This document shows positions 1 through 64,000 of a stretch of DNA of 64,000 nucleotides, in pieces. The notes below the pieces were generated by a model that did no database searches, was not told where the DNA came from, and worked only from the letters and a program-made list of their open reading frames with translations. Every line of letters starts with the position of its first letter. The stretch's first letter is position 1. Source of the stretch: Acidimicrobiales bacterium (GTDB lineage: Bacteria; Actinomycetota; Acidimicrobiia; Acidimicrobiales; MedAcidi-G1); contig JASLKK010000009.1 in NCBI GenBank assembly GCA_030747595.1, forward strand, positions 1 to 64,000, in the 5' to 3' direction. A program made the position numbers and the translations under genes.

Positions 1-675
1 GAACGCGGCGTCCAGCACGCGGTGCTGGAACTCCGGATCGCCTGGCTTGCCGAGCGGTCGCCCAAGTGGGAAGTCACACCACAGACCGCGGGGCGGGGCC
101 GAGCTCTCGATCTGCTTGCGGATCGATCCGAGGGCGACGGTGGCGATCCCCTCAGCCTCGAAAACGTGGGCGAGCGTACTCACGGTACGCGTGCACAGCG
201 GTCAAACCGGGGTAAGCAGAACGACGTCGACGCCCTGATCGCGCAGGAACTTGGCGCCAGCCGGCCCGGAGTCCATGCGGATTGCCGACAGGTCGAACTG
301 GTTGCCGGCGTAGGCCAGATGCTGATCGGCCACGCGGCGGATCACGCCGCGCTCGGCCAATTCGTCGAGTCGGTCCACCGGTAACACGGTGTTCATGTCG
401 TAGGCGAATCCCGACCCGTCGAAGTTGGGACTCCAGTGGCCGGTCACGTAGTCGCGTCGGCTGTCGTCGAGGACGCGGTAACCCGTATCCATGACCTCGA
501 AGTCGTCCTGGTCTGGATGATGCAGCGACGCGGTCGTCACGATCGCGACCGTCGCATCAGCGAGCGGTGGTGGTGTGGTGAACGCCGTCGTCTCGAAACT
601 CTCACCGGGGAGCGCTTCGGTAAGCGCCTTGATGTCGGAGTCAGCCATGAGGGTGAAACTATTACTAGAGGCCAT
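1..675 (-). CDS. GrdB-like selenoprotein, glycine/sarcosine/betaine/D-proline reductase family (runs off left edge)
   Basis: The frame opens at ATG 675, preceded by GGAG five bases upstream, and runs to base 1 with one interruption, a UGA at 204-202. Upstream of it is LRDQGVDVVLLTPV and downstream UPLCTRTVSTLAHVFEAEGI, followed by 67 sense codons to the edge. The family (GrdB/PrdB-like, PF07355) carries a redox UxxC or CxxC exactly after an LLTPV-type strand, so the UGA most likely encodes selenocysteine (Sec158, with Cys161 as partner). Residues around 85-110 (SPNFDGSGFAYDMNTVLPVD, then RLDELAERGVIRRVAD) also match the family. In clostridia GrdB reductively splits glycine, sarcosine or betaine; single-gene relatives in other bacteria have no proven substrate. 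A start at 798 is possible but has no better ribosome site. The alternative is a nonsense mutation, which the conserved downstream frame argues against. Confidence 0.82.
174..204 (-). promoter_or_regulatory. Candidate bacterial SECIS hairpin after the in-frame UGA
   Basis: Read on the minus strand, the UGA (204-202) is followed after 11 nt by a perfect 6-bp stem GCGUAC/GUACGC (190-185 with 179-174) closing a 5-nt loop CGUGA that has G at its second position. The loop starts 17 nt after the UGA, inside the spacing expected for SelB-binding bSECIS elements. Short GUG (196-194) and CAC (168-166) segments could extend it as a lower stem. Function is inferred from position and shape only. Confidence 0.6.
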
Positions 676-823
676 GACCACTCCAATCGAACAGGCTGCC
701 GTTATCGGTAGATGGCTCTGCTGACCTGAAGCCCTTAGATGGCTTGTCGCGTTCCCTAGGACCTGCTGGACTCGACATCGTCCGAGCAAACAGCACACTC
801 ATCAGAGAGAAAGCAGGCAGAGC

Positions 824-1117
824 ATGCTCTTCCATATCACCCACCACCACGACGAGCACACGTGCCCGGCTAAAGACGACGCCACCATGGCGGTCACTTT
901 CGGCGCGGTAATGGACACCCTGACCGAGCACGTCAACGAGGTGGTGGGCGCCTGGGTAGATCCGCCGGGCCACGATTTCTTCTTCGTGGTCGACGCCGAT
1001 GACGCCGCCCAGGTCTTTCAGGGCATGTTTCCGATTATCGATGCCGGTACGGCACAGGTCCGACCGGTCGGCGACTTCGCGGCCATGCTCAAGGCCCGGG
1101 CCGAGGCGAACGCCTGA
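824..1117 (+). CDS. Small DUF3303-like protein (ferredoxin-like fold)
   Basis: 97 residues. The opening MLFHITHHHDEHTC, a central VVGAWVDPPGHDFFFVVDAD and a terminal IIDAGTAQVRPVGDF resemble the small DUF3303-type proteins, which are thought to be dimeric alpha/beta barrels; no enzyme activity is established for them. The N-terminus is rich in His (HHHDEH with a following Cys), which could bind a metal. It is transcribed divergently from the GrdB-like selenoprotein across 148 bp, so the two may share regulation. A purine-rich stretch (GAGAGAAAGCAGGCAGAGC) precedes the ATG. The family assignment is by resemblance only. Confidence 0.55.
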   Translation: MLFHITHHHDEHTCPAKDDATMAVTFGAVMDTLTEHVNEVVGAWVDPPGHDFFFVVDADDAAQVFQGMFPIIDAGTAQVRPVGDFAAMLKARAEANA

Positions 1118-1178
1118 GGAAACCTCGACGGAAACCTCGACGAATCTCTTTCGAGCCGGCGGTCAAGGCCCTCACTGT

Positions 1179-1208
1179 GGGCGGCTATTTCGCAGCGTTT
1201 GGCCGCCC
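1179..1208. terminator. Hairpin between convergent genes, possible bidirectional terminator
   Basis: A perfect 7-bp stem GGGCGGC (1179-1185) / GCCGCCC (1202-1208) lies between the convergent DUF3303-like and PhzF-like genes. A second weaker hairpin follows at 1206-1224 (GCCCC...GGGGC). There is no long U tract, so the role in termination is inferred from location. Confidence 0.4.
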
Positions 1209-1251
1209 CCTCCGGAAGAAGGGGCTTAGGCCTCTATTTCCTGTGGACTGT

Positions 1252-2166
1252 TCAACACGCCGGCACGGGCCCTTCGGAGGTTCTGGTGGCGACCCCCCCC
1301 ACGTAAAGGCGAGCAGGTAGTCCGTCAACCATGATCACCTCGGTTCGTATGAGGCTGGGACGACCCATCTCGACTCCCTGAGATGCTACGACTATCGGGC
1401 TGCCCGTACCGGTTCCGGCCAGGTTGTTACGTACGAGATAGCAGGCCAGGGCCCGATTGGTGGTACCTGTGGCCGGAGCCTCAGGAGTTCCGACAGCCGG
1501 GCAGAAGTCGCGGCACCGAATGGTCACCCCGGGGTCGCTGGTCTCGGTGGTGAACACAGCAAGCGTGTCCGCTCCGATGCGGCGGCACAGATCCGTGACG
1601 GCCTCATAGTCCGGGCAAATCCCCACGATGGTGGCTAGTCGGTCAACTCGGACCACCAGATGTGTGAAATCGGAACTCGCTACTTCCAGACCCAACGGCC
1701 CGATGATCGCCCCGGTTTCAATGCCCAATAGTGATGCCACTTCGGCTACCCCAACCGGGCAGGGGGCGGCAACGGTTGGTTCCAGCGTCAGTATGACTTC
1801 CGGTCGCCCGCTGGCCCTTATCGCCACATCAACTGTCGCCGTACCTCCCGGCGTCCGGAGTGTCCACGACACCGCTCCTGGGTCCGTTCCCAGTCGGTTC
1901 TCTTCGACTAGCCAGGTGAAGAGAGCGATAGTCCCATGACCGCACATTGGGTACTCGGTGAGCGTTGAGAAAAATCTGACATTGACGACTCCTGCACTCA
2001 GACCAGTTACGAAACAGGTAGCCGGCGCCCCTACCTGAGTCGCTATCTGCTGCATCCGTTCAGCACTCAATCCCGAAGCAGCCCCGACCACGCCGGCGAC
2101 GCTGCCGCCGCCCGCCACCTCCGAGAAGGCGTCGTAGAGAGTCAGCGTCCGGTCAGATTCGGTCAT
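1252..2166 (-). CDS. PhzF-family protein lacking the usual catalytic glutamate
   Basis: 304 residues from ATG 2166. The PhzF/diaminopimelate-epimerase fold is shown by ATQVGAPATCFVT, then TLTEYPMCGHGTIALFTWL, and in the second half FCPAVGTPEAPATGTTNRAL. In canonical PhzF isomerases the first motif reads N-L-S-E-T and its Glu is the acid/base; here that place is GAPAT, so the reaction must differ or be lost. The start ATG overlaps the last 14 nt of the upstream amidase gene, so the pair is probably translationally coupled and may act on the same amide or hydroxy-acid substrate. A longer frame to 2301 exists but would overlap the amidase deeply. Confidence 0.75.
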   Translation of the reverse strand: MTESDRTLTLYDAFSEVAGGGSVAGVVGAASGLSAERMQQIATQVGAPATCFVTGLSAGVVNVRFFSTLTEYPMCGHGTIALFTWLVEENRLGTDPGAVSWTLRTPGGTATVDVAIRASGRPEVILTLEPTVAAPCPVGVAEVASLLGIETGAIIGPLGLEVASSDFTHLVVRVDRLATIVGICPDYEAVTDLCRRIGADTLAVFTTETSDPGVTIRCRDFCPAVGTPEAPATGTTNRALACYLVRNNLAGTGTGSPIVVASQGVEMGRPSLIRTEVIMVDGLPARLYVGGVATRTSEGPVPAC

Positions 2167-3571
2167 GCCATGGCTTTGCTTGCTCGAGTTCACGGGCCAG
2201 ACGTAGAACCGTGGTCTCAGAACCAACCGCTGCGCCGAACTGGACTCCAATTGGTAGGCCGTCACCGGACCACCCGAGGGGCACTGAGGCCGCCGGACCA
2301 CCGGTCACGTTGAACAGCGGGGTGAAAGGGATTGCATCGAGGAGGTGCTGGAAATAACTGTCCCAATCGTCGGTCTGCATGTCGAGCTGCCCAAGAGGCA
2401 TTGGCGGCTCGGCCAGCGTCGGAGTTAGCAGCAGGTCGAATCGTTCGAAGAACTCCTCCATGGCGTGCGCCACCCGCTGTGCGTGGCGTAGCGCCGCCTC
2501 GTAGGCGACACCGTCATGTCGTGCGCCAGCCTCGAAGCAGGCCACCGTGATCGGCTCTAGTAGTCCTTCCGTCACGGCGGCTGGCTGATCGGCCAGCACC
2601 GCCTGGACTACCTGTCGGATATTCGTGGTGAATACCACGTCGAGCGCGTGACGGAGTGCTCCTCCCTCAACAGGTGGTCGCACTTCCTCGACCAGGCAGC
2701 CCACTGACTCACAAAGGATCGCTGCTTCGGCGGCTACTCGTGCGCATTCTTCCGACACGGCTTCGCCAGCCAGGCCGTCGGTCCACAGCGCCACGCGGAG
2801 GTCTGGCATATCCCGGACTAGCGCATCGATGAAGGGCCCCGCTGATTCACGAAATTCATTGACCCGACCGGGCAGGGGTCCCGCAGTGGCGTCAAGCAAC
2901 ACCGCTGAGTCACGGACACTATGGGTCACGGCATGGCCGGCACTCAGCCCGCCAAGACCCTCGGGTTGGTCGTTGCCGAGCGGCACCCGCGATCGCGAGG
3001 GCTTGAGCCCGAACAACCCACAGTTGGAGGCCGGAATTCGAATCGACCCTCCGGAGTCGGTGGCATGTGCAGCGGGTACTACGCCGGTTGCCACGGCGAC
3101 AGCCGAACCGCCGCTCGAACCACCGGCGCTGCGGGTCGGGTCGAAAGGGTTGGGGGTGACTCCGAACAGTGCCGGTGCTGTGCATACGTTTAGGCCGAAC
3201 TCCGGGGTGTTTGTCTTCCCGAGGAGGATCAGGCCGGCGGTCCGCAGGCGTTCGATCAGCACGGCATCGCGGTCGGGAACGAAGTTCGCAAGGGCCCGAC
3301 TTCCGTTCGTAGCCGGCATGCCCCGAACCCAGGTGTTGAGGTCCTTGACGAGGTACGGCACGCCGGTCAGCGGGCCAGTTGGCAGGAGGGCACCGACATT
3401 GCGGTGGGCGTCGTCGAAGCAGGTGGTGACCACGCCGTGCAGCGGCCGTTCTGCCGCTTCGATCCTGGCCATGCTCTCCTGCAGAACCTCGGCTGCCGTT
3501 ACCTCACCGGTAGCTACCAGCGCTGCGAGTCCCACGGCGTCGCGGCCGGTGTACTCCTCGGCGCTCAGCAC
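2153..3571 (-). CDS. Amidase signature family amidohydrolase
   Basis: 472 residues, usual for the AS family (GatA-like fold). The Ser-cisSer-Lys triad is visible: Lys in YLVKDLNTWVRG, the glycine/serine core RSAGGSSGGSAVAVATG, and the nucleophile loop DSGGSIRIPASNCG. The family hydrolyses amides, usually to an acid plus ammonia; the substrate cannot be told from sequence. It starts at GTG 3571 with GAGGA seven bases upstream, a ribosome site that lies inside the second copy of a 30-bp tandem repeat (3568-3627). It follows dddP by 29 bp and overlaps the PhzF-like gene by 14 nt, so the three likely form one transcript. Confidence 0.88.
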   Translation of the reverse strand: MLSAEEYTGRDAVGLAALVATGEVTAAEVLQESMARIEAAERPLHGVVTTCFDDAHRNVGALLPTGPLTGVPYLVKDLNTWVRGMPATNGSRALANFVPDRDAVLIERLRTAGLILLGKTNTPEFGLNVCTAPALFGVTPNPFDPTRSAGGSSGGSAVAVATGVVPAAHATDSGGSIRIPASNCGLFGLKPSRSRVPLGNDQPEGLGGLSAGHAVTHSVRDSAVLLDATAGPLPGRVNEFRESAGPFIDALVRDMPDLRVALWTDGLAGEAVSEECARVAAEAAILCESVGCLVEEVRPPVEGGALRHALDVVFTTNIRQVVQAVLADQPAAVTEGLLEPITVACFEAGARHDGVAYEAALRHAQRVAHAMEEFFERFDLLLTPTLAEPPMPLGQLDMQTDDWDSYFQHLLDAIPFTPLFNVTGGPAASVPLGWSGDGLPIGVQFGAAVGSETTVLRLARELEQAKPWHDRI

Positions 3572-3627
3572 TATTGGTCCTCAGTCAAGAGCGGATGCCA
3601 CTAGTGGTCCTCAGTCCAAAGCGGATA
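3568..3627. repeat. 30-bp tandem duplication spanning the 3' end of dddP and the amidase start
   Basis: Two contiguous 30-bp units, 3568-3597 and 3598-3627, are identical at 25 of 30 positions. The right unit encodes the last residues and stop of the DddP-like protein (LWTEDH-stop). The left unit repeats the same coding sense (LLTEDQ-stop), lies untranslated in the gap, and supplies GAGGA plus the GTG start of the amidase. Confidence 0.9.
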
Positions 3628-4788
3628 CGAAGACAGGGCTTTGACTCCGCCAGCAGTCACCTGAACCATCTGCTCGAGCTTCACGCCTTGTGTGCCTCCC
3701 AGTCGGCCCACATAGCTCTCTACGGCCAGCACGACCCCGTCCTCGAGTTCGCCGTCGTAGCCGCAGCGGACCCAGTCGTCGGGATATGGGATCTTTGGGT
3801 ACTCGTCGCACATTCCCACACCGTGGAAGGCACAGACGTAGCGTTGGGCGACGACGTCGTCGGGTTGGCGAAGCACAGCCTGGGACAACTCCCGGAACGA
3901 GGCTCCAACATGTAGCAGGGCCGTGTTGTGTTCGATCTCGGCTCGGGCCAGTTCGTACAGGTCGCTCTGTTCGGCGGTGGGGGGCACGCCTCCACATAGA
4001 AATGTCCGGGAGATATCGGCGCAGTAGCCGAACGGTCCAATCATGTCTGTGTCGAACGGGACCAGATCGCCGACTCCGATGGCCCGGTCAGTGGCCTCCT
4101 GGTACCACGGGTTGGTGCGGGGGCCGGAGCACAGCATCCGCCCATCGATCCAGTCGCCGTCGTGGGCGATATTGACCTGGTGGAGGATGGACCACAGTTG
4201 GTTCTCGCTGATGCCGGGCACCAGGGCACCCTCCATTGCCGCCATACCGTGCTCGGCTACGTCAATCGAGTAGCGAAGGGCATCGAGTTCTAGTGGTGAC
4301 TTGCGGCTCCGAGCCAACTCGACTGCAGGGTCGGCGTCGACGACACGCAGGTTGGCGTCAGTCAGAGCCACATGTCCGCTGGGTGACGTGCGTTCCAGGC
4401 CGATCGTGGCCGTTGCCGGCAATCCGACCTCGGAAAGATAGGCGGCAACGTCGCCGGCGAACCCAGCTGCCACCGCTGAGAGGTCCATTCCGGCATCAAA
4501 GGCGGTAACCGAGTGAGCCGGCCGAGCGTCATCGATGGTGCCGGTCGGACCGGAATAGCCGCCGTAGAGCACCAGCGGGCCGACGACAGGAACAATCAGG
4601 TAGGTCGAAGGGATGTGGCTCTGGAACAGTGGAAAGCCCCGGTAGTCGGCGGCGTACCGGAGGCTCACCGGGTTGGTCAGCACACACACGTCAAGACCGC
4701 ATTCAGCCATGGTTTCCTGGAGCCGGGTGAGTCGACTGGCACGCAGTGCGTCTAGGTCCAGGGGCGGTGGTTGCAGGAATTCGGGCAC
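3601..4788 (-). CDS. dddP: DddP-type dimethylsulfoniopropionate (DMSP) lyase, M24 peptidase fold
   Basis: 395 residues, creatinase/M24 fold with an N-terminal domain (about 1-160) and a pita-bread metal domain. Candidate metal ligands are D246, D248, D258, H322, E357 and E372. Their spacing (2, 10, 64, 35, 15) is the same as I recall for the DMSP lyase DddP of Ruegeria lacuscaerulensis (D295, D297, D307, H371, E406, E421). D328, six residues after the His in HGVGMCDEYP, matches the proposed catalytic base D377, and Y317 matches Y366. Ordinary M24 aminopeptidases have a different Asp spacing. The expected reaction is DMSP to dimethyl sulfide plus acrylate, in the cytoplasm. First gene of a run with the amidase and PhzF-like genes. 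Confidence 0.78.
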   Translation of the reverse strand: MPEFLQPPPLDLDALRASRLTRLQETMAECGLDVCVLTNPVSLRYAADYRGFPLFQSHIPSTYLIVPVVGPLVLYGGYSGPTGTIDDARPAHSVTAFDAGMDLSAVAAGFAGDVAAYLSEVGLPATATIGLERTSPSGHVALTDANLRVVDADPAVELARSRKSPLELDALRYSIDVAEHGMAAMEGALVPGISENQLWSILHQVNIAHDGDWIDGRMLCSGPRTNPWYQEATDRAIGVGDLVPFDTDMIGPFGYCADISRTFLCGGVPPTAEQSDLYELARAEIEHNTALLHVGASFRELSQAVLRQPDDVVAQRYVCAFHGVGMCDEYPKIPYPDDWVRCGYDGELEDGVVLAVESYVGRLGGTQGVKLEQMVQVTAGGVKALSSYPLWTEDH

Positions 4789-4991
4789 GGCGCGGACTGT
4801 AGACCCTGACGGCCCCTGGAGAGCGAGCGGTGGAGAGTTCCCGCAGGTGCACAGGCCTGTCAGTAGGGAATACGCCGGTCCATCGGTGAGCGAATCGAAG
4901 TACCTCTGGAAGCCGTGAGCGTCTAGGTCCCTTTCCGACGCCGCACGTATAGTGAGATTCGCTTCCGCCAGCCAATTGGGGACGTACCGGC

Positions 4992-6164
4992 ATGACGTAC
5001 GCAGGAAACCGACGGATCATCGACGTCGACAGCCACCTCTTCGAACTCGACGACTTTCTTCACGCGGTCGCGACTGACGAGGAAGCCGCCTTCATCCGAC
5101 CGATGGAGGCACAGACCGAACTGCCGGTCTCACTGGAGGCCATCAACCGGGGTCGTGAGCACCTTGATCGCCGGAATGCTGATCCTGAGTTGATGACCAA
5201 GTTCGAAGCGGGGATGTTCGACATAAGCCGTAGTCCTTGGTCCCGCCTCGGTGCGTTCGATCCGGCTGAACGGTCCCACGCGCTCGACGTACTCGGCTTC
5301 GAGCGTCAGATCGTGCTCGGCACGTTCTCGTTCCACCAAATTGCTCATGAGGAAAACGCAAAAGCGCTCGAAATCGGTGCCCGTGTCCATAATCGCGCAA
5401 TGGGCCGTTTCTGTTCCCACGATGAACGGTTGCTCGCGGGAGGGTACGTGCCGCTCTCACTCGGCCCAGACGTGGCCGGCGGACTCCTCGATGAGGCTTT
5501 CGCCGATGGTTGCTACACGGTAATGGTGGACACGAACGAGGCTGATCCAACAGCGCGCTCGTTCACACATCCCGACTTCGATCCGGTTTGGGCTCGCTTC
5601 GCTCAACGGGACGTACCTCTCCTGGTGCACATCGCGGTTAACGGTCGCTACGAGCCCGTCACGCCGAGTTTCAAAAACAACGGGCGCGGTTCGACGGCCG
5701 CGGGCGGTGATGCCCCGGATTCGAACCTGGGTCTCGTCGCGATGAACAACTCGGCCGAGCTGTTCCTTTCGGCGATGATCCTCGACGAGGTCTTCGAACG
5801 TCACGACGGCCTGCGGTGCCTCTCGCTCGAACATGGGGCGTCGTGGGTGCCGGGCTGGCTCCACAAACTTGACTTCGTGGAGCGCTCGACCTGGGCTGTC
5901 GCTCCTCGAAGCCGGAGGGCTTCCGACGTTGCCCGAGAGCGCGTCCGTTTTGCACCGTTTGCTGGCGAGCCGGTCGGCTGGCTCATCGAACAGCTTGGCC
6001 CCGACATGCTCTGCTTCGCGTCCGACTACCCCCACCCCGAGGGATCGAGGGATCCGATCCGGAAGTTCGAGGCGACCATGGACGGGGTTGACCCGGCGGC
6101 GCTCGAAGCCTTCTACGCCGGCAACGTGGAGCGGTTCCTCGGCACCGCGCCGACCCCGGTCTGA
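4992..6164 (+). CDS. Amidohydrolase-2 family metal-dependent hydrolase (TIM barrel)
   Basis: 390 residues. The amidohydrolase-2 (PF04909) pattern is clear: IIDVDSHLFE at the N-terminus in place of a D-x-H motif, VPLLVHIAVNGR in the middle, CLSLEHGASWVPGW and the C-terminal CFASDYPHPEG with its catalytic Asp and His. Relatives include decarboxylases and hydrolases of aromatic or carboxylic substrates; the true substrate is unknown. GGGGA lies nine bases before the ATG. The gene is divergent from dddP across about 200 bp. Confidence 0.8.
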   Translation: MTYAGNRRIIDVDSHLFELDDFLHAVATDEEAAFIRPMEAQTELPVSLEAINRGREHLDRRNADPELMTKFEAGMFDISRSPWSRLGAFDPAERSHALDVLGFERQIVLGTFSFHQIAHEENAKALEIGARVHNRAMGRFCSHDERLLAGGYVPLSLGPDVAGGLLDEAFADGCYTVMVDTNEADPTARSFTHPDFDPVWARFAQRDVPLLVHIAVNGRYEPVTPSFKNNGRGSTAAGGDAPDSNLGLVAMNNSAELFLSAMILDEVFERHDGLRCLSLEHGASWVPGWLHKLDFVERSTWAVAPRSRRASDVARERVRFAPFAGEPVGWLIEQLGPDMLCFASDYPHPEGSRDPIRKFEATMDGVDPAALEAFYAGNVERFLGTAPTPV

Positions 6165-6258
6165 GCGAGCAAGCACCCCACCGCTCCCGGTGGGTCAGGA
6201 AGCACGTGGTGTCGATGGCTGAGCAAGAGGGACATCGCCAACGGGCACACTGGAGACC

Positions 6259-6549
6259 GTGAACCGAACAACCGTCGTGCACAACCAGGTCGACGAATAC
6301 GACGTCTACATCGGACGCGCGGTCCCCGAACACGGTATTGACGACAGCAAATGGGGAAACCCATTCGTTATGGCCAATGACAGCGACGCTGAACGCGAGC
6401 GTGCAATCAATGCCTACCGGGAATGGGTGGTCGCTCAGCCAGAGCTGATGAGTTCACTAGAAGAGCTCCGGAGCAAAAGACTGGGTTGTTGGTGTGCGCC
6501 AAAGGCATGCCATGGCGACGTGCTGATCGAACTCCTGGACAAGGCCTAG
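6259..6549 (+). CDS. DUF4326 domain protein
   Basis: 96 residues from a GTG start with GGAG four bases upstream. The domain hallmarks are VYIGRAVPEHG, SKWGNPF, the regular helix INAYREWVV, and the C-terminal LGCWCAPKACHGDVL with three Cys and one His, which probably binds a metal. The function of DUF4326 is not established; members are common in phages and in bacterial accessory regions. It ends four bases before the stop of the convergent alkylsulfatase-like gene. Confidence 0.85.
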   Translation: MNRTTVVHNQVDEYDVYIGRAVPEHGIDDSKWGNPFVMANDSDAERERAINAYREWVVAQPELMSSLEELRSKRLGCWCAPKACHGDVLIELLDKA

Positions 6550-6553
6550 TCGG

Positions 6554-8257
6554 TCATTCAAACCCGGGGTGGTCAATCGCCGCCAGAGCCTGGAACACCC
6601 GCGCCGTGTCGCCCTCGACCAACAAATCGCCTGAGTCCACAGCGCCACGAATGTCGCCAGACCCCGTCAAAATCTGATCCCAGACCTTCCTGGACCCCGT
6701 AAGCACAGCTTCGGCATCAAGTCCATCCGTTGGGCAGGCGATGTGGTTGCGAAAGTGGATGCCCGTACGTTCACCGTCGAGTACCACAGCCAGGTGAAGA
6801 TCGACACCAGCAAGCCGATCGGGCTCAACGAGAACCCGGATCACAGATACTGCTGCGTCCAGCGACCACCGTCCTACCTGTCGCCGACTGAATCGATGCG
6901 TTCTCAGCCTCGACATGTCGATGGTGCCATCGAGGTCGAGAGCCCTAGTGAGACACCAGTTGCGAACATTTGCGGAGGTCGTGCGCCTGGCCGCGGTACG
7001 GAGGGCATCAGCAAGGAGCCGTTGGTCTTGTTGCGTCGATCCTGGACGACGCGCGAGACGGCCGGCAAGTGACAGAGCCCAACGGCAATCGTTGTCGCTT
7101 CCAGCGAGTGCCTCGACGCAGAGCGTTCTCACCTTCTCGTCGCCGCCCATGGCTGAGATCGTTCGCTCTGCTTCATCGGATGAATCCAGTGGAAGCAGGC
7201 CTACCGGATCGCCGTCGAAGAATCCGAAGAGGCCGGTCCGGATTTGGCGGACGTGGTGTTCAACTAGGCCGTAATGCTGTTGGGTCAACCAGTCCTTGTC
7301 GTACATCGTTGGCAAATGGATGCGGTGCGCGAGTTCTGGACCCGTTGCTCCGCGGTTTGTCCAGCGGACGGTCTGGTCCCATAAAAACTGGATTGAGTCG
7401 CGATAGGCGGTGACCCTTCGCGCTATTTCTTCCTTGCCCGACAAGGGGGGGCCGTGGGTTGCCACGAGGTGGTCGGCGTTGAGGGAACGGAGGTGGTCAA
7501 GCCCGTCAAGGAGCACCCGTGGATCCCGGTATTCCTCCCCTCGGATAGCAAATACGTTGAAAAGCGCTGGCCACACCAGGTTGTGAATCGCCACATCGAG
7601 GTTGGGGAACCAGAGGGTGACCGAGTCGTCGGCATCGGAAGGCGCAGGCGTCACCTCCATCTCCAGCCCAGCGAGGTCTACCGTGACCTGCTCCGAGAAG
7701 GTTTGGTCGGCTGCCACGTAGCCGGGCGTCGACGGTGCGTGATGTGGCATTCGGTAGGCGAGTCCCAACCCCACATTGACGAGCCCATCAGGTCCCTCAT
7801 CAGGTAGTTGGATGCCGAACTGCTCGACAAGCCCGCGACTGTAGGCAGGAGCGATCTCCATAGCGGCCCGTTCAAGGTTCTGAGCGATGCGCTCGTGCCC
7901 CCAGATAGCAGTGACTGGTTCCTGCTCCGTGAGCGCCACTGTCCCGTTGACGTAGTGAAAATGTGTGTAGACAACCGCAACCACTGGCTCTGTCGTGACT
8001 CGGCGAAGTTGATCCAAGGCACTCCGCATCTCCTCCACCGATTCGCCGGTGTCGATCGCGATGATGCCTTTAGGGCCGCGGAGGAATGTCTGGTTTGACA
8101 GACCGTTTCCTACGAGGCACCAAACTCCGTCACGCACCTCGTACATGTTGGGGGCTAGGCGCTTCGTGTGCTCGTGTAGCGATCGGTCGGCAAGTCGGCC
8201 CTGTGCGTCGGCCACGACGCGGGAGTCATCATCGGCAAGCGTGTTCGAGTCCCCCAT
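6554..8257 (-). CDS. Alkylsulfatase-like MBL-fold hydrolase with altered metal motif
   Basis: 567 residues. Order: metallo-beta-lactamase domain (about 40-290), alkylsulfatase dimerisation region (about 300-430), and a C-terminal sterol-carrier-like domain, as in SdsA1/Pisa1-type sulfatases that release sulfate from alkyl sulfate esters. Family landmarks are GLSNQTFLRGPKG, NVFAIRGEEYRDP and VATHGPPLSG. The usual THxHxDH metal motif instead reads THFHYVNG (H99, H101, V103, N104), and the TEAPAE and AEN segments that give Glu ligands in SdsA1 read APSDAD and AIHN. The metal centre is therefore remodelled, and the activity could differ from sulfate ester cleavage. Confidence 0.72.
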   Translation of the reverse strand: MGDSNTLADDDSRVVADAQGRLADRSLHEHTKRLAPNMYEVRDGVWCLVGNGLSNQTFLRGPKGIIAIDTGESVEEMRSALDQLRRVTTEPVVAVVYTHFHYVNGTVALTEQEPVTAIWGHERIAQNLERAAMEIAPAYSRGLVEQFGIQLPDEGPDGLVNVGLGLAYRMPHHAPSTPGYVAADQTFSEQVTVDLAGLEMEVTPAPSDADDSVTLWFPNLDVAIHNLVWPALFNVFAIRGEEYRDPRVLLDGLDHLRSLNADHLVATHGPPLSGKEEIARRVTAYRDSIQFLWDQTVRWTNRGATGPELAHRIHLPTMYDKDWLTQQHYGLVEHHVRQIRTGLFGFFDGDPVGLLPLDSSDEAERTISAMGGDEKVRTLCVEALAGSDNDCRWALSLAGRLARRPGSTQQDQRLLADALRTAARRTTSANVRNWCLTRALDLDGTIDMSRLRTHRFSRRQVGRWSLDAAVSVIRVLVEPDRLAGVDLHLAVVLDGERTGIHFRNHIACPTDGLDAEAVLTGSRKVWDQILTGSGDIRGAVDSGDLLVEGDTARVFQALAAIDHPGFE

Positions 8258-8375
8258 ACACGGATCCTAAGTCGGGCAGCAATCTGGCAGAACGGCTTGG
8301 CAATGGAAGGAGTCAGGAACCTGGGGCTAGACGGCGTTGACCAGGGTCATTCAAGTTCCACCTCGGTGGTCCCGG

Positions 8376-9794
8376 TCACGCCGACTCCAGAGTCGACGTC
8401 AGCTGGTCGCGTAGGAGGTCGAGCTCGTCGTCGACGGCCAGGTCACCGACCCGGTTGGTGGTCTCGTTGGCGTCGGTGACGAGGTTGAACAGTTCGCTCA
8501 CTTCGCCGGTGTCGGCGTTGATGGTGGCCCGCCAGTTCCCGTTGCTGATGGCGTGCCAGGTCGGCAGTCCGGGGCGTATCCGGATCATGCTCACGACGTT
8601 GTCGCGGGTCGCCCCGTCGGCGCCGGTCACGAGGGGCACCAACGACTGGGACGGCGCCCCGTCGAGGCCCGGCGCAGCGCCGGCATCGAGCAGGGTGGCG
8701 GCGACGTCGAAGGCCTGGACCGGCGCTGTTTCGACCCGGCCTGTGGTTCCCGCGGGGGGACGCACGATGAGCGGCACCCGGACCGAGGACCGGTAGAAGT
8801 TCATCTTGGCCATGAGCCCGTGGTCGCCGAGCATCTCACCGTGGTCGGCCGAATAGACGATCCACGTGTTGTCGAGCTGGTCATGCTGCTCCAACTGGGC
8901 GAGTAGGTCACCGATGCGCTGATCGATCAGGGACAGCATCGCGTAGTACTGGCGGGCGCCGGCCAACACGAAGTCGTCGGTTAGCAGCTCGCTGTGTGAG
9001 TGTTTGCGGAGCCCGTTCAGGTGGGTGGCCCATTCGTCTGTCGCCGGTGTCGGCTCGGACCGGGCGGTGCGCTCGATGTCGGCGTCGGCGTAGTGGTCGG
9101 CCCAGATCGGGTCGCCCATGAGCGGTACATGGGGCTGCACGAACGACAGTTGCAGGAACCATGGTCGGTCGCTCGGTTGGCGGCCCATCCACTGTTGCGC
9201 TTCGTCGGCCAGGAAGCAGGTGAGGTCGAGTTCCTGGGGCAGGGGAGAGGTGACGCCGTTCCAGTGGCGGTCCCCGCCCCGGAAGTTGGCGCTGACCACC
9301 TCCCGGTACGCGTCGAGGGCGTCGTGTTCCTGCAGGAACCGCATGTAGGGCGTCTCCCACTCGCCGACGTGGACGTAGCGGTCGAACTCCTCGACGACGT
9401 GGTCGAACCCGAAGCTGCCGATCCACTGGTCGGTCGGCGCTGGCGTTCCCGGCTCGACCATCATTGGCCATGACGCGAAGTGCGTCTTGCCGATCGACGC
9501 CGTGGTGTAGCCGGCCTGTTGCAGACGACGGGGGAAGGTGTCCCATTCGGGTCGGTAGTCGCCGGCGAAGTTGCCGAGCACCCCGTGGTCGTTGGGGTAG
9601 CGGCCGGTCAGTAGCGAAGCTCGGGCCGGTTGACAGATCGGGCTTTCGGTCCAGGCCTGGTCAAAGCGGACGCCCTCTGAGGCCAATCGGTCCAGATGGG
9701 GGGTGATGACGATGTCGTTACCGGCGCAACCCATGACGTCGGCGCGGTGCTGGTCGGCGTAGATGAAGAGAAGGTTGGGCTGTCGGTCGCTCAC
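8376..9794 (-). CDS. Formylglycine-dependent sulfatase
   Basis: 472 residues from GTG 9794, which has GAGG upstream and avoids overlap with the next gene. N-terminal metal site LLFIYADQHRADV, the modification motif C54-x-P-x-R in SPICQPARASLLTGR, a lysine segment SIGKTHF, and the second metal site YSADHGEMLGDHG define the type I sulfatase fold. The Cys must be converted to formylglycine by FGE or anSME, neither of which is in the window. No signal peptide is visible, so a cytoplasmic role on an imported sulfate ester or choline-sulfate-like substrate is likely. Confidence 0.86.
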   Translation of the reverse strand: MSDRQPNLLFIYADQHRADVMGCAGNDIVITPHLDRLASEGVRFDQAWTESPICQPARASLLTGRYPNDHGVLGNFAGDYRPEWDTFPRRLQQAGYTTASIGKTHFASWPMMVEPGTPAPTDQWIGSFGFDHVVEEFDRYVHVGEWETPYMRFLQEHDALDAYREVVSANFRGGDRHWNGVTSPLPQELDLTCFLADEAQQWMGRQPSDRPWFLQLSFVQPHVPLMGDPIWADHYADADIERTARSEPTPATDEWATHLNGLRKHSHSELLTDDFVLAGARQYYAMLSLIDQRIGDLLAQLEQHDQLDNTWIVYSADHGEMLGDHGLMAKMNFYRSSVRVPLIVRPPAGTTGRVETAPVQAFDVAATLLDAGAAPGLDGAPSQSLVPLVTGADGATRDNVVSMIRIRPGLPTWHAISNGNWRATINADTGEVSELFNLVTDANETTNRVGDLAVDDELDLLRDQLTSTLESA

Positions 9795-9817
9795 TGGATC
9801 ACACCCTCGCACGGGTG

Positions 9818-10651
9818 TCACCCGATTGCTATTAGTGCAACAGCGAGGCTTGAACCGCCGAGTCCTAACGCCTGCCACCACCACATTCTCTGTCCTCGTA
9901 TCGCAACACCAAGGAGTACGGCCACCGCCGCGTACTGCGAGCCCGCGACGCTCACCACGGCGAGGCTCCCTCCCCTGAGGGCAAGAACGAAGAGGACCAC
10001 CGCTGCGATCCCAAATATTCCAGCTACGAAAGAAACGATGAAGGCGCTTCGCTCATTTGGGAAGATCCGGGGCCCGGTAGCCCGAGCAACCGAAATCGCG
10101 ACAAGAAAAGCCACGGTTCGTTGAATTAAGAGTGGTGAAGCGCCGGCGTCGTGTCCGATATAACTGAGCAGGATCAACAAGATGCCGAGAACAACCCCGG
10201 CCAGGCTTGCAATAAGGAGGCTGGCCGACCCGTTATCCGAATTTCCACGTTCGTAGGACGACAACGCAATGGCGATGAGGCCCAACATGAGGCCGACTGA
10301 GGTGATCGTCGACGGTGAAGTTCCTAATACGAGAACGTCCCACAAGGCCGGTACGCCAGACATCACTACCGCTGCGGTTGGCGCAGCGGAACGCAAAGAG
10401 CCACGGGAGTACGCGACGAACAGCAGCAGAATGCCAACACCGTTAGCGGCCCCGGCGAGGGCGCCGTTCACTAGGTCGGAGGTTGTGGGATTGGCAGACC
10501 AGAACACGGCGGCAACCGCCATTGCGACAACGCCGGCGAGCAGCACCGTCGAAGTGACTTCGCTGGCACGCGCCTTCTTGGTGACGTCGGACGCGAAGAA
10601 GTCACTCAACCCAATTGAGAATGTCGAGAGCACCGCGTAGATCACCGACAT
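9818..10651 (-). CDS. EamA/DMT-family membrane transporter
   Basis: 277 residues from ATG 10651, chosen because the longer frame to 10759 adds a polar segment without features. About ten hydrophobic segments form two repeats, for example VTSTVLLAGVVAMAVAAVFW, GAANGVGILLLFVAYSRG and a C-terminal LGLGGSSLAVALIAIG. DMT/EamA proteins export metabolites or amino acids; no substrate can be named. It lies upstream of the sulfatase with a 23-bp gap and the same strand, so the two may be co-transcribed. Confidence 0.78.
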   Translation of the reverse strand: MSVIYAVLSTFSIGLSDFFASDVTKKARASEVTSTVLLAGVVAMAVAAVFWSANPTTSDLVNGALAGAANGVGILLLFVAYSRGSLRSAAPTAAVVMSGVPALWDVLVLGTSPSTITSVGLMLGLIAIALSSYERGNSDNGSASLLIASLAGVVLGILLILLSYIGHDAGASPLLIQRTVAFLVAISVARATGPRIFPNERSAFIVSFVAGIFGIAAVVLFVLALRGGSLAVVSVAGSQYAAVAVLLGVAIRGQRMWWWQALGLGGSSLAVALIAIG

Positions 10652-10820
10652 GAGACGGCAGTATGCATTGTGGCCCGCAGCGTTATGTTTTTTCGGCTCG
10701 GCACTTTGGGAGTTGAACGGACTCAGCGTGACTGGCAACGACAAGCCGTAGATCTCCACCTCTGTGGCCTATACGAAGGTCCCGCGCGACCACACGGTTC
10801 CTGAATCGGGTCTTTGATGC

Positions 10821-10853
10821 CCCACACGACGATTGATCGTCAGCGCGTGTGGG
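10821..10853. terminator. Nested hairpin downstream of the PAP2 gene
   Basis: CCCACAC (10821-10827) pairs with GTGTGGG (10847-10853), enclosing GACGAT/ATCGTC. It lies after the minus-strand PAP2 stop and before the EamA gene, where a terminator would be expected; no U tract follows. The rest of the 237-bp gap shows nothing recognisable. Confidence 0.4.
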
Positions 10854-10888
10854 ACAGATTTCGTCTGGGCCGATCGAGACCATGAGGA

Positions 10889-11527
10889 TCACGCACCACT
10901 ACGTCGCCTGCGAGCCATCAGGTTGTCCAGCCGGTGATCGAACGCGGCCACGCCGTAGAGGGCGGCTCCTGCCATCGTGAGGCCTCCAACCACGTCGAGT
11001 GGCCAGTGCTCCAGATGGCTCACCCTTGTCCAGGAGGTCACCACGGTGAGTGTCACGCCTACTACAGCGACCCACGTGGCCGTCGCTGTCGATCCGTGCC
11101 GACGAGCCAGAATCGCCAACGTGCCGGAGATGAGCGCCACGAAGACCACGTGCCCACTGGGGTAGCCGCCATTGCCGTAGGCGTAACTGCTCCAGGATCC
11201 TGACGCGGTCGGGCGGGGTCGCTGTACGAGGTCACCCACGCGAGTAAGGCCGGTAAGGGCGCCTGCCAGTCCGAGCACCGCAATGGCCCGCAGCCCCCAG
11301 CGCCACCAGACGAACAGGCAGGTGGCGGCGAACATGGTCGGTGCTGCCAGATCGTTGAATAACGGCTCGAGTACGTCGCCGATTCGATCTACCGGTCCGG
11401 GCGAGTTGCGGTGGATCCAGAGGGTCACCCCGGTTTCACCGGCGAACGGTCCGTTGCCACGTGCTGCGAACGTCGAGGCGACCGACGCGGAGACAAGCGC
11501 TACCGGTGCCCATCGCCTCGAACCCAT
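10889..11527 (-). CDS. PAP2-family membrane phosphatase
   Basis: 212 residues with about five membrane segments. The three phosphatase motifs are in order: the first (K/R-x6-R-P) as DLVQRPRPT, the second as YPSGHV, and the third as TRVSHLEHWPLDVVGG (R-x5-H-x3-D). Such proteins dephosphorylate phosphatidic acid, undecaprenyl diphosphate or related lipids at the outer face of the membrane. The N-terminus (VALVSASVASTFAARGNG) is hydrophobic and acts as the first membrane segment. Confidence 0.82.
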   Translation of the reverse strand: MGSRRWAPVALVSASVASTFAARGNGPFAGETGVTLWIHRNSPGPVDRIGDVLEPLFNDLAAPTMFAATCLFVWWRWGLRAIAVLGLAGALTGLTRVGDLVQRPRPTASGSWSSYAYGNGGYPSGHVVFVALISGTLAILARRHGSTATATWVAVVGVTLTVVTSWTRVSHLEHWPLDVVGGLTMAGAALYGVAAFDHRLDNLMARRRRSGA

Positions 11528-11696
11528 GTCGCCCTCCCGCCATTACCGGAACTATTGGAGCCGGTCGAACGGTTGGAGAATAGGCCGGTGGGCCCGACCG
11601 TGGAACGGATGTCGGGTCGCATGCAGGTCTCTCGCCGGGTGCTGTTTCAGGACTCCGAGCTGGAGCTCGCGTTCTTCTGGCTACGCGGACACGGAG

Positions 11697-12737
11697 TTAG
11701 TTGACGGGGTCGTCACATGGGTCCACGTCGTAGAGCGGATTTGCCCGCCAGAGTCCCTTCTCCCAACCGGGAAAGATGTTCAGGCCTGCATCGGCGAGGA
11801 CGGCTTCAGTGGTGCTCCGTGCTGCCAGAGCAGCGCCCTCCCGGCAGAGGTGCACACCGTCAATCTTTCGAATCGGCCATGGCTCGCCGGACCGGTCAAT
11901 CTCGTCTATGTACTGGCCCTCGTTGTCGGTGAAGCTGGGCGTGAGGTCGATAATCGACAACCGATCATCGCCTGCGGCCACTTCTAGGAGCAGGCGCGTA
12001 AGGCGGGCGGGTCCGTCTGATTCGGGTGAAGGAAGCATTGTCAGCCAGTAAACATGTGCGCCGTCGGCCGATAGCACGTCGACCGCCATCCGGACGAGGA
12101 AGGCGAACGAATCCTCCCAGTCGGGATCCTCTGGTTTCGGAATGCGGTCATCGCTGCCCCAGACGTCGCTGACGTCCCAGATCCCGGTCTGGACGATGAC
12201 CGCCTCGGGCCGGACCTCATCGAGGAACGGGAGCCAAATCTCCCACCACTGGTAGACGGGCCACCGACTGAGGCCGAACCCGACCTGGGTCCGGTTGGCC
12301 GAAACGACCCGGCCTGTGCGTTGGAGTGCGGCGGTGAGGGCGGGTTCGATCTCGTAGGTGACGCTGTCGCCCACCACCATGACCCGGAGGGGGTCCTCGG
12401 AAGTCGGTGAACGCAGAAGCAGAGTCTCCTTCGGGGGGACGGAGATGCCGCTCCCGGAGATTGTCGTGGTCGCCGGAGTCGTGGTCGCTGGAGTCGTGGT
12501 CGCTGGAGTCGTGGTCGCTGGAGTCGTGGTCGCCGGAGTGGTGGTTGACGGAGTGGTGGTAGCCGTAGGACGGGCTGCCACCTGGCGGACCCGATCAGAC
12601 AAGGCATCGACTCGGGTCTGAAGCTCGACGACATCTGCTTTCATTCCGTCGAGGTCGACGGGGGTGGCACAGCTCACGCCGCTGATCACGACCGCAAAAA
12701 CCAGGGTGGCCACAAGGGCTGGTCGACGACGGATCAC
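11697..12737 (-). CDS. Exported SGNH/GDSL-family hydrolase with TTTPA-repeat linker
   Basis: 346 residues from GTG 12737. The N-terminus IRRRPALVATLVFAVVISGV is a signal sequence ending at GVSC, a weak lipobox. A short coiled segment (MKADVVELQTRVDALSDRVR) and a Thr/Pro linker made of five to six TTTPA repeats follow. Then comes the SGNH domain: RVMVVGDSVTYE (block I), IVQTGIWDVSD (block III, with a changed GxND) and the terminal KIDGVHLCREG with the catalytic D-x-x-H. The linker looks suited to spanning the cell wall, with the hydrolase outside, perhaps acting on O-acyl groups. Related proteins include acyltransferase-associated SGNH domains. Confidence 0.74.
   Translation of the reverse strand: MIRRRPALVATLVFAVVISGVSCATPVDLDGMKADVVELQTRVDALSDRVRQVAARPTATTTPSTTTPATTTPATTTPATTTPATTTPATTTISGSGISVPPKETLLLRSPTSEDPLRVMVVGDSVTYEIEPALTAALQRTGRVVSANRTQVGFGLSRWPVYQWWEIWLPFLDEVRPEAVIVQTGIWDVSDVWGSDDRIPKPEDPDWEDSFAFLVRMAVDVLSADGAHVYWLTMLPSPESDGPARLTRLLLEVAAGDDRLSIIDLTPSFTDNEGQYIDEIDRSGEPWPIRKIDGVHLCREGAALAARSTTEAVLADAGLNIFPGWEKGLWRANPLYDVDPCDDPVN
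12466..12555. repeat. 15-bp tandem repeat encoding TTTPA
   Basis: Six consecutive 15-bp units of type GTGGTCGCTGGAGTC (plus strand). The first five are nearly identical and the last is degenerate. On the minus strand they encode the TTTPA linker of the SGNH hydrolase, so copy-number change would alter linker length without breaking the frame. Confidence 0.9.
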
Positions 12738-12841
12738 GTCCGTGTCTCGGGGGTTGAAGGTTGGCGCAAGCCCTGCTCCGTGATCGTGTCCGATGTGAAC
12801 CCAGGCGGACGTTATTGCCTGAGCCACCTACCATCCGGCGG

Positions 12842-13699
12842 GTGAAACACGAACCCGTTCATCCAGCACCTTCCGATGCCGACCAACGGGCGGCCGTCCC
12901 GGTCGTCGTCTGTTACCCGCCGGAGACCATCCCGCCGTTGGATTCCGACCTGATCGCCGCAGCACGGACTGGGATGGTCAAGGTCGACGAGGTTGTCGTT
13001 TCGCCCCGGGAGGCCGCCACCTTCGAGGTGTCCGCCGGGGGCCTGTTCCGGATAGTCAGCGTCGATGGCCCCCAGGTGGGCGACCTGAACCTGTTCCATG
13101 CCCACGATTTGAGCGAACGCTTCTGGTCTGGCAAGACCCGGGCTCTGCACGGAACCCACCTGTCGACCGGTGATCGGATGTGGAGCACGCTGCCGCACCT
13201 GCGCCCGTTGGCCACCGTTACCGACGACACCCTCGACTGGTACGGCTACGACACCGATGGGGGAGGAGTGCACGACGTCATCGGCACCCGTTGTGACCCC
13301 TATACCCAGCATTTGTTGACCCGCATGGACTACCACCACTGTTGCCACTCGAATTTGACGAGGGCCGTGGCCCGTCACACGGATCGTCCTGAGCGTGAGG
13401 TCGAACTCCTGGTCCACGACGTGATGAACGTGTTCATGTGCACCGGTTTCACACTTGATACCCACCAGTACTTCATGAAGGCCAGTCCGGTCCGTCCCGG
13501 CGACCACATCGAGTTCCTAGCCGAGGTGGACCTGTTGGGGGCGTTGTCGGCTTGCCCTGGTGGCGACTGCGGCGATGAGCACTCGTCGGACACGGCGGCC
13601 TGTCACCCGCTCCTGGTGGAGATCTACGAGTCGCCGGTCATGGAGTCCTGGGAGCCGGCTCCAGGATCGGCTTACCGATGGCCGACTCGCCCAGTCTGA
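12842..13699 (+). CDS. DUF1989 (urea carboxylase-associated) family protein
   Basis: 285 residues from GTG 12842; a longer frame to 12761 would overlap the divergent SGNH gene. Family features are VSPREAATFEVSAGGLFRIV, GPQVGDLNLFHAHD, ALHGTHLSTGDRMWSTL, DVIGTRCDPYTQ, the CCHSNL cysteine/histidine cluster, and SPVRPGDHIEF. DUF1989 proteins are often encoded beside urea carboxylase/allophanate hydrolase and related nitrogen genes, but none is nearby here and the activity is not settled. The Cys/His pairs and the C-terminal CPGGDCGDEH suggest metal binding. Confidence 0.78.
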   Translation: MKHEPVHPAPSDADQRAAVPVVVCYPPETIPPLDSDLIAAARTGMVKVDEVVVSPREAATFEVSAGGLFRIVSVDGPQVGDLNLFHAHDLSERFWSGKTRALHGTHLSTGDRMWSTLPHLRPLATVTDDTLDWYGYDTDGGGVHDVIGTRCDPYTQHLLTRMDYHHCCHSNLTRAVARHTDRPEREVELLVHDVMNVFMCTGFTLDTHQYFMKASPVRPGDHIEFLAEVDLLGALSACPGGDCGDEHSSDTAACHPLLVEIYESPVMESWEPAPGSAYRWPTRPV

Positions 13700-13718
13700 C
13701 GAATTGGAAAGAGCGGGA

Positions 13719-14912
13719 TTAGTCACGGATAAAGGCTCCGACCGTCTCCACGTGGGACGTACCGGGAAACAGGTCGACGACCACCAGGCGTTCTAGCCGC
13801 ATTCCGGCTTTCGCTAGCAGTGCAGCATCGCGGGCGAATGACGAGTGGTCGCAGCCGATCAGGACGAACAGGTCGGGCTGACATTTCAGCAAAACCCGGA
13901 CGCTGTCACGGTCAAGGCCTGCCCGGGCCGGATCGGCAACCACCACCTGGGCAGGAGTGGCCTTCCACTGTTCCACGGTCGACGGAGCAATCCGGACGCT
14001 GCCGTCCTTGATACGGGCACCAAGGTTGACGCGGGCGTCGGCCAGTGAGGCCTTGCCGCGTTCCACTGCAGTGACGGAGCGGCCTGCCCCAACGGTGCCG
14101 GCAAAGATTCCCACCCCGGCGTAGGCGTCGACCATCGGGCCATTGGCAGTGGGTGCGAGGGCGGTCACCATGGCGTCTACCACTTCGACCAGGGCGTCCA
14201 CGCCGGCGGGACGGTTCTGGAAAAACGACCGGGCCGAGATCCGCCATCGGCGACCTGCCGCCTCCTCGTGGATCCACGCACGTAGGCCGGCGTCCAATTC
14301 GTTGATCGAGACCACGAGGACGTCCTCGGGCACGTCGACCTCCTCGGGGTCACCGCCGTCGACAATGACGATCCGGTCGCCGGTGCGGGCACCCACCCGG
14401 ATGGTTACCTCGGTGGCCTCGTCGAAACGGCCGTCCAGTAGGAGTTCCTCAACCCCCGGATCAACCGCTGAACAGGATCGGGGAATGATGACCTCGTGGG
14501 ATCCGCCGGCCCGGTAGCCGGCCCGACCGCCGACCACCGCGGCCCGCACTGTCGTCCGTCCGTGATCGTTCATAAGGGGTCGGATCTCTGCGTCGGGAAA
14601 GGCAACATCGGCCCGGGCCAGCTGGTCGGTCACCATGCCGGCCTTCATGACGGCCTGGTGGCCGGGGTCAACGTGGAGTAGATCACAGCCTCCGCAACCC
14701 TCGGTTCGGTGGCGGCATAGCACTTCAACTCGGTGAGGCGACGGAGAAACGATCCGCAGGATGCGGGCCCGAGACCAGCGCTTGTCCTGCTGGAATACGG
14801 TGGCCTCGACGGTCTCGCCGGGCAGGGCGCCCTCCACGAACACCACCAGACCGTTGTCCGCCCGGGCGATCCCGGCACCATCGCGTGCCGTGTCGATTAC
14901 CTGGAGTTCCAC
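13719..14912 (-). CDS. TRAM-domain class I SAM-dependent RNA (uracil-5) methyltransferase, RlmCD/TrmA type
   Basis: About 397 residues if GTG 14912 is used; the frame extends to 15008 but that part overlaps the divergent PhyH promoter. Order: TRAM domain (VIDTARDGAGIARADNGLVV, then VEGALPGETVEATV), the iron-sulfur-like CRHRTEGCGGCDLLH, the SAM site MVDAYAGVGIFAG, VVADPARAGLD and the catalytic-Cys motif LIGCDHSSFARDAALL. This is the RumA/TrmA class that makes 5-methyluridine in 23S rRNA or tRNA. Start position is the least certain part. Confidence 0.83.
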   Translation of the reverse strand: MELQVIDTARDGAGIARADNGLVVFVEGALPGETVEATVFQQDKRWSRARILRIVSPSPHRVEVLCRHRTEGCGGCDLLHVDPGHQAVMKAGMVTDQLARADVAFPDAEIRPLMNDHGRTTVRAAVVGGRAGYRAGGSHEVIIPRSCSAVDPGVEELLLDGRFDEATEVTIRVGARTGDRIVIVDGGDPEEVDVPEDVLVVSINELDAGLRAWIHEEAAGRRWRISARSFFQNRPAGVDALVEVVDAMVTALAPTANGPMVDAYAGVGIFAGTVGAGRSVTAVERGKASLADARVNLGARIKDGSVRIAPSTVEQWKATPAQVVVADPARAGLDRDSVRVLLKCQPDLFVLIGCDHSSFARDAALLAKAGMRLERLVVVDLFPGTSHVETVGAFIRD

Positions 14913-15020
14913 GATGGGACGGTAACCGCCGGCGAAGTCTGGGAAGGCCGTCCACGGGAGGGTTACGGTCGTCGCCGGCGAGCCACCCGGCTCGCAGCAC
15001 ACGAACACGGGGAAATGAAC

Positions 15021-15875
15021 ATGCAGGAAGCGTCCGCTTCAATGGGACGGGTGCTCACCGAAGATCAGGTTGACGACTACCTGAGAGACGGCTGGCTGTC
15101 CCCGTTCGATCTGCTGACCGCCGACGAAGTGGCCGCGGCCCGTCTAGCCCTGGAAGACTTCGAGGCATCCTGCGGCGGTGATCTCGGGCCTGTCTACCGG
15201 TCTGGTTCCCACATGCTGCTGCCATGGGTCGACGACCTCATGCGCCACCCCCGCCTGTTGGACGCCGTGGAGGAGCTGATCGGCCCCGACCTTCTGTGCT
15301 GGAACTCCATCTTTTGGATCAAGGAGGCGGACAGCGCCAGCTACGTGGGCTGGCACCAGGACTACGAGTACTGGGGTCTTGACGACGATCGCCTGGTCAG
15401 CGTCTGGATCGCCTTGTCTTCAGCCAGTGCGGAGGCGGGTTGCATGTCGGTTATCCCCGGGAGTCAACGACGCTCGATCAGCCATCGTGACACCTACGCT
15501 GCCGACAACCTGTTGAGCCGTGGCCAGGAGCTCGAGATCGATCCGAGTGAACATGACCCGGTTTCCATGCCGTTGTCACCCGGTCAGGTGTCGTTCCATA
15601 ACGTCCGGACGGCCCATGGTTCGGGTCCCAACACCACAGATGACCGGCGAATCGGCCTGTCGCTGCACTTCATGCCGACGTCGGCCCGCCAAACCAAGGT
15701 CGACTGGGACGCTGCCGCCCTGGTACGCGGAATCGACGACCACGGGAACTTCGCCCACTGCCCACGACCGAAGATTGACATGGACCCTGACACGCTTCCG
15801 TTCTTCCAGAAAGCCGCTGAAGCAATGCGCGAGATCATCTACACGGACACGCCGACCACGGAGCAGTCGAGCTGA
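15021..15875 (+). CDS. PhyH-family Fe(II)/2-oxoglutarate dioxygenase
   Basis: 284 residues from ATG 15021, with GGGG eight bases upstream (ATG 15015 is too close to it). The iron site is H112-x-D114 in GWHQDYEYWG plus the distal His in VRTAHGSGPNTTDDRRIG, whose Arg would hold 2-oxoglutarate. The segment CMSVIPGSQRRSISHRDT is typical of phytanoyl-CoA dioxygenase-like hydroxylases. The substrate is not deducible; family members hydroxylate lipids, ectoine, small acids and halogenated compounds. It is divergent from the RNA methyltransferase and 66 bp ahead of the MOSC gene. Confidence 0.86.
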   Translation: MQEASASMGRVLTEDQVDDYLRDGWLSPFDLLTADEVAAARLALEDFEASCGGDLGPVYRSGSHMLLPWVDDLMRHPRLLDAVEELIGPDLLCWNSIFWIKEADSASYVGWHQDYEYWGLDDDRLVSVWIALSSASAEAGCMSVIPGSQRRSISHRDTYAADNLLSRGQELEIDPSEHDPVSMPLSPGQVSFHNVRTAHGSGPNTTDDRRIGLSLHFMPTSARQTKVDWDAAALVRGIDDHGNFAHCPRPKIDMDPDTLPFFQKAAEAMREIIYTDTPTTEQSS

Positions 15876-15941
15876 GGTCGGACCGGTGTCGCTGTGTGAA
15901 GCGGCAAGAGGTGCCGGTGACATGGAGTAGAAGGGGGCCAT

Positions 15942-16829
15942 ATGAGCGAGGTCGGAAAGGCAAGGCGAATGGCTGAACCAGCGAACAGCTCAGAGAGAAA
16001 GACGCAGGAATACAGGGTTTCTGAGTTGTGGCGATATCCGGTCAAGTCGATGGCTGGTGAAAACATCGACGTGGCCGAGGTCGGCATTGATGGAATCGCC
16101 GGCGACCGACGGTGGGCGGTCCGTGACCTGGAGACCGGCAAAGTTGCGAGTGCTAAGAAGACCCGACCCTTCGGTGCGCTCCTGCACTGGGCTGCGTCCA
16201 CGACAGACGATGGAACGGTCCTGGTCGAGTCTCCCGACGACGACGCCTGGATCGCCGGCGATCCGGCACTAGATCGCGCCCTCTCCGCTACGTTCGACAG
16301 ACCGGTGGCCATGGTTGCCGCCGAGGACGACCGGCAAGAGTCCTACGACGCCGAGTGGGAACTGATTCCCGGCGCGTTGCCGTCGGTCAGCGCCGAGGTG
16401 CCAATGGCGGTAGCCAGCGCCTCGATGGCGTTTATCGATGCCTCAGCGCTACACCTGGTGACCGAAGGGGCGCTGGATCATCTGGGAGACCTTGTGGGTG
16501 CGGCCGTGGCGGTAGAGCGCTTCCGACCAACGGCACTCCTTCGGGCGGTGAACGTCGGGGTTTCCTGCGGATTCGTTGACCTTGACTGGGGTGAGGGCGA
16601 AGCAACACTTGGTGGGGCATCCCTAAAGATGAGTGGTCCGACGCCCCGGTGCGTGATGACCACGCTGTCTCAGCGGGGTCTGGATCCACTCCGTGCGGGA
16701 CTCCAAGCCTTGGCTGTCAACGCTCGACGCGACACCCTGATCGGAAACCTCCCATGCTTTGGCACGGCGGCCGAGGTGACCGGTCCGGGCACAGTTCGCC
16801 TAGGCGACCGGTTCGCCTTCACTGGCTGA
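15942..16829 (+). CDS. MOSC domain protein with N-terminal MOSC_N barrel (YcbX/mARC-like)
   Basis: 295 residues; ATG 15942 has GGGGG six bases upstream. The MOSC_N barrel begins at ELWRYPVKSMAGE and continues IDGIAGDRRWAVRDLETGK. The C-terminal MOSC domain carries FRPTALLRAV and the molybdenum-ligand region TPRCVMTTLSQRGL, then GTVRLGDRFAF. Such proteins bind the molybdenum cofactor through the Cys and reduce N-hydroxylated compounds in E. coli YcbX and mammalian mARC. No ferredoxin domain is fused here, so an external electron donor would be needed. It converges on the nitrilase gene. Confidence 0.85.
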   Translation: MSEVGKARRMAEPANSSERKTQEYRVSELWRYPVKSMAGENIDVAEVGIDGIAGDRRWAVRDLETGKVASAKKTRPFGALLHWAASTTDDGTVLVESPDDDAWIAGDPALDRALSATFDRPVAMVAAEDDRQESYDAEWELIPGALPSVSAEVPMAVASASMAFIDASALHLVTEGALDHLGDLVGAAVAVERFRPTALLRAVNVGVSCGFVDLDWGEGEATLGGASLKMSGPTPRCVMTTLSQRGLDPLRAGLQALAVNARRDTLIGNLPCFGTAAEVTGPGTVRLGDRFAFTG

Positions 16830-16843
16830 GCCCGCAGCGCCGC

Positions 16844-17755
16844 CTAGGGGGCGAGACGGGTGCGGTCGACGGATAGCGAGAGCACATCGGGGCGGCTGTA
16901 GTGCCCAGCGGGATCGAAGTTCTGTCTCTGCCGCGCCACTTCGCTCACGTCGATGTCGGCCCACACGATGCCGTGCTCGTCCCGGACCGGTTCGACGATC
17001 CACCTTCCGTCTGGGCCGGCAATGCATGTGCCGCCGTTGTGGTACTTCTGGCCCGACGGCAACTGATCCCGCACCGGGAGGTCTTCCGGCAGATCCTCAG
17101 AGCAGTACATGGCCCCTACGCTGACGACGAACATGCGCCCCTCTTTGGCGACGAACCTCGTGACGTCCTCGGTGAGCCCTGCCGAACCGGGCCAGGCGGC
17201 CACGTGGACCTGTGAACCGGTGGCGTACATGGCCGAACGGGCCAGCGGCATCCAGTTCTCCCAGCAGTTCAGGCCGGTCAGGCGGACGCCCCGGTGGTCG
17301 TGGGCCACGAGACCGGCTCCGTCGCCGTCGGCCCATACCAGGCGCTCACCGTAGGTGGGCTTGAGCTTGCGGTGTACACCGACGATTCCCGAAGTCGGAT
17401 CGATGGCCACCAAAGAGCAGTAGACCGATCCGCCCGATGCAGCTCGCTCGACCACGCCGACGTAGGTAAACGCCCCTATCTCCTGGACGGCGTCGACAAC
17501 CTGAGCGAACTCGGGACCGTGTACCTCGACAGACTGGTCTACGTACCTGGCGAACGTCTCCTGCTGGTCGGGGTCCTCCCACGCCGCGGCGTTGGTCAAG
17601 TCCAGCCACACCGGGTAGCCGGGCACAAAAACCTCAGGAAAAGCGACCAGATCGGCCCCACCGGCACCAGCCTCGGCAATCCGATCGAGGACCACGCCAA
17701 TGGTGGCGGCACGATCGAGATACACGGGGCTTGTCTGGATGGCGGCGATTCGCAT
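16844..17755 (-). CDS. Nitrilase / carbon-nitrogen hydrolase
   Basis: 303 residues. The Glu-Lys-Cys triad is visible: E41 in VAFPEVFVPGYPVW, K130 in HRKLKPTYGER and C164 in GLNCWENWMPL. The CWENWMP context and C-terminal SGQKYHNGGTCIAGPDG are typical of true nitrilases that turn R-CN into the acid and ammonia, rather than of amidases. AGGAGG lies ten bases before the ATG. The gene overlaps nothing and lies 66 bp downstream of the flavin monooxygenase on the same strand; the pair could process an aldoxime or nitrile, which is only a suggestion. Confidence 0.84.
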   Translation of the reverse strand: MRIAAIQTSPVYLDRAATIGVVLDRIAEAGAGGADLVAFPEVFVPGYPVWLDLTNAAAWEDPDQQETFARYVDQSVEVHGPEFAQVVDAVQEIGAFTYVGVVERAASGGSVYCSLVAIDPTSGIVGVHRKLKPTYGERLVWADGDGAGLVAHDHRGVRLTGLNCWENWMPLARSAMYATGSQVHVAAWPGSAGLTEDVTRFVAKEGRMFVVSVGAMYCSEDLPEDLPVRDQLPSGQKYHNGGTCIAGPDGRWIVEPVRDEHGIVWADIDVSEVARQRQNFDPAGHYSRPDVLSLSVDRTRLAP

Positions 17756-17820
17756 TGTTGATGGTCCTCCTATTCGGAAATGTCCGGTTCAATTGGCTGG
17801 CGTGCCAGCCAGACGGCGAA

Positions 17821-19326
17821 TCAGGCGACTGACACGGGAGCCTGGTCGGGACTGTCGAAGCACATCACGCCGTCGTCGATCTCACCGCGGCGAATCATCT
17901 TCACGTCTCGTCGGTAGTCCTGTGGGTTCAGCCACGGAGCGTGGTCGCCCTGACGGGGGAGGAGGTGGAGGCTCCGGGTCATATAGCCGGCGGGGAAGTC
18001 GTCGATCCACGGGCGTGAGGGCATGTCGATGTCTTCGTCGCGCAACCGGGGTGTGCACCGTGTGGCGCCAACATCAGCCATGTGATTCAAGAGGCGACAA
18101 ACGTATTCGGAGGTCAGGTCGGCCTTGAGCGTCCATGAGGCGTTCACGTACCCGAACGTCGACACAAGATTCGGAATATCGGAATATCCGAGCCCGCGGT
18201 AGGTCCAGGTCTTGGCAAAGTCGACCGGTTCACCGTCTACGGCGAAGTTCATCTCGCCGAGGGTGACGAGGTTCAGCCCAGTGGCCGTCACGATGATGTC
18301 GGCATCGAGCTCGTCGCCGGACTTCAGGCGGATGCCGGTCTCAGTGAATGTCTCGATGTGGTCGGTCACCACCGAGACCTGTCCCGAGGAGATGGCCTTG
18401 AACAGGTCGCCGTCGGGAATCAGGCAGAGTCGTTGGTCCCATGGGTTGTACGACGGGGTGAAGTGGGTGTCGATGTCGTAGTCCGGCCCGAGCCCCGCAC
18501 GCACGCCCGATAGCAGCAGGTTTTTGACCTTCTCGGGATCGGCACGGGTCTTGCGGTACACGAGGCCCTGGCGGACCACGTTCTTCTTTCGCACGATCGC
18601 GTAGGCCAACTTGGACGGCAAGAACCTTCGTAGACGGTTGGCGATCACGTCATGGGCCGGTCGCGACACCACATAGGTTGGCGAGCGCTGAACCATGGTG
18701 ACGTGTTCGGCGTCATCAGCCATGGCCGGCACAAGCGTCATGGCTGTGGCGCCCGAGCCGATTACCACCACGCGCTTTCCGGCGTAGTCGAGGTCCTCGG
18801 GCCACTTCTGTGGGTGGATGATCGTCCCGCCGAAACGCTCCCGCCCCAGGAACTCCGGCGTGTAGCCGCCGCGGTAGCTGTAATAGCCGGAACACATGAA
18901 CAGAAAACCGCATGTGAGCACGACCGATTCAGTGGCACCACCCGTGGGGTCGGTCCTGGTGGCCGTCACCGTCCAACGGGCGTCGATGCTTGACCACTGG
19001 GCGTCGGCTACCTGATGGCCAAAGCGGATGTATCTGGCTAGATCGTTCTCAGCCACCGTCTCACGCAGATAGTCGAGAATGACCGGACCGTCGGCAATCG
19101 ACTTCTCGTGTTTCCACGGCTTGAATCTAAAGCCGAGGGTGTGCATGTCACTGTCGGATCGGACGCCGGGATACCTGAACAGGTCCCATGTGCCGCCGAT
19201 ATCGGGGCGCCCTTCCAGAATGGCGAATGTCGAGTTTGGACAGCGATCTTTTAGGTGGACGGCACCGCCCAGTCCGGAGATGCCAGCTCCCACGATCAGG
19301 ACGTCGAGGTGCTCGTGTTCCACCAT
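17821..19326 (-). CDS. FAD-dependent monooxygenase, Baeyer-Villiger/EthA type
   Basis: 501 residues from ATG 19326. FAD-binding VLIVGAGISGLGGAVHL, the second signature GGTWDLFRYPGVRSDSDMHT, the NADPH-binding VVVIGSGATAMTLVPA, and ATGLNL near residue 350 define class B flavin monooxygenases. FxGxxxHxxxW-like fingerprint: FGGTIIHPQKWPED (I in place of the common H spacing). EthA-like proteins oxidise ketones or thioamides. The gene is divergent from a TetR regulator with a clear operator between them, so it is a probable regulatory target. Confidence 0.85.
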   Translation of the reverse strand: MVEHEHLDVLIVGAGISGLGGAVHLKDRCPNSTFAILEGRPDIGGTWDLFRYPGVRSDSDMHTLGFRFKPWKHEKSIADGPVILDYLRETVAENDLARYIRFGHQVADAQWSSIDARWTVTATRTDPTGGATESVVLTCGFLFMCSGYYSYRGGYTPEFLGRERFGGTIIHPQKWPEDLDYAGKRVVVIGSGATAMTLVPAMADDAEHVTMVQRSPTYVVSRPAHDVIANRLRRFLPSKLAYAIVRKKNVVRQGLVYRKTRADPEKVKNLLLSGVRAGLGPDYDIDTHFTPSYNPWDQRLCLIPDGDLFKAISSGQVSVVTDHIETFTETGIRLKSGDELDADIIVTATGLNLVTLGEMNFAVDGEPVDFAKTWTYRGLGYSDIPNLVSTFGYVNASWTLKADLTSEYVCRLLNHMADVGATRCTPRLRDEDIDMPSRPWIDDFPAGYMTRSLHLLPRQGDHAPWLNPQDYRRDVKMIRRGEIDDGVMCFDSPDQAPVSVA

Positions 19327-19420
19327 GGGATGGACAATAGGAAAGCTGTGGGACGGGTGGGGAACCGGGCGCGGCAACAGATGCCAGACCAGAGGATGGC
19401 TGCGCAGATTTGAAGACTAG

Positions 19421-19438
19421 ACTGGACGATCGTTCAGT
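19421..19438. promoter_or_regulatory. TetR operator, 18-bp near-perfect palindrome
   Basis: ACTGGACGATCGTTCAGT reads the same on both strands except for one symmetric pair. It sits 12 bp before the TetR start and 94 bp before the divergent monooxygenase start, the classic place for an autoregulatory operator controlling both directions. Confidence 0.68.
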
Positions 19439-19450
19439 TCGTCGAACGAG

Positions 19451-20044
19451 ATGACTCCCCTTATGGCAGAACCGACGACTATCAGCGGCACTCAAAGGCA
19501 AATACTCGAGGCTGTCCTGTCCTGCCTCGCTGAAGGTGGTATTGCTGGAGCAAGCATGCGGGCCGTAGCCGCTGAGGCCGGTGTTTCGCTCGGCCTACTG
19601 AACTATCACTTTGCCGGCAAGCAGGCCCTCATAGCGGAGGCCGTACAGCTGGCCTGTGATCGCCTGCTGAGCGATTCCCTGTTGTCGCTCAAAGGCGTAG
19701 TGGGCGCTGATGACAGAGTCCGTGCTTTCATCCGGGGAGCGGCTGCTGACGAGTTTTTGTCACCGGAGTACCTTCGCCTCCGCTTAGTGATCTGGGCCGC
19801 GGCGCGCCTCTATCCCGACATAGGCGTAGTGGACTTGCTCGTCTACCAGGAGTATGTGGACCGGATGGAAGAGCTCATCGGGGAGGCCCGTCCCGGCCTC
19901 AGTGCCGAGAATGTCCACCAGCGGGCTGATGACGTGTCCATTAACCAGAACGGACTGTGGCTTCACTGGGCTCGGTTCCGGAACCGGGAGTCCTTGGAAC
20001 GTGGGTTGCGACGTTGCGAGGACATCGCCCTCGGTGCAGGCTGA
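19451..20044 (+). CDS. TetR-family transcriptional regulator
   Basis: 197 residues. The N-terminal helix-turn-helix is SMRAVAAEAGVSLGLLNYHF with the following GKQALI (about residues 36-63), and the C-terminal half is a ligand-binding helical domain of unknown ligand. Starts at 19451 or 19463 are both possible. The stop codon is followed directly by the cysD ATG, so the regulator heads the cys-oxygenase array as well as facing the flavin monooxygenase. This makes it a candidate controller of the whole 11-kb run. Confidence 0.88.
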   Translation: MTPLMAEPTTISGTQRQILEAVLSCLAEGGIAGASMRAVAAEAGVSLGLLNYHFAGKQALIAEAVQLACDRLLSDSLLSLKGVVGADDRVRAFIRGAAADEFLSPEYLRLRLVIWAAARLYPDIGVVDLLVYQEYVDRMEELIGEARPGLSAENVHQRADDVSINQNGLWLHWARFRNRESLERGLRRCEDIALGAG

Positions 20045-20965
20045 ATGGTGCCCTCGACCTCGTTGCGACATCGCACCCATCTCGAACAACTGGAGGCCGA
20101 GGCCATTCACGTAATGCGTGAGGTGGTGGCCCAGTTTGAGCGGCCGGTAATGCTCTATTCGATCGGCAAGGACTCCTCGGTCCTGTTGCACGTAGCCCGC
20201 AAGGCCTTTGCGCCGGGACCTATTCCGTTCCCGCTGCTTCACGTAGACACCACGTGGAAGTTTCGGGAGATGATCGAGTTCCGGGACCGCACGGCCGTCG
20301 AGCTAGGCCTCGATCTCATCGTCCATTCGAACCCGGAGGGTGTGGCGGCCGGCATCAACCCGTTCGACCACGGGTCACGCAACTACACCGATGTCATGAA
20401 GACCCAGGGTCTGCGCCAGGCCCTCGACGCTGGCGGGTTCGACGCTGCGTTCGGTGGGGCACGCCGCGACGAGGAGAAGTCCCGGGCCAAGGAGCGGGTA
20501 TTTAGCTTCCGGGATGGCAACCACCGGTGGGACCCCAAGAACCAGCGTCCCGAACTCTGGAATCTTTACAACGGACGGGTCGACCGGGGCGAGAGCATCC
20601 GGGTGTTTCCGATCAGCAACTGGACCGAGCTAGATGTCTGGCAGTACATCCACCTGGAAGGCATCGAGATCGTTCCCCTGTACCGCGCGGCGGATCGACC
20701 GGTCGTTGAGCGAGACGGCACGCTAATCATGGTTGACGACGACCGCTTCCGATTCACCGATGGTGAGCAGCCGCATGTGCGGTCGGTGCGGTTCCGCACG
20801 TTGGGCTGCTACCCGCTGTCCGGTGCCGTCGAGTCGACGGCCACCACGCTGCCCGAGATAATTCAGGAGATGCTCCTAGCCACCCGTTCCGAACGTGAGG
20901 GGCGAGTGATCGACCACGATCAGTCGGGATCCATGGAGGAGAAGAAGCGGGAGGGGTATTTCTGA
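20045..20965 (+). CDS. cysD: Sulfate adenylyltransferase subunit 2 (ATP sulfurylase)
   Basis: 306 residues, normal for CysD. The PP-loop reads [20 protein letters not shown] (about 36-55), followed by [18 protein letters not shown], the [20 protein letters not shown] segment and the C-terminal [10 protein letters not shown], all diagnostic of CysD. With CysN it makes adenosine 5'-phosphosulfate from ATP and sulfate. The start ATG abuts the TetR stop, and its stop overlaps the cysNC start (TGATG), so translation is coupled. Confidence 0.96.
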
Positions 20966-22884
20966 TGTCCCACGCTTCGGACCTTATCGCCACCGACATC
21001 GAGGCCTATCTGGCTGAACACGAACGCAAGGACCTCCTGCGCCTACTGACGTGCGGCAGTGTCGACGACGGAAAGTCGACGCTCATCGGTCGTCTGCTTC
21101 ACGACTCCAAGATGATCTACGAGGATCAGCTGGCAGGCTTGGAGGCCGACTCGACGACGATCGGGTCAGCCGGTGACCACCTCGACCTGGCGCTTCTCAT
21201 GGATGGGCTCAAGGCCGAACGCGAGCAGGGCATCACCATCGACGTGGCCTACCGCTACTTCTCGACGGCCCGCCGCAAGTTCATTGTGGCTGACACGCCG
21301 GGCCACGAGCAGTACACCCGCAACATGGCTACGGGAGCGTCGACCTGCCAGTTGGCTGTGATCCTTGTGGACGCCCGCCACGGAGTGCTTGACCAGACGC
21401 GGCGCCATAGCTACATCGCGAGCCTGCTGGGTATCCGAAACGTGGTGGTGGCCGTCAACAAGATGGACCTGGTCGACTGGTCATCAGACGTATTCGAGGC
21501 GATCTGTGCCGAGTACCAAGGGTTCGCAGCCGGTTTGGAGTTCGCCGATCAGTACTTCTTGCCCATGTCGGCCTTATTGGGTGACAACGTGGTGGGCCCG
21601 GGCGATCACCTCGACTGGTTCGATGGGCCGCCGCTCATGGAGTACCTAGAGACCGTCGACGTCGATGCCGCCGTCGACGTCGACCGTCTTCGGCTGCCCG
21701 TGCAGCTGGTAGTTCGGCCCGATCTCGACTTCCGGGGGTTTGCCGGGACGGTGGCGTCCGGTGTTGTTCGGCCCGGCGATCCCATCGTGGCGCTCCCCTC
21801 AGGGATTCCGTCGACCATCGGGCGCATCGTGACCTTCGACGGCGACCTAAACGAGGCCGGACCAGGCGACGCCGTCACCGTGACGTTGACCGATGAAATC
21901 GACGTCAGTAGGGGTGACCTACTGGTTGGGGTTGAGCATCCGCCGATCCGGGCCCATGACGTGGACGCCATGGTCGTCTGGATGGCCGACGCTGAGATGC
22001 AGCCGGGCCGCCAGTACCTGCTCCAGTCGATCAACGGGCTGAGCAACGTGTCGGTGTCATCTATAGAGCATCGGGTCGATGTGAACAGCCTTGAACGCGT
22101 CCCGGCTGAGACCCTGGGATTGAACGACATCGCGAGGTGTGGTCTCACCTCGGATCGGGCACTCCTGTTCGATCCGTACACCATGAACCGCCAGACGGGA
22201 TCGTTTGTCCTCGTCGACCGGATGAACAACGCCACGGTGGCCGCCGGAATGATGCTCGGCCAGTCATCGATCTGGAATCGCAGTCCGGACGCCGGTCTCA
22301 TTCGTCACCGCTCCGAGATCACGCCCGCAGAGCGGGTAGCCCGCCTCGGACAGCGCTCGTGCACCGTCCTTCTGACCGGTCTGACAGCGGCCGGCAAGTC
22401 GACCATCGCTGCGGCCCTGGAACGCCGCCTGTTTGACCGTGGCCGAACGACCATGCGTCTTGACGGTGAGAATATTCGCCTTGGCATCAGCCGGGACCTC
22501 GGCTTCGGAGCCCGGGACCGCTCTGAGAACCTGCGTCGAGTGGCTGAGGTGGCCCTGTTGGCCAACCGTCAGGGACTCATAGTCATCGCCGCCCTTGTAG
22601 CACCCGAGGCCGACGTCCGTGCCCGTGCCCGTGAACTCATCGGTGAACACCGCTTCGTGGAGGTATTCGTCGACACCCCAATCGAGGTCTGTCGTCAGCG
22701 CGATCCGAACGGCCAGTACGAAGCAGCCGACCGCGGCGAGATCGCCGACTACCCGGGGGTGTCATCGACCTACGAGCAACCCACCGACATGGATCTCCGA
22801 CTCGATGCCTCCGTCCAGGGTGTTGACGAGTGCGTGGACGCCATTCTGACGGTCCTTGAGGAGCGGGGTGTGCTGGATGGCTGA
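20965..22884 (+). CDS. cysNC: CysNC: ATP sulfurylase GTPase subunit fused to an APS-kinase-like domain
   Basis: 639 residues. The GTPase part (1 to about 440) has [32 protein letters not shown] and NKMDLVDW plus beta-barrel domains. The C-terminal part (about 457-639) is an APS kinase fold with P-loop GLTAAGKST. That kinase domain is divergent: the usual SPYRxxR reads APEADVR, and KGLYxxAR reads [10 protein letters not shown] second, canonical CysC follows, so the fused kinase may be weak or structural. The stop overlaps the cysC start by eight bases. Confidence 0.95.
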
Positions 22885-23497
22885 GCTGTCGAACGAGAAC
22901 CCAGCGTCGGGCAACATCACCCGGGCCGAGGGACACGTCGATGATGTCGCCCGGTCGGCGGTGACCGGCCATTCTGGCCGAACCGTCTGGTTCACCGGCC
23001 TGTCTGGTTCGGGCAAGTCGACCCTGGCCTTCGCCGTTGAGGAGGCACTCATCGAGCGGGGCGTATTGGCCTACGTGTTGGACGGCGACAACGTCCGCAT
23101 GGGTTTGAATCGTGACCTTGGGTTTTCTCCCGACGACCGAACCGAGAACATCCGCCGCATCGGCGAAGTGTGCCGGCTCTTCCAGGACGCTGGCCTGGTG
23201 GTCCTCACCGCATTCATCTCGCCATACCGATCCGACCGGAATGCCGTGCGGGCCCTCCATCCGGCTGGATCGTTCCTGGAGGTACATGTGGACACGCCGA
23301 TCGAAGTTTGCGAGGAGCGCGACGTAAAGGGCTTGTACGCAAAGGCCCGGGCCGGTGAGATCCCTGATTTCAGCGGGATTTCAGCCCCGTATGAGGCGCC
23401 CGTCGACCCCGACCTACGGATCGACACCAGCCAGCCGCTGGCCGACTGTGTCGAAATGGTGTTGGATGCGCTGGACACCGAGGGTTTCGACGGGTGA
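22877..23497 (+). CDS. cysC: Adenylylsulfate (APS) kinase
   Basis: 206 residues from ATG 22877, inside the end of cysNC. Canonical motifs are present: P-loop [61 protein letters not shown] and [15 protein letters not shown]. It phosphorylates APS to PAPS. PAPS feeds either assimilatory reduction or sulfonation; neither a PAPS reductase nor a sulfotransferase is encoded nearby. Its stop overlaps the next gene by four bases (GTGA). Confidence 0.95.
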
Positions 23498-25551
23498 CCG
23501 AACCACTGCTCGAGCCGTTTGATCTGGCGGGGCTACGACTCCGCAACCGGATCTTTTCTAGTAGCCACTCGCCCGGGTACAACGTTGACGGCACGCCCAG
23601 TGACCGTTACGTCCGTTACCACGAGGAGAAGGCGGCCGGCGGGCTAGGCCTGACCATGATCGGCGGCTCGTCCAACGTGTCGCGTGACTCAGCATCGCTG
23701 TGGGGGCAGTTGAGTTTCGCCACCGACGCCATCGTCGATCCACTAGCGGACATGGTGGAACGGGTACACGCACACGGGACGGCCATCATGTGCCAGCTCA
23801 CCCACATGGGTCGCCGCAACGTTTCTAACGACGGAGACTGGTTGCCGACCATCGCCCCGTCACCGGTCCGCGAACCCATGCACCGGTTTTGGCCCAAGGA
23901 GGCCGAGCCGTCAGACCTGGAGCGGGTGGTGGGCGACTTCACCGCGGCCACCCGTCGAGCGGTCGACGCCGGCCTCGATGGAATCGAGCTAACGGCCACC
24001 AGCCATCTACTGGACCAGTTCTGGTCCCCGTTAGTCAACCGTCGCACAGACGGCTACGGCGGTTCGCTGGATAACCGCCTCCGATTCACCTTTGAGGTGC
24101 TCGAGGCGGTACGGAGCGCTGCGGACGGACACCTCCTGGTCGGGCTGCGGATGCTAGGCACCGAGGACCAGCCCGGCGGCCTCGACGAAGAGGCGTGCTG
24201 CGAGATTGCCGTTCGTCTTGCAGGATCCGGGATGCTCGACTTCCTCAACGTGGCAGGGCCCTCGCTGGCCACCGACAACGGCCTCTCGAAGGCCATCCCG
24301 CCGGCCGGGACGCCGCTAGCCCCATACTTGCCGGTGGCCGCTGCTGTTCGTGACGCTGTTGACCTACCTCTCCTGCACGCCACCCGAATCACCGACCTGG
24401 CCACCGCCCGACATGCCATCGAGTCCGGAGCCGTCGACTTGGTAGGGATGACCCGGGCCCACTTCGCTGATCCGCACCTTGTGGTCAAGTTGGAGCGGGG
24501 GGAGGCCGATCGCATTCGAACTTGCGTCGGCGCCTCGCTCTGCATCAACCGGCTACATCTGGGACTGGACTCGGTGTGCATCCAGAATCCTGCTACCGGC
24601 CGGGAGGGCACGGTGCCGCAGTTGGTGGTGCGATCAACCGGTGCTTGCCGTCGGGTCATCGTGGTTGGTGGCGGTCCCGGCGGCTTGGAGGCGGCACGAA
24701 CGGCTGCCGAGCGGGGCCACGATGTGGTCTTGTTCGAAGCACAGCATCGCCTCGGGGGACAGTTGGCATTGATGGCCCGGGCGGGCGAACGCCAGCGCGA
24801 GGTGTCCGGGCTCGTGGACTGGCTAGTCGACGAGGTGGCCCTGGTCGGCGTCGACGTTCGTCTGTCCACGCCCGTAGATGCAAGTGACGTACTGGCCGAG
24901 GCGCCTGACGTGGTCATTGTGGCCACGGGCGGGACACCTGAGGTCTCGTATATGGAGATGGGTGCAGACTTGGTGTCCACGGCGTGGGACGTCTTGGGCG
25001 GGTCGGTCCGACCGGAAGGCCGGGTACTCGTGTACGACGACCATGGCGCCGAGCGGGGCTTGGCAGTCGTTGAGTTCCTAGCCGGCAAAGCCGACGTCCT
25101 CGGGGTGACGCACATCGAGGTGATCACCCCTGACCGTCATGTCGGCCTCGACCTGGCCACACCGTTGGGGCCTACGTACCTTCGGATGCTCTACGAGGGC
25201 GGCGTGACGATGACACCCGATCACCGGCTAGTTGCAGTGGAATCGAGCGATGGCGGGCTTCTTCGGGCAGTGATGCGTAACGAGTACACCCTGGCGGAGG
25301 TAGATCGGATGGTGGACGCCGTGGTCGTCGAGCACGGCGTGGCGCCCGACGAGGACCTATATGTGACCCTACGAGAGGGTTCCGCCAACGGCGCTGTGGT
25401 GGACCTGGAGGCGCTGGCTGGAGGTCGAGCCCAACCTGCGTTCACCGGAACAGACGGTGGTTACCTGCTCTATCGAGTGGGTGACTGTGTGGCCAGTCGG
25501 GACGTGGCCTCAGCCCTATTGGACGCCCGACGGCTGTTGCAGCACCTTTGA
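23494..25551 (+). CDS. NADH:flavin oxidoreductase/FAD fusion, dimethylglycine demethylase / trimethylamine dehydrogenase-like
   Basis: 685 residues from GTG 23494. N-terminal FMN TIM barrel (old yellow enzyme type; [28 protein letters not shown]), an iron-sulfur region, then a FAD/NAD domain ([20 protein letters not shown]). The layout is that of 2,4-dienoyl-CoA reductase and trimethylamine dehydrogenase, and of DgcA/StcD-type N-demethylases. The iron-sulfur ligands fall at C344, A347, C350 and C362, closely matching the TMADH cluster except that one Cys is Ala. A role in demethylating a methylated amine fits the soxAG genes elsewhere in the window, but the substrate is inferred. Confidence 0.8.
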
Positions 25552-25629
25552 GTGTGGTCCATGATTCGCAACTATGGCTTGGAGGGGCCAGTGGCCGATG
25601 ACCATCGAAAGCATGGGGGAGTCCAACTG

Positions 25630-26628
25630 ATGCCAGCGGCGGTGCCATTTCCCGAGGTCCGACCCGATGGGTACGAGTGGCTAGGCGACGAGCCGGTGTT
25701 CGATCCGACACTCCACCTGGACATCCAACCACCCACCGGTGTCACCATGTTGGCCGATCTCGGCTATCGGCTAGATGAGATCGCCGCGACGGCTACCCCG
25801 GTGGCCTTCTCGACGCCGTTCCGCATTTTGTCCGACGAGGGAGCGATGGTTTTGCTGGACACGGCCCGCCGACTACGTGTGTTTCAGCAAAACCTCCGAG
25901 ATCGCATCGAGAACGGGGTCCGTGGTGCCTGCTACCGGTCGCGGTGGCTTCGGGACCTGTGCCTTTCGTCAGAGGTCACCGAGATGATGGCGCATGTGTA
26001 CGGCACGGCCGTGGCACCCCACACCATGCCGCTTCACCTCGGGCATCTCAATTATGAGCCCGCCAACGTGGGAGACGCTGTCGACAAGTGGCATCACGAC
26101 ACCTTGCCTCTTGACTACGTGATGATGGTCAGCGACCCGGCGACCCTCCCAGGGGGTCGCTTCGAGGTCTTTCTGGGGACGAAGGACGACGCTGCGACAC
26201 TTGCCGCGGCCGGAAAGCGTCCCCCGGCCGATCGAGTGCTGGTTCCCGACTTTCCAGGCCCCGGATGGGCCATCGCGCTACACGGCAACATGGTTGTCCA
26301 TCGTGGTGGGCCTTTGGACTCTGTGGCCGAGCGCATCACAATGGTCAACGGCTACGTGTCTCTGGACCGCAGCGGTGACGATCAGTCCCGCTCACGCGAT
26401 CTGGTCGGAGTCGATGATCCGGCGGTGTTGGCCACCGAGTGGGCCCGGCATGCCGCCTGGCGGGGGGTCGGCAGATTGGAGAAGTTGGTTGACGACCTGC
26501 CATTCGGCATCGGCAACGAGCGGGCGGCCGATCAACTCGAGGAGGCGATCACCGACGTGCAACAAGCGATCCGGGATCTCCGCGCAGACCCGCCGCCCAT
26601 GGAACACTACGAACACGGCGTCGAATGA
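25630..26628 (+). CDS. PhyH-like Fe(II)/2-oxoglutarate oxygenase (divergent)
   Basis: 332 residues from ATG 25630, with GGGGAG eight bases upstream; the frame opens earlier at GTG 25552. A double-stranded beta-helix iron site is suggested by H155-H-D157 in DKWHHDTLPLDYVMMVSDP, LPGGRFEVFLGT, and a distal His in ALHGNMVVHRGG followed by Arg in ERITMVNGY. The match to named families is weaker than for its neighbour. The C-terminal 80 residues are helical and acidic. It lies within the TetR-cys-oxygenase array. Confidence 0.68.
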   Translation: MPAAVPFPEVRPDGYEWLGDEPVFDPTLHLDIQPPTGVTMLADLGYRLDEIAATATPVAFSTPFRILSDEGAMVLLDTARRLRVFQQNLRDRIENGVRGACYRSRWLRDLCLSSEVTEMMAHVYGTAVAPHTMPLHLGHLNYEPANVGDAVDKWHHDTLPLDYVMMVSDPATLPGGRFEVFLGTKDDAATLAAAGKRPPADRVLVPDFPGPGWAIALHGNMVVHRGGPLDSVAERITMVNGYVSLDRSGDDQSRSRDLVGVDDPAVLATEWARHAAWRGVGRLEKLVDDLPFGIGNERAADQLEEAITDVQQAIRDLRADPPPMEHYEHGVE

Positions 26629-26641
26629 CAGGATCCCCATC

Positions 26642-27523
26642 ATGAGTACTTTCGCCTCATTGCCTCTCACCGAAGAGCAGGTGACAGCCTTCTGGTCTGA
26701 CGGTTACGTCAGGATGGATGACGCTGTGTCAGCCACTGACCTGGTCGAGCTCCAAGCCTCGGTCGCCTCTTGGGTGGAAGAGAGTAGGAGCCACGACCGC
26801 CCGTTCGGCACGACGATGGACGGCCGGGCACGCTTTGACGTACAGCCCGGGCACAGTGCGAAAGAGCCGGCGCTGCGCCGCGTGGCGTCCCCGCAGGAGG
26901 TTTGCGACGTCCACCTTCGGATCATGAGAGACAGCCCGCTGGTCGACGCGGCAGCCCAGCTGGTGGGCCCCGACCTCGCGGTCAACAACGTGAAGACCAA
27001 CTGCAAGCAACCGGGCAGCAACACAGAGGTCAAGTTCCACCAGGACTTCGCCTACGAGGCCCACAGCAACGACGACATGCTGGCCGTCTTGCTATTCGTC
27101 GATGACGTGACCTCCGACAATGGGCCCTTGGAGGTCATCCCGGGCACCCATCGCGGCCCCATATTTGAACACTGGCAGGAGGGTGTGTTCACCGGGACCA
27201 TCGCCGACGAGGACCTTGCGGGCCTCGACACGCCGGTGGCCTGCCACGGAACGGCCGGTACGGCGTGCCTGATGCACACCCGTTTAATCCATGGGTCGGC
27301 GCCCAACCTGACCGACGTGCCCCGGACCCTGGCCATCTTTAGCTACCGGTCCGAGGACAGTCGAATCCTCCACCCCAACCACATTCCGAGTGTGCACGAG
27401 GGCGAGGTGGTTCGCGGTGTGGCAACCGGCCGGATTCGTGCCATGCCCTACGAGATGGCCCTCGGAGAAATGCCATCCACAGCGTCATTCTTCGACCAGC
27501 AGGCCCAGGAAACCCGGAGATGA
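26642..27523 (+). CDS. PhyH-family Fe(II)/2-oxoglutarate dioxygenase
   Basis: 293 residues from ATG 26642 with AGGA eight bases upstream. Iron ligands H133-x-D135 (VKFHQDFAYEAHSNDDML) and H217 (MHTRLIHGSAPNLTDVPR), with R228 for 2-oxoglutarate; also NGPLEVIPGTHRGP. It lacks the ectoine-hydroxylase EctD signature, so the substrate is another small molecule. The stop overlaps the next start by four bases (ATGA). Confidence 0.87.
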   Translation: MSTFASLPLTEEQVTAFWSDGYVRMDDAVSATDLVELQASVASWVEESRSHDRPFGTTMDGRARFDVQPGHSAKEPALRRVASPQEVCDVHLRIMRDSPLVDAAAQLVGPDLAVNNVKTNCKQPGSNTEVKFHQDFAYEAHSNDDMLAVLLFVDDVTSDNGPLEVIPGTHRGPIFEHWQEGVFTGTIADEDLAGLDTPVACHGTAGTACLMHTRLIHGSAPNLTDVPRTLAIFSYRSEDSRILHPNHIPSVHEGEVVRGVATGRIRAMPYEMALGEMPSTASFFDQQAQETRR

Positions 27524-28308
27524 TTTCTGAACTGAAGGAACTCAAGTTCGATACCGATTCGGGCTTCGGGAGTCGAGCAAGGATCGGCCTAGTGGTACTG
27601 GAAAACGACCAGACCGTGGAGGCGGAGTTGGCCTCGCTATGGCCCGAGGGGGTAGCCGCCTTCGCCACCCGCATTCCCATGGAGGACCGGGTGACCGCTG
27701 AGACCCTGCTGGCCATGGAAGTTCGGATTCCCGAAGCGGCCGGACTACTTCCGGAAATCATGGGTTTTGACGTCATCGGCTACGGCTGTACCTCGGCGGC
27801 CACCCTGATCGGAGAGGAGCGGGTGTCGGCCGCCCTGCATCGGGCCCATCCTGAAGTACCTAACACAAACCCAATTAGCGCCGTGTTGGCAGCCATGAAG
27901 GCACTTGGTGCGCGTCGCATTGCCGTGATCACGCCCTACAACGCTGAGGTGACAACCGGGATTGTCAGTTTGCTAGAGGACCGTGGGCTAGACGTGGCCG
28001 CCGCCGGATCGTTCCTTGAGGAGAGCGACGCCAACGTGGCTCGCATCACCGAAGCTTCAGTGGCAGGCGCCGTCCGGGAGATGGTCGCCAACTGCACCGG
28101 CGACTCGGGCTCAGAAGCATTGGACGCCGTGTTCGTGTCGTGTACCAGCCTTCGGGCTTACGGCGTAGCCGCTGACCTTGAAGCCGAACTAGGGGTCGCG
28201 GTCATATCCAGCAACCTGGCTTTTGGGTGGCACCTACTACGCCTGGCGGGAATCAACGACGATCTGTCGGGTCTAGGGAGACTGTTCTCTCGGGAGTTGG
28301 AAAGGTGA
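27520..28308 (+). CDS. Maleate isomerase / arylmalonate decarboxylase / EutA-like protein (Asp-Glu racemase superfamily)
   Basis: 262 residues. Two active-site cysteines are placed as in the superfamily: C90 in VIGYGCTSAATLIGEERV and C208 in AVFVSCTSLRAYGVAADLE. IAVITPYNAEVTTGIVSLL is the typical second-domain start. EutA proteins of ectoine-use clusters belong to this group and are often encoded beside the M24 hydrolase EutD/DoeA, as here, but the reaction could equally be maleate isomerisation or decarboxylation. It overlaps both neighbours by four bases. Confidence 0.78.
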   Translation: MISELKELKFDTDSGFGSRARIGLVVLENDQTVEAELASLWPEGVAAFATRIPMEDRVTAETLLAMEVRIPEAAGLLPEIMGFDVIGYGCTSAATLIGEERVSAALHRAHPEVPNTNPISAVLAAMKALGARRIAVITPYNAEVTTGIVSLLEDRGLDVAAAGSFLEESDANVARITEASVAGAVREMVANCTGDSGSEALDAVFVSCTSLRAYGVAADLEAELGVAVISSNLAFGWHLLRLAGINDDLSGLGRLFSRELER

Positions 28309-29486
28309 CGGAGATAGCGCTCCCTGAGCGGGGATTTCCTGAATCGGAGTTCATGGCCAGGGCCGCCCGCGCGCAGGCGATGATGGCCGAGCGAGGCCTC
28401 GACGCCCTACTGGTGTGCACCGAGCCGGAAGTCCGGTACCTAACAGGGTTTCATACGCCGTTCTGGCAGAGCCCAACCCGGCCGTGGTTCGTGATTCTGC
28501 CTGCCGAGGGGCGACCAGTTGCTGTGATCCCGGGAATCGGCGCTTCAGCCATGGCCGCCACATGGGTAACCGACATTCGGACCTGGCCGGCCCCACGGCC
28601 AGCCGACGACGGCCTGGCCCTTCTGGTCGACACGTTGGCCGAACTAACCGGGGGCGTTGACGGTACGTCGACGAGGATCGGTTTGCCCATGGGCCACGAA
28701 ACACACGTCCGGATGCCCCTAGCCGACCTCGATCAGTTACGGGTCCGGATCGCCCCGGCGGGCTTTGTCGACGCCACCGACATCGTGCGTGGCCTCCGGA
28801 TGGTCAAGTCCGATCGAGAGGTCGCCAAGGTGGCCCACATCTGCGACGTGGTTTCAGGTGCCTTTGAGGGGATTGGCAACCTGTTGTCGGTAGGTATGAC
28901 CGAGCGAGAAGCCTTCCGGGCGTTCCGCATCGATCTCTTGGAACGCGGCGCCGATGACGTGCCATATCTCGTGGGGGCCACCGGCCCGGGTTTCGATGAC
29001 ATCATCAAGCAGCCCTCGGATCGGGTGATTGAGGCAGGTGACCTGCTGATGTTCGACACCGGATCGGTCTTTGACGGCTACTCCAGCGACTTTGACCGCT
29101 ACGTGGCCTTCGGACGGGCCGACGAGGACGCAAAACGGGCCTACCGGACAGTGTGGGAGGCCACTGAGGCTGGATTGGCCACGGCCAAGCCTGGAGCTAC
29201 CACCAGTGACTTGTGGCGGGCCATGGCTGAAGTCCTCGACGCTGGAGGGTCGCTCGGCAACTCGGTGGGGCGACTAGGCCACGGACTAGGCATGCAGGTC
29301 ACGGAGTGGCCCTCGCACACCGCGGAGGATGGGACAGTGCTGGAGGAAGGGATGGTTCTAACCCTCGAACCAGGTCTCACATGGGCGTCCGGTCGGATGA
29401 TGGTCCACGAAGAGAACCTGGTCCTTCGGGCCGACGGACCCGAGATGTTGTCCCGTCGGGCACCGGCCGAGTTGCCGATCATCTAA
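28305..29486 (+). CDS. M24-family hydrolase, ectoine hydrolase (DoeA/EutD)-like or Xaa-Pro peptidase
   Basis: 393 residues from GTG 28305, which overlaps the previous stop (GTGA). Creatinase N-domain (1 to about 170) and a canonical pita-bread metal site: LMFDTGSVFDGYSSDFDRY (two Asp), LGHGLGMQVTEWPSH (His), LTLEPGLTW and MVHEENLVL (two Glu). The C-terminus EMLSRRAPAELPII resembles ectoine hydrolases. Unlike the DddP-like protein at 3601-4788, its Asp spacing is the ordinary M24 one. Cleavage of a cyclic or N-substituted amino acid is the best guess. Confidence 0.8.
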   Translation: MTEIALPERGFPESEFMARAARAQAMMAERGLDALLVCTEPEVRYLTGFHTPFWQSPTRPWFVILPAEGRPVAVIPGIGASAMAATWVTDIRTWPAPRPADDGLALLVDTLAELTGGVDGTSTRIGLPMGHETHVRMPLADLDQLRVRIAPAGFVDATDIVRGLRMVKSDREVAKVAHICDVVSGAFEGIGNLLSVGMTEREAFRAFRIDLLERGADDVPYLVGATGPGFDDIIKQPSDRVIEAGDLLMFDTGSVFDGYSSDFDRYVAFGRADEDAKRAYRTVWEATEAGLATAKPGATTSDLWRAMAEVLDAGGSLGNSVGRLGHGLGMQVTEWPSHTAEDGTVLEEGMVLTLEPGLTWASGRMMVHEENLVLRADGPEMLSRRAPAELPII

Positions 29487-30454
29487 TGAGGGGAGCTTCG
29501 GCCCCTGACGTACCGGTAGTCGACCTAGTTGACGGATCCGGCGTGGCAGACGCACTATCGACGGTCGGATTTGTGGCTGTACGCGAACACGGGGTGCCAC
29601 AAGCCTGCCTGTTGGGAATGCGCGAACTCATGGTCGACCTGTTCGCAGTGGACGAGGACACCAAGGTTCAACAGGCCATCACCCGGGAGAATTACCGGGG
29701 CTTCATCCCGCTGCGCTTCTTCACCCCGAACCGAGATTCGGGCGCCGGAGACGACACTCATCTAGCCGACGCCTTTGAGGGCTACAAGCTTCACTGGGAG
29801 TGCCCGCCGGGACACCCTGTCAGCGACGAGTGCGATCTTTACGGGCCGAACCGATGGCCTGACCATCCGACGAGAATGCCGAAAGTGGTGGCGTCCTGGT
29901 GGGCTGCGATGGAAGGCCTCGTAGACCGGCTCCTAGATGTGCTGGCCGACGAGATGGGCCTGGATCGATCCGTGCTGGCCGAGGCCATGGAGACGCCACT
30001 GACCAACACGACCCTGCTCCACTACCCGGCCCGGAGCCCCGACGATCTGGCGCCTGGGTTTCATCCCCACAAGGACATCACCGTGGTCACCGTGCTTGAT
30101 CCCAATCCGGTAGGAGGCCTCGAGGTGCGGACCCGTGACGGTCGATGGGTTGAAGCCGGGTGCCCTGAGGGGGCACTCCTGGTCAACGTAGGGGACGTAT
30201 TGGAGGTCTGGTCAGGTGGCCGCCTGATTTCCACACCTCACCGGGTGGACATCTCCGGTGGGGCCGAGCGGTACAGCGCCCCGTTCTTCGCGGTGCCAAA
30301 CCACCGGGTGGTGGCCGAGCCAATGATCGAGCCAGTGGATGGCTTTGAGACCCGATCGATTCCAATGGGCTACGTACAGGCGGAGGTGTGGCGCACCAAC
30401 TGGCCCGACGAGGAGGCTGCTGACACTCATAGCCACCTAGGCGGCGTCGACTAA
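29486..30454 (+). CDS. Isopenicillin N synthase-like Fe(II)/2-oxoglutarate oxygenase
   Basis: 322 residues, start ATG overlapping the previous stop (TAATG). Facial triad H195-x-D197 (FHPHKDITVVTVL) and H252 (ISTPHRV), with the R262-Y-S264 pair (RYSAPFFAVP) that binds 2-oxoglutarate. N-terminal PVVDLVDGSGVADALSTVGF is usual for this family. Last gene of the array; it converges on the dehalogenase-like gene 12 bp away. Confidence 0.86.
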   Translation: MRGASAPDVPVVDLVDGSGVADALSTVGFVAVREHGVPQACLLGMRELMVDLFAVDEDTKVQQAITRENYRGFIPLRFFTPNRDSGAGDDTHLADAFEGYKLHWECPPGHPVSDECDLYGPNRWPDHPTRMPKVVASWWAAMEGLVDRLLDVLADEMGLDRSVLAEAMETPLTNTTLLHYPARSPDDLAPGFHPHKDITVVTVLDPNPVGGLEVRTRDGRWVEAGCPEGALLVNVGDVLEVWSGGRLISTPHRVDISGGAERYSAPFFAVPNHRVVAEPMIEPVDGFETRSIPMGYVQAEVWRTNWPDEEAADTHSHLGGVD

Positions 30455-30466
30455 CCGGGCGGAACC

Positions 30467-31387
30467 CTAGGGGTTTGCCTGGAGGAAGTCCTTGACCTGG
30501 GCCACCAGGGCGTTGGGGGCGTCCTCCTGGCAGTAGTGGCCCACGCCTGGTAACTCGACTACCGGAGCGTCGGGCCACAACGCCCGAAAGTCGGCAATCG
30601 CCCGGTCGGGTGGGATTGCCCCGTCCTCCATGCCTTCGAGCAGGATCGCCGGTTTGGACACCAGGTCTGGCACTCCTTCAGCCCCTGCGATGACGTATTC
30701 GGCGATCCGGCCCAAATAGGCATCCAGGGGGAACTCCAGCCCGCCAATGGCAGACGCCCGGTCAGGGAAGGGGTCCGAATAGGCCCGGATCCAAGTGTCG
30801 TCCACAGCAGCCGAGTTTGTGAACCCCGTGATCTTCATGACCGACAGCACTGTCGAACCTAGGTTCAACAGAACGTCGGCGGTTCGGCCTGATTCCAAAC
30901 CACCGCCGATCCAATTGAACCAACGCGACTGGGACATCGGGGTCGCGTCTTCATCGCCAAGCCGCCCGTAGCCAGCCAGCGAATTTGCGTACACCATCCG
31001 CTTGACCCGCTCGGGGTGGCGCACCGTGAATGCGGTGGCGATTGGACCACCCCAGTCCTGGCCGAAGAACGTGATGCCTGTTAGGTCGAGGTGCTCCACC
31101 AGCGCGACCAGGTTCTCGGTATGGGCCTGGAGCGTGTAGTCGCGGCCCTGTGGGGTTTCGGACTTGCCGAAGCCCATGTGGTCGGGGACGACTACCCGGT
31201 AGTGCTCCGATAGTGGACCGATCATGTGTCGATAGAGGTAGCCCCAGGTCGGCTCACCGTGAAGCAGCACGATCGGCTCGGCGTCCCGCGGGCCCTCGTC
31301 CACGTAGTGCTGGACAAACCCGTGGCCGTCGAACGTGTGCGGATCGAACGGGAACGTCCCGTCGTAGGTCTCGTCGAGGGGAACCAT
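30467..31387 (-). CDS. Haloalkane-dehalogenase-like alpha/beta hydrolase
   Basis: 306 residues from ATG 31387, which has a strong AGGAGG. Oxyanion loop LLHGEPTWGYLYR (like DhlA), nucleophile D111 in FFGQDWGGPIATAF followed by the halide-contact Trp, acid in EGMEDGAIPPD and the base in GVGHYCQEDAPN. An Asp nucleophile with Trp after it and the HGEPTW loop point to halide release from alkyl halides; an epoxide hydrolase would have tyrosines in the cap that I cannot confirm. Confidence 0.75.
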   Translation of the reverse strand: MVPLDETYDGTFPFDPHTFDGHGFVQHYVDEGPRDAEPIVLLHGEPTWGYLYRHMIGPLSEHYRVVVPDHMGFGKSETPQGRDYTLQAHTENLVALVEHLDLTGITFFGQDWGGPIATAFTVRHPERVKRMVYANSLAGYGRLGDEDATPMSQSRWFNWIGGGLESGRTADVLLNLGSTVLSVMKITGFTNSAAVDDTWIRAYSDPFPDRASAIGGLEFPLDAYLGRIAEYVIAGAEGVPDLVSKPAILLEGMEDGAIPPDRAIADFRALWPDAPVVELPGVGHYCQEDAPNALVAQVKDFLQANP

Positions 31388-31601
31388 CGGGCCTCCTGTG
31401 TCTGGTTGAGAACGGTGCAGAGCGGTAGAGAGGGGGAGACGGACCATGTTGGCAGGTGGTCCGCTCGGGTAGGACACTCAGCGACCCCGGCGAGATTCCG
31501 ATCGGGTTGTCGATGTTCGCCACCAGGTGGCATGAACCTGAAACAGCGTTGAGAAGCGACTATTTGAGCCCCTGTCAGCGGAGTATCTGCAAGGCTGCGT
31601 A

Positions 31602-32420
31602 ATGCCCAATACGGAGTTCACCCAGGTCGACGCCTTCACCGACGAACCATTCAGGGGAAACCCGGCTGCCGTGGTGGTCCTTGATGGCCCGGCCGACGAA
31701 GGTTGGATGCAGTCCGTGGCGCTCGAGATGAATCTCTCGGAGACAGCCTTTTGTCACCCGGTGGATGACCAAGGGGTGGTCAACTCGGGGGAGTGGTCCC
31801 TGCGTTGGTTCACCCCGACCGCAGAAGTCGACCTGTGTGGCCACGCCACCCTGGCCACCGCTCACACGCTGCTGACCGAGCATGGGGCGACCGGTGAGAT
31901 CGGCTTTCACACCCGGTCGGGGCGTCTGACGGCCGTAGCTACCGGCCCTGCTGGAGCTGGCATCCGGCTCGACTTCCCGGTCGACCGGATAACGGACCTT
32001 GTGGTGGACGACGACATGTCCTATGCCATCGGTTGTCCGGTGGTAGCTGCCGCAATGGGTTCAACCGACCTGTTGTTGGAGGTTGCGTCAGCCGCTGACG
32101 TTCGAAACTGTGCCCCGGACCAGAGGCTGGTGGCGGCCCTTGCAGATCGTTCCGTGATCGTCACCGCTGCCTGCGACGATCGCGACGACATAGGGATCGT
32201 GTCTCGTGTATTTGGGCCCAACGTGGGGATCGCCGAGGACCCGGTAACCGGGTCAGCCCACACCACCCTGGCCGCCTGGTGGGCGCCTCGACTCGGCGAC
32301 CTGTTCCGGGCTGAGCAGGCATCGGCCCGTGGTGGCGAGTTGGACGTTGAACTACTCGACGACCGTGTGCACCTGACCGGTCGTGCCGTGACCGTGGCCC
32401 GTGGAACACTCTTTTCGTGA
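31602..32420 (+). CDS. PhzF-family isomerase (canonical active site)
   Basis: 272 residues. FTQVDAFTDEPFRGNPAAVV, the catalytic Glu in ALEMNLSETAFC, VDLCGHATLATAHTLL and AEDPVTGSAHTTLAAWW are all present. PhzF isomerases and epimerases move a proton on a cyclic or hydroxy acid; the substrate of most members is unknown. The 214-bp gap upstream carries a GGACCA/TGGTCC inverted repeat (31441-31462) that could be an operator for the divergent pair. It precedes the PNPOx-fold gene by 10 bp. Confidence 0.87.
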   Translation: MPNTEFTQVDAFTDEPFRGNPAAVVVLDGPADEGWMQSVALEMNLSETAFCHPVDDQGVVNSGEWSLRWFTPTAEVDLCGHATLATAHTLLTEHGATGEIGFHTRSGRLTAVATGPAGAGIRLDFPVDRITDLVVDDDMSYAIGCPVVAAAMGSTDLLLEVASAADVRNCAPDQRLVAALADRSVIVTAACDDRDDIGIVSRVFGPNVGIAEDPVTGSAHTTLAAWWAPRLGDLFRAEQASARGGELDVELLDDRVHLTGRAVTVARGTLFS

Positions 32421-32430
32421 GGGAAGCAGC

Positions 32431-33105
32431 ATGAGCGACCGCACCACTCTCCAACGGAAGCCGGAACGGGCGGTCGACGACCGTGACGTCATCCACGCCG
32501 TACTGGACGAGGGGCTCATGGCCCACGTCGGCCTCGTTGTCGGCGATGGAGATGTCGCCCATCCGGTGGTCATCCCCATGCTGTACGCCCGCGACGGTGA
32601 CGTTCTTTACCTGCACGGTTCGCCGGCCAGCCGTCTACTGCGTACGGCCAAGGCCGGCGTCGAGATCTGCGTGACAGTGACCCTGCTCGATGCTCTCGTA
32701 CTGGCCCGCTCTGGTCTTCACCACTCCATGAACTACCGCTCAGTAGTCGTGATGGGGACGGCAACGGAGATCACCGATCGTGAGACCAAGGTGGCCGCTC
32801 TCGACCGACTCGTGGAGCACACCATCCCCGGGCGAAGCACCCAGATCAGGCCGGCACACGACATTGAGGTGAAAGGCACCACAGTGCTCGTCCTGCCGCT
32901 GGACGAGTGCTCCATGAAGGCCCGGGCCACCGGGCCGGTCGACGACCTTGACGACCTTGACGAGCCGTCGTGGGCGGGGCTCATCCCGATCGGGGTGGCC
33001 GTCGGTGAACCGGAGCCCGACGAGGGGTCGAGCGGCGACCCGGTGCCCGGCCACGTGGCCTTCTGGTCCCGTGGTCCCGGTCAGGTCAACGGTCGGGCCG
33101 GCTGA
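32431..33105 (+). CDS. Pyridoxamine 5'-phosphate oxidase-fold flavin protein
   Basis: 224 residues from ATG 32431 (GGGA upstream). The split-barrel flavin fold is shown by [59 protein letters not shown] and [15 protein letters not shown]. Such proteins bind FMN, F420 or heme and serve in reduction of small molecules; real pyridoxamine phosphate oxidases are different in the C-terminus. The C-terminal 40 residues are acidic and probably disordered. It is likely co-transcribed with PhzF and glpK. Confidence 0.8.
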
Positions 33106-33107
33106 TC

Positions 33108-34640
33108 GTGCCCCTCGGCGCCGCCTCCGTCAGCGGTGGTTCCCTCGTCGGAGCTGTCGACCAGGGCACCACCAGTACCCGCTTCATGATCTTCGACGAG
33201 ACGGGCTCAGTCGTGGCGTCAGCACAGAGGCCCCACACCCAGCACTTTCCCAAGCCCGGCTGGGTGGAGCACGACGCTGCCGAGATTCTGACCAATACAT
33301 GGGCGGTAATCGACGAGGCATTGTCATCTGCCGGTTTGTTGGTAGGTGATCTGGCGGCCGTCGGGATCACCAACCAGCGCGAAACCCTCGTGGCCTGGGA
33401 CCCGGCCACCGGCGAGCCATTGAACCACGCCATCGTTTGGCAGGACACACGGACCAATGGCATTGTCAACCACCTGGCCAACGGCGATCTGGACCGCTTC
33501 CGGGCTGTCACCGGCCTGCCACTGGCGACCTACTTCAGCGGCCCCAAGGCCACATGGCTCCTCGAGCACGTGGATGGATTGCGGGCCCGTGGCGAGACCG
33601 GCCAGGCGGTATTCGGCACCATCGATTCGTGGCTGCTCTGGAACCTGTCCGGCGGCCCCGACGGTGGACGTCACGCCACCGACGTCACCAACGCGTCGCG
33701 CACTCTCATGATGGACCTAGGCACACTTGCCTGGGACCCAGATCTCGTGGCGGCCATGGGTGTGCCGATGTCGATGCTTCCCGAGATCGTGCCGTCCATC
33801 GGTCACCTGGGCACCGGCGTCGGCCCACTAGAAGGCGTTCCGATCTCGAGCATTCTCGGAGACCAGCAGGCCGCCCTGTTCGGACAGGGCTGTCATTCAC
33901 CCGGCAAGGCCAAGAACACCTACGGCACCGGTTGCTTCCTCCTGATGCACACCGGTGGCGACGCCGTGGCGTCCACTCACGGCCTGCTGACCACCGTGGC
34001 CTCCCAGATCGCCGGCGAGTCCCCCATGTTCGCGTTGGAGGGATCGGTGGCCATGGCCGGCGCCACAATCCAGTGGCTACGAGACGAACTGGGCGTCATC
34101 GACGATGCGTCCGAGGTGGAGGCCCTGGCCCGGAGCGTCGACGACAACGGCGACGTCTACCTCGTGCCCGCCTTCTCCGGCCTGTTCGCCCCCCACTGGC
34201 GGTCGGACGCACGGGGAGCGGTGGTAGGCCTCACCCGGTTCTCCAACCGCGGGCACCTGGCCCGCGCTGCGTTGGAGGCCACCGCCTTCCAGACCCATGA
34301 ACTCCTGGCCGCCATGCGGGCCGACGCGATAATCGGCGACAGGGGTGTTGACCTGACCGAACTGCGGGTCGACGGGGGGATGGTCGGCAACGACCTGCTG
34401 ATGCAGTTCCAGGCCGACTTGCTGGACGTCGACGTGGTGCGCCCTGTGGTGGCCGAGACCACGGCGTTGGGCGCCGCCTACGCAGCGGGCCTCGCCGTGG
34501 GGGTGTGGAGCGACCTGACCGACGTCCAGGCCAACTGGCAGGAAGGCGACCGCTGGCACCCCGACATGGGTTCCGACGAGCGTTCCCGCCTCACCGGCCG
34601 CTGGGGCGAGGCCGTCCGACGTACCCTCGACTGGGTGTAG
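33108..34640 (+). CDS. glpK: Glycerol kinase
   Basis: 510 residues, normal for GlpK, from GTG 33108. [71 protein letters not shown] and [16 protein letters not shown] are the standard FGGY-kinase signatures. It phosphorylates glycerol to sn-glycerol 3-phosphate, which the GlpD at 56355-57911 would oxidise. It lies two bases after the preceding gene. Confidence 0.95.
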
Positions 34641-34648
34641 CGCCGCCC

Positions 34649-35671
34649 GTGCCTGAGAACGAGACGTCCGAACACCCGCCAACTGGTCAGTCCTCCACTT
34701 CCTACCTCGGCGTGGCCAACAGCGAGTATGAACCGCCGGTTCCCATCGAGGTCCCAGCCGTCTTCGCCTGGCCGCCACGACCGGTGGCCGCCCTAGCCTG
34801 GTTGGCCCGCCTGATCCTCTACCCGTGGGTGGTCCTGTACCTCGTCCTGTCGGTGGTGATCTGGCGCTGGCTACTACCCAGCGAGGCCACAATGGCCAGC
34901 CTCCAGCCGGGGTGGATCGCCGGAATCTGGTTCCGAAACCTTGTACTGGTCGGGGTCATCGTCGGCGGTCTCCACTGGTGGCTGTACGTCCGGCGCGCCC
35001 AGGGTGACGACTTCAAGTTCAACTCACGGTGGCCGACCACGGGAGCAAAGTTCACCTTCGGCAGCCAGACCAGCGACAATGCCTTCTGGACCATGACCAG
35101 CGGGGTGGCCTTCCTTTCGGCCTACGAGGTGTCGACCCACTGGGCTTACGCCAGCGGTTTGGTCGGCCGTCCAGCCTGGGCATCCAACCCGGTCGTGGTG
35201 CTTCTTATGGCCACCTTGGGTGTGGTGTTCGTGTCCACGACCCACTTCTGGATCAATCATCGGCTCATCCACTGCGTGCCCCTGTACCGGCGGGTCCACG
35301 CGCTCCACCACCGCAACCCGAACCCCACGCCGTGGACGGGCATCTCCATGCATCCCTTCGAGCACCTCGTCTACTTCTCTGGGTTCCTGGTGTTCTGGGT
35401 GCTCCCCGTCCACCCACTGGTCATCCTGATGTTCGTCATGTACGACGGCCCGGGCCCCGCTCCGAGTCATTCCGGCTTTGCTCGGGTGCGCATCGCCCGT
35501 TGGGAGGTTCCAACGGGCGACCTCTTCCACCAACTCCACCACCGGTACTTCGAGGTCAACTACGGCAACACCCAGATGCCGATCGACAAGTGGACCGGCA
35601 CCTGGCACGACGGGACCAGGGCCACCCACGAGCGGCTCAAGGGGCGAAGGCGCGCCGACCAGGAGACGTGA
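34649..35671 (+). CDS. Fatty acid hydroxylase / sterol desaturase family membrane protein
   Basis: 340 residues from GTG 34649, just after glpK. Four to five membrane segments (for example VVLYLVLSVVIWRWLL and NLVLVGVIVGGLHWWLYV) surround the di-iron histidine clusters HFWINHRLIH, HALHHRN, HPFEH and HQLHHRYFEVNYG. Members insert oxygen into lipids or sterols. The C-terminus ends in a basic tail on the cytoplasmic side. The last membrane pair lies just before the HQLHH motif. Confidence 0.86.
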   Translation: MPENETSEHPPTGQSSTSYLGVANSEYEPPVPIEVPAVFAWPPRPVAALAWLARLILYPWVVLYLVLSVVIWRWLLPSEATMASLQPGWIAGIWFRNLVLVGVIVGGLHWWLYVRRAQGDDFKFNSRWPTTGAKFTFGSQTSDNAFWTMTSGVAFLSAYEVSTHWAYASGLVGRPAWASNPVVVLLMATLGVVFVSTTHFWINHRLIHCVPLYRRVHALHHRNPNPTPWTGISMHPFEHLVYFSGFLVFWVLPVHPLVILMFVMYDGPGPAPSHSGFARVRIARWEVPTGDLFHQLHHRYFEVNYGNTQMPIDKWTGTWHDGTRATHERLKGRRRADQET

Positions 35672-35695
35672 CCCGGTGACGGTTCCCCGTTAGAA

Positions 35696-37999
35696 ATGGG
35701 CCACGCTCCACAAATGAATGTGCCAAATCCCTCCCAGGCAGAACAAGTCATCGCCAGAAGCACCAGCGAGTCGACGCCGTGGTGGCCTGAGCCGGTCCTC
35801 CCTACGGCGGACACGCCCAACGTGGTGGTGGTGCTCCTCGACGACACAGGATTCGCCCACCTCAGTTGCTACGGGGGCCTAGTCGATACCCCCAACTACG
35901 ACCGACTGGCCGATCGGGGCCTGCGGTATACGAACTTCCACACCACGGCGCTGTGCTCACCCACCAGGGCCTGCCTACTGACCGGCCGAAACCATCACTC
36001 GGTGGGGATGCGTGGCCTGTCCAACTTCGACACCGGGTTCCCGAACATGAGGGGCCGCATCGCTCGATCGGCTGGAACAATGGCCGAGATGCTCCGCGAG
36101 GACGGCTTCGCTACGTGGGCCGTCGGCAAGTGGCATCTCACCCCGATGCGTGAGGCCTCAGCGGTCGGACCGTTTGGCGACTGGCCGCTCCAGCGAGGCT
36201 TCGACCGCTACTACGGCTTCATGCAGGGCGAGACCGACCAGTTCCACCCCGAGCTCTACGAGGACAACCGTCTCGTTGACCAGCCCCGCACGCCTGAGGA
36301 GGGATACCACGTCACCGAAGATCTGGTGGACCACGCTGTCGACCTGATACGGACCCAGCACTCGATGGTGCCCGAGCGCCCCTTTTTCCTCTATCTGGCC
36401 TTTGGGGCCACCCACGCCCCTCATCAGGCGCCCAACGACTACCTCGAAAAGTGGCGGGGCCGATTCGACAATGGCTGGGACGTGGCCCGCCAACAGGTCT
36501 ACGAACGCCAACTCGCCATGGGCGTCATCCCGCCCGGAACTGACCTGGCCCCCCGCAACCCGGGCGTCGAGGCGTGGGACGACCTATCGGACGACGAGAA
36601 GGCCGTGGCCTGTCGGCTCCAGGAGGCGTTCGCCGCCATGCTGGACCACACCGACGCCCAGTTGGGACGCCTGCTCGACGAGATGGATGCCCTTGGCATC
36701 AGCGACGACACCGTGGTGGTGGCCCTCAGCGACAACGGGGCATCTCAGGAGGGCCGCCAGTTCGGCGTACTCGACTCCTTCCGCCACTTCAATGACTCTC
36801 CCCAACCGTTGGACGAGTCCATGGCTCGTCTCGAGGACATCGGTACCCGGACCAGCAGCACCAACTATCCCTGGGGCTGGGCCCAGGTCGGCAATACCCC
36901 CGGCAAGCGCTACAAGCAAAACACCCACTCGGGTGGCATCCGTGACCCGCTCATCATCTCGTGGCCCACAGGCATCGACCCATTGACCAACGGGCAGATT
37001 CGCACCCAGTTTCACCACGTCATCGACCTGGCGCCCACCCTGCTGGACCTGGTCGGCGTGACGGCCCCCGATGAGATCGCCGGCGTGGCCCAGCAGCCCA
37101 TCGAAGGGACCAGCCTCGCCTACACATTCGAACCGACCGCCGATGATGCGCTGGTGGTGCCGACCCGCAAGGAGCGGCAGTACTTCGAGATGTTCGGCCA
37201 CCGAGCCATCTGGGTCGACGGCTGGAAAGCAGTGGCGTTCCATCCACCGGACACGTCGCTCGACGACGACGTGTGGGAGCTGTACCACCTCGACGAGGAT
37301 TTCTCAGAGTGCAACGATCTGGCCGCCGAACAGCCTGAACGCCTTTCTGCCATGGTTGACATCTTCTGGGAGGAGGCCGACCGGTACCAGGTGCTACCTA
37401 TTCCGGACCAGTCCTCCGCTCAGTTCTTCAGCGGGCATGTCACGGCCGGCACGCCTCGGGCCCGCGATACCTTCGTCTACCTGCCGCCCACCCAGCGGGT
37501 CCCCATGGATTCGGCCCCGGCCCTCGGGTCCCGGAACTGGACGATGCGCTTCGAGGTGGACCGGCCGATGGGCGATGAGGCTGGCGCGTTATTGGGCTTC
37601 GGTACCGTCAACAACGGGTTAGTCGTCCATGTCGACGACGACGGACACTTCATCTATGACCACAACGCCTACAGCACCCACACCGTGGTGCGCTCGCCTG
37701 AGCCGCTTCCAGCCGGGGCCGTCGTTTTGGAAGTCCACCAGGAACGAGTTAGACGCGGGCCGGCACGGGCCCGTCTGCTGATCAACGGAGAGCAGGTGGC
37801 CGAGGCGATCATCCCGCTGGTGCCCGTCATGATCTCGTCCATAGGGATGGACATCGGACGCAATCCCACCGGGGTGGGCGGCAGCTACGAGGCACCCTTC
37901 GCCGGCCGCTTGCACCGGGTCGAGGTGGCCACCACGCGGGCGTTCCGACACGACGAGGAGGCAGCCATGGAACTAGCCGCCGCAGCGGGGATGCAGTGA
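35696..37999 (+). CDS. Large arylsulfatase (type I, formylglycine)
   Basis: 767 residues. NVVVVLLDDTGFAHLSCYGG supplies metal ligands, C87-S-P-T-R91 (TALCSPTRACLLTGRN) is the formylglycine site, and VVVALSDNGASQEG the second metal site. The extra C-terminal 200 residues (after about 560) form the beta-rich domain common in actinobacterial arylsulfatases. No export signal is visible. It follows the sterol desaturase-like gene by 24 bp; a sulfated lipid or sterol is a possible substrate, which is inference from proximity only. Confidence 0.9.
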   Translation: MGHAPQMNVPNPSQAEQVIARSTSESTPWWPEPVLPTADTPNVVVVLLDDTGFAHLSCYGGLVDTPNYDRLADRGLRYTNFHTTALCSPTRACLLTGRNHHSVGMRGLSNFDTGFPNMRGRIARSAGTMAEMLREDGFATWAVGKWHLTPMREASAVGPFGDWPLQRGFDRYYGFMQGETDQFHPELYEDNRLVDQPRTPEEGYHVTEDLVDHAVDLIRTQHSMVPERPFFLYLAFGATHAPHQAPNDYLEKWRGRFDNGWDVARQQVYERQLAMGVIPPGTDLAPRNPGVEAWDDLSDDEKAVACRLQEAFAAMLDHTDAQLGRLLDEMDALGISDDTVVVALSDNGASQEGRQFGVLDSFRHFNDSPQPLDESMARLEDIGTRTSSTNYPWGWAQVGNTPGKRYKQNTHSGGIRDPLIISWPTGIDPLTNGQIRTQFHHVIDLAPTLLDLVGVTAPDEIAGVAQQPIEGTSLAYTFEPTADDALVVPTRKERQYFEMFGHRAIWVDGWKAVAFHPPDTSLDDDVWELYHLDEDFSECNDLAAEQPERLSAMVDIFWEEADRYQVLPIPDQSSAQFFSGHVTAGTPRARDTFVYLPPTQRVPMDSAPALGSRNWTMRFEVDRPMGDEAGALLGFGTVNNGLVVHVDDDGHFIYDHNAYSTHTVVRSPEPLPAGAVVLEVHQERVRRGPARARLLINGEQVAEAIIPLVPVMISSIGMDIGRNPTGVGGSYEAPFAGRLHRVEVATTRAFRHDEEAAMELAAAAGMQ

Positions 38000-38006
38000 C
38001 CTGCTG

Positions 38007-39362
38007 ATGGCCAGCGACGGAGACCTCACCAACCAGACCGTCGAGTTGCTGCAGGCCCTTATACGCAACCAGTGCGTCAACGACGGAACGGCCGAATCGG
38101 GCCACGAGGTTCGCAATGCCGATCTGCTGGCCACCTACCTGGAGGGCGCAGGCCTGGACCTGCAGCGTTACGAACCCACGCCCGGCCGTACCTCGCTAGT
38201 GGCCCGCATAGAAGGGTCCGACCCCGACGCCCCGGCGTTGTGCCTGATGGGCCACACCGACGTCGTGCCGGTGAGCCTCGACGGCTGGTCGCGCGACCCG
38301 TTCGCCGGTGAGCTGGTGGACGGCGAGGTGTGGGGGAGGGGTGCCGTCGACATGCTCAACCTCGTGGCCTCCCAGGCGGTGGTGTTCCGCACGTTGGCCG
38401 ATCGTGGATTCCGACCTCGGGGGGACCTGGTGTTCTTCGCGGTGGCCGACGAGGAATCGGGCAGCACACACGGGGCCCGTTGGATGGCCGACCACGAGTG
38501 GGACGCCATCGCAGCGGACTACGTGCTGACCGAGAACGGTGGGCTCCACACCGGGAGCGAGGATTCACCAGCCATCGGCGTGAACGTGGCCGAGAAGGGG
38601 GTGGCGTGGCGCCGCCTGACCGTACGTGGCACGCCCGGCCACGGATCGACGCCCTACCGCTCCGACAACGCCCTCCTGAAGGCCGCAGCCGTGATACAAC
38701 GCTTGGCCGACTACTCACCTGATCCCCGATTCCATGAACTCTGGCGAGCTCAGGTCCAAGCCATGGACCTCGCCGACGATGTCCGGGACCAGATGCTCGA
38801 CGAGGACCGTATTGACGACTACCTAGCCGAACTTCCGCGGACACCTTCGGTGAACGGCATGGCAGGGCATCTCCACGCCTGTACCCACACCACATTCTCG
38901 CCAAACGTGGGCCACGGGCCAGGCAAGACCAACACCATCCCGGACCGGGTGACCCTCGACATCGACATCCGGACGATGCCTGGTGACTCCACCGAAGAGG
39001 TGGCCACCCATCTCCGTGAGGCACTCGGCGACCTGTCCGACGAGGTCGAGACCGAGATCGTCATGGACGACCCCGCGTCGGCCAGCCGCATTGACACCCC
39101 CCTGTGGGATTCGCTGGAACGGGCGATCACGAAGCCGTTCCCCACTGCCCGCCTTAACCCCCAGTTCATCGTGGGCTTCACCGACTCACGGATTTACCGC
39201 GAAAAGGGATCAGTGTCCTACGGCGCCGGCCTCATGAGTCCGGCGGTGGACGCCGGCGATTTCTCCCGGCGGTTCCATGGGCACGATGAACGCATCGACA
39301 TTGAGTCGCTGCGACTCACTACCGGCATGTACTTCGACGTCTGCGAAGACTTCCTCAGATGA
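38007..39362 (+). CDS. M20-family metallopeptidase (ArgE/DapE/carboxypeptidase type)
   Basis: 451 residues. Zinc ligands appear in CLMGHTDVVPVSLDGW, WGRGAVDMLN and VADEESGSTHG (catalytic Glu then ligand Glu), with a dimerisation-domain His in VRGTPGHGSTPYRSDNALL and IGVNVAEKGVAW. The family removes acyl groups or C-terminal residues from amino acids or dipeptides. Its stop overlaps the first possible thioesterase ATG (ATGA). No ribosome site is obvious before its own ATG. Confidence 0.88.
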   Translation: MASDGDLTNQTVELLQALIRNQCVNDGTAESGHEVRNADLLATYLEGAGLDLQRYEPTPGRTSLVARIEGSDPDAPALCLMGHTDVVPVSLDGWSRDPFAGELVDGEVWGRGAVDMLNLVASQAVVFRTLADRGFRPRGDLVFFAVADEESGSTHGARWMADHEWDAIAADYVLTENGGLHTGSEDSPAIGVNVAEKGVAWRRLTVRGTPGHGSTPYRSDNALLKAAAVIQRLADYSPDPRFHELWRAQVQAMDLADDVRDQMLDEDRIDDYLAELPRTPSVNGMAGHLHACTHTTFSPNVGHGPGKTNTIPDRVTLDIDIRTMPGDSTEEVATHLREALGDLSDEVETEIVMDDPASASRIDTPLWDSLERAITKPFPTARLNPQFIVGFTDSRIYREKGSVSYGAGLMSPAVDAGDFSRRFHGHDERIDIESLRLTTGMYFDVCEDFLR

Positions 39363-39382
39363 GCGGGGAGCGGAAAGAACAC

Positions 39383-40222
39383 ATGGAGGACACTTGGGAC
39401 GGTGACTTCGACCGGGAGACGGCCGTCGAGCCGACCGGCGACGACCGGTTCGAGGTGCAGGTCAGCAGTAGTTGGAACATTGGTGACAATCCGAACGGCG
39501 GATACCTGACGGCCATTGCCTTGCAAGCCATCCGGCAACTCGGCGACCCTCTCGCAGGTCATGTAGATCCGCTTTCTGTCACCACCCACTATCTGCGACC
39601 CGGCTCTGGGGGAATTATCGGCGAGGTGAAGACTGGGCTGATCCGAGCTGGGCGGACAGTGACCACCGGTCGAGCCACCCTCATTCAGGACGGCAAACCT
39701 CGCATCGAAGTCATGGCATCCATGGGTGACCTTTCGGGCGGATCGGGACACGACCACGAGATGGCCATAGCGCCCCCCACCGATATGCCGCCACCCGACC
39801 AGTGTGTGGAACGCGATGGCCTAGAACAGGGCGTAAAGCTTTTCATCGCCCGACGGATAGACCTGCGGATCCACCCCGACACGGCAGCCGCCGGAGCGTC
39901 GGACAACGCTGAGACGCTCGGATGGATTCGGTTCGCCGACGGTCGTGAACCCGACACGCTCGGCCTCACCCTGTTCGCTGATGCCTTCGCCCCGTCGATC
40001 TTCACCAGACTCGGCCGAGTGGGATGGGTGCCCACCATCGAACTGACGGCGCACGTTCGCCGTCGCCCAGCGCCCGGCTGGGTTCAGGGCCGGTTCGTCA
40101 CGGAGGACCTACATGACGGCCGGATGATTGAAGACGGCTGGCTCTGGGACTCCACCGGCGCCCTGGTGGCCCGGTCCCGACAGTTGGCCATGTTGCTCCC
40201 CGACGCCGACACCGGTTCCTGA
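39383..40222 (+). CDS. Acyl-CoA thioesterase, TesB-like double hot-dog
   Basis: 279 residues from ATG 39383 (GGAAAG upstream); ATG 39359 overlapping the M20 stop is an alternative. The first hot-dog has WNIGDNPNGGYLTAIALQAI, VDPLSVTTHYLRPGSGG and AGRTVTTGRATLIQDGKPR; the second has GWVPTIELTAHVRRRPAPGW and DSTGALVARSRQLAMLLP. The pattern is that of TesB-like thioesterase family proteins in actinobacteria. Its last three residues, TGS, and stop are one arm of a perfect hairpin shared with the convergent gene. Confidence 0.8.
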   Translation: MEDTWDGDFDRETAVEPTGDDRFEVQVSSSWNIGDNPNGGYLTAIALQAIRQLGDPLAGHVDPLSVTTHYLRPGSGGIIGEVKTGLIRAGRTVTTGRATLIQDGKPRIEVMASMGDLSGGSGHDHEMAIAPPTDMPPPDQCVERDGLEQGVKLFIARRIDLRIHPDTAAAGASDNAETLGWIRFADGREPDTLGLTLFADAFAPSIFTRLGRVGWVPTIELTAHVRRRPAPGWVQGRFVTEDLHDGRMIEDGWLWDSTGALVARSRQLAMLLPDADTGS

Positions 40223-40255
40223 ACCTCGGACCTGTTGGTTCCGTCAGGAACCGGT
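40211..40255. terminator. Bidirectional hairpin whose arms encode both C-termini
   Basis: ACCGGTTCCTGA (40211-40222) is the exact reverse complement of TCAGGAACCGGT (40244-40255), a 12-bp stem with a 21-nt loop. Each arm encodes Thr-Gly-Ser-stop for the gene on its own strand: the thioesterase on plus and the enoyl-CoA hydratase on minus. Confidence 0.8.
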
Positions 40256-41011
40256 CCACTCCGGAGAACGCTTATCGGCAAACGCTTTGGGCCCCTCCTT
40301 GGCGTCGTCCGAACCCCAAACCACCCTCATATGGGGCTGCTGGATAGCCCGCAGCTCGTCTTCGGTCGCCCCCTGAGTGGCACGAACGATGGCCTTGGAG
40401 GCCGCCACGGCCAGGGGAGCGTTACGTGCGATGCGTTCGGCCAACTCGATGGCCGCGTCGAGTGCCCCGCCCTTAGGAGTGACCATTGAGACGAGTCCGG
40501 CATCGGCCGCTTCCTCGGCAGTGATCGGGTCACCGGTGAGGGCCATCTCCATGGCCCGGCCGTAACCCACTCGACCAGGCAGGCGGAATAGACCGGCTCC
40601 GGCGGCGAACAGGCCGACCTTCACCTCTGGGATGCCCAGCCTGGCACCCTCGGCGGCCACCAGAAGGTCGCATGACAACGCCAACTCAAGGCCACCGGCC
40701 ATGGCGAAACCCTCGATGGCGGCGATGAGGGGCTTAGCCGCTCCATTGCTGACGAACTCGAGCATCGGGCCAATGTCCTCGCCGCGGGAGAATGCCTTGA
40801 GGTCCATGCCCGAACAGAACCCCTTCCCGGCACCGGTGAGGACCCCGGCTGTGAACCCGGGGTCGGCGTTCAACTCTTGTACGGCGCTCAATAGGCCGTG
40901 GGACAGGTCTCCGTTGATGGCGTTCATGGCTTCGGGGCGGTTGAGGGTGATGATCATCACCCGCTCCCGTCGTTCGACCAGAACTGCCGGCTGGACCGCT
41001 TCATCGCTCAT
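40244..41011 (-). CDS. Enoyl-CoA hydratase/isomerase (crotonase)
   Basis: 255 residues. Crotonase fold with NRPEAMNAINGDL, the oxyanion segments AGKGFCSGMDLKAF and EGFAMAGGLELALSCDLLVA, and IPEVKVGLFAAGAGLFRLP, where the usual second Glu position has AGAGL. The mixed oxyanion set leaves hydratase, isomerase or hydrolase open. It lies 15 bp downstream of the SDR gene and likely acts with it on a CoA thioester in beta-oxidation. Confidence 0.87.
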   Translation of the reverse strand: MSDEAVQPAVLVERRERVMIITLNRPEAMNAINGDLSHGLLSAVQELNADPGFTAGVLTGAGKGFCSGMDLKAFSRGEDIGPMLEFVSNGAAKPLIAAIEGFAMAGGLELALSCDLLVAAEGARLGIPEVKVGLFAAGAGLFRLPGRVGYGRAMEMALTGDPITAEEAADAGLVSMVTPKGGALDAAIELAERIARNAPLAVAASKAIVRATQGATEDELRAIQQPHMRVVWGSDDAKEGPKAFADKRSPEWTGS

Positions 41012-41026
41012 CGTGGTGATCCGTTC

Positions 41027-41803
41027 CTACTTGGGGGGCATCCTGATGCCGCCGTCTACCCGGATGACCTCAGCATTCATGTACGGGTTGGTGATGAGCT
41101 CGAGGACCATGAAGGCCAACTCCTCGCCTGATCCCAGACGCTTAGGGAATAGCACCGACTCGCCGAGGTGCGCTTTGAAGGCCTCACTTTGTTCACCCTC
41201 GCCGTAGATCGGGGTGTCGATGAGACCCGGGGCAATGGTGTTGACCCGCACCCCAACAGCAGCCAGGTCCCGGGCGATCGGAAGAGTCATGCCGACGATG
41301 CCGCCCTTGGAAGCCGAGTAGGCAGCCTGACCGATCTGCCCATCGAAAGCGGCCACCGATGCCATATTGACAATGGCCCCCCGTTGACCATCGGCTAGAG
41401 GATCAGTCTTGGCCATTGCACCGGCGGCCCTGCTGAGCACGTTGAACGAGCCAATCAGGTTCACCCGGACCACGAACTCGAAGTGCTTTAGTTCCATGGG
41501 TTCGTTGTCGCGGTTGATGGTGCGGCCCGGATGGCCAAGACCCGCCGAGTTGACCAGTGCCCGCAACGGGCCCATCTCGGCAGCGGCGGACACCGCGGTG
41601 TCGACATCCTCGACGCTCGTCACGTCGCACTTAACGAAGAGGCCGCCCACCTCGGAGGCAACAACCTGGCCAAGCTCCTCGTTGAGGTCAGCAATGACGA
41701 CTCTGCTGCCAGCGTCGGCCAGTTGACGGGCACTGGCTTCGCCGATCCCGGACGCCCCGCCGGTTACCAACGACGAACTACCGGTCAGATCAATTCTGGA
41801 CAT
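41027..41803 (-). CDS. Short-chain dehydrogenase, 3-hydroxyacyl-CoA dehydrogenase type
   Basis: 258 residues from ATG 41803 with AGGAG seven bases upstream. Cofactor site TGGASGIGEA, VIADLN (Asp favours NAD), LVNSAGLG in place of NNAG, catalytic Ser in NMASVAAFDG and YSASKGG. The ending VIRVDGGIRMPPK resembles type II 3-hydroxyacyl-CoA dehydrogenases (HSD17B10-like). Operon with the hydratase downstream and alcohol dehydrogenase upstream. Confidence 0.88.
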   Translation of the reverse strand: MSRIDLTGSSSLVTGGASGIGEASARQLADAGSRVVIADLNEELGQVVASEVGGLFVKCDVTSVEDVDTAVSAAAEMGPLRALVNSAGLGHPGRTINRDNEPMELKHFEFVVRVNLIGSFNVLSRAAGAMAKTDPLADGQRGAIVNMASVAAFDGQIGQAAYSASKGGIVGMTLPIARDLAAVGVRVNTIAPGLIDTPIYGEGEQSEAFKAHLGESVLFPKRLGSGEELAFMVLELITNPYMNAEVIRVDGGIRMPPK

Positions 41804-41879
41804 GGAGAACTCCTGCTTCTGGGAAGGATTGGGAAAGACGGGGACGGAACGTGACGAGGATGAAGGCCGGGGCCCCGAC

Positions 41880-42962
41880 TCAGCCGTTGGGTAACAGCAC
41901 GGTACGGGCCTCGGCGCCGGCCTTGAGTCCATCGAACGCGCCTTGTAGGCCATCGAGGCCAGCCGTGTGGGACACCAGCTCGTCGAGTTTGAAGCGCCCC
42001 TTGAGGTACAGGTCGGCAATCAGGCGGAAGTCCCGACGAGGTTTGCCCCCGCCGGCCCGGATCCCCATGAGGTTCTTGTTCTGGTGGAGGGCCTGGAACG
42101 GATAGGTCACGGTGGCGGTCAGATCGGGTACGCCCACAGCGCAGACATTCCCGCCGGCCTTGGCCATCGAGATGCAGTCCGCCAGCAAGTTGGTGTTACC
42201 CACCACCTCAAAGGCGTGGTCGACGCCGCCACCGCTGAGCTGCTGAACGGCGGCCACCGAGTCGAAGTCGTCCCCGTCCACGAGAACAAAGTCGGTGGCC
42301 CCGAAATCCAGTGCCATGCGTTCCTTGGAAGCCACGCGGTCCATAGCGATGATCTGGGAGGCACCGCTGAGGTGCGCGGCCTGGATCACGTTTAGGCCAA
42401 CTCCGCCAGCGCCAATGATCACACAGGTATCGCCGATACCGACCTTGGCCCGGTTGAACACGGCACCCGCACCTGTCATGACGCCGCATCCGATGAGGGC
42501 CGCAGACGCCATCGGTACCTCGGTCGGAATGGGCACGGCCTGGTTCTCGTGAACGATCGTCTCCTGGGCGAAGGCGCCCAGGTTGGCGAACCCCCAGAGG
42601 GCCTGATCGCCCTCGGTGTGGGTGTGGCGCAGGCCACCGAACCCACAGTTCCCAGGGTCGCCGCCCTCACACGTCGGGCAGTGGCCGCAGTTCCCGAAGG
42701 TGGAGAGAACGACGTGATCGCCGACGGCGCAATAGGTGACAGCCGAGCCGATCTCGGCCACGACGCCGGCGGCTTCGTGGCCGGGTACCAGCGGGGTGGG
42801 CATGTAGTACTTGCCATGGACGCAGCTCAGGTCACTGCCGCACACGCCGGCCGCCATGATCTCGACACGTACCTGTCGGGATCCGAGAGCTGCTGCGTGC
42901 TCGAGGTCGTTGGAGAGACGGACGTGCTCTTCTCCGTCGCCCTCCTGGATTAGTCCCTGCAT
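41880..42962 (-). CDS. Zinc-dependent alcohol dehydrogenase (MDR, class III-like)
   Basis: 360 residues. Catalytic zinc site VCGSDLSCVHGKYY and PGHEAAGVVAEIG; structural zinc loop CGHCPTCEGGDPGNC with four Cys; NAD site VIIGAGGVGLNVIQAA, then DRVASKERMALDFGATD. The layout resembles the Rxyl/NDMA-dependent and class III dehydrogenases of actinobacteria, which may use a bound cofactor; sequence alone does not decide. Same strand as SDR and hydratase, so an alcohol to acyl-CoA path is plausible. Confidence 0.88.
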   Translation of the reverse strand: MQGLIQEGDGEEHVRLSNDLEHAAALGSRQVRVEIMAAGVCGSDLSCVHGKYYMPTPLVPGHEAAGVVAEIGSAVTYCAVGDHVVLSTFGNCGHCPTCEGGDPGNCGFGGLRHTHTEGDQALWGFANLGAFAQETIVHENQAVPIPTEVPMASAALIGCGVMTGAGAVFNRAKVGIGDTCVIIGAGGVGLNVIQAAHLSGASQIIAMDRVASKERMALDFGATDFVLVDGDDFDSVAAVQQLSGGGVDHAFEVVGNTNLLADCISMAKAGGNVCAVGVPDLTATVTYPFQALHQNKNLMGIRAGGGKPRRDFRLIADLYLKGRFKLDELVSHTAGLDGLQGAFDGLKAGAEARTVLLPNG

Positions 42963-43139
42963 GATCTGTGCTCCGTTCGGACCCGTGATCGGTCGTCGAC
43001 ATCATCCCGCCCAGTCGACCCGAGGGCCAACGCGTGGTCTGTTGGGCAGTAAGAGGAGATGGGCAAGATGGTGAACGAATCGCCACAATCGTGAGGCGAC
43101 GTCGGCCTGCTGTGATCCAGATCTCTGGTCAACACCAGT

Positions 43140-43916
43140 TCAGGTGTCGAGTGATCCCCAGAACTCCACGAGTAGGTCAGCGGCGACGGCGGGTTGTTCA
43201 GACATCCACCAGTGGCCTGCACCGTCCAGGGGGGCATGTCGTGCCCCAAGCTGGTCGGCCATCTGGGCGGCCCGACCCGCTGGCCCCACGTAGGGGTCCT
43301 CGGATGGATCGAGAGCCAGCCCTGGAGGTAGGTCAATGGCGGCCAGTTCCCGGCCCAGATTGCCGACGACGGGCTGAGCGCCCGAGCGGTACAGGGGCAG
43401 AATGCAGTCGGCCATGGTGTCAAGTGCGTCGGCGACGTCAGTCGCCGCGTGTTCGTTCATGCCGCTGGTCATCATCATGGTGATTCGCTCGTCCCGGGAG
43501 GCGGCACGCATCCCCTGGATCACCTCCTCGCCGACCTCGGGGGTCTGCCATAGCTGTGCCATGTCGTGCCAGACGTAGTCGGGATGGATGAGGCCCAGAC
43601 AGTCGCACGCCCAGGACCGGACGAGGTCGGAGCGCTCCGCCAAGAGGCCGAACACGTGCCCAGCGCCCCAGTCGTGGCCCACGATGTCGACCGGCCCTTC
43701 GGCTGCCAGAACCTCAACTTCGGTGATTAGCCAGTCGCGGTACTCCTCGCGGGTGGCCCCCCAACCGTCGGAAAGCGGCGCGCCGAATCCCGGTGGCGAA
43801 AGCAGGACAAGGTCGCGCGCGTTTCCTCCGACCGGTGGGCGGTCGGCCAGTTCGCCGACCAGGTCGGACCAGATGGCATCGGTCTCGGGATTGCCGTGCA
43901 CGAAGACGGTGGTCAT
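43140..43916 (-). CDS. Alpha/beta hydrolase with Asp nucleophile
   Basis: 258 residues. Starts directly with the oxyanion strand TTVFVHGNPETDAIWSDL. The nucleophile is D82 in IVGHDWGAGHVFGLLAE, and the base His lies in LDGAGHWWMSEQPAV. An Asp nucleophile with Trp following is typical of epoxide hydrolases and haloalkane dehalogenases. The acid falls near LDPSEDPYVGPAG. It lies 52 bp downstream of a sulfatase and upstream of the ADH on the same strand, with a 177-bp gap to the latter that shows nothing recognisable. Confidence 0.78.
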   Translation of the reverse strand: MTTVFVHGNPETDAIWSDLVGELADRPPVGGNARDLVLLSPPGFGAPLSDGWGATREEYRDWLITEVEVLAAEGPVDIVGHDWGAGHVFGLLAERSDLVRSWACDCLGLIHPDYVWHDMAQLWQTPEVGEEVIQGMRAASRDERITMMMTSGMNEHAATDVADALDTMADCILPLYRSGAQPVVGNLGRELAAIDLPPGLALDPSEDPYVGPAGRAAQMADQLGARHAPLDGAGHWWMSEQPAVAADLLVEFWGSLDT

Positions 43917-43967
43917 GGGGATGGGTTCACTTCCGTTTATGGGGCTTGGGTCTGTCGCGGGAATAGT

Positions 43968-45404
43968 TCAGCCGCGTTCGGGGAGGTCGTATTCGGCCAT
44001 GTAGTACGGGGCGTCCTCGTCGAACACGGTCAGGGCTACCGGGTCTGCCACTACGCCCACCGGACGCACATCAGAACCGACCATGTCGGAGGCGTCGTCA
44101 CCCAACTCCAGCCGGGCAGCCTCTATGACGTCCAGCAGGCGTGTCACCACGTCAGGATGCTCGTCGACCACGTCAGCCCGTTCACCGACATCGGCGTTCA
44201 GGTCGTACAGGCGGACCCGCTCGTCGTTCCATTTGCGGACGTGGAGCTTCCATCGACCGACGCGTACAGCCTCGATGTTGCCGCCCAGAATAAAGAAGAA
44301 TGGGCGTTCACAGGGTCCATCGCCGCCGGTCAGCAGCGGACCAAGGTTCTGTCCGTCCAACGTCCGGTCGCCGGGCACATCGACACCGCACCAGTTGGCG
44401 ATGGTTGGGTAGAGGTCCATGGCGTTGGCGACATCGCTCACCACCTGACCGGCGGGAATCCGGCCTGGCCACCGCACGATGCAAGGCACCCGCTGGCCAC
44501 CCTCCCACGTGGTGCCCTTGGATGCCCGGAGCGGGCCGTTGCTGCCGCCACCGTCACGGGTCAATGCCCCGTTGTCGCTGGTGAACACCACGACGGTGTT
44601 GTCGTCCAGACCGAGATCTTGCAGCTCGCGCAGGATTACGTCGGTGGACCAGTCAATGCATCGCACCGCCGCTCCGTAGCGGCCGTTGCGTGACTCACGT
44701 ACGAAGCGGGTCTGCACGTAGATGGGCAGGTGTACGTAGAGGTGGGCCAGATACAGAAAGAAGGGTCGATCCCTGTTGTTCCGGAGGAACTGGACGGCGT
44801 CGGTGGCGTACCGCTCGGTCAATGCCGCCTGGTCGGGCTGCTCAGCAACCACGTCCTCGTCGAGCATGAGCGGCAGCGGCGGGCGCGGCTGAAACATCGG
44901 GGCATCATCGGGCAACGGCGTACCGAGCGACTCCATGACCTTCCGGTAGGGCTGGCCCTCCTGAGGGAAGGCTTGACGCCCCATGTCGTTGCTGTACGGC
45001 AGGCCGAACCAGCCGTCAAAGCCGTGTCGCGTGGGTAGGAACTCGGGTTGGTCGCCACAGTGCCACTTGCCAATGATCCGGGTGGCGTAACCGCCGTCCT
45101 GGAGGAGGCGGGCAATCGTGATCTCATCGGGGTGCAGTCCCTGGGCCTGACCCGGGAAGAGCACCGGCGCATTGTCGATGCTGCGACCACCGAAGCCGAC
45201 CCGTAAGGGGTAGCTGCCGGTGAGCATGGCAGCCCGTGACGGCGAACAGACCGGCGACGCCATGTAGAAGTCGGTGAAACGGACGCCCTCGTCAGCCATG
45301 CGGTCCAACGCCGGGGTGTCGTGCTGGGTTGACCCGTAGCACGACAGGTCGCCGTATCCGAGGTCGTCGCAATTGATGAGGATGACGTTTGGTCGTCGGA
45401 TCAT
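43968..45404 (-). CDS. Arylsulfatase-type sulfatase
   Basis: 478 residues from ATG 45404, with GGAGG eight bases upstream. VILINCDDLGYGDLSCYG binds calcium; C53-S-P-S-R57 (SPVCSPSRAAMLTGSYP) is the formylglycine site; IIGKWHCG and VVVFTSDNGALTRDG complete the active site. The GKTTWEGGQRVPCIVRWPG-like segment (KGTTWEGGQRVPCIVRWPGR) is typical of arylsulfatase A and glycan sulfatases. No signal peptide is visible, unlike most secreted sulfatases. Confidence 0.92.
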   Translation of the reverse strand: MIRRPNVILINCDDLGYGDLSCYGSTQHDTPALDRMADEGVRFTDFYMASPVCSPSRAAMLTGSYPLRVGFGGRSIDNAPVLFPGQAQGLHPDEITIARLLQDGGYATRIIGKWHCGDQPEFLPTRHGFDGWFGLPYSNDMGRQAFPQEGQPYRKVMESLGTPLPDDAPMFQPRPPLPLMLDEDVVAEQPDQAALTERYATDAVQFLRNNRDRPFFLYLAHLYVHLPIYVQTRFVRESRNGRYGAAVRCIDWSTDVILRELQDLGLDDNTVVVFTSDNGALTRDGGGSNGPLRASKGTTWEGGQRVPCIVRWPGRIPAGQVVSDVANAMDLYPTIANWCGVDVPGDRTLDGQNLGPLLTGGDGPCERPFFFILGGNIEAVRVGRWKLHVRKWNDERVRLYDLNADVGERADVVDEHPDVVTRLLDVIEAARLELGDDASDMVGSDVRPVGVVADPVALTVFDEDAPYYMAEYDLPERG

Positions 45405-45527
45405 GGGGCTGCCTCCACGACGATCATCGTGGCCGGAACGGTTGCCTGCCGAATCGGCGACCCAGATCGCTAATTCGAATCGAGATCCGAATCGAAGACG
45501 GGGAGGCGCCACCACTACGGTCGACCC

Positions 45528-46040
45528 ATGAGCGAAACAGGCAGTGCGAACCAGGGAACCAGCCAACGCGTGGAGATGGAGTGGGAGACCCCGTCACACG
45601 ACGAGATCATCGAGATCTCCAAGGGGCACGTGGCCGGCCTCGAGATGACCGACGACGATGCCGTGTGGTGTGTGGCCGGTATGCACCACGTGCTGCTTCA
45701 CACCATCGGACGGAAGACGGGCAAGGACCACAAAGTGGCACTGCCGTTCTGGCGCGACACCGACGGGCACCGGATCGTGGTCGGATCATTCGCCGGGGCC
45801 ACGAAGGACCCATCGTGGGTGCTGAACCTCCGAGACCGTGATGCCAACCCCCGGGTGAAGGTCCGGGTCCAGAACGGGATGTTTTGGTCCGAGCACCAAG
45901 TTCTGGATGCGGGCGATGAGCGCGACGCCCTGTGGGCGTCAATGCTCGCCGACAGGGCGTGGTATGCCGACTACCAGGCCAAAACTGATCGGACGATTCC
46001 GCTCGTGCGCCTCGCCGAGACGGAAGCCATCACCGACTAA
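45528..46040 (+). CDS. DDN-family F420-type nitroreductase/quinone reductase
   Basis: 170 residues. The family core is HHVLLHTIGRKTGKDHKVAL, then PFWRDTDGHRIVVGSFAGAT and PSWVLNLRDRDANPRVKVRV, matching deazaflavin (F420)-dependent nitroreductases such as Ddn. These proteins are largely confined to F420-making actinobacteria and chloroflexi, and this gene is part of the reason for assigning the window to an actinobacterium. Divergent from the sulfatase across 123 bp. Confidence 0.88.
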   Translation: MSETGSANQGTSQRVEMEWETPSHDEIIEISKGHVAGLEMTDDDAVWCVAGMHHVLLHTIGRKTGKDHKVALPFWRDTDGHRIVVGSFAGATKDPSWVLNLRDRDANPRVKVRVQNGMFWSEHQVLDAGDERDALWASMLADRAWYADYQAKTDRTIPLVRLAETEAITD

Positions 46041-46054
46041 TCCCAATCGCTCCG

Positions 46055-46957
46055 TCAGGCCAGGCGGCCAATGGACACCCGAAGAGGTGACTCGTCGGGC
46101 TCGGAGCCTTCGGGATCGAAGAACGGGCGCGTGCCCTGCACGGTGACTCGATGGCCGGATCGTTCGTAGGGCCAGTAGTCCCAGACGGCGAAATGCTGGA
46201 CCCGCCGGTTATCCCACAGCAGTACGTCGCACGGCTGCCAGCGGTGCCGGATCTGGAACTCGGGCCTAGTGCAGTGTTCGTGAAGCTCGGCCAGCAGCTC
46301 GCCGCCCTCAGCGCTGTCCATGCCGTCGATCGCCACCGTGAACGACGGATTAACAAAGAGGCTGCGGCGGCCCGTTTCGGGATGGGTCCGGACCACCGGA
46401 TGGACTGCTGAGGGCGTAGCGAGGGCCTCTTCACCGTCGCTCCGGTCGGCGTAACGCCCCGGGTACACATGAGCTGAGGCGTGGATGGCCGACAGGTCAC
46501 ACAACATCTCTCTGGTGGTGGCCGGCAAGGTGGCGTAGGCGGCCTCCATGTCGGCGAACAAGGTGTCGCCGCCCCCACACTGGGGCAGTAAATGGATCTG
46601 GAGCATGGTGGCCGATGGGGGCTCCTCGTCGCACGAAACGTCCGAGTGCCAGCCGTTGCCATTGGAGATGGAGGAGTCCCGGTCGGTCCGGATAACGAAC
46701 ACCGCAGGGTTCTCGTGCTCGGCCGGGGCGGCTGGATGGGTATGGAGTGGTCCGATGCGTAGGGCGAACTCGACCTGGGCGTCGGCCGTCAGGGGCGACT
46801 GGTCGCGGAAGGCCACCACGCCGTGCTCCAGCCACGCCCGGTGCACCAGTCTGAACGTCTCGTCGTCGATTCCGGATGCCAGGTCCACGCCGTGAATTTC
46901 GGCGCCGAATACCGGCGAAATGGGAACGATCTGAGGATCACCGGGGCCGCTAGTCAT
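46055..46957 (-). CDS. TauD/TfdA-family Fe(II)/2-oxoglutarate dioxygenase
   Basis: 300 residues from ATG 46957. Family markers are GAEIHGVDLASGIDDETF, VAFRDQSPL, iron ligands H104-x-D106 in NGWHSDVSCDEEPP, the segment HPVVRTHPETGRRSLFVNPS and the distal His/Arg in DNRRVQHFAVWDYWPYERSG with HRVTVQGTRP. Taurine, alkylsulfate or aryloxyacid dioxygenases share this pattern. It follows the SMP-30 gene by four bases. Confidence 0.9.
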   Translation of the reverse strand: MTSGPGDPQIVPISPVFGAEIHGVDLASGIDDETFRLVHRAWLEHGVVAFRDQSPLTADAQVEFALRIGPLHTHPAAPAEHENPAVFVIRTDRDSSISNGNGWHSDVSCDEEPPSATMLQIHLLPQCGGGDTLFADMEAAYATLPATTREMLCDLSAIHASAHVYPGRYADRSDGEEALATPSAVHPVVRTHPETGRRSLFVNPSFTVAIDGMDSAEGGELLAELHEHCTRPEFQIRHRWQPCDVLLWDNRRVQHFAVWDYWPYERSGHRVTVQGTRPFFDPEGSEPDESPLRVSIGRLA

Positions 46958-46961
46958 CGGA

Positions 46962-47825
46962 TCAGGGGCGGCCGGCAGCCCGATGTTCGACGCGAATGGT
47001 CCAGATGGCGCCACCGCCCACACCGACGGTGTCTTCAGCCCGTGCCCCGGGAGCGGTCACGCAGTGCAAGGTGAGACCGTCGCCACCCCCCAACATGCAG
47101 GCATACGCCTTCTGGGGCCGTTCGAGGTCCGGCATGGCGACCCTGTCGGTCACTTCGCCACCCTCTACAACCCTGACCACATCACCTCGGCCAGCATCAG
47201 CGATCCAAATGCCGCCCGCAGCGTCTAGGCAGCATCCGTCGGGCAGGATCCCCGGCGTCTCGGCCCACACCCGGCGCTCACCTAGCAGGCCTCCATCGAG
47301 GACTTCGAAGGCGGTCATTCGCGAGGCGAATGTCTCGCCGACGATGAGTGTTGAGCCATCCGGGGTGATAACTGACCCGTTGGGAAAGTCGAGGCCGCTC
47401 GGGCCGGCGAAGACCGAACCATCAGGACCGACGATGGCCAACGTGGCTGACATCGGGTTGGACCGGCCACCTTCAATGTCATAGCCGAAATTTCCGACGT
47501 AGGCCGTTCCGTCAGCAGCCACGACCATGTCGTTGCAGTGCCAGGTGGCGAGGTCCACAAGGTCGGCATGCACGCCTATCTGACCGTCGTGGACCCGCCA
47601 GACTTGGCGGGCCAGCATGGCCACGACCAGGAGATCGCCGTTCGGCAGCCACCCGAGCCCCGATGGTCGCTCGTCGCCCATGTCGACCATGGCCTCACGG
47701 GCCCCGTCGGCCGATATCGCGTAGATCCGATGCTGGTGGAAGTCGCTGTACCAGAGTCGCCCCTCGTGCCAACGCGGGCCTTCGCCGAAGTCCAGTCCGT
47801 CGACCAGCAGGGTGGGTTCGTGCAT
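46962..47825 (-). CDS. SMP-30/gluconolactonase/LRE-like lactonase
   Basis: 287 residues, six-bladed propeller. Metal ligands: E15 in GEGPRWHEGRLWYSDF, Asn in WHCNDMVVAADGTAYVGNFG and Asp in IWIADAGRGDVVRVV. PSGLGWLPNGDLLVV and GGPSNPM-type loops follow the family. It hydrolyses sugar or other lactones in calcium- or zinc-dependent fashion. Co-directional with the TauD gene, suggesting joint processing of one substrate. Confidence 0.88.
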   Translation of the reverse strand: MHEPTLLVDGLDFGEGPRWHEGRLWYSDFHQHRIYAISADGAREAMVDMGDERPSGLGWLPNGDLLVVAMLARQVWRVHDGQIGVHADLVDLATWHCNDMVVAADGTAYVGNFGYDIEGGRSNPMSATLAIVGPDGSVFAGPSGLDFPNGSVITPDGSTLIVGETFASRMTAFEVLDGGLLGERRVWAETPGILPDGCCLDAAGGIWIADAGRGDVVRVVEGGEVTDRVAMPDLERPQKAYACMLGGGDGLTLHCVTAPGARAEDTVGVGGGAIWTIRVEHRAAGRP

Positions 47826-47903
47826 CGGAGCCTCCGTCCGAGGGGACGTCGAGAATCTAGGTTCACAGGCGATCCGGACTTGAGACGGGCGGGCCCACCG
47901 GAA

Positions 47904-48485
47904 TCAGAATCCGAGCCGCTGTCTGTCGACGTCGGAGAGCCGACCGATCACTTCGCCGACATCGCCACGGGAAACAATGGTCTCGTCATGTTCGATGACT
48001 GAGCCGCTATGGAGTCCGGCCTCCTGCCAGTCGCGCAACCGCTGCCCACGCCCCTCGGTGTTCCGGGAGAACACGCCGCGAACCGAAACAGTCAGCGGGC
48101 CGACGTCGACCACCACCGCCGGCCGTCTCTTGGCCTCTGATTCTCCATCTTGGGCCCCGGCATTTTGCCTGTATCGGACCACTGCCGTGACGACGACGCC
48201 CGGTACGAGCTCGCGCTCCGCCGACACCTCGAACGGTTCGCCGTTCACCAATAGAGTCGGCGCGTCATCTGGCTGGTCGACCGAGCTGTTGCCAATGGCG
48301 ACGATGATGGGTCCGCCGTGGCGGTATGCAACCTGGGCGGTGACCACAGTTCCCGACTTCCAGTCAGGATCGGCCAGCCCGGCAGGGACCTCGTGGTAGC
48401 CCTCGGTTCCGTCGTGATGGCGCCAGTGCCAGAGGCCCCGTGGGTCGGGCCCGGATACGACGATCTTGGTCGGCCTGGCTCCCAT
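47904..48485 (-). CDS. Hypothetical protein (beta-rich)
   Basis: 193 residues from ATG 48485; the frame opens earlier. I do not recognise it. The sequence is made of short beta strands (TKIVVSGPDPRGLWHWRHHD, GTVVTAQVAYRHGGPIIVAIG, TLLVNGEPFEV, GVVVTAVVRYR) without a signal peptide or membrane segment, and ends with an acidic helix (GDVGEVIGRLSDVDRQRLGF). It is divergent from an MFS carrier and lies 78 bp upstream of the SMP-30 gene on the same strand. Confidence 0.6.
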   Translation of the reverse strand: MGARPTKIVVSGPDPRGLWHWRHHDGTEGYHEVPAGLADPDWKSGTVVTAQVAYRHGGPIIVAIGNSSVDQPDDAPTLLVNGEPFEVSAERELVPGVVVTAVVRYRQNAGAQDGESEAKRRPAVVVDVGPLTVSVRGVFSRNTEGRGQRLRDWQEAGLHSGSVIEHDETIVSRGDVGEVIGRLSDVDRQRLGF

Positions 48486-48570
48486 GTACTCAGTGTCCCA
48501 CCCGGCAGCGACACCGTACGCCGGGCTAGGAACGGGTCTATCGGGAGGCAGCCCGTAGCCTGCCGGCGTT

Positions 48571-49758
48571 ATGGGATTCCGGTCGCTTTCTCCGTACGTG
48601 TGGCCCATCTATGGCCCGTGGATGGCATCCAGCCTGGGAATGAGCATCCTGCTGGTCGCTCTGCCCATCGTTCTCGTGGGAGATGGCCACGGTTACACGG
48701 TGGCCGCCCTGGTGGCGGGGGCCGGGGGGGCGGGCGCCGCGCTTGCCGCCCTTCCCGTGGGCTGGTGCACCGACCGTTGGGGTCCGGCTCGGGTGGGCGC
48801 CGGCGCGCTTCTGGCCGTAATCGCTGCGTCGATTCTGATGGCCTCCATGGCCCGTCCCGTATTTCTCGGTCTAGGACACCTTGTGTTCGGCGGCGGCTCG
48901 CTCGGCGTGATGTTGTCGCGTCAGGCTGACCTAACCCGGCGGATTCCAATCACTCTTCGGGGTCGGGCCATGTCGCTCATGGGTGGGACGATGCGCTTCT
49001 CGGTCCTGATGGGAACGGCGGTCGGCGGGTTTCTGGTCGACGTGGCCGGGGCCCGGTGGACGTTCCTCATCGCAGGCGTCGGGGCCGCCATCGGACTGCC
49101 GGCGGTGCTCCCGGGCGTCCGGAATCCCGACTGGGAGATAGCCCCGGTTGGGGTGAAGGGCCCCCGCATGGCCTGGGTGATCCGGGCCAACAAAAGGCAC
49201 CTCTTGCACGCTGGGCTGTTCGGAATGTCATCGATGACCACTCGCGAGGGGCGAATGGTCCTCTTGCCTCTCGTAGGGGTGGCTCTGGACCTGCGACCGG
49301 CCACCATTGGCGTACTGGTGGCGTCGGGCTACGCCGCCGATCTCATCCTCTTTCCGGTCTCGGGGGCGCTCATGGATCGAGTCGGCCGGCTGGCCGCCAT
49401 GGTGCCCGCCTACGGCCTCTTGGCCGTAGGCCTGCTGTGCCTGCTTGTTGCCGACACAGCCACCGGTGTGCTGTTGGCCGGACTGGTCATGGGCCTCGGT
49501 AACGGCCTGAGCGCCGGATCCCTCTTTACTCTCAGTAGTGACTTGGCTCCCGAGGAGGGGACGGCCTCGTTTCTCTCGGCTGTCTCCATGGTGACCGACG
49601 TTGGAAGGGTGATCGGACCACTGCTCGTCGGTTTGGTGGCCGGTCGCTGGGGGTTGGATGCCGCAGCGGTGACCCTTGCCGTGGCCATGATGCTGGGCCT
49701 GGTCTGGTTGTCGGCCGTCGTCGGGGAGACCGGCGGCCGGACGGGGGACCGCCCGTAA
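48571..49758 (+). CDS. MFS transporter
   Basis: 395 residues with 11-12 membrane segments in two halves. Loop 2-3 motif DRWGPARVG and loop 8-9 DRVGRLAAMVPAYG are the Major Facilitator signatures. The amphipathic helices are rich in Gly and Ala, as in drug and metabolite exporters. No substrate can be deduced. The central loop (GVRNPDWEIAPVGVKG) is short. No clear Shine-Dalgarno precedes the ATG, so the transcript may be leaderless. Confidence 0.85.
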   Translation: MGFRSLSPYVWPIYGPWMASSLGMSILLVALPIVLVGDGHGYTVAALVAGAGGAGAALAALPVGWCTDRWGPARVGAGALLAVIAASILMASMARPVFLGLGHLVFGGGSLGVMLSRQADLTRRIPITLRGRAMSLMGGTMRFSVLMGTAVGGFLVDVAGARWTFLIAGVGAAIGLPAVLPGVRNPDWEIAPVGVKGPRMAWVIRANKRHLLHAGLFGMSSMTTREGRMVLLPLVGVALDLRPATIGVLVASGYAADLILFPVSGALMDRVGRLAAMVPAYGLLAVGLLCLLVADTATGVLLAGLVMGLGNGLSAGSLFTLSSDLAPEEGTASFLSAVSMVTDVGRVIGPLLVGLVAGRWGLDAAAVTLAVAMMLGLVWLSAVVGETGGRTGDRP

Positions 49759-49890
49759 CAGGACCAGTCCGATGGGCGCCACATCTGGATCACGACCGAG
49801 GCCGTGGGGTACGAAGCGAACGCCTACAAAGAACTGGCAGGATTAGACCTACCCACGTTGCAGGGTCTGGTCGACGACCCTTCCGCGTAG
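49759..49890 (+). pseudogene. Possible 3' coding remnant after the MFS stop
   Basis: Directly after the MFS stop the same frame stays open for 43 codons and reads like protein (HIWITTEAVGYEANAYKELA, then GLDLPTLQGLVDDPSA) before TAG 49888. There is no ATG; a GTG gives only 28 residues. It could be the end of a lost gene. Little more can be said. Confidence 0.3.
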
Positions 49891-49953
49891 TTCTGCCAAA
49901 CACCGCTTCGTTGACTCGACACAATTGACCGAACAATCCCAGGGAGGCACCAC

Positions 49954-50226
49954 GTGCACTTCGTCATTCATGCCCTTGATCGAGCCGGTGCCGGTGACCT
50001 GCGGGCCCGGACCCGTTCCGAACACCTCAGTTACGTCACCCAGTTCGATCTGGCATTCGGTGGGCCGATGTTGGACGATGACGGAGAAATGTGTGGATCT
50101 CTCATCGTGGTGCAGGCCGAGGATCGGGCGGCCGCCGAGGCGTTCGCCGCTGGGGACCCCTACGCCAAGGCAGGGCTATTCGAGCAGGTAACCATTACCG
50201 CCATGAAGCCCCTCCTGGGGAACTGA
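49954..50226 (+). CDS. YciI-family protein
   Basis: 90 residues from GTG 49954 with GGGAGG eight bases upstream. The YCII fold is shown by HFVIHALDRAGAGDLRARTR, SEHLSYVTQF, the conserved GGPMLDDDGEMCGSLIVVQA with a probable catalytic His-Asp arrangement, and AAGDPYAKAGLFEQVTI. These small dimeric proteins are likely dehydrochlorinase-like or monooxygenase-like enzymes; no specific role is known. Confidence 0.87.
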   Translation: MHFVIHALDRAGAGDLRARTRSEHLSYVTQFDLAFGGPMLDDDGEMCGSLIVVQAEDRAAAEAFAAGDPYAKAGLFEQVTITAMKPLLGN

Positions 50227-50292
50227 GTCTTCCGACCACGTTCGCCGAATATCGGGCTGGTGAGGAGTGGGCCGGCCCATCGACGCGCTGAG

Positions 50293-51084
50293 TCAGTCCA
50301 GGCTGGCCAGGAACTCCAGTAGGGCCGGGTTCACGACCTCGGGTTTCTCGAGGTTGGCGCTATGTCCGGCGCCCGGGACGACTACAAACGTTGATGGACC
50401 ACCTAGTCCCTCAGCGAGTTCCCGACCTTGAGCGATGTCGATGCCCATGTCGACGTCGCCGTGAAACGTGATGCTGGGACACGTGATCTCCCCGATGCGG
50501 TCGACGATCGAGTCACGTTCGAACAAGCACTCCTTGGCGGCAATCCACTGGCTGGGTGGCTTGGCCGTCCACTTCCCACGCCAGTAGCGGGCATCGGCGA
50601 AATCCGGACCGAAGAGGACCATCTGGAGGGCGTCGCCCATATCGCCGCTCAAGCCAAGAGTCAGTGCGGCATCGAAGAGGGCTTGGAAGCCTGCTCGGCC
50701 TTCTTCGGAGAAGACACCTGCCTCGGTGTCGACCAACACCAGGGCACGGACGCGCTCGGGGGCGGCAAGGGCGGCCCGCAGCGACAGGAAGCCACCCTGG
50801 GACATGCCGGCCAGCACGGCCTCAGAGATGCCCAGATGGTCCATGAGGCCCAACACGTCGGCGGCTAAATCCCAGTAGTCGAACGGTTCAGTGAACGTGG
50901 TTTGGCCCCAGCCCCGCTCGTCGTGGGCAATGACCCGCCAGCCGGCTTCAACCAAGGGGGTGACCTGGTGCTCCCACATTTCATGGCCCATGGTGAAGCC
51001 ATGGCTCAAGATGATGGCCGGCGAGTTCGGTTCACCCGAATCCTGATAGTGGATGTTCTGGCCGTTGACCATTGCGAATGGCAT
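50293..51084 (-). CDS. Alpha/beta hydrolase with Ser nucleophile
   Basis: 263 residues from ATG 51084, with GGAGG five bases upstream. Oxyanion strand ILSHGFTMGHEMWEHQV, DERGWGQT, nucleophile Ser in LAGMSQGGFLSLRAALA, acid in GDVDMGIDIAQG and base in VPGAGHSANLEKPEVV. It belongs to the large esterase/lactonase/3-oxoadipate enol-lactonase-like group. Substrate unknown. A short palindrome TGGGCCGGCCCA (50268-50279) lies between it and the convergent YciI gene. Confidence 0.86.
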   Translation of the reverse strand: MPFAMVNGQNIHYQDSGEPNSPAIILSHGFTMGHEMWEHQVTPLVEAGWRVIAHDERGWGQTTFTEPFDYWDLAADVLGLMDHLGISEAVLAGMSQGGFLSLRAALAAPERVRALVLVDTEAGVFSEEGRAGFQALFDAALTLGLSGDMGDALQMVLFGPDFADARYWRGKWTAKPPSQWIAAKECLFERDSIVDRIGEITCPSITFHGDVDMGIDIAQGRELAEGLGGPSTFVVVPGAGHSANLEKPEVVNPALLEFLASLD

Positions 51085-51195
51085 GGATCCTCCCGCGTTG
51101 TCCGGATCGGTTCGCTGGCAGCGGACCGAATCATGTCCTCCATTTACGGTAGCCACCTGGCCGACAAGGGGTTTGAGGGACCCTAGATTCAGGGG

Positions 51196-52260
51196 ATGGA
51201 TTCCCTGCTGGCCCCCGCCATATTCGGTGAAATCGAACTGGCCAACCGGGTGGTCATGGCCCCCATGACCCGCTCGCGGGCCACCGTCGACGGCGATGCC
51301 ACCGACCTGATGGCCGCCCACTACGGGGTCCGGGCCACAGCGGGGTTGATCGTCACCGAGGGGATCGCTCCAAGCGAGGTGGGCAAGGGCTACTGCCGGA
51401 CCCCGGTGCTTGACGGACCGCACCGCCTCGACGGTTGGCGCCGGATCACCGACGCCGTCCACGCTGGGGGCGGCCGGATCGTGGCACAGGCCATGCACTG
51501 TGGCCGGGTGGCCCACGCGGCCAACAAGGCACTTGGCGTCGAAACGGTGGCGCCGTCGGCCATTCAGGCGGCCGGGACCATGTACACCGATGCCGAGGGG
51601 ATGATGCCCTTCGATGAGCCACGTGCGCTCACCGCCGCCGAGGTGCGTTGCATTGTCGATGAGTACCGTCGGTTCGCTGCGCTATCAATGGAGGCTGGCT
51701 TCGACGGGGTGGAGGTGCACGCCACCAGTGGCTACCTCCCGGCCCAGTTTCTGTGCACGGGCACCAACCGCCGGACAGACGCCTACGGCGGGTCGCTCGA
51801 AGGGCGGATCCGGTTCCCGGTCGAGATTCTTGAGGCGGTGTCCGAAGAGATCGGTGCGGGACGGACCGGCCTACGAATCTGTCCTGGCAACCCGTTCAAC
51901 GACCTGGTGGATGACCGTCCCGAGGATGTCGAGGAGACGTTCCGGGCGTTTCTCATGGCCCTCCAGCCTCTCCGGCTCTCCTGGCTGCACGTGATCCGCC
52001 GACACGAGGGGCGCCTCGACAACCTGGCGTTGGCCCGGGAGCTACACGACGGCGCGGTCATCGCCAACGACTCCTACGACGGTCCGTCAGCCGATGCGGC
52101 GATCGCCTCGGGGAAGTGCGACGCCGTATCGTTCGGTCGCCACTATCTGGCCACCCCGGACCTAGTGACCCGCTTCGGCGCCGGTGACCAGCCAGACCCG
52201 TTCGATCACCGGACGCTGTATACGCCTGGGCCTGCCGGGTACACGGAACTTTCAGGATGA
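51196..52260 (+). CDS. Old yellow enzyme (NemA-like NADH:flavin oxidoreductase)
   Basis: 354 residues, one FMN TIM barrel. VVMAPMTRSRATVDGDATD, GGGRIVAQAMHCGRVAH, the substrate-binding loop VEVHATSGYLPAQFLCTGTN, NRRTDAYGGSLEGRIRFP and CDAVSFGRHYLATPDL are family marks. The common HGANGYL loop reads HATSGYL, so one of the usual His/Asn substrate-hydrogen-bonding residues is replaced by Ser. Enoate or nitro-compound reduction is expected. Confidence 0.87.
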   Translation: MDSLLAPAIFGEIELANRVVMAPMTRSRATVDGDATDLMAAHYGVRATAGLIVTEGIAPSEVGKGYCRTPVLDGPHRLDGWRRITDAVHAGGGRIVAQAMHCGRVAHAANKALGVETVAPSAIQAAGTMYTDAEGMMPFDEPRALTAAEVRCIVDEYRRFAALSMEAGFDGVEVHATSGYLPAQFLCTGTNRRTDAYGGSLEGRIRFPVEILEAVSEEIGAGRTGLRICPGNPFNDLVDDRPEDVEETFRAFLMALQPLRLSWLHVIRRHEGRLDNLALARELHDGAVIANDSYDGPSADAAIASGKCDAVSFGRHYLATPDLVTRFGAGDQPDPFDHRTLYTPGPAGYTELSG

Positions 52261-52295
52261 TCGTACGTAAGGGCAAGTCAGGAGATCAATCTTGC

Positions 52296-52305
52296 TACCA
52301 AGGTA
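52296..52305. promoter_or_regulatory. Possible MarR operator
   Basis: The inverted repeat TACC-AA-GGTA lies 22 bp before the MarR start, in an AT-richer stretch. MarR proteins usually bind short palindromes next to their own promoters. The repeat is short, so this is tentative. Confidence 0.3.
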
Positions 52306-52326
52306 AATGCTTTCTAGGGTGCTCGT

Positions 52327-52821
52327 ATGAACGCAGCGACCCTCGGGCTTCTCCTGACCCGGCTCGGACGTCTTAACGAACAGTTCCTGACTGACCACCA
52401 CCGTCGCCACGGCACAACGCCCGCAGAGGCAGCGGTGCTACTGATGCTGGCCAACACGACCGATGAGGCGGTTAGCCCGACGGTCATCGCCGACTGGATC
52501 GTTCAGACCTCCGGTGGCCTCACGGCCACCCTCAAACGACTCGAGGATCGAGGCTGGATCGAGAGACATCCCGACCCCGACGATGGACGAGGACGTCTGG
52601 TGACCCTTTCCGAGAGCGGACGGGACGCCAACGACGCGATATTCACCGACCTAGTTGACCGCTACAGCTTGGTGTTCGTCGATACCGACACCGACAGCGG
52701 TTTGGACGCTGTTCGCGATCTCATGCGCGGCTTCGAACGCCTAACCGGCGCCACTTCCAGCGCCTGGTGGACCCACCCGACCGACGTATCCCTCACCACG
52801 ACCACCGGGAGCCCTCGATGA
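52327..52821 (+). CDS. MarR-family transcriptional regulator
   Basis: 164 residues. Winged helix-turn-helix: TTPAEAAVLLMLANT, VIADWIVQTSGGLTATLKRL (recognition helix) and the wing DRGWIERHPDPDDGRGRLVT with LSESGR. The N- and C-terminal helices form the dimer. Its stop overlaps the next start (ATGA), placing it as the first gene of a three-gene unit with a TauD oxygenase and a propeller-like protein, which it probably regulates. Confidence 0.9.
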   Translation: MNAATLGLLLTRLGRLNEQFLTDHHRRHGTTPAEAAVLLMLANTTDEAVSPTVIADWIVQTSGGLTATLKRLEDRGWIERHPDPDDGRGRLVTLSESGRDANDAIFTDLVDRYSLVFVDTDTDSGLDAVRDLMRGFERLTGATSSAWWTHPTDVSLTTTTGSPR

Positions 52822-53654
52822 CCCACATCGCTACCGAAGTTCTGAACCTCCGGCCCGTGTCAGGACGGATCGGCGTCGAGGTGGTCGACGCCGACTTGGA
52901 CTTGCTGGTCAAGAACCAGGCCGCCCGGGCTGACCTACGTCGGGCACTACTGGACCACCACGTGGTGGTCCTTCGAGGCCTCTACCCGACTCCAGAAGAG
53001 CACATCGCCATCGCCTCGGCGTTCGGTACCCCGATAGCCCCCGAGGCTCACCTGCCCACGCATCCAGACCACCCTTTGGTCTGCCGATTCGACAGCGCCG
53101 TGGGATACAAGGCCGACAAGTGGCATGCCGACGGCACATTTCGCGACGTCATTCCCAGCGTGGCCGTGCTCACCATGCGTACTTCGCCGGCGACAGGTGG
53201 AGACACCGTGTGGGCCAACTGCTGTGCGGCCTACGAGGACCTCTCGAACGGCATGAAGATCCTTCTCGATGGGCGCAAGGCCCTGCACGACCAAGGCCCC
53301 GACGCCAAGGCCGTCCATCCGGTAGTGGTGGCCCACCCAGACACCGGTCTGCCAATCCTGTTCGTCAACGACATATTCGCGCGGGGGATCATGAATCTGC
53401 CTCCTGAGGAGAGCAATGCAATCCTGCCGTTTCTGATCCGACACGTAAGCCGTCCGGAGTTCACTTACCGGCACAGCTGGTCGGAGGGCGACGTGGTCAT
53501 CTGGGACAACCGCAGCACCCAGCACTACGCCCTGTTCGACTTCGCTGGTCAGCGGGTTGTCGAGCGGGTGCATGTGTCCGGTGGCGTCATGGAAGCACAC
53601 CGGCTCGAACCCGACGAGCGCCGCAGCCCGCCGGCGACCGAGGGACCCTGGTGA
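52818..53654 (+). CDS. TauD/TfdA-family Fe(II)/2-oxoglutarate dioxygenase
   Basis: 278 residues. VSGRIGVEVVDADLDLLV, VVVLRGLYPTPEEHIA, iron ligands H103-x-D105 in DKWHADGTFRDVIPSVAVL, GGDTVWANCCAAYEDL, and the C-terminal VIWDNRSTQHYALFDFAGQR with the distal His and 2-oxoglutarate Arg. The substrate is unknown. It overlaps both neighbours by four bases (ATGA and GTGA), showing a tight operon. Confidence 0.9.
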   Translation: MTHIATEVLNLRPVSGRIGVEVVDADLDLLVKNQAARADLRRALLDHHVVVLRGLYPTPEEHIAIASAFGTPIAPEAHLPTHPDHPLVCRFDSAVGYKADKWHADGTFRDVIPSVAVLTMRTSPATGGDTVWANCCAAYEDLSNGMKILLDGRKALHDQGPDAKAVHPVVVAHPDTGLPILFVNDIFARGIMNLPPEESNAILPFLIRHVSRPEFTYRHSWSEGDVVIWDNRSTQHYALFDFAGQRVVERVHVSGGVMEAHRLEPDERRSPPATEGPW

Positions 53655-55240
53655 GCGTCGGCTACCGCAACCCGTACCTGGCGGATAGCGAGAACCCGAT
53701 CGCCCACGGACGATGTGACCAGCAGGATTGCACAGAACTGGCCGCGGCGTTGCCTCCCGAAGGCGCTGACGGCGAGATCCTGACTGAATCCGATCGCCAG
53801 TTCACTTGGCTAGGGCCGGGCCACTTCGGGGGTCTGATCTCGGGCCTGTACCCCGACGGGAAGCGCACCATCTGGAGCAACGGACGCGAATGCATTGCCA
53901 AACTCGACCACGACACACTCGAGGTGTTAGCCCGGTTCGACCTCTCCCATGAAAGACCCGACGAGCCATCCAGCACGCAGGCCGACTGGGAGGCTGGGGT
54001 TGCCGGTCTCGATGCTGACATCGACGGGGACGTCGATGCCCCGGTCGTTCATGCCGCTGACCTGGCCTCACGGTTCATGACCGGCTTAGACGGGATCTAC
54101 TCCCTACTGGATAACGAACACACCCTCTTCCTGGGTCGCAAGACTGGTGCGGTTGCGTACGCCGAGACGGACCCAACTGACCGCAGTTCCCCACTGGCCG
54201 AGAAGGACCGTTGGGACAAACCGCCGGAGGTCGAGGGGTTCTTCGTGGGAATAAACATGACCCCCGACGGTCGCCTTGTCCTGTCGACTGACCATGGGTG
54301 GCTGGTCAGCCTGGCCCGGGATTTCTCAGACCACGTGGCCGTTCAGATCCCCGGTGCCGCGGAGCACGCCGCCGAACACTGCGCCCGCATGGAGATCGAC
54401 CGGGGCAATACCGGCTACGGCTGGGTCCGTACGAGTCTGTGCTGTGACGACGCCGGCGGGGTCTACGTGAGTTCTGTCGACCACACCCACAAGGTGATCT
54501 GGACCGGCGAACGGTTCTCGTTTGATGCGGCTGACGGGGCATGGAGCGCTGAATACCGAAACGGCACTGGTCGCGGTTCAGGGACTACGCCGTCGCTCAT
54601 GGGCTTCGGTTCCGACGAGGATCGGTTCCTCGTCATTGGCGACGGTGACGACGTAGTCAACATCACACTGTTTTGGCGAGACGAGATCCCCGATGACTGG
54701 GAGCAGCTGCCCAACGCACCGTCGCGACGGATCGCCGGGCTGGGCGCCGCCCACATGGGTGATCCGTCTCGTGTAGAGATTCAGACAGAACAGTCCATCA
54801 CCGTGTCCGGCTACGGCGCCATGACTGTCAACAACGAGCCCGGATCGCGCCCCGACTGGCTGCCGGCCCGTGGTGCCCGCCTGCTGTGCTTCTTCCTAGG
54901 TCATCACAAACGATTTACCCCGTTTGGAATGCACAAGTACCAGTGGGACCCCGAGGCCCAGACGTTGCGGGAGGCCTGGGTGACCACCGAGATCAGCTCG
55001 CCCAACTCGGTGCCCTACGTCAGCCAGGGTTCCGACACCGTCTACACGTGTGGCACCCGTAATGGAAAGTGGACCATCGAGGCCGTCGACTGGTCGACCG
55101 GCGAGTCACGCGGCTACTGGGCGACCGGTGATTCACGATTCAACACCCTCGGGGGCGGAGTGCACGTCGACGGGGACGGCCGAATCATCTTCGGCTCCAT
55201 CTTCGGCAAGACTCGGATACTCGCCAGTCCTCGAGACTGA
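53651..55240 (+). CDS. Unknown protein, beta-propeller-like
   Basis: 529 residues from GTG 53651, overlapping the TauD stop. I do not recognise the family. Repeated strand patterns ending in Asp/Gly turns (TPDGRLVLSTDHGWLVSLAR, DDAGGVYVSSVDHTHKVIW, DEDRFLVIGDGDDVVNITLF, GSDTVYTCGTRNGKWTIEAV, HVDGDGRIIFGSIFGKTRIL) suggest a six- to eight-bladed propeller. No signal peptide. Several conserved-looking His and Cys (HAAEHCARME, SLCCDDAGG) could bind metal. Its tie to the TauD gene suggests an enzyme such as a lactonase or lyase, or a carotenoid-oxygenase-like fold. Confidence 0.7.
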   Translation: MSVGYRNPYLADSENPIAHGRCDQQDCTELAAALPPEGADGEILTESDRQFTWLGPGHFGGLISGLYPDGKRTIWSNGRECIAKLDHDTLEVLARFDLSHERPDEPSSTQADWEAGVAGLDADIDGDVDAPVVHAADLASRFMTGLDGIYSLLDNEHTLFLGRKTGAVAYAETDPTDRSSPLAEKDRWDKPPEVEGFFVGINMTPDGRLVLSTDHGWLVSLARDFSDHVAVQIPGAAEHAAEHCARMEIDRGNTGYGWVRTSLCCDDAGGVYVSSVDHTHKVIWTGERFSFDAADGAWSAEYRNGTGRGSGTTPSLMGFGSDEDRFLVIGDGDDVVNITLFWRDEIPDDWEQLPNAPSRRIAGLGAAHMGDPSRVEIQTEQSITVSGYGAMTVNNEPGSRPDWLPARGARLLCFFLGHHKRFTPFGMHKYQWDPEAQTLREAWVTTEISSPNSVPYVSQGSDTVYTCGTRNGKWTIEAVDWSTGESRGYWATGDSRFNTLGGGVHVDGDGRIIFGSIFGKTRILASPRD

Positions 55241-55327
55241 TTGCGGGCCCCCCTGGACCGAAGATCGGGGCCAGAACGCCCCTGGGTTAGCGTGACTTCG
55301 TCGCCAGCCCCGGCCACGGAGGACCTC

Positions 55328-56278
55328 ATGAGTATTCGATCCAGGCTCCTGCGGCCCACCATGCGGTGGTTCGTCCTAGGGTCCGACAACTCTCTGGAGA
55401 AACTTCGCACCGGACTCGAGCGGTTCGGACGATTCACCAGGCGCAACGTGGCCGACTGGTCGGAGGTCGCCGTCGGGGGGCTCCCCTCCATCCGGGTCAC
55501 GCCCCGTTCTGAGCCGTCGAACATCCACATCCTCTACCTGCACGGCGGGGCCTACAACCTGGGTTCACCGTCTAGTCACCTCGGCCTGGTCTCCCAGATC
55601 GTCATGCGCCTCGGGGCGACGGCCACCGTGGTCGATTATCGACTGGCCCCTGAACACCCCTACCCGGCAGCGATCGAGGACTGCATCACTGCTTATCGGG
55701 CCCTTCTCGAAGAGGTCAACCCATCCTCGTTGGTAGTGGCGGGTGACTCGGCCGGTGGTGGTGCCGCCCTGGCCACCATGATTGCACTTCGAGATGCCGG
55801 CGACCCACTACCGGCTTGTCTCTACCTCATGTCACCGTGGACCGACCTCACGCGCTCAGGGGAGAGCTACCAGACAATGAGCACGGTTGATCCGCTCGTG
55901 CCGCCTGGAGGCATCGATTCGCATCTTGGGCTGATGGACGATCTGGTCGATGGTTACCGGGGTGCTGAGGACGCGAGCCATCCGGGAATCTCGCCGCTGT
56001 TCGCCGATCTGGGCGAACTGCCGCCGATCCTCGTGCAGGTGGGGAGCGACGAGTTGCTGTTATCAGACTCAACGGTGCTGGCCGAGCGGGCCGAGGCAGC
56101 CGGGGTGGATGTTGAACTGGACGTTGCCGATGGCATGTGGCACGTCTGGCAGTTCCTGGCCCCGTGGCTGCCTGAGGCGCGTTGGGCGCTCGACAAGGCT
56201 GCGACCTACATTCGGAAACGGGCCATGGTTGATGGCCGGTCCGGTGGCACTTTGGTGACCCGGTCGCCGGATCATTAA
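55328..56278 (+). CDS. HSL-family esterase/lipase (alpha/beta hydrolase-3)
   Basis: 316 residues from ATG 55328 with GGAGG six bases upstream. The hormone-sensitive-lipase oxyanion loop YLHGGAYNLGSPSSH, DYRLAPEHPYPAAIED, nucleophile Ser in VVAGDSAGGGAALATM, acid in VQVGSDELLLSDS and base in VADGMWHVWQFLAPWLP. It hydrolyses short- to medium-chain esters. The N-terminal 50 residues form a cap and are basic, perhaps contacting the membrane. Confidence 0.9.
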   Translation: MSIRSRLLRPTMRWFVLGSDNSLEKLRTGLERFGRFTRRNVADWSEVAVGGLPSIRVTPRSEPSNIHILYLHGGAYNLGSPSSHLGLVSQIVMRLGATATVVDYRLAPEHPYPAAIEDCITAYRALLEEVNPSSLVVAGDSAGGGAALATMIALRDAGDPLPACLYLMSPWTDLTRSGESYQTMSTVDPLVPPGGIDSHLGLMDDLVDGYRGAEDASHPGISPLFADLGELPPILVQVGSDELLLSDSTVLAERAEAAGVDVELDVADGMWHVWQFLAPWLPEARWALDKAATYIRKRAMVDGRSGGTLVTRSPDH

Positions 56279-56354
56279 GCAGCCACTTCGGCCGGTCTTC
56301 GGACAGATGCCCCGTCGGTGTCGATTGCCGGACGGAAGCGGTTACAACTAACCC

Positions 56355-57911
56355 GTGGAACGAGCACTAGATCGTCGCGCCGAGGCGCTCGGCACCCTGG
56401 ATGGCGGCACGTTTGACGTCATCGTCGTGGGCGGTGGCATCAACGGCGCCGTCTCTGCCCTCGCTCTGGCGGCCCACGGACTAAGCGTCGCCCTGGTGGA
56501 ACGAAACGACTTCGGTTCAGGCACCAGTCAGGAGTCGTCGTGCATGGTGTGGGGCGGTTTCAAGTACCTGGAGAGCCGCGACCTGAAGTTGGTGGCCGGC
56601 CTGTGCGACTCCCGGAATCGACTTGCAAGTGCCTACCCAACGCGTCTCGTCGAGACCCGGTTCATGGCAGCCCTGGACCGTGGGGCACCCTTTCCACCCT
56701 GGTTCGCTGCACTTGGTGCGGTGGCGTATTGGGGTCTTGGACGCCTAGCCACTCAGCCGCCCCGCCACCGATCGGCGGCCACTATTGAACGCCTTGAGCC
56801 ATCAGTGGATACCTCAATGGTTCGAGGCGGCATTGAGTACTCCGACTACCTCTTAGTGGACAATGACGCCCGGTTCGTGTCCGAACTGGCAATCGGGTCA
56901 ACGCGACATGGGGCCACCATTGCCAACCGAGTCGAGGTGCTGGACGCTGAACCGGGAGTGGGTGGTTGGCAGATCGCCATGCGTGACCGGGTTTCTGGCC
57001 GTGACCTAGAGGCCACCGCCCGGGTGGTGGTCAATGCTGGCGGACCCGATGTGCCCGTAGTCGGTGAGCTCTTGGGAGCGGTCACCGAGCACCGTCTGGT
57101 CTTCTCCAAGGGCATCCACCTGGTGGTGCCCCGGATCACCGACTCGGGTCGGATTCTGGCCTTCTTTGACGATGACGAGCGGCTCTTCTACGTGCTGCCC
57201 ATGGGGGAGCGATCCGTTATCGGTACCACCGACACTCCCGTCAATGACCCGCAGGTAACCGTTACCGCCGAAGATCGGGCGTTCCTGTTGGAGCAGATCA
57301 ATGCCCGTATTGATCGGGGGACGCCATTAGGGGAAGCCGACGTGATTGCCGAACGGTGTGGAGTTCGGGCTCTTGTGGTTCCGCCGGGCGGTTCTGCCGA
57401 GGGACGAGACTGGACGGAACTGTCACGGGAACACGCCGTGGAGGTGGACGCGACCCTTGGCGTGGTTTCGGTACTGGGAGGGAAGCTCTCAGATTGCCTC
57501 AATGTAGGTGAGGAGGTAGTGGAGGCCGCCGCTGCCTGTGGTTTATCGGGTCGCAGACCGGTGCGGCGGTGGTATGGCGAGCCAGGCAGAACGGCTCGTC
57601 GTCGTTATGACGAACGGGCCGCTGACCTCCAGTTGGCCCCGGGCGTGATCGCCGACCTGTGGCGTCGGCAGGGGATGCGAGCGTTTGCTGCCCTCGACCT
57701 GATTGCTACCGATCGATCCCTAGGTGAACCAATGGGCCCACTGGTACCACTGACCGAGGCTGAGGTTCGCGTCATGGCCGACCACGAATGGATCGTGGAA
57801 GCCGACGACTTCCTACGGCGACGAACAATGCTTGCCCAGGTCGAACGGGCAGAGGATCTCGCTGCGGACCCCGCCGTGGCCCGTGCTCTGGAGATCCTGA
57901 AGATCGCCTAA
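56355..57911 (+). CDS. glpD: Glycerol-3-phosphate dehydrogenase (FAD)
   Basis: 518 residues from GTG 56355. FAD-binding FDVIVVGGGINGAVSALALA, ALVERNDFGSGTSQESS, then GGFKYLESRDLKLVAGL, VVNAGGPDVPVVGELLG, FSKGIHLVVPRI and YVLPMGERSVIGTTDTPVN are the GlpD signatures. It oxidises sn-glycerol 3-phosphate to dihydroxyacetone phosphate and passes electrons to quinone. Its partner kinase GlpK is 22 kb upstream rather than adjacent. One departure from the common family text: SCMVWGGFKYLE in place of S-x-x-L-I-H-G-G-x-R-Y-L, with V-W for I-H. Confidence 0.9.
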   Translation: MERALDRRAEALGTLDGGTFDVIVVGGGINGAVSALALAAHGLSVALVERNDFGSGTSQESSCMVWGGFKYLESRDLKLVAGLCDSRNRLASAYPTRLVETRFMAALDRGAPFPPWFAALGAVAYWGLGRLATQPPRHRSAATIERLEPSVDTSMVRGGIEYSDYLLVDNDARFVSELAIGSTRHGATIANRVEVLDAEPGVGGWQIAMRDRVSGRDLEATARVVVNAGGPDVPVVGELLGAVTEHRLVFSKGIHLVVPRITDSGRILAFFDDDERLFYVLPMGERSVIGTTDTPVNDPQVTVTAEDRAFLLEQINARIDRGTPLGEADVIAERCGVRALVVPPGGSAEGRDWTELSREHAVEVDATLGVVSVLGGKLSDCLNVGEEVVEAAAACGLSGRRPVRRWYGEPGRTARRRYDERAADLQLAPGVIADLWRRQGMRAFAALDLIATDRSLGEPMGPLVPLTEAEVRVMADHEWIVEADDFLRRRTMLAQVERAEDLAADPAVARALEILKIA

Positions 57912-58031
57912 CAGCGACTGGGGAATGATTGGCGGTATCGCCCGACTCTTGACCACTCCCCAACGATCGTGGCACCGTGGGCCGTCTGCCGGAACTACCT
58001 GCAGCAAGGACGGATGGGCGGCAATCACACC

Positions 58032-58658
58032 ATGTACATCTACAACCGACAGTTAACGATCAAGCCGGATTCGCTCCGAGCGGGCAACGCAAGTGCAGCG
58101 GGCCTCATCAGTCATCTAAATCAGAATACGTCCTTGCAGTTCAATCTCTGGCAGGGCCTTCTGGGCGGTCCGGTTGGGACGGTTGGAGCGTCGAGTCGTC
58201 TCGACTCCTACAGTGACTTCACCGATGAGGTGGCCCGTCTCTATGCGGAGGACGAGGCCTACGTTGACATGGTGGAGGCAGCGGGGGCTCATTTTGTCGG
58301 CAACGCCGAGGACTCCCTCTGGAACGTGGTACACGTGGCCGGCGAGCAGGGCGACGTCCCCAACGTCTGCTCGGTGGTGCGCTTCCAGACCGAGGGGAGG
58401 GACTTCCCGTCAGGCGTGGCGTTCGCTACCGAGATGGCCGACTTCTTCAATTCGATCCACGGCGCGTCGATTTCGGTGTCGACGAGCACCTGGGGCGTAC
58501 CGTTCGGCATCAGCGTGATCGCCGCCTACGACTCGGTGGCCCACTTCGAGGCGTCCACCATGGCGACACAGGCTGATCCCGGCTTTCGCGAGCGCATCAC
58601 GGGGGCCGTAGGCATCCCCGGCAGCAACATGCACGCGGTCATGCGTCGCGTCATCTGA
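58032..58658 (+). CDS. Orphan protein, possible duplicated dimeric alpha/beta barrel
   Basis: 208 residues from ATG 58032; ATG 58014 is also possible. I do not recognise it with confidence. The first half (MYIYNRQLTIKPDSLRAG, SLQFNLWQGLLGGPVGTVGA, DSYSDFTDEVARLYAEDEAY) and the second half (VPNVCSVVRFQTEGRDFPSG, ISVSTSTWGVPFGISVIAAY) look like two ferredoxin-like repeats, as in EthD/NIPSNAP-like proteins. No membrane segment or signal. It is followed by another orphan 53 bp away. Confidence 0.62.
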   Translation: MYIYNRQLTIKPDSLRAGNASAAGLISHLNQNTSLQFNLWQGLLGGPVGTVGASSRLDSYSDFTDEVARLYAEDEAYVDMVEAAGAHFVGNAEDSLWNVVHVAGEQGDVPNVCSVVRFQTEGRDFPSGVAFATEMADFFNSIHGASISVSTSTWGVPFGISVIAAYDSVAHFEASTMATQADPGFRERITGAVGIPGSNMHAVMRRVI

Positions 58659-58711
58659 CAGTCCCCTTTTCGGAGGGGCGTTCCAGGTCGAGGTTGAGGG
58701 AGACTGCGAGG

Positions 58712-59224
58712 ATGGAGTTATTCCAACGCCGCCGTTGGATCTGTCCGGACCGGGTGGCCGAGGGGTTGGAGGCTTTTGTAGCCCAACTCGACTGGATCGA
58801 CACCCATACGGGCCTGTCGATGGCCGGTTGGCGGGCAGAGGGGCACCCTGGCGGTTTGGCTGCCGAACCGGGGGCCATCCTGGCCACCACCACCTACCAC
58901 GATCATGGCTGGTTCCTCGAAGAGGTAGCCCGCCTGCAATCGCTACGTAACTACGGCCCGGTCAATGAGGCAACTGCGACTCTGACCGTGGGCGTCGACA
59001 CTTTCGAGCGATGGAACGCCCCGATGCACCTGCCGTCGTGCTGGACACTCGGCGATCCCACGTTCCGACAGGACACTGGCCCAGACGCTGAGATCTCTCA
59101 CATCGCTACCTGGAGCAACGTGGAGGGTGGTGAGGGCCACGTGACGTGGTTCCCCGATGAGGATAAGACGCCCGCGGCAGCTCGTGGCGGGGTCCGGACG
59201 GAACGGTGGCGCCGTATCCACTGA
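58712..59224 (+). CDS. Orphan protein of unknown function
   Basis: 170 residues from ATG 58712. No family recognised. It opens with FQRRRWICPDRVAEGLEAFV, carries TYHDHGWFLEEVARLQSLRN and ends with a basic RTERWRRIH; the size and alternation of strands and helices suggest a small alpha/beta protein related in shape to its upstream neighbour. The preceding bases include GGGAG at ten bases. The convergent MFS gene begins its stop seven bases beyond. Confidence 0.58.
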   Translation: MELFQRRRWICPDRVAEGLEAFVAQLDWIDTHTGLSMAGWRAEGHPGGLAAEPGAILATTTYHDHGWFLEEVARLQSLRNYGPVNEATATLTVGVDTFERWNAPMHLPSCWTLGDPTFRQDTGPDAEISHIATWSNVEGGEGHVTWFPDEDKTPAAARGGVRTERWRRIH

Positions 59225-59230
59225 CAGGCC

Positions 59231-60583
59231 TCAACCGGACCCGTCGGTTGGCCAGGTCCAATGGCTGGGATGGCGGTCGTCGATCTCGCACTCGTGGTCA
59301 TCGCGACGGCTGTGCCACTCGGCGAGAGGGTGCATGACCCATTTGCCCACAGAGTGGGCGAGTTCCCCGGATCGAGCCAGGACCGGCTGAAAGCGAGTCT
59401 GGCGTTCCACCGGAATGGGTTGGCGTACGCGTGTCCGGTAGGCCAGATAGAGGGCTAGGAGGCCGAGGATGATGGCGAGCGTCCAGAAGTAAGCCGAGGG
59501 ACCGAACGACTCCATCGTGAAACCAATGATCATCGGCGCCGCCATAGCCCCGAGACTCGATGCCAGTACGAGCGTCGAAGCCGCAGCAACACGCTTCTCC
59601 GGTGGTACCCAGTCATTGGCAAGCGCCACGAACTGGCCGTACAGCGGGAACACGAAGGCGCCGAAGACCAGGTTCAAACCGATAAGGGCGAGGTGGGAGG
59701 AAGGGGTGAGCGCCCCGGCCACAGCCAAACCGCAAGAGATGCTGCTGACCACGAGAATTACTGCCCGGCGCGGGTAGCGATCGGACAACGAGCCAAGGGG
59801 CACCTGTAGCAGCACCGCACCGACCACCGCCGCAGAGGTGAACAGGGTGATCCGGCCGGTCCCCATGCCGGATGCGGTACCGAACACAGCCGCCATCGAT
59901 GAAGCGGCCGCGGCGCTGAACGAGCAGAAGACAATGCCCACCACAGCTGACGGAATCGTCCGATACAGCTCCCGTAGCGGCATCTTCTCGGTGCTCGGCA
60001 TAGGAGGAGCGGTCGATGCCGACAGCGTCACCGGGACCACTGCAAGTGAGATGAGTACTGACGAGAGTACGAACAACTCGAGACCATCGGCTGACCCCAG
60101 GTTCAGCAGCAACTGCCCCCCGGCCGTGCCACCCATCATGACCATCATGTAAACGCCGAGGATGCTGCCACGGGTTTCGTTGGTTGCCCGGTCGTTCAAC
60201 CAACTCTCAAGAATCACGAATACGCCGGCGTTACACAGGCCGCTCACGAAGTACACCAGTGACCAACTGGGCGTAGTCACGAGTACTGCGTTGACAAGGA
60301 CTGCAGTGGACCCCGTAGAGGCCAAGGCGGCGAAGACGCGTATGTGTCCGACGGACGTCAGGGCGATCGGAATGACCTTGGCCCCCGCGAGGTACCCGGC
60401 GAAGTGCACGGCCATGACAACTCCCATGGCACCCGCACCAATACCCTCCGACTCTCCGCGAAGCGGTAGCAGGATGCGCTGCAGCCCGGTACCAACTTGT
60501 AGAAGGGCGAACCCCAGAAACAGTGCCCAGACGCCAAGGAGCGACGAGATAGCCGACGACCGGATCTCCGTGGGGCCGCTCAA
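59231..60583 (-). CDS. MFS transporter
   Basis: 450 residues from TTG 60583, which overlaps the thioesterase stop (TTGA) and has GAGG upstream; no ATG fits. Twelve membrane segments, with loop 8-9 motif GSLSDRYPRRAVILVVSS and loop 2-3 TSVGHIRVFAALAS. The order resembles the YcaD/small-metabolite branch of MFS. The cytoplasmic C-terminus (about 60 residues from RTRVRQP) is long, polar and probably disordered. Co-transcribed with the betainyl-CoA thioesterase-like gene, so a carnitine- or betaine-like solute is a possible substrate; this is inference. Confidence 0.83.
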   Translation of the reverse strand: MSGPTEIRSSAISSLLGVWALFLGFALLQVGTGLQRILLPLRGESEGIGAGAMGVVMAVHFAGYLAGAKVIPIALTSVGHIRVFAALASTGSTAVLVNAVLVTTPSWSLVYFVSGLCNAGVFVILESWLNDRATNETRGSILGVYMMVMMGGTAGGQLLLNLGSADGLELFVLSSVLISLAVVPVTLSASTAPPMPSTEKMPLRELYRTIPSAVVGIVFCSFSAAAASSMAAVFGTASGMGTGRITLFTSAAVVGAVLLQVPLGSLSDRYPRRAVILVVSSISCGLAVAGALTPSSHLALIGLNLVFGAFVFPLYGQFVALANDWVPPEKRVAAASTLVLASSLGAMAAPMIIGFTMESFGPSAYFWTLAIILGLLALYLAYRTRVRQPIPVERQTRFQPVLARSGELAHSVGKWVMHPLAEWHSRRDDHECEIDDRHPSHWTWPTDGSG

Positions 60584-61065
60584 CGAAGGGTCCTCACACC
60601 CTTCCCGACATGGTCGGGTGACGGCACTTCTGCATGGCCCGCAGCGGCGGCTAGGGCGGCCGAGGCCACCGGTTCGACCATCGGGGCCACCATGGGGCCA
60701 CTTGGCCCCTGGACGACGTGTAGCAGCATGCACTCCTGGGTGGCCACCGGATCGGACTCGTCGTCGGCAAAGAGGTCATGGTGAACGTGAAGCCGCTTGG
60801 CGTCAGCGCCGAGGACCAACGAGTCGGTATAGATCTCCGCTCCTTCCCTGACCTCACGTAGGTACCGGATGCGGGTCTCCACGGTGTAAAAGGTGCCATT
60901 GGTCGCCAGGTAGTCGGATCCGAACCCCAGAGTCGACAGGATGGCATCGGTGGCATGACCGAATGCCACGCCATAGAAGCCCTCGGTCAGGTGGCCGTTG
61001 TAGTCGATCCATTCGGGGGGCACAACGGCGCGCCATACCTGAAGGGGTTCGGTTGCTGCCTCCAT
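60580..61065 (-). CDS. Hot-dog thioesterase, betainyl-CoA thioesterase-like
   Basis: 161 residues. VPPEWIDYNGHLTEGFYGVA, FGHATDAILSTLGFGSDY, TVETRIRYLREVREGAEIY and KRLHVHHDLFADD match the 4HBT proteins associated with carnitine dehydrogenase (betainyl-CoA thioesterase), which release glycine betaine from its CoA ester. The D-Y-N-G-H-x-x-E core holds the catalytic Asp and Glu. With soxAG nearby this points to betaine and sarcosine catabolism. Confidence 0.72.
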   Translation of the reverse strand: MEAATEPLQVWRAVVPPEWIDYNGHLTEGFYGVAFGHATDAILSTLGFGSDYLATNGTFYTVETRIRYLREVREGAEIYTDSLVLGADAKRLHVHHDLFADDESDPVATQECMLLHVVQGPSGPMVAPMVEPVASAALAAAAGHAEVPSPDHVGKGVRTLR

Positions 61066-61190
61066 GGGGAGACCTCCGACGTTGAACTCCGCCCGGCGGC
61101 GGCGCGGACGCGCGCAATCTACGGCTCATTGGGGATCGGGAGCAATCACCTCTGGTGGTCATGGGGCACAAGAGGCTCCAGGGGATGCTG

Positions 61191-62594
61191 TTAGCCCAGA
61201 GGGCCCGGCGGAAGGGTCCTCGGATCAAGGGTGGCCAACGCCCCGATGTCAGGTGCTGGCGCCGTACCGAAGACCTCTTCGGCGGCACATAGAAGGGCTA
61301 CTAGGGCGGCATCGTCATGACGTCGTCCAGCAAACTGGACCCCTACCGGAAGACCACCGTCGGTGAAGCCTGCCGGTAGGGACGCCGACGGTGCGCCAGT
61401 CACGGTGATCCTCGAACAGGACCGCATCCAGTGGGTGTAGTGGTCCAGGGGCACACCGTCGATCTCGTCAACCCATTCCAAGCCGACGGGAAAAGGTGGT
61501 ACCTGGGTGGTCGGGGAAAGGAACGCATCGAATCGACCCTCGACGAAGAACCGATCCCAGTCAGATCGGATACGCCCCTCGGTGGCCACTGCCGCGGCTA
61601 TCCGGTCTGCATTCAGAGAAAGTCCCAGTCGTATCTCGTAGCGGGCTGTGGCCTTCACCCGCTCGTCGTCGACGAGCGGCGCCATGTGAAAGGTCTGGAA
61701 GAGGGCCCGTAGGTCCTCGAAACAGCGATCGGCACCAGTGAGGTCGGGGCAGGCTTCTTCGACCTCCCATCCGGCATCCGCCAGTGCCTCGACGGCCCGA
61801 GCTGTGGCCGTCCGGATGTCGGGATCTACCGGAAGGTCTCCGAGGTCGGGAGAGAACGCCACCCGAGGAGCAGTTGTGACGGGCTCTATCGACACTTCGG
61901 AAGCGCTCATCACCCCCAGAAGGAGTGCTATGTCCGCCACCGTCCGGCCCATTGGGCCGGTGATCGGTTGGTCGGTTCGGGGGTCGGGATTCACGTCGTG
62001 GGGAATGGATCCCGTGGTCGGACGGAAACCGACCACCGCGTTGAAGGCTGCAGGATTCCGTAGCGAGCCACCCAGGTCAGAACCGTCGGCGATGGAGAGC
62101 GAGCCACAGGCAAGCCCCACGGCAGCACCACCACTGGATCCGCCTGCGCTGCGTGTCGGGTCCCATGGGTTACGGGTCAGTCCCAGAACCGGATTGAAGG
62201 TATGGGAACCCTTCCCAAACTCGGGTGTGTTGGTCTTGCCGACGGGCACTACGCCACACCGGCGGAGATGGGCGATCAGGGGTGCGTCTTCGGACGGTAC
62301 GCGGTCCTCGAAGACCAACGATCCCCGGGTGGTCCGGACGCCGGCGGTGTCAACGAGATCCTTGAAGGCGGTGACCAGGCCACGCAGAGGTTCACCCTCA
62401 AGCAGGGTCGGGTCGTTGTCGAGCCGACTGGCCAGGCGCTCTGCGGTATCCCAGTGGACGGTTGGTATGGCGTTGACCACCGGCTCGGTCATCTCGGCCC
62501 GGGTCCGGCAGTCGGCCAAGAGTTCTCGGCACGATGCCTTGCCGGTGTCCAGTAGCACCCTCTGCTCGGTGGCGGTCAACCCTGCGAGATCCAT
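61191..62594 (-). CDS. Amidase signature family amidohydrolase
   Basis: 467 residues. Catalytic Lys in LVTAFKDLVDTAGVRTTRGS, the Ser/Gly core TRSAGGSSGGAAVGLACG and nucleophile loop DGSDLGGSLRNPAAFN; VPVGKTNTPEFGKG is also typical. Same family as the amidase at 2153-3571 but not closely similar outside the motifs. The nearest genes are a thioesterase downstream and soxG upstream on the same strand. Substrate unknown. Confidence 0.88.
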   Translation of the reverse strand: MDLAGLTATEQRVLLDTGKASCRELLADCRTRAEMTEPVVNAIPTVHWDTAERLASRLDNDPTLLEGEPLRGLVTAFKDLVDTAGVRTTRGSLVFEDRVPSEDAPLIAHLRRCGVVPVGKTNTPEFGKGSHTFNPVLGLTRNPWDPTRSAGGSSGGAAVGLACGSLSIADGSDLGGSLRNPAAFNAVVGFRPTTGSIPHDVNPDPRTDQPITGPMGRTVADIALLLGVMSASEVSIEPVTTAPRVAFSPDLGDLPVDPDIRTATARAVEALADAGWEVEEACPDLTGADRCFEDLRALFQTFHMAPLVDDERVKATARYEIRLGLSLNADRIAAAVATEGRIRSDWDRFFVEGRFDAFLSPTTQVPPFPVGLEWVDEIDGVPLDHYTHWMRSCSRITVTGAPSASLPAGFTDGGLPVGVQFAGRRHDDAALVALLCAAEEVFGTAPAPDIGALATLDPRTLPPGPLG

Positions 62595-62657
62595 CGTCGG
62601 CGAACCCTAGGGGACGTCGCTGATCAACTTCTTGCCGGTCTCGGACCGGAAATCCGG

Positions 62658-63239
62658 TCAGTGGCCGTGCAGCTCCCAACCGTGGGGGACCGATAGCCCG
62701 AACTCGGTGCAGGCGTCGGCCACAGCGGTAAACAGGAACTTCCCGAACGACCGCTCGCAGCTGATCAGAAACGATGTCTGGCCACCCTGGTCGTCGCGCA
62801 CCCAGTCGCAGCCCACGGCGCCCAAAGAACCGCTGAACACAGCGCCGTTGGGCGTGAGCTCGTCGGACAGGTCGAGGTTGCAGATCTTGGACAACGACGC
62901 CGTGGCATTCACCCCACTGATCCTCAACATCGCCCGACCGTGGGTGATGTCGATGACCGTGACGAAGCCTTCGGTCGGTACCGATGCCGCGATTGCACCG
63001 GCTCGGCCCGGGTTCCCGTAGATAGTCCACTCGTCGGGTCGGGTGCCGCAGACCAGGTCGCCGTCGGCGTTCCGGTTACTGCTCCCGTAGGAGACGCCCA
63101 AGGTCGCCGCGGCAGCCGTGGTGGTGCCGGCTCGAACCTGAACCTTGGTGGTGGCGTAGGCGTCGGCCAGGGTCACACCTCCGTCAGGGGAGGTGAGCGG
63201 ACCGACGTCCACTGGACTATGCATCGTGGTCTCAGACAC
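62658..63239 (-). CDS. soxG: Sarcosine oxidase gamma subunit
   Basis: 193 residues from GTG 63239, overlapping the soxA stop by eight bases. The GcvT-like SoxG pattern is clear: GRAMLRISGVNATASLSKIC, LDLSDELTPNGAVFSGSLG, VGCDWVRDDQGGQTSFLISC, ERSFGKFLFTAVADACTEFG. In heterotetrameric sarcosine oxidase (SoxBDAG) this subunit packs against SoxA; the complex converts sarcosine and tetrahydrofolate to glycine, methylene-THF and hydrogen peroxide. A GACCGG/CCGGTC hairpin covers its stop codon. Confidence 0.87.
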   Translation of the reverse strand: MSETTMHSPVDVGPLTSPDGGVTLADAYATTKVQVRAGTTTAAAATLGVSYGSSNRNADGDLVCGTRPDEWTIYGNPGRAGAIAASVPTEGFVTVIDITHGRAMLRISGVNATASLSKICNLDLSDELTPNGAVFSGSLGAVGCDWVRDDQGGQTSFLISCERSFGKFLFTAVADACTEFGLSVPHGWELHGH

Positions 63240-64000
63240 GCTGGCGTGCTCCTTCGTGATCGAAGTGGGCGTGGTGCTCCTGCACCAACGCTTTGATGCG
63301 CCGACCGTCGGCCAGCAGCACCGTGATCTCGGTTCCGGTGGCCGACATCGACGGATCGACCTGCCCGAGGCAGATCGATCGACCCAGCGTCGGCGACATC
63401 CGGCTCGAGGTGATCCGACCAAGGATCGTGTTCTCGTTGCCGTCCACGATCTGGGCAGCCTCCTCTGGAACGATCGAGCCGTCCACAGTCTGGATGCCCA
63501 CCAGGATTGGGAGGTCATCTCGCTCGTAAGCGTGCTTCAACTCGGGCAACCCCAGCGTGTCGGGCTTGTCGAGCTTCACCAGACCACCGAGGCCTGCCGT
63601 CGGGGCCTTGGATAGCCCGTCGGTGTCCTGGCCCACGATGTAGTGGCCTTTCTCCAGGCGAAGAATCCGTTGGGCCTCGACGCCGAATGGGGCGCAACCC
63701 AAGTCGGCTCCGGTCTCCAGCAGGGTCTCCCATACGTGGAGGGCGTGCCCTGAGGGCACGTGAACCTCATATGACAGTTCCCCGGTGAAGCCAATCCGCC
63801 AGATGATGCAGTCCGACACGTCGGCCACCGTGCCCTGCCGCACACTGAAGTACGGAAATGCATCGGCGCTCAGGTCGACCCCCTTGGTCAGGCGTTCAAG
63901 CAGTGTCCTGCTGTTCGGGCCTGCCACGTTGATGCTGGTCAATCCGCCGGTGACGGCGGTGACGTGCACGTCCCACTCCGGATGGGCGGTCTGCAGCCAG
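63232..64000 (-). CDS. soxA: Sarcosine oxidase alpha subunit, C-terminal part (runs off right edge)
   Basis: The frame is open from the right edge to TGA 63234-63232. It begins within WLQTAHPEWDVHVTAVTGGL, the usual junction to the aminomethyltransferase (GcvT-like) domain of SoxA, and continues with INVAGPNSRTLLERLTKGVD, WRIGFTGELSYEVHVPSGHA, APFGVEAQRILRLEKGHYIV and GRSICLGQVDP. This domain binds tetrahydrofolate. The N-terminal FAD/NAD domain and the soxB and soxD genes are expected just beyond the edge. Confidence 0.88.
   Translation of the reverse strand, partial: WLQTAHPEWDVHVTAVTGGLTSINVAGPNSRTLLERLTKGVDLSADAFPYFSVRQGTVADVSDCIIWRIGFTGELSYEVHVPSGHALHVWETLLETGADLGCAPFGVEAQRILRLEKGHYIVGQDTDGLSKAPTAGLGGLVKLDKPDTLGLPELKHAYERDDLPILVGIQTVDGSIVPEEAAQIVDGNENTILGRITSSRMSPTLGRSICLGQVDPSMSATGTEITVLLADGRRIKALVQEHHAHFDHEGARQRV

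Follow-up and report, generated by a model that had tools for sequence, protein, structure and literature searches.

GrdB, GrdF and GrdH are the selenoprotein B of the glycine, sarcosine and betaine reductases. In the clostridial mechanism a pyruvoyl group is carried by a partner protein (Kabisch et al. 1999, as cited in PMC13188914). PrdB-type selenoproteins with a UxxC motif have been known from the sea since 2005. In the Sargasso Sea survey they ranked third in abundance among the families, with 42 genes (PMC1088965), and PrdB UxxC proteins (pfam07355) were among the most abundant selenoproteins in GOS, with 235 genes (PMC2398784). The gene analysed here is a variant form of these proteins. 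In the sections of PMC1088965 and PMC2398784 that were searched we found no description of its C-terminal domain, its absent partner or its host group, and no relevant paper on selenoproteins in Acidimicrobiia turned up in the literature searched. A two-domain, PrdA-less form in Acidimicrobiia and Gammaproteobacteria was not found described in this partial literature search, and no priority is claimed for it. We consider the product of the gene to be probably a stand-alone selenoprotein reductase of the PrdB/GrdB superfamily from marine Acidimicrobiales.

Position and reading frame of the gene

The window, i.e. the whole stretch of 64,000 nucleotides that was analysed, comprises positions 1-64000 of contig C9 of the host genome (G000), a draft of 2.46 Mb in 84 contigs (95.87% complete, 1.4% contaminated). 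Window and contig have their first base in common; hence the gene is cut by the assembly and not merely by the edge of the window. The features referred to below are:

1-648, minus strand: 5' part of the PrdB-like selenoprotein gene, 216 codons including the Sec codon (from the frame and the relatives)
202-204, minus strand: UGA, assigned as the selenocysteine codon (U149) and followed by P-L-C (UxxC) (from TGA in 80/80 homologues and the Sec machinery)
193-195, minus strand: Cys152, the UxxC partner of Sec149 (invariant in a 38-sequence alignment)
174-190, minus strand: putative bSECIS apical stem-loop, GCGTAC (190-185), loop CGTGA (184-180), GTACGC (179-174) (from synonymous conservation, covariation and fold)
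824-1117: DUF3303 gene beside the PrdB-like gene

The minus-strand frame from 648 to 1 reads MADSDIKALTEALPGESFETTAFTTPPPLADATVAIVTTASL...DVVLLTPV-UGA-PLCTRTVSTLAHVFEAEGIATVALGSIRKQIESSAPPRGLWCDFPLGRPLGKPGDPEFQHRVLDAAF and then runs into base 1, with the start codon placed by homology at the ATG at 648-646 (MADSDIKALTEALPGE). As the sequence-only reading had noted, an in-frame TGA (204-202) follows LLTPV and is itself followed by PLCTRTV (PLCTRTVSTLAHVFEAEGIATV... on the minus strand), and its count of 67 open codons from there to base 1 is correct. A complete copy in another genome (G002) is 98% identical to the window gene, and the 38 full-length homologues measure 380-385 amino acids, mostly 381. 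The full-length protein would thus have 381 residues, its 3' half being taken from relatives that are 97-98% identical.

Evidence for selenocysteine at the UGA codon

If the UGA were a true stop, the downstream frame would be due to chance, to a pseudogene or to a sequencing error. At the base composition of the window an open run of 67 codons has a chance of about 16%, and the folding energy around the UGA is unexceptional, both of which are compatible with a stop. The homologues speak otherwise. As query for a scan of species genomes the protein segment beyond the UGA was taken, which gives Cys and Sec forms the same chance of detection; 253 loci matched. In all of the best 80 of these 253, which were fetched, TGA stands exactly at the Sec codon and the frame is open beyond it, comprising 232 codons in complete homologues; protein identity after the UGA is 58-100% among homologues. 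Not one of the 80 genes ends at the UGA. Cys occupies the same column in two loci of the sister clade described below (L134 and L144). The homologue comparison therefore refutes the reading as a true stop, which also has against it the conservation of synonymous sites exactly at the SECIS and the complete Sec machinery, and to which we assign practically no probability. In two loci, L041 (G041) and L049 (G029), the search flagged a single TAA in the matched region in addition to the TGA; these may be decaying genes, or the TAA may be an upstream stop before the true start.

The 6-bp stem-loop that had been proposed as a bSECIS is present, separated from the UGA by a spacer of 11 nt (CCGCTGTGCAC, 201-191). 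Over codons +4 to +9 after the UGA synonymous-codon identity amounts to 0.81-1.00, as against 0.20-0.35 expected (pairwise, 77 distinct sequences), whereas the remainder of the 120 flanking codons shows a mean synonymous excess of 0.03. The frozen codons coincide with the stem-loop GCGTAC-CGTGA-GTACGC. Moreover, the central stem pair (alignment columns 18/28) is UA in some sequences and CG in 9 of the 32 distinct ones; on one side the switch is synonymous, on the other it alters the amino acid. A count of 9 was reached by none of 500 shuffles and by no slide of the helix by 1-3 nt, such a slide abolishing the pairing. Strong comparative evidence thus identifies the stem-loop as a likely bSECIS.

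Folding energy around the UGA, at first a candidate proof of a bSECIS, was no better than that of shuffled sequences (z = -0.32) and was dropped in favour of synonymous conservation and covariation. The loop occurs in the variants CGTGA, CGTGG, GGTCA and GGTGA, and as GGTCT in L040 (G047), as in the SECIS of E. coli fdhF.

All four components of the decoding machinery were found in the host genome: selA (C2:10141-11625; 398 bits, cut-off 268) adjoining selB (C2:8419-10137; 281 bits, cut-off 242), a tRNA-Sec whose anticodon is UCA (C2:25067-25158; 66.9 bits, gathering 47) and selD (C4:97516-98439 (+), locus L138). The latter has one in-frame TGA (...GAGUGCKL...), being a selenoprotein gene itself. 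Across 100 related genomes, in counts that ignore kinship, selA was present in 57/60 genomes with a homologue versus 19/40 without (Fisher p = 6e-8); outside the family of the host the figures were 14/15 and 18/38 (p = 0.002). The three homologue-bearing genomes without selA are MAGs, each at most 85% complete, and a Pseudomonadales genome (5.1-Mb chromosome record) with the gene has selA as well (525 bits). We conclude that the UGA is almost certainly read as Sec149, and the central claim of the sequence-only reading, a selenocysteine-encoding gene, is upheld by the TGA in the homologues, the bSECIS and the machinery taken together.

Family placement and predicted structure

The best NCBIfam model was TIGR04483, PrdB (106.5 bits, E = 1.4e-30, residues 27-217), with a score far below the equivalog cut-off of 300 bits. 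GrdB-type models gave 32-38 bits, TIGR01917 (32.1 bits, cut-off 602) and TIGR01918 (33.7 bits, cut-off 65) both lying below threshold, and PF07355 with 20.9-21.4 bits lay just below its cut-off of 22. Matches to annotated PrdB by tblastn ranged from E 1e-20 to 1e-13. The homologous Sec/Cys domain of the PrdB/GrdB superfamily with its U/CxxC is present, and the expected redox Sec is found as Sec149 with Cys152, the Cys being invariant in 38 sequences. Judged by its sequence, the protein belongs to the PrdB/GrdB superfamily and lies closer to PrdB, without being a PrdB or GrdB in the strict sense. The earlier designation as GrdB-like accordingly holds for the superfamily and fails for the nearest relative, which is PrdB.

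In the predicted model (pLDDT 84), the N-terminal Sec domain is Rossmann-like, with Sec149 in a turn between a strand (142-146) and a helix (152-165). It is followed by a conserved, helical C-terminal domain, predicted with pLDDT 91 when folded alone. The whole-model pTM of 0.63 leaves the relative placement of the two domains uncertain. No Pfam match to the C-terminal domain was obtained in 36 members, a PDB sequence search returned no solved relative and Foldseek on the model gave no match at E <= 0.001. In a fold search of the PDB no hit stood out: the whole model reached at best Z 7.3 (113 residues) and the C-terminal domain Z 4.0 (74 residues), and neither a function nor a new fold is claimed on this basis. 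This second, unannotated domain was out of the sequence-only reader's view.

The UxxC motif lies where a helix begins, a feature of thioredoxin-like selenoproteins, and this would also suit a general thiol or selenol redox protein, i.e. a peroxide or disulfide reductase in stress defence with no single organic substrate. The Rossmann-like fold of the N-terminal domain in the model argues against this, as does the fact that the relatives with known function are substrate-specific reductases.

Partner subunits

PF09338, which covers GrdE-type subunits and here stands for the pyruvoyl-type partner, had 0 matches in the host genome, a 96% complete draft, while 13/296 genomes of the phylum were positive. 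GrdA (PF04723) likewise had 0 matches there and scored above cut-off in 9/198 phylum genomes. A partner profile was additionally made from the PF09338 proteins of the phylum and those of Peptoclostridium; it recovers its own controls and gave no hit in the 1.25 Mb that surround the 80 homologous loci. PF09338 also matches a Peptoclostridium domain encoded in the same frame as PrdB. At this locus (L143:4531-6630, on a Peptoclostridium acidaminophilum plasmid) PrdB (UGTC) and an upstream PF09338 domain share one open frame, of which the PrdB part alone is annotated and which an EamA transporter adjoins; the frame is apparently a PrdA-PrdB fusion.

These searches bear on a rival explanation, namely that the gene belongs to a conventional D-proline or glycine/betaine reductase, with its partner genes in the 4% of the genome missing from the assembly or past the contig break. 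Sequence affinity to PrdB, the end of the contig inside the gene and a completeness of 95.87% would allow for this. Weighing against it are the silence of a control-positive profile around 80 loci, the absence of PF09338 and PF04723 matches from a genome whose phylum has positives elsewhere, and the Peptoclostridium PrdB that sits in one frame with its PF09338 domain; the score of 106 against the 300 bits of the PrdB equivalog and the extra conserved C-terminal domain point the same way. We judge an ordinary reductase subunit to be highly improbable. Since neither PF09338 nor GrdA was found, the clostridial pyruvoyl mechanism is seemingly unavailable here, and the description as a stand-alone protein without glycine- or proline-reductase partners agrees with the PF09338 and PF04723 searches. 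It is very likely that the protein would work without a PrdA-type partner. One might speculate that the C-terminal helical domain takes part of the missing partner's role.

Clades, distribution and transfer

A tree of 45 sequences divides clade A, which contains the window type, from a further Sec-containing clade, B. The residues after Sec number about 231-244 in clade A, about 100-156 in clade B and 86 in Peptoclostridium PrdB. Within the host's own genus clade B is present in 16/16 genomes and clade A in 8/16, the latter with a patchy distribution over two sublineages; such patchiness, together with variable gene context, is accessory-like and would fit the general redox protein considered above. 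The host genome carries a clade B gene as well (C4:37275-37841 (+), L021; LLVPVUPVCHQTV), with a stem CAGAC-CGTGG-GTCTG starting 12 nt after the UGA.

The Cys relatives L134 (G086:C14; HCPVCHQS) and L144 (Roseomonas plasmid; NCPVCHQT) nest among the Sec forms of clade B, which indicates that Sec and Cys have been exchanged in the family. A third, divergent Sec-containing PrdB-like subfamily (TATUGTGTRCG) is represented by L136 (G055:C77) and L161 (G075:C53). Here Gly replaces the Cys of UxxC, and L136 has a stem-loop GCGTTG-CGGGT-CAACGC.

Most relatives are MAGs of Acidimicrobiales, in many cases marine ones, which agrees with the actinobacterial and marine setting suggested at the outset; the relatives extend to Gammaproteobacteria. 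With 253 loci in species genomes the family is widespread, and the impression of a singular oddity has to be given up. Loci whose records are titled Gammaproteobacteria or Pseudomonadales are nested within the Acidimicrobiia sequences; two of these loci lie on contigs of 4.4 and 5.1 Mb. Near-complete Pseudomonadales chromosomes with the gene are OY282447.1 and CATOTI010000002.1. Horizontal transfer is the simplest reading of the branching and of the patchiness. Contamination of MAGs is a poor fit for the megabase contigs and may account for small individual ones. Two MAGs titled Acidobacteria and Planctomycetaceae (L058, L059) carry a copy that is 85% identical to an Acidimicrobiales one; these bins are probably mislabelled or contaminated.

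Gene neighbourhood

Across a large marine Acidimicrobiales subclade the gene order is conserved from about -4.5 to +7 kb relative to the match (L065, L066, L071, L083, L091, L110, L122 and others). It comprises a PhyH-type dioxygenase, an SDR, an EamA transporter, the PrdB-like gene and an MFS transporter, then a long indolepyruvate-ferredoxin-oxidoreductase-like and a cystathionine-beta-synthase-like protein; a flavin monooxygenase gene lies upstream in divergent orientation. Pfam identified PhyH and the flavin monooxygenase; SDR, EamA, MFS and the last two by reading of the sequences. In several Gammaproteobacteria TauD and PhyH genes lie directly upstream. The frequency of oxygenases among the neighbours would suit the aerobic setting that the sequence-only reading supposed. 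These neighbours suggest a role in the oxidative catabolism of an organic compound, and the conserved, catabolic-looking set of PhyH, SDR, EamA and MFS in marine Acidimicrobiales counts against a general redox protein. The host genome has 14 PhyH genes, however, and because PhyH is common and the members of each neighbourhood group are akin, the proximity may partly be due to chance.

In the nearest relatives within the window's own genus the gene context is mostly different. The nearest of all, L054, has only the PrdB-like gene and the divergent DUF3303 gene in common with the window. As a guide to function, gene context was therefore set aside as strong within subclades only. Next to the gene, positions 824-8257 of the window hold DUF3303, a PhzF-type isomerase, an amidase, an M24 peptidase, an amidohydrolase, DUF4326 and an alkyl-sulfatase-like metallo-hydrolase, a stretch that looks catabolic.

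Proposed function

We propose the following course of events. A ribosome would arrive at the in-frame UGA, where the bSECIS would recruit SelB and Sec-tRNA(Sec), and Sec149 would be inserted. In the finished protein the selenolate of Sec149 would attack the substrate or a disulfide-like bond, and Cys152 would resolve the intermediate via a selenenylsulfide, which a thiol system would then re-reduce. This redox cycle is proposed because of the UxxC motif and the family to which the protein belongs, and we hold a redox reductase with UxxC chemistry to be probable. The general redox protein without a single organic substrate seems to us unlikely, with a chance that is far from negligible.

As for the substrate of the proposed reductase, no work on Schiff base-bound amines would be expected, since there is no PrdA/GrdE-type pyruvoyl subunit. 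A small organic electrophile or a thiol-type compound of oxidative catabolism would be more likely, as 2-oxoglutarate dioxygenases adjoin the gene in two unrelated bacterial groups; this choice of substrate class is a weak conjecture, and it may well be wrong. In its fullest form our proposal is that of a two-domain enzyme which has no pyruvoyl subunit, whose helical C-terminal domain helps to reduce a marine organic compound so far not known from selenium chemistry, in oxygen-living hosts, and which was transferred between Acidimicrobiia and Gammaproteobacteria. We offer this combination tentatively and regard it as possible, if somewhat doubtful as a whole.

Comparison with known systems

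The PrdB of Peptoclostridium acidaminophilum (EAL2_RS15370) resembles the window protein in having Sec in a UxxC at the same place, with homology over residues 27-217 at about 30% identity. The two differ in the length that follows Sec, 232 residues in the window-type protein and 86 in Peptoclostridium PrdB. From the PrdB of D-proline reductase the window protein is further distinguished by having no detected PrdA/PF09338 partner. GrdB, GrdF and GrdH (PF07355, TIGR01917/01918) have the UxxC Sec motif in common with it, and the GrdB-type models match its residues 63-176 with their C-terminal third, whereas no GrdA or GrdE-type subunit was found for the window protein. The Roseomonas plasmid protein WP_207415257.1, annotated as 'Glycine/sarcosine/betaine reductase selenoprotein B family protein', is a homologue with no annotated reductase partner nearby; it is of the clade B type and, unlike the window protein, has Cys in place of Sec.

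The 'PrdB' of the Sargasso and GOS surveys has family label, motif and habitat in common with the window gene, and those surveys (PMC1088965, PMC2398784) most likely already contain members of its clade. Surface-ocean 'PrdB' bears the name of clostridial, anaerobic proline reduction. Clade A suggests that part of the marine PrdB count is a different, stand-alone two-domain enzyme without the catalytic partner, whereby the standard PrdB annotation of marine proteins becomes doubtful, and identifying the substrate of clade A becomes a concrete and testable way to learn what marine bacteria use their selenium for.
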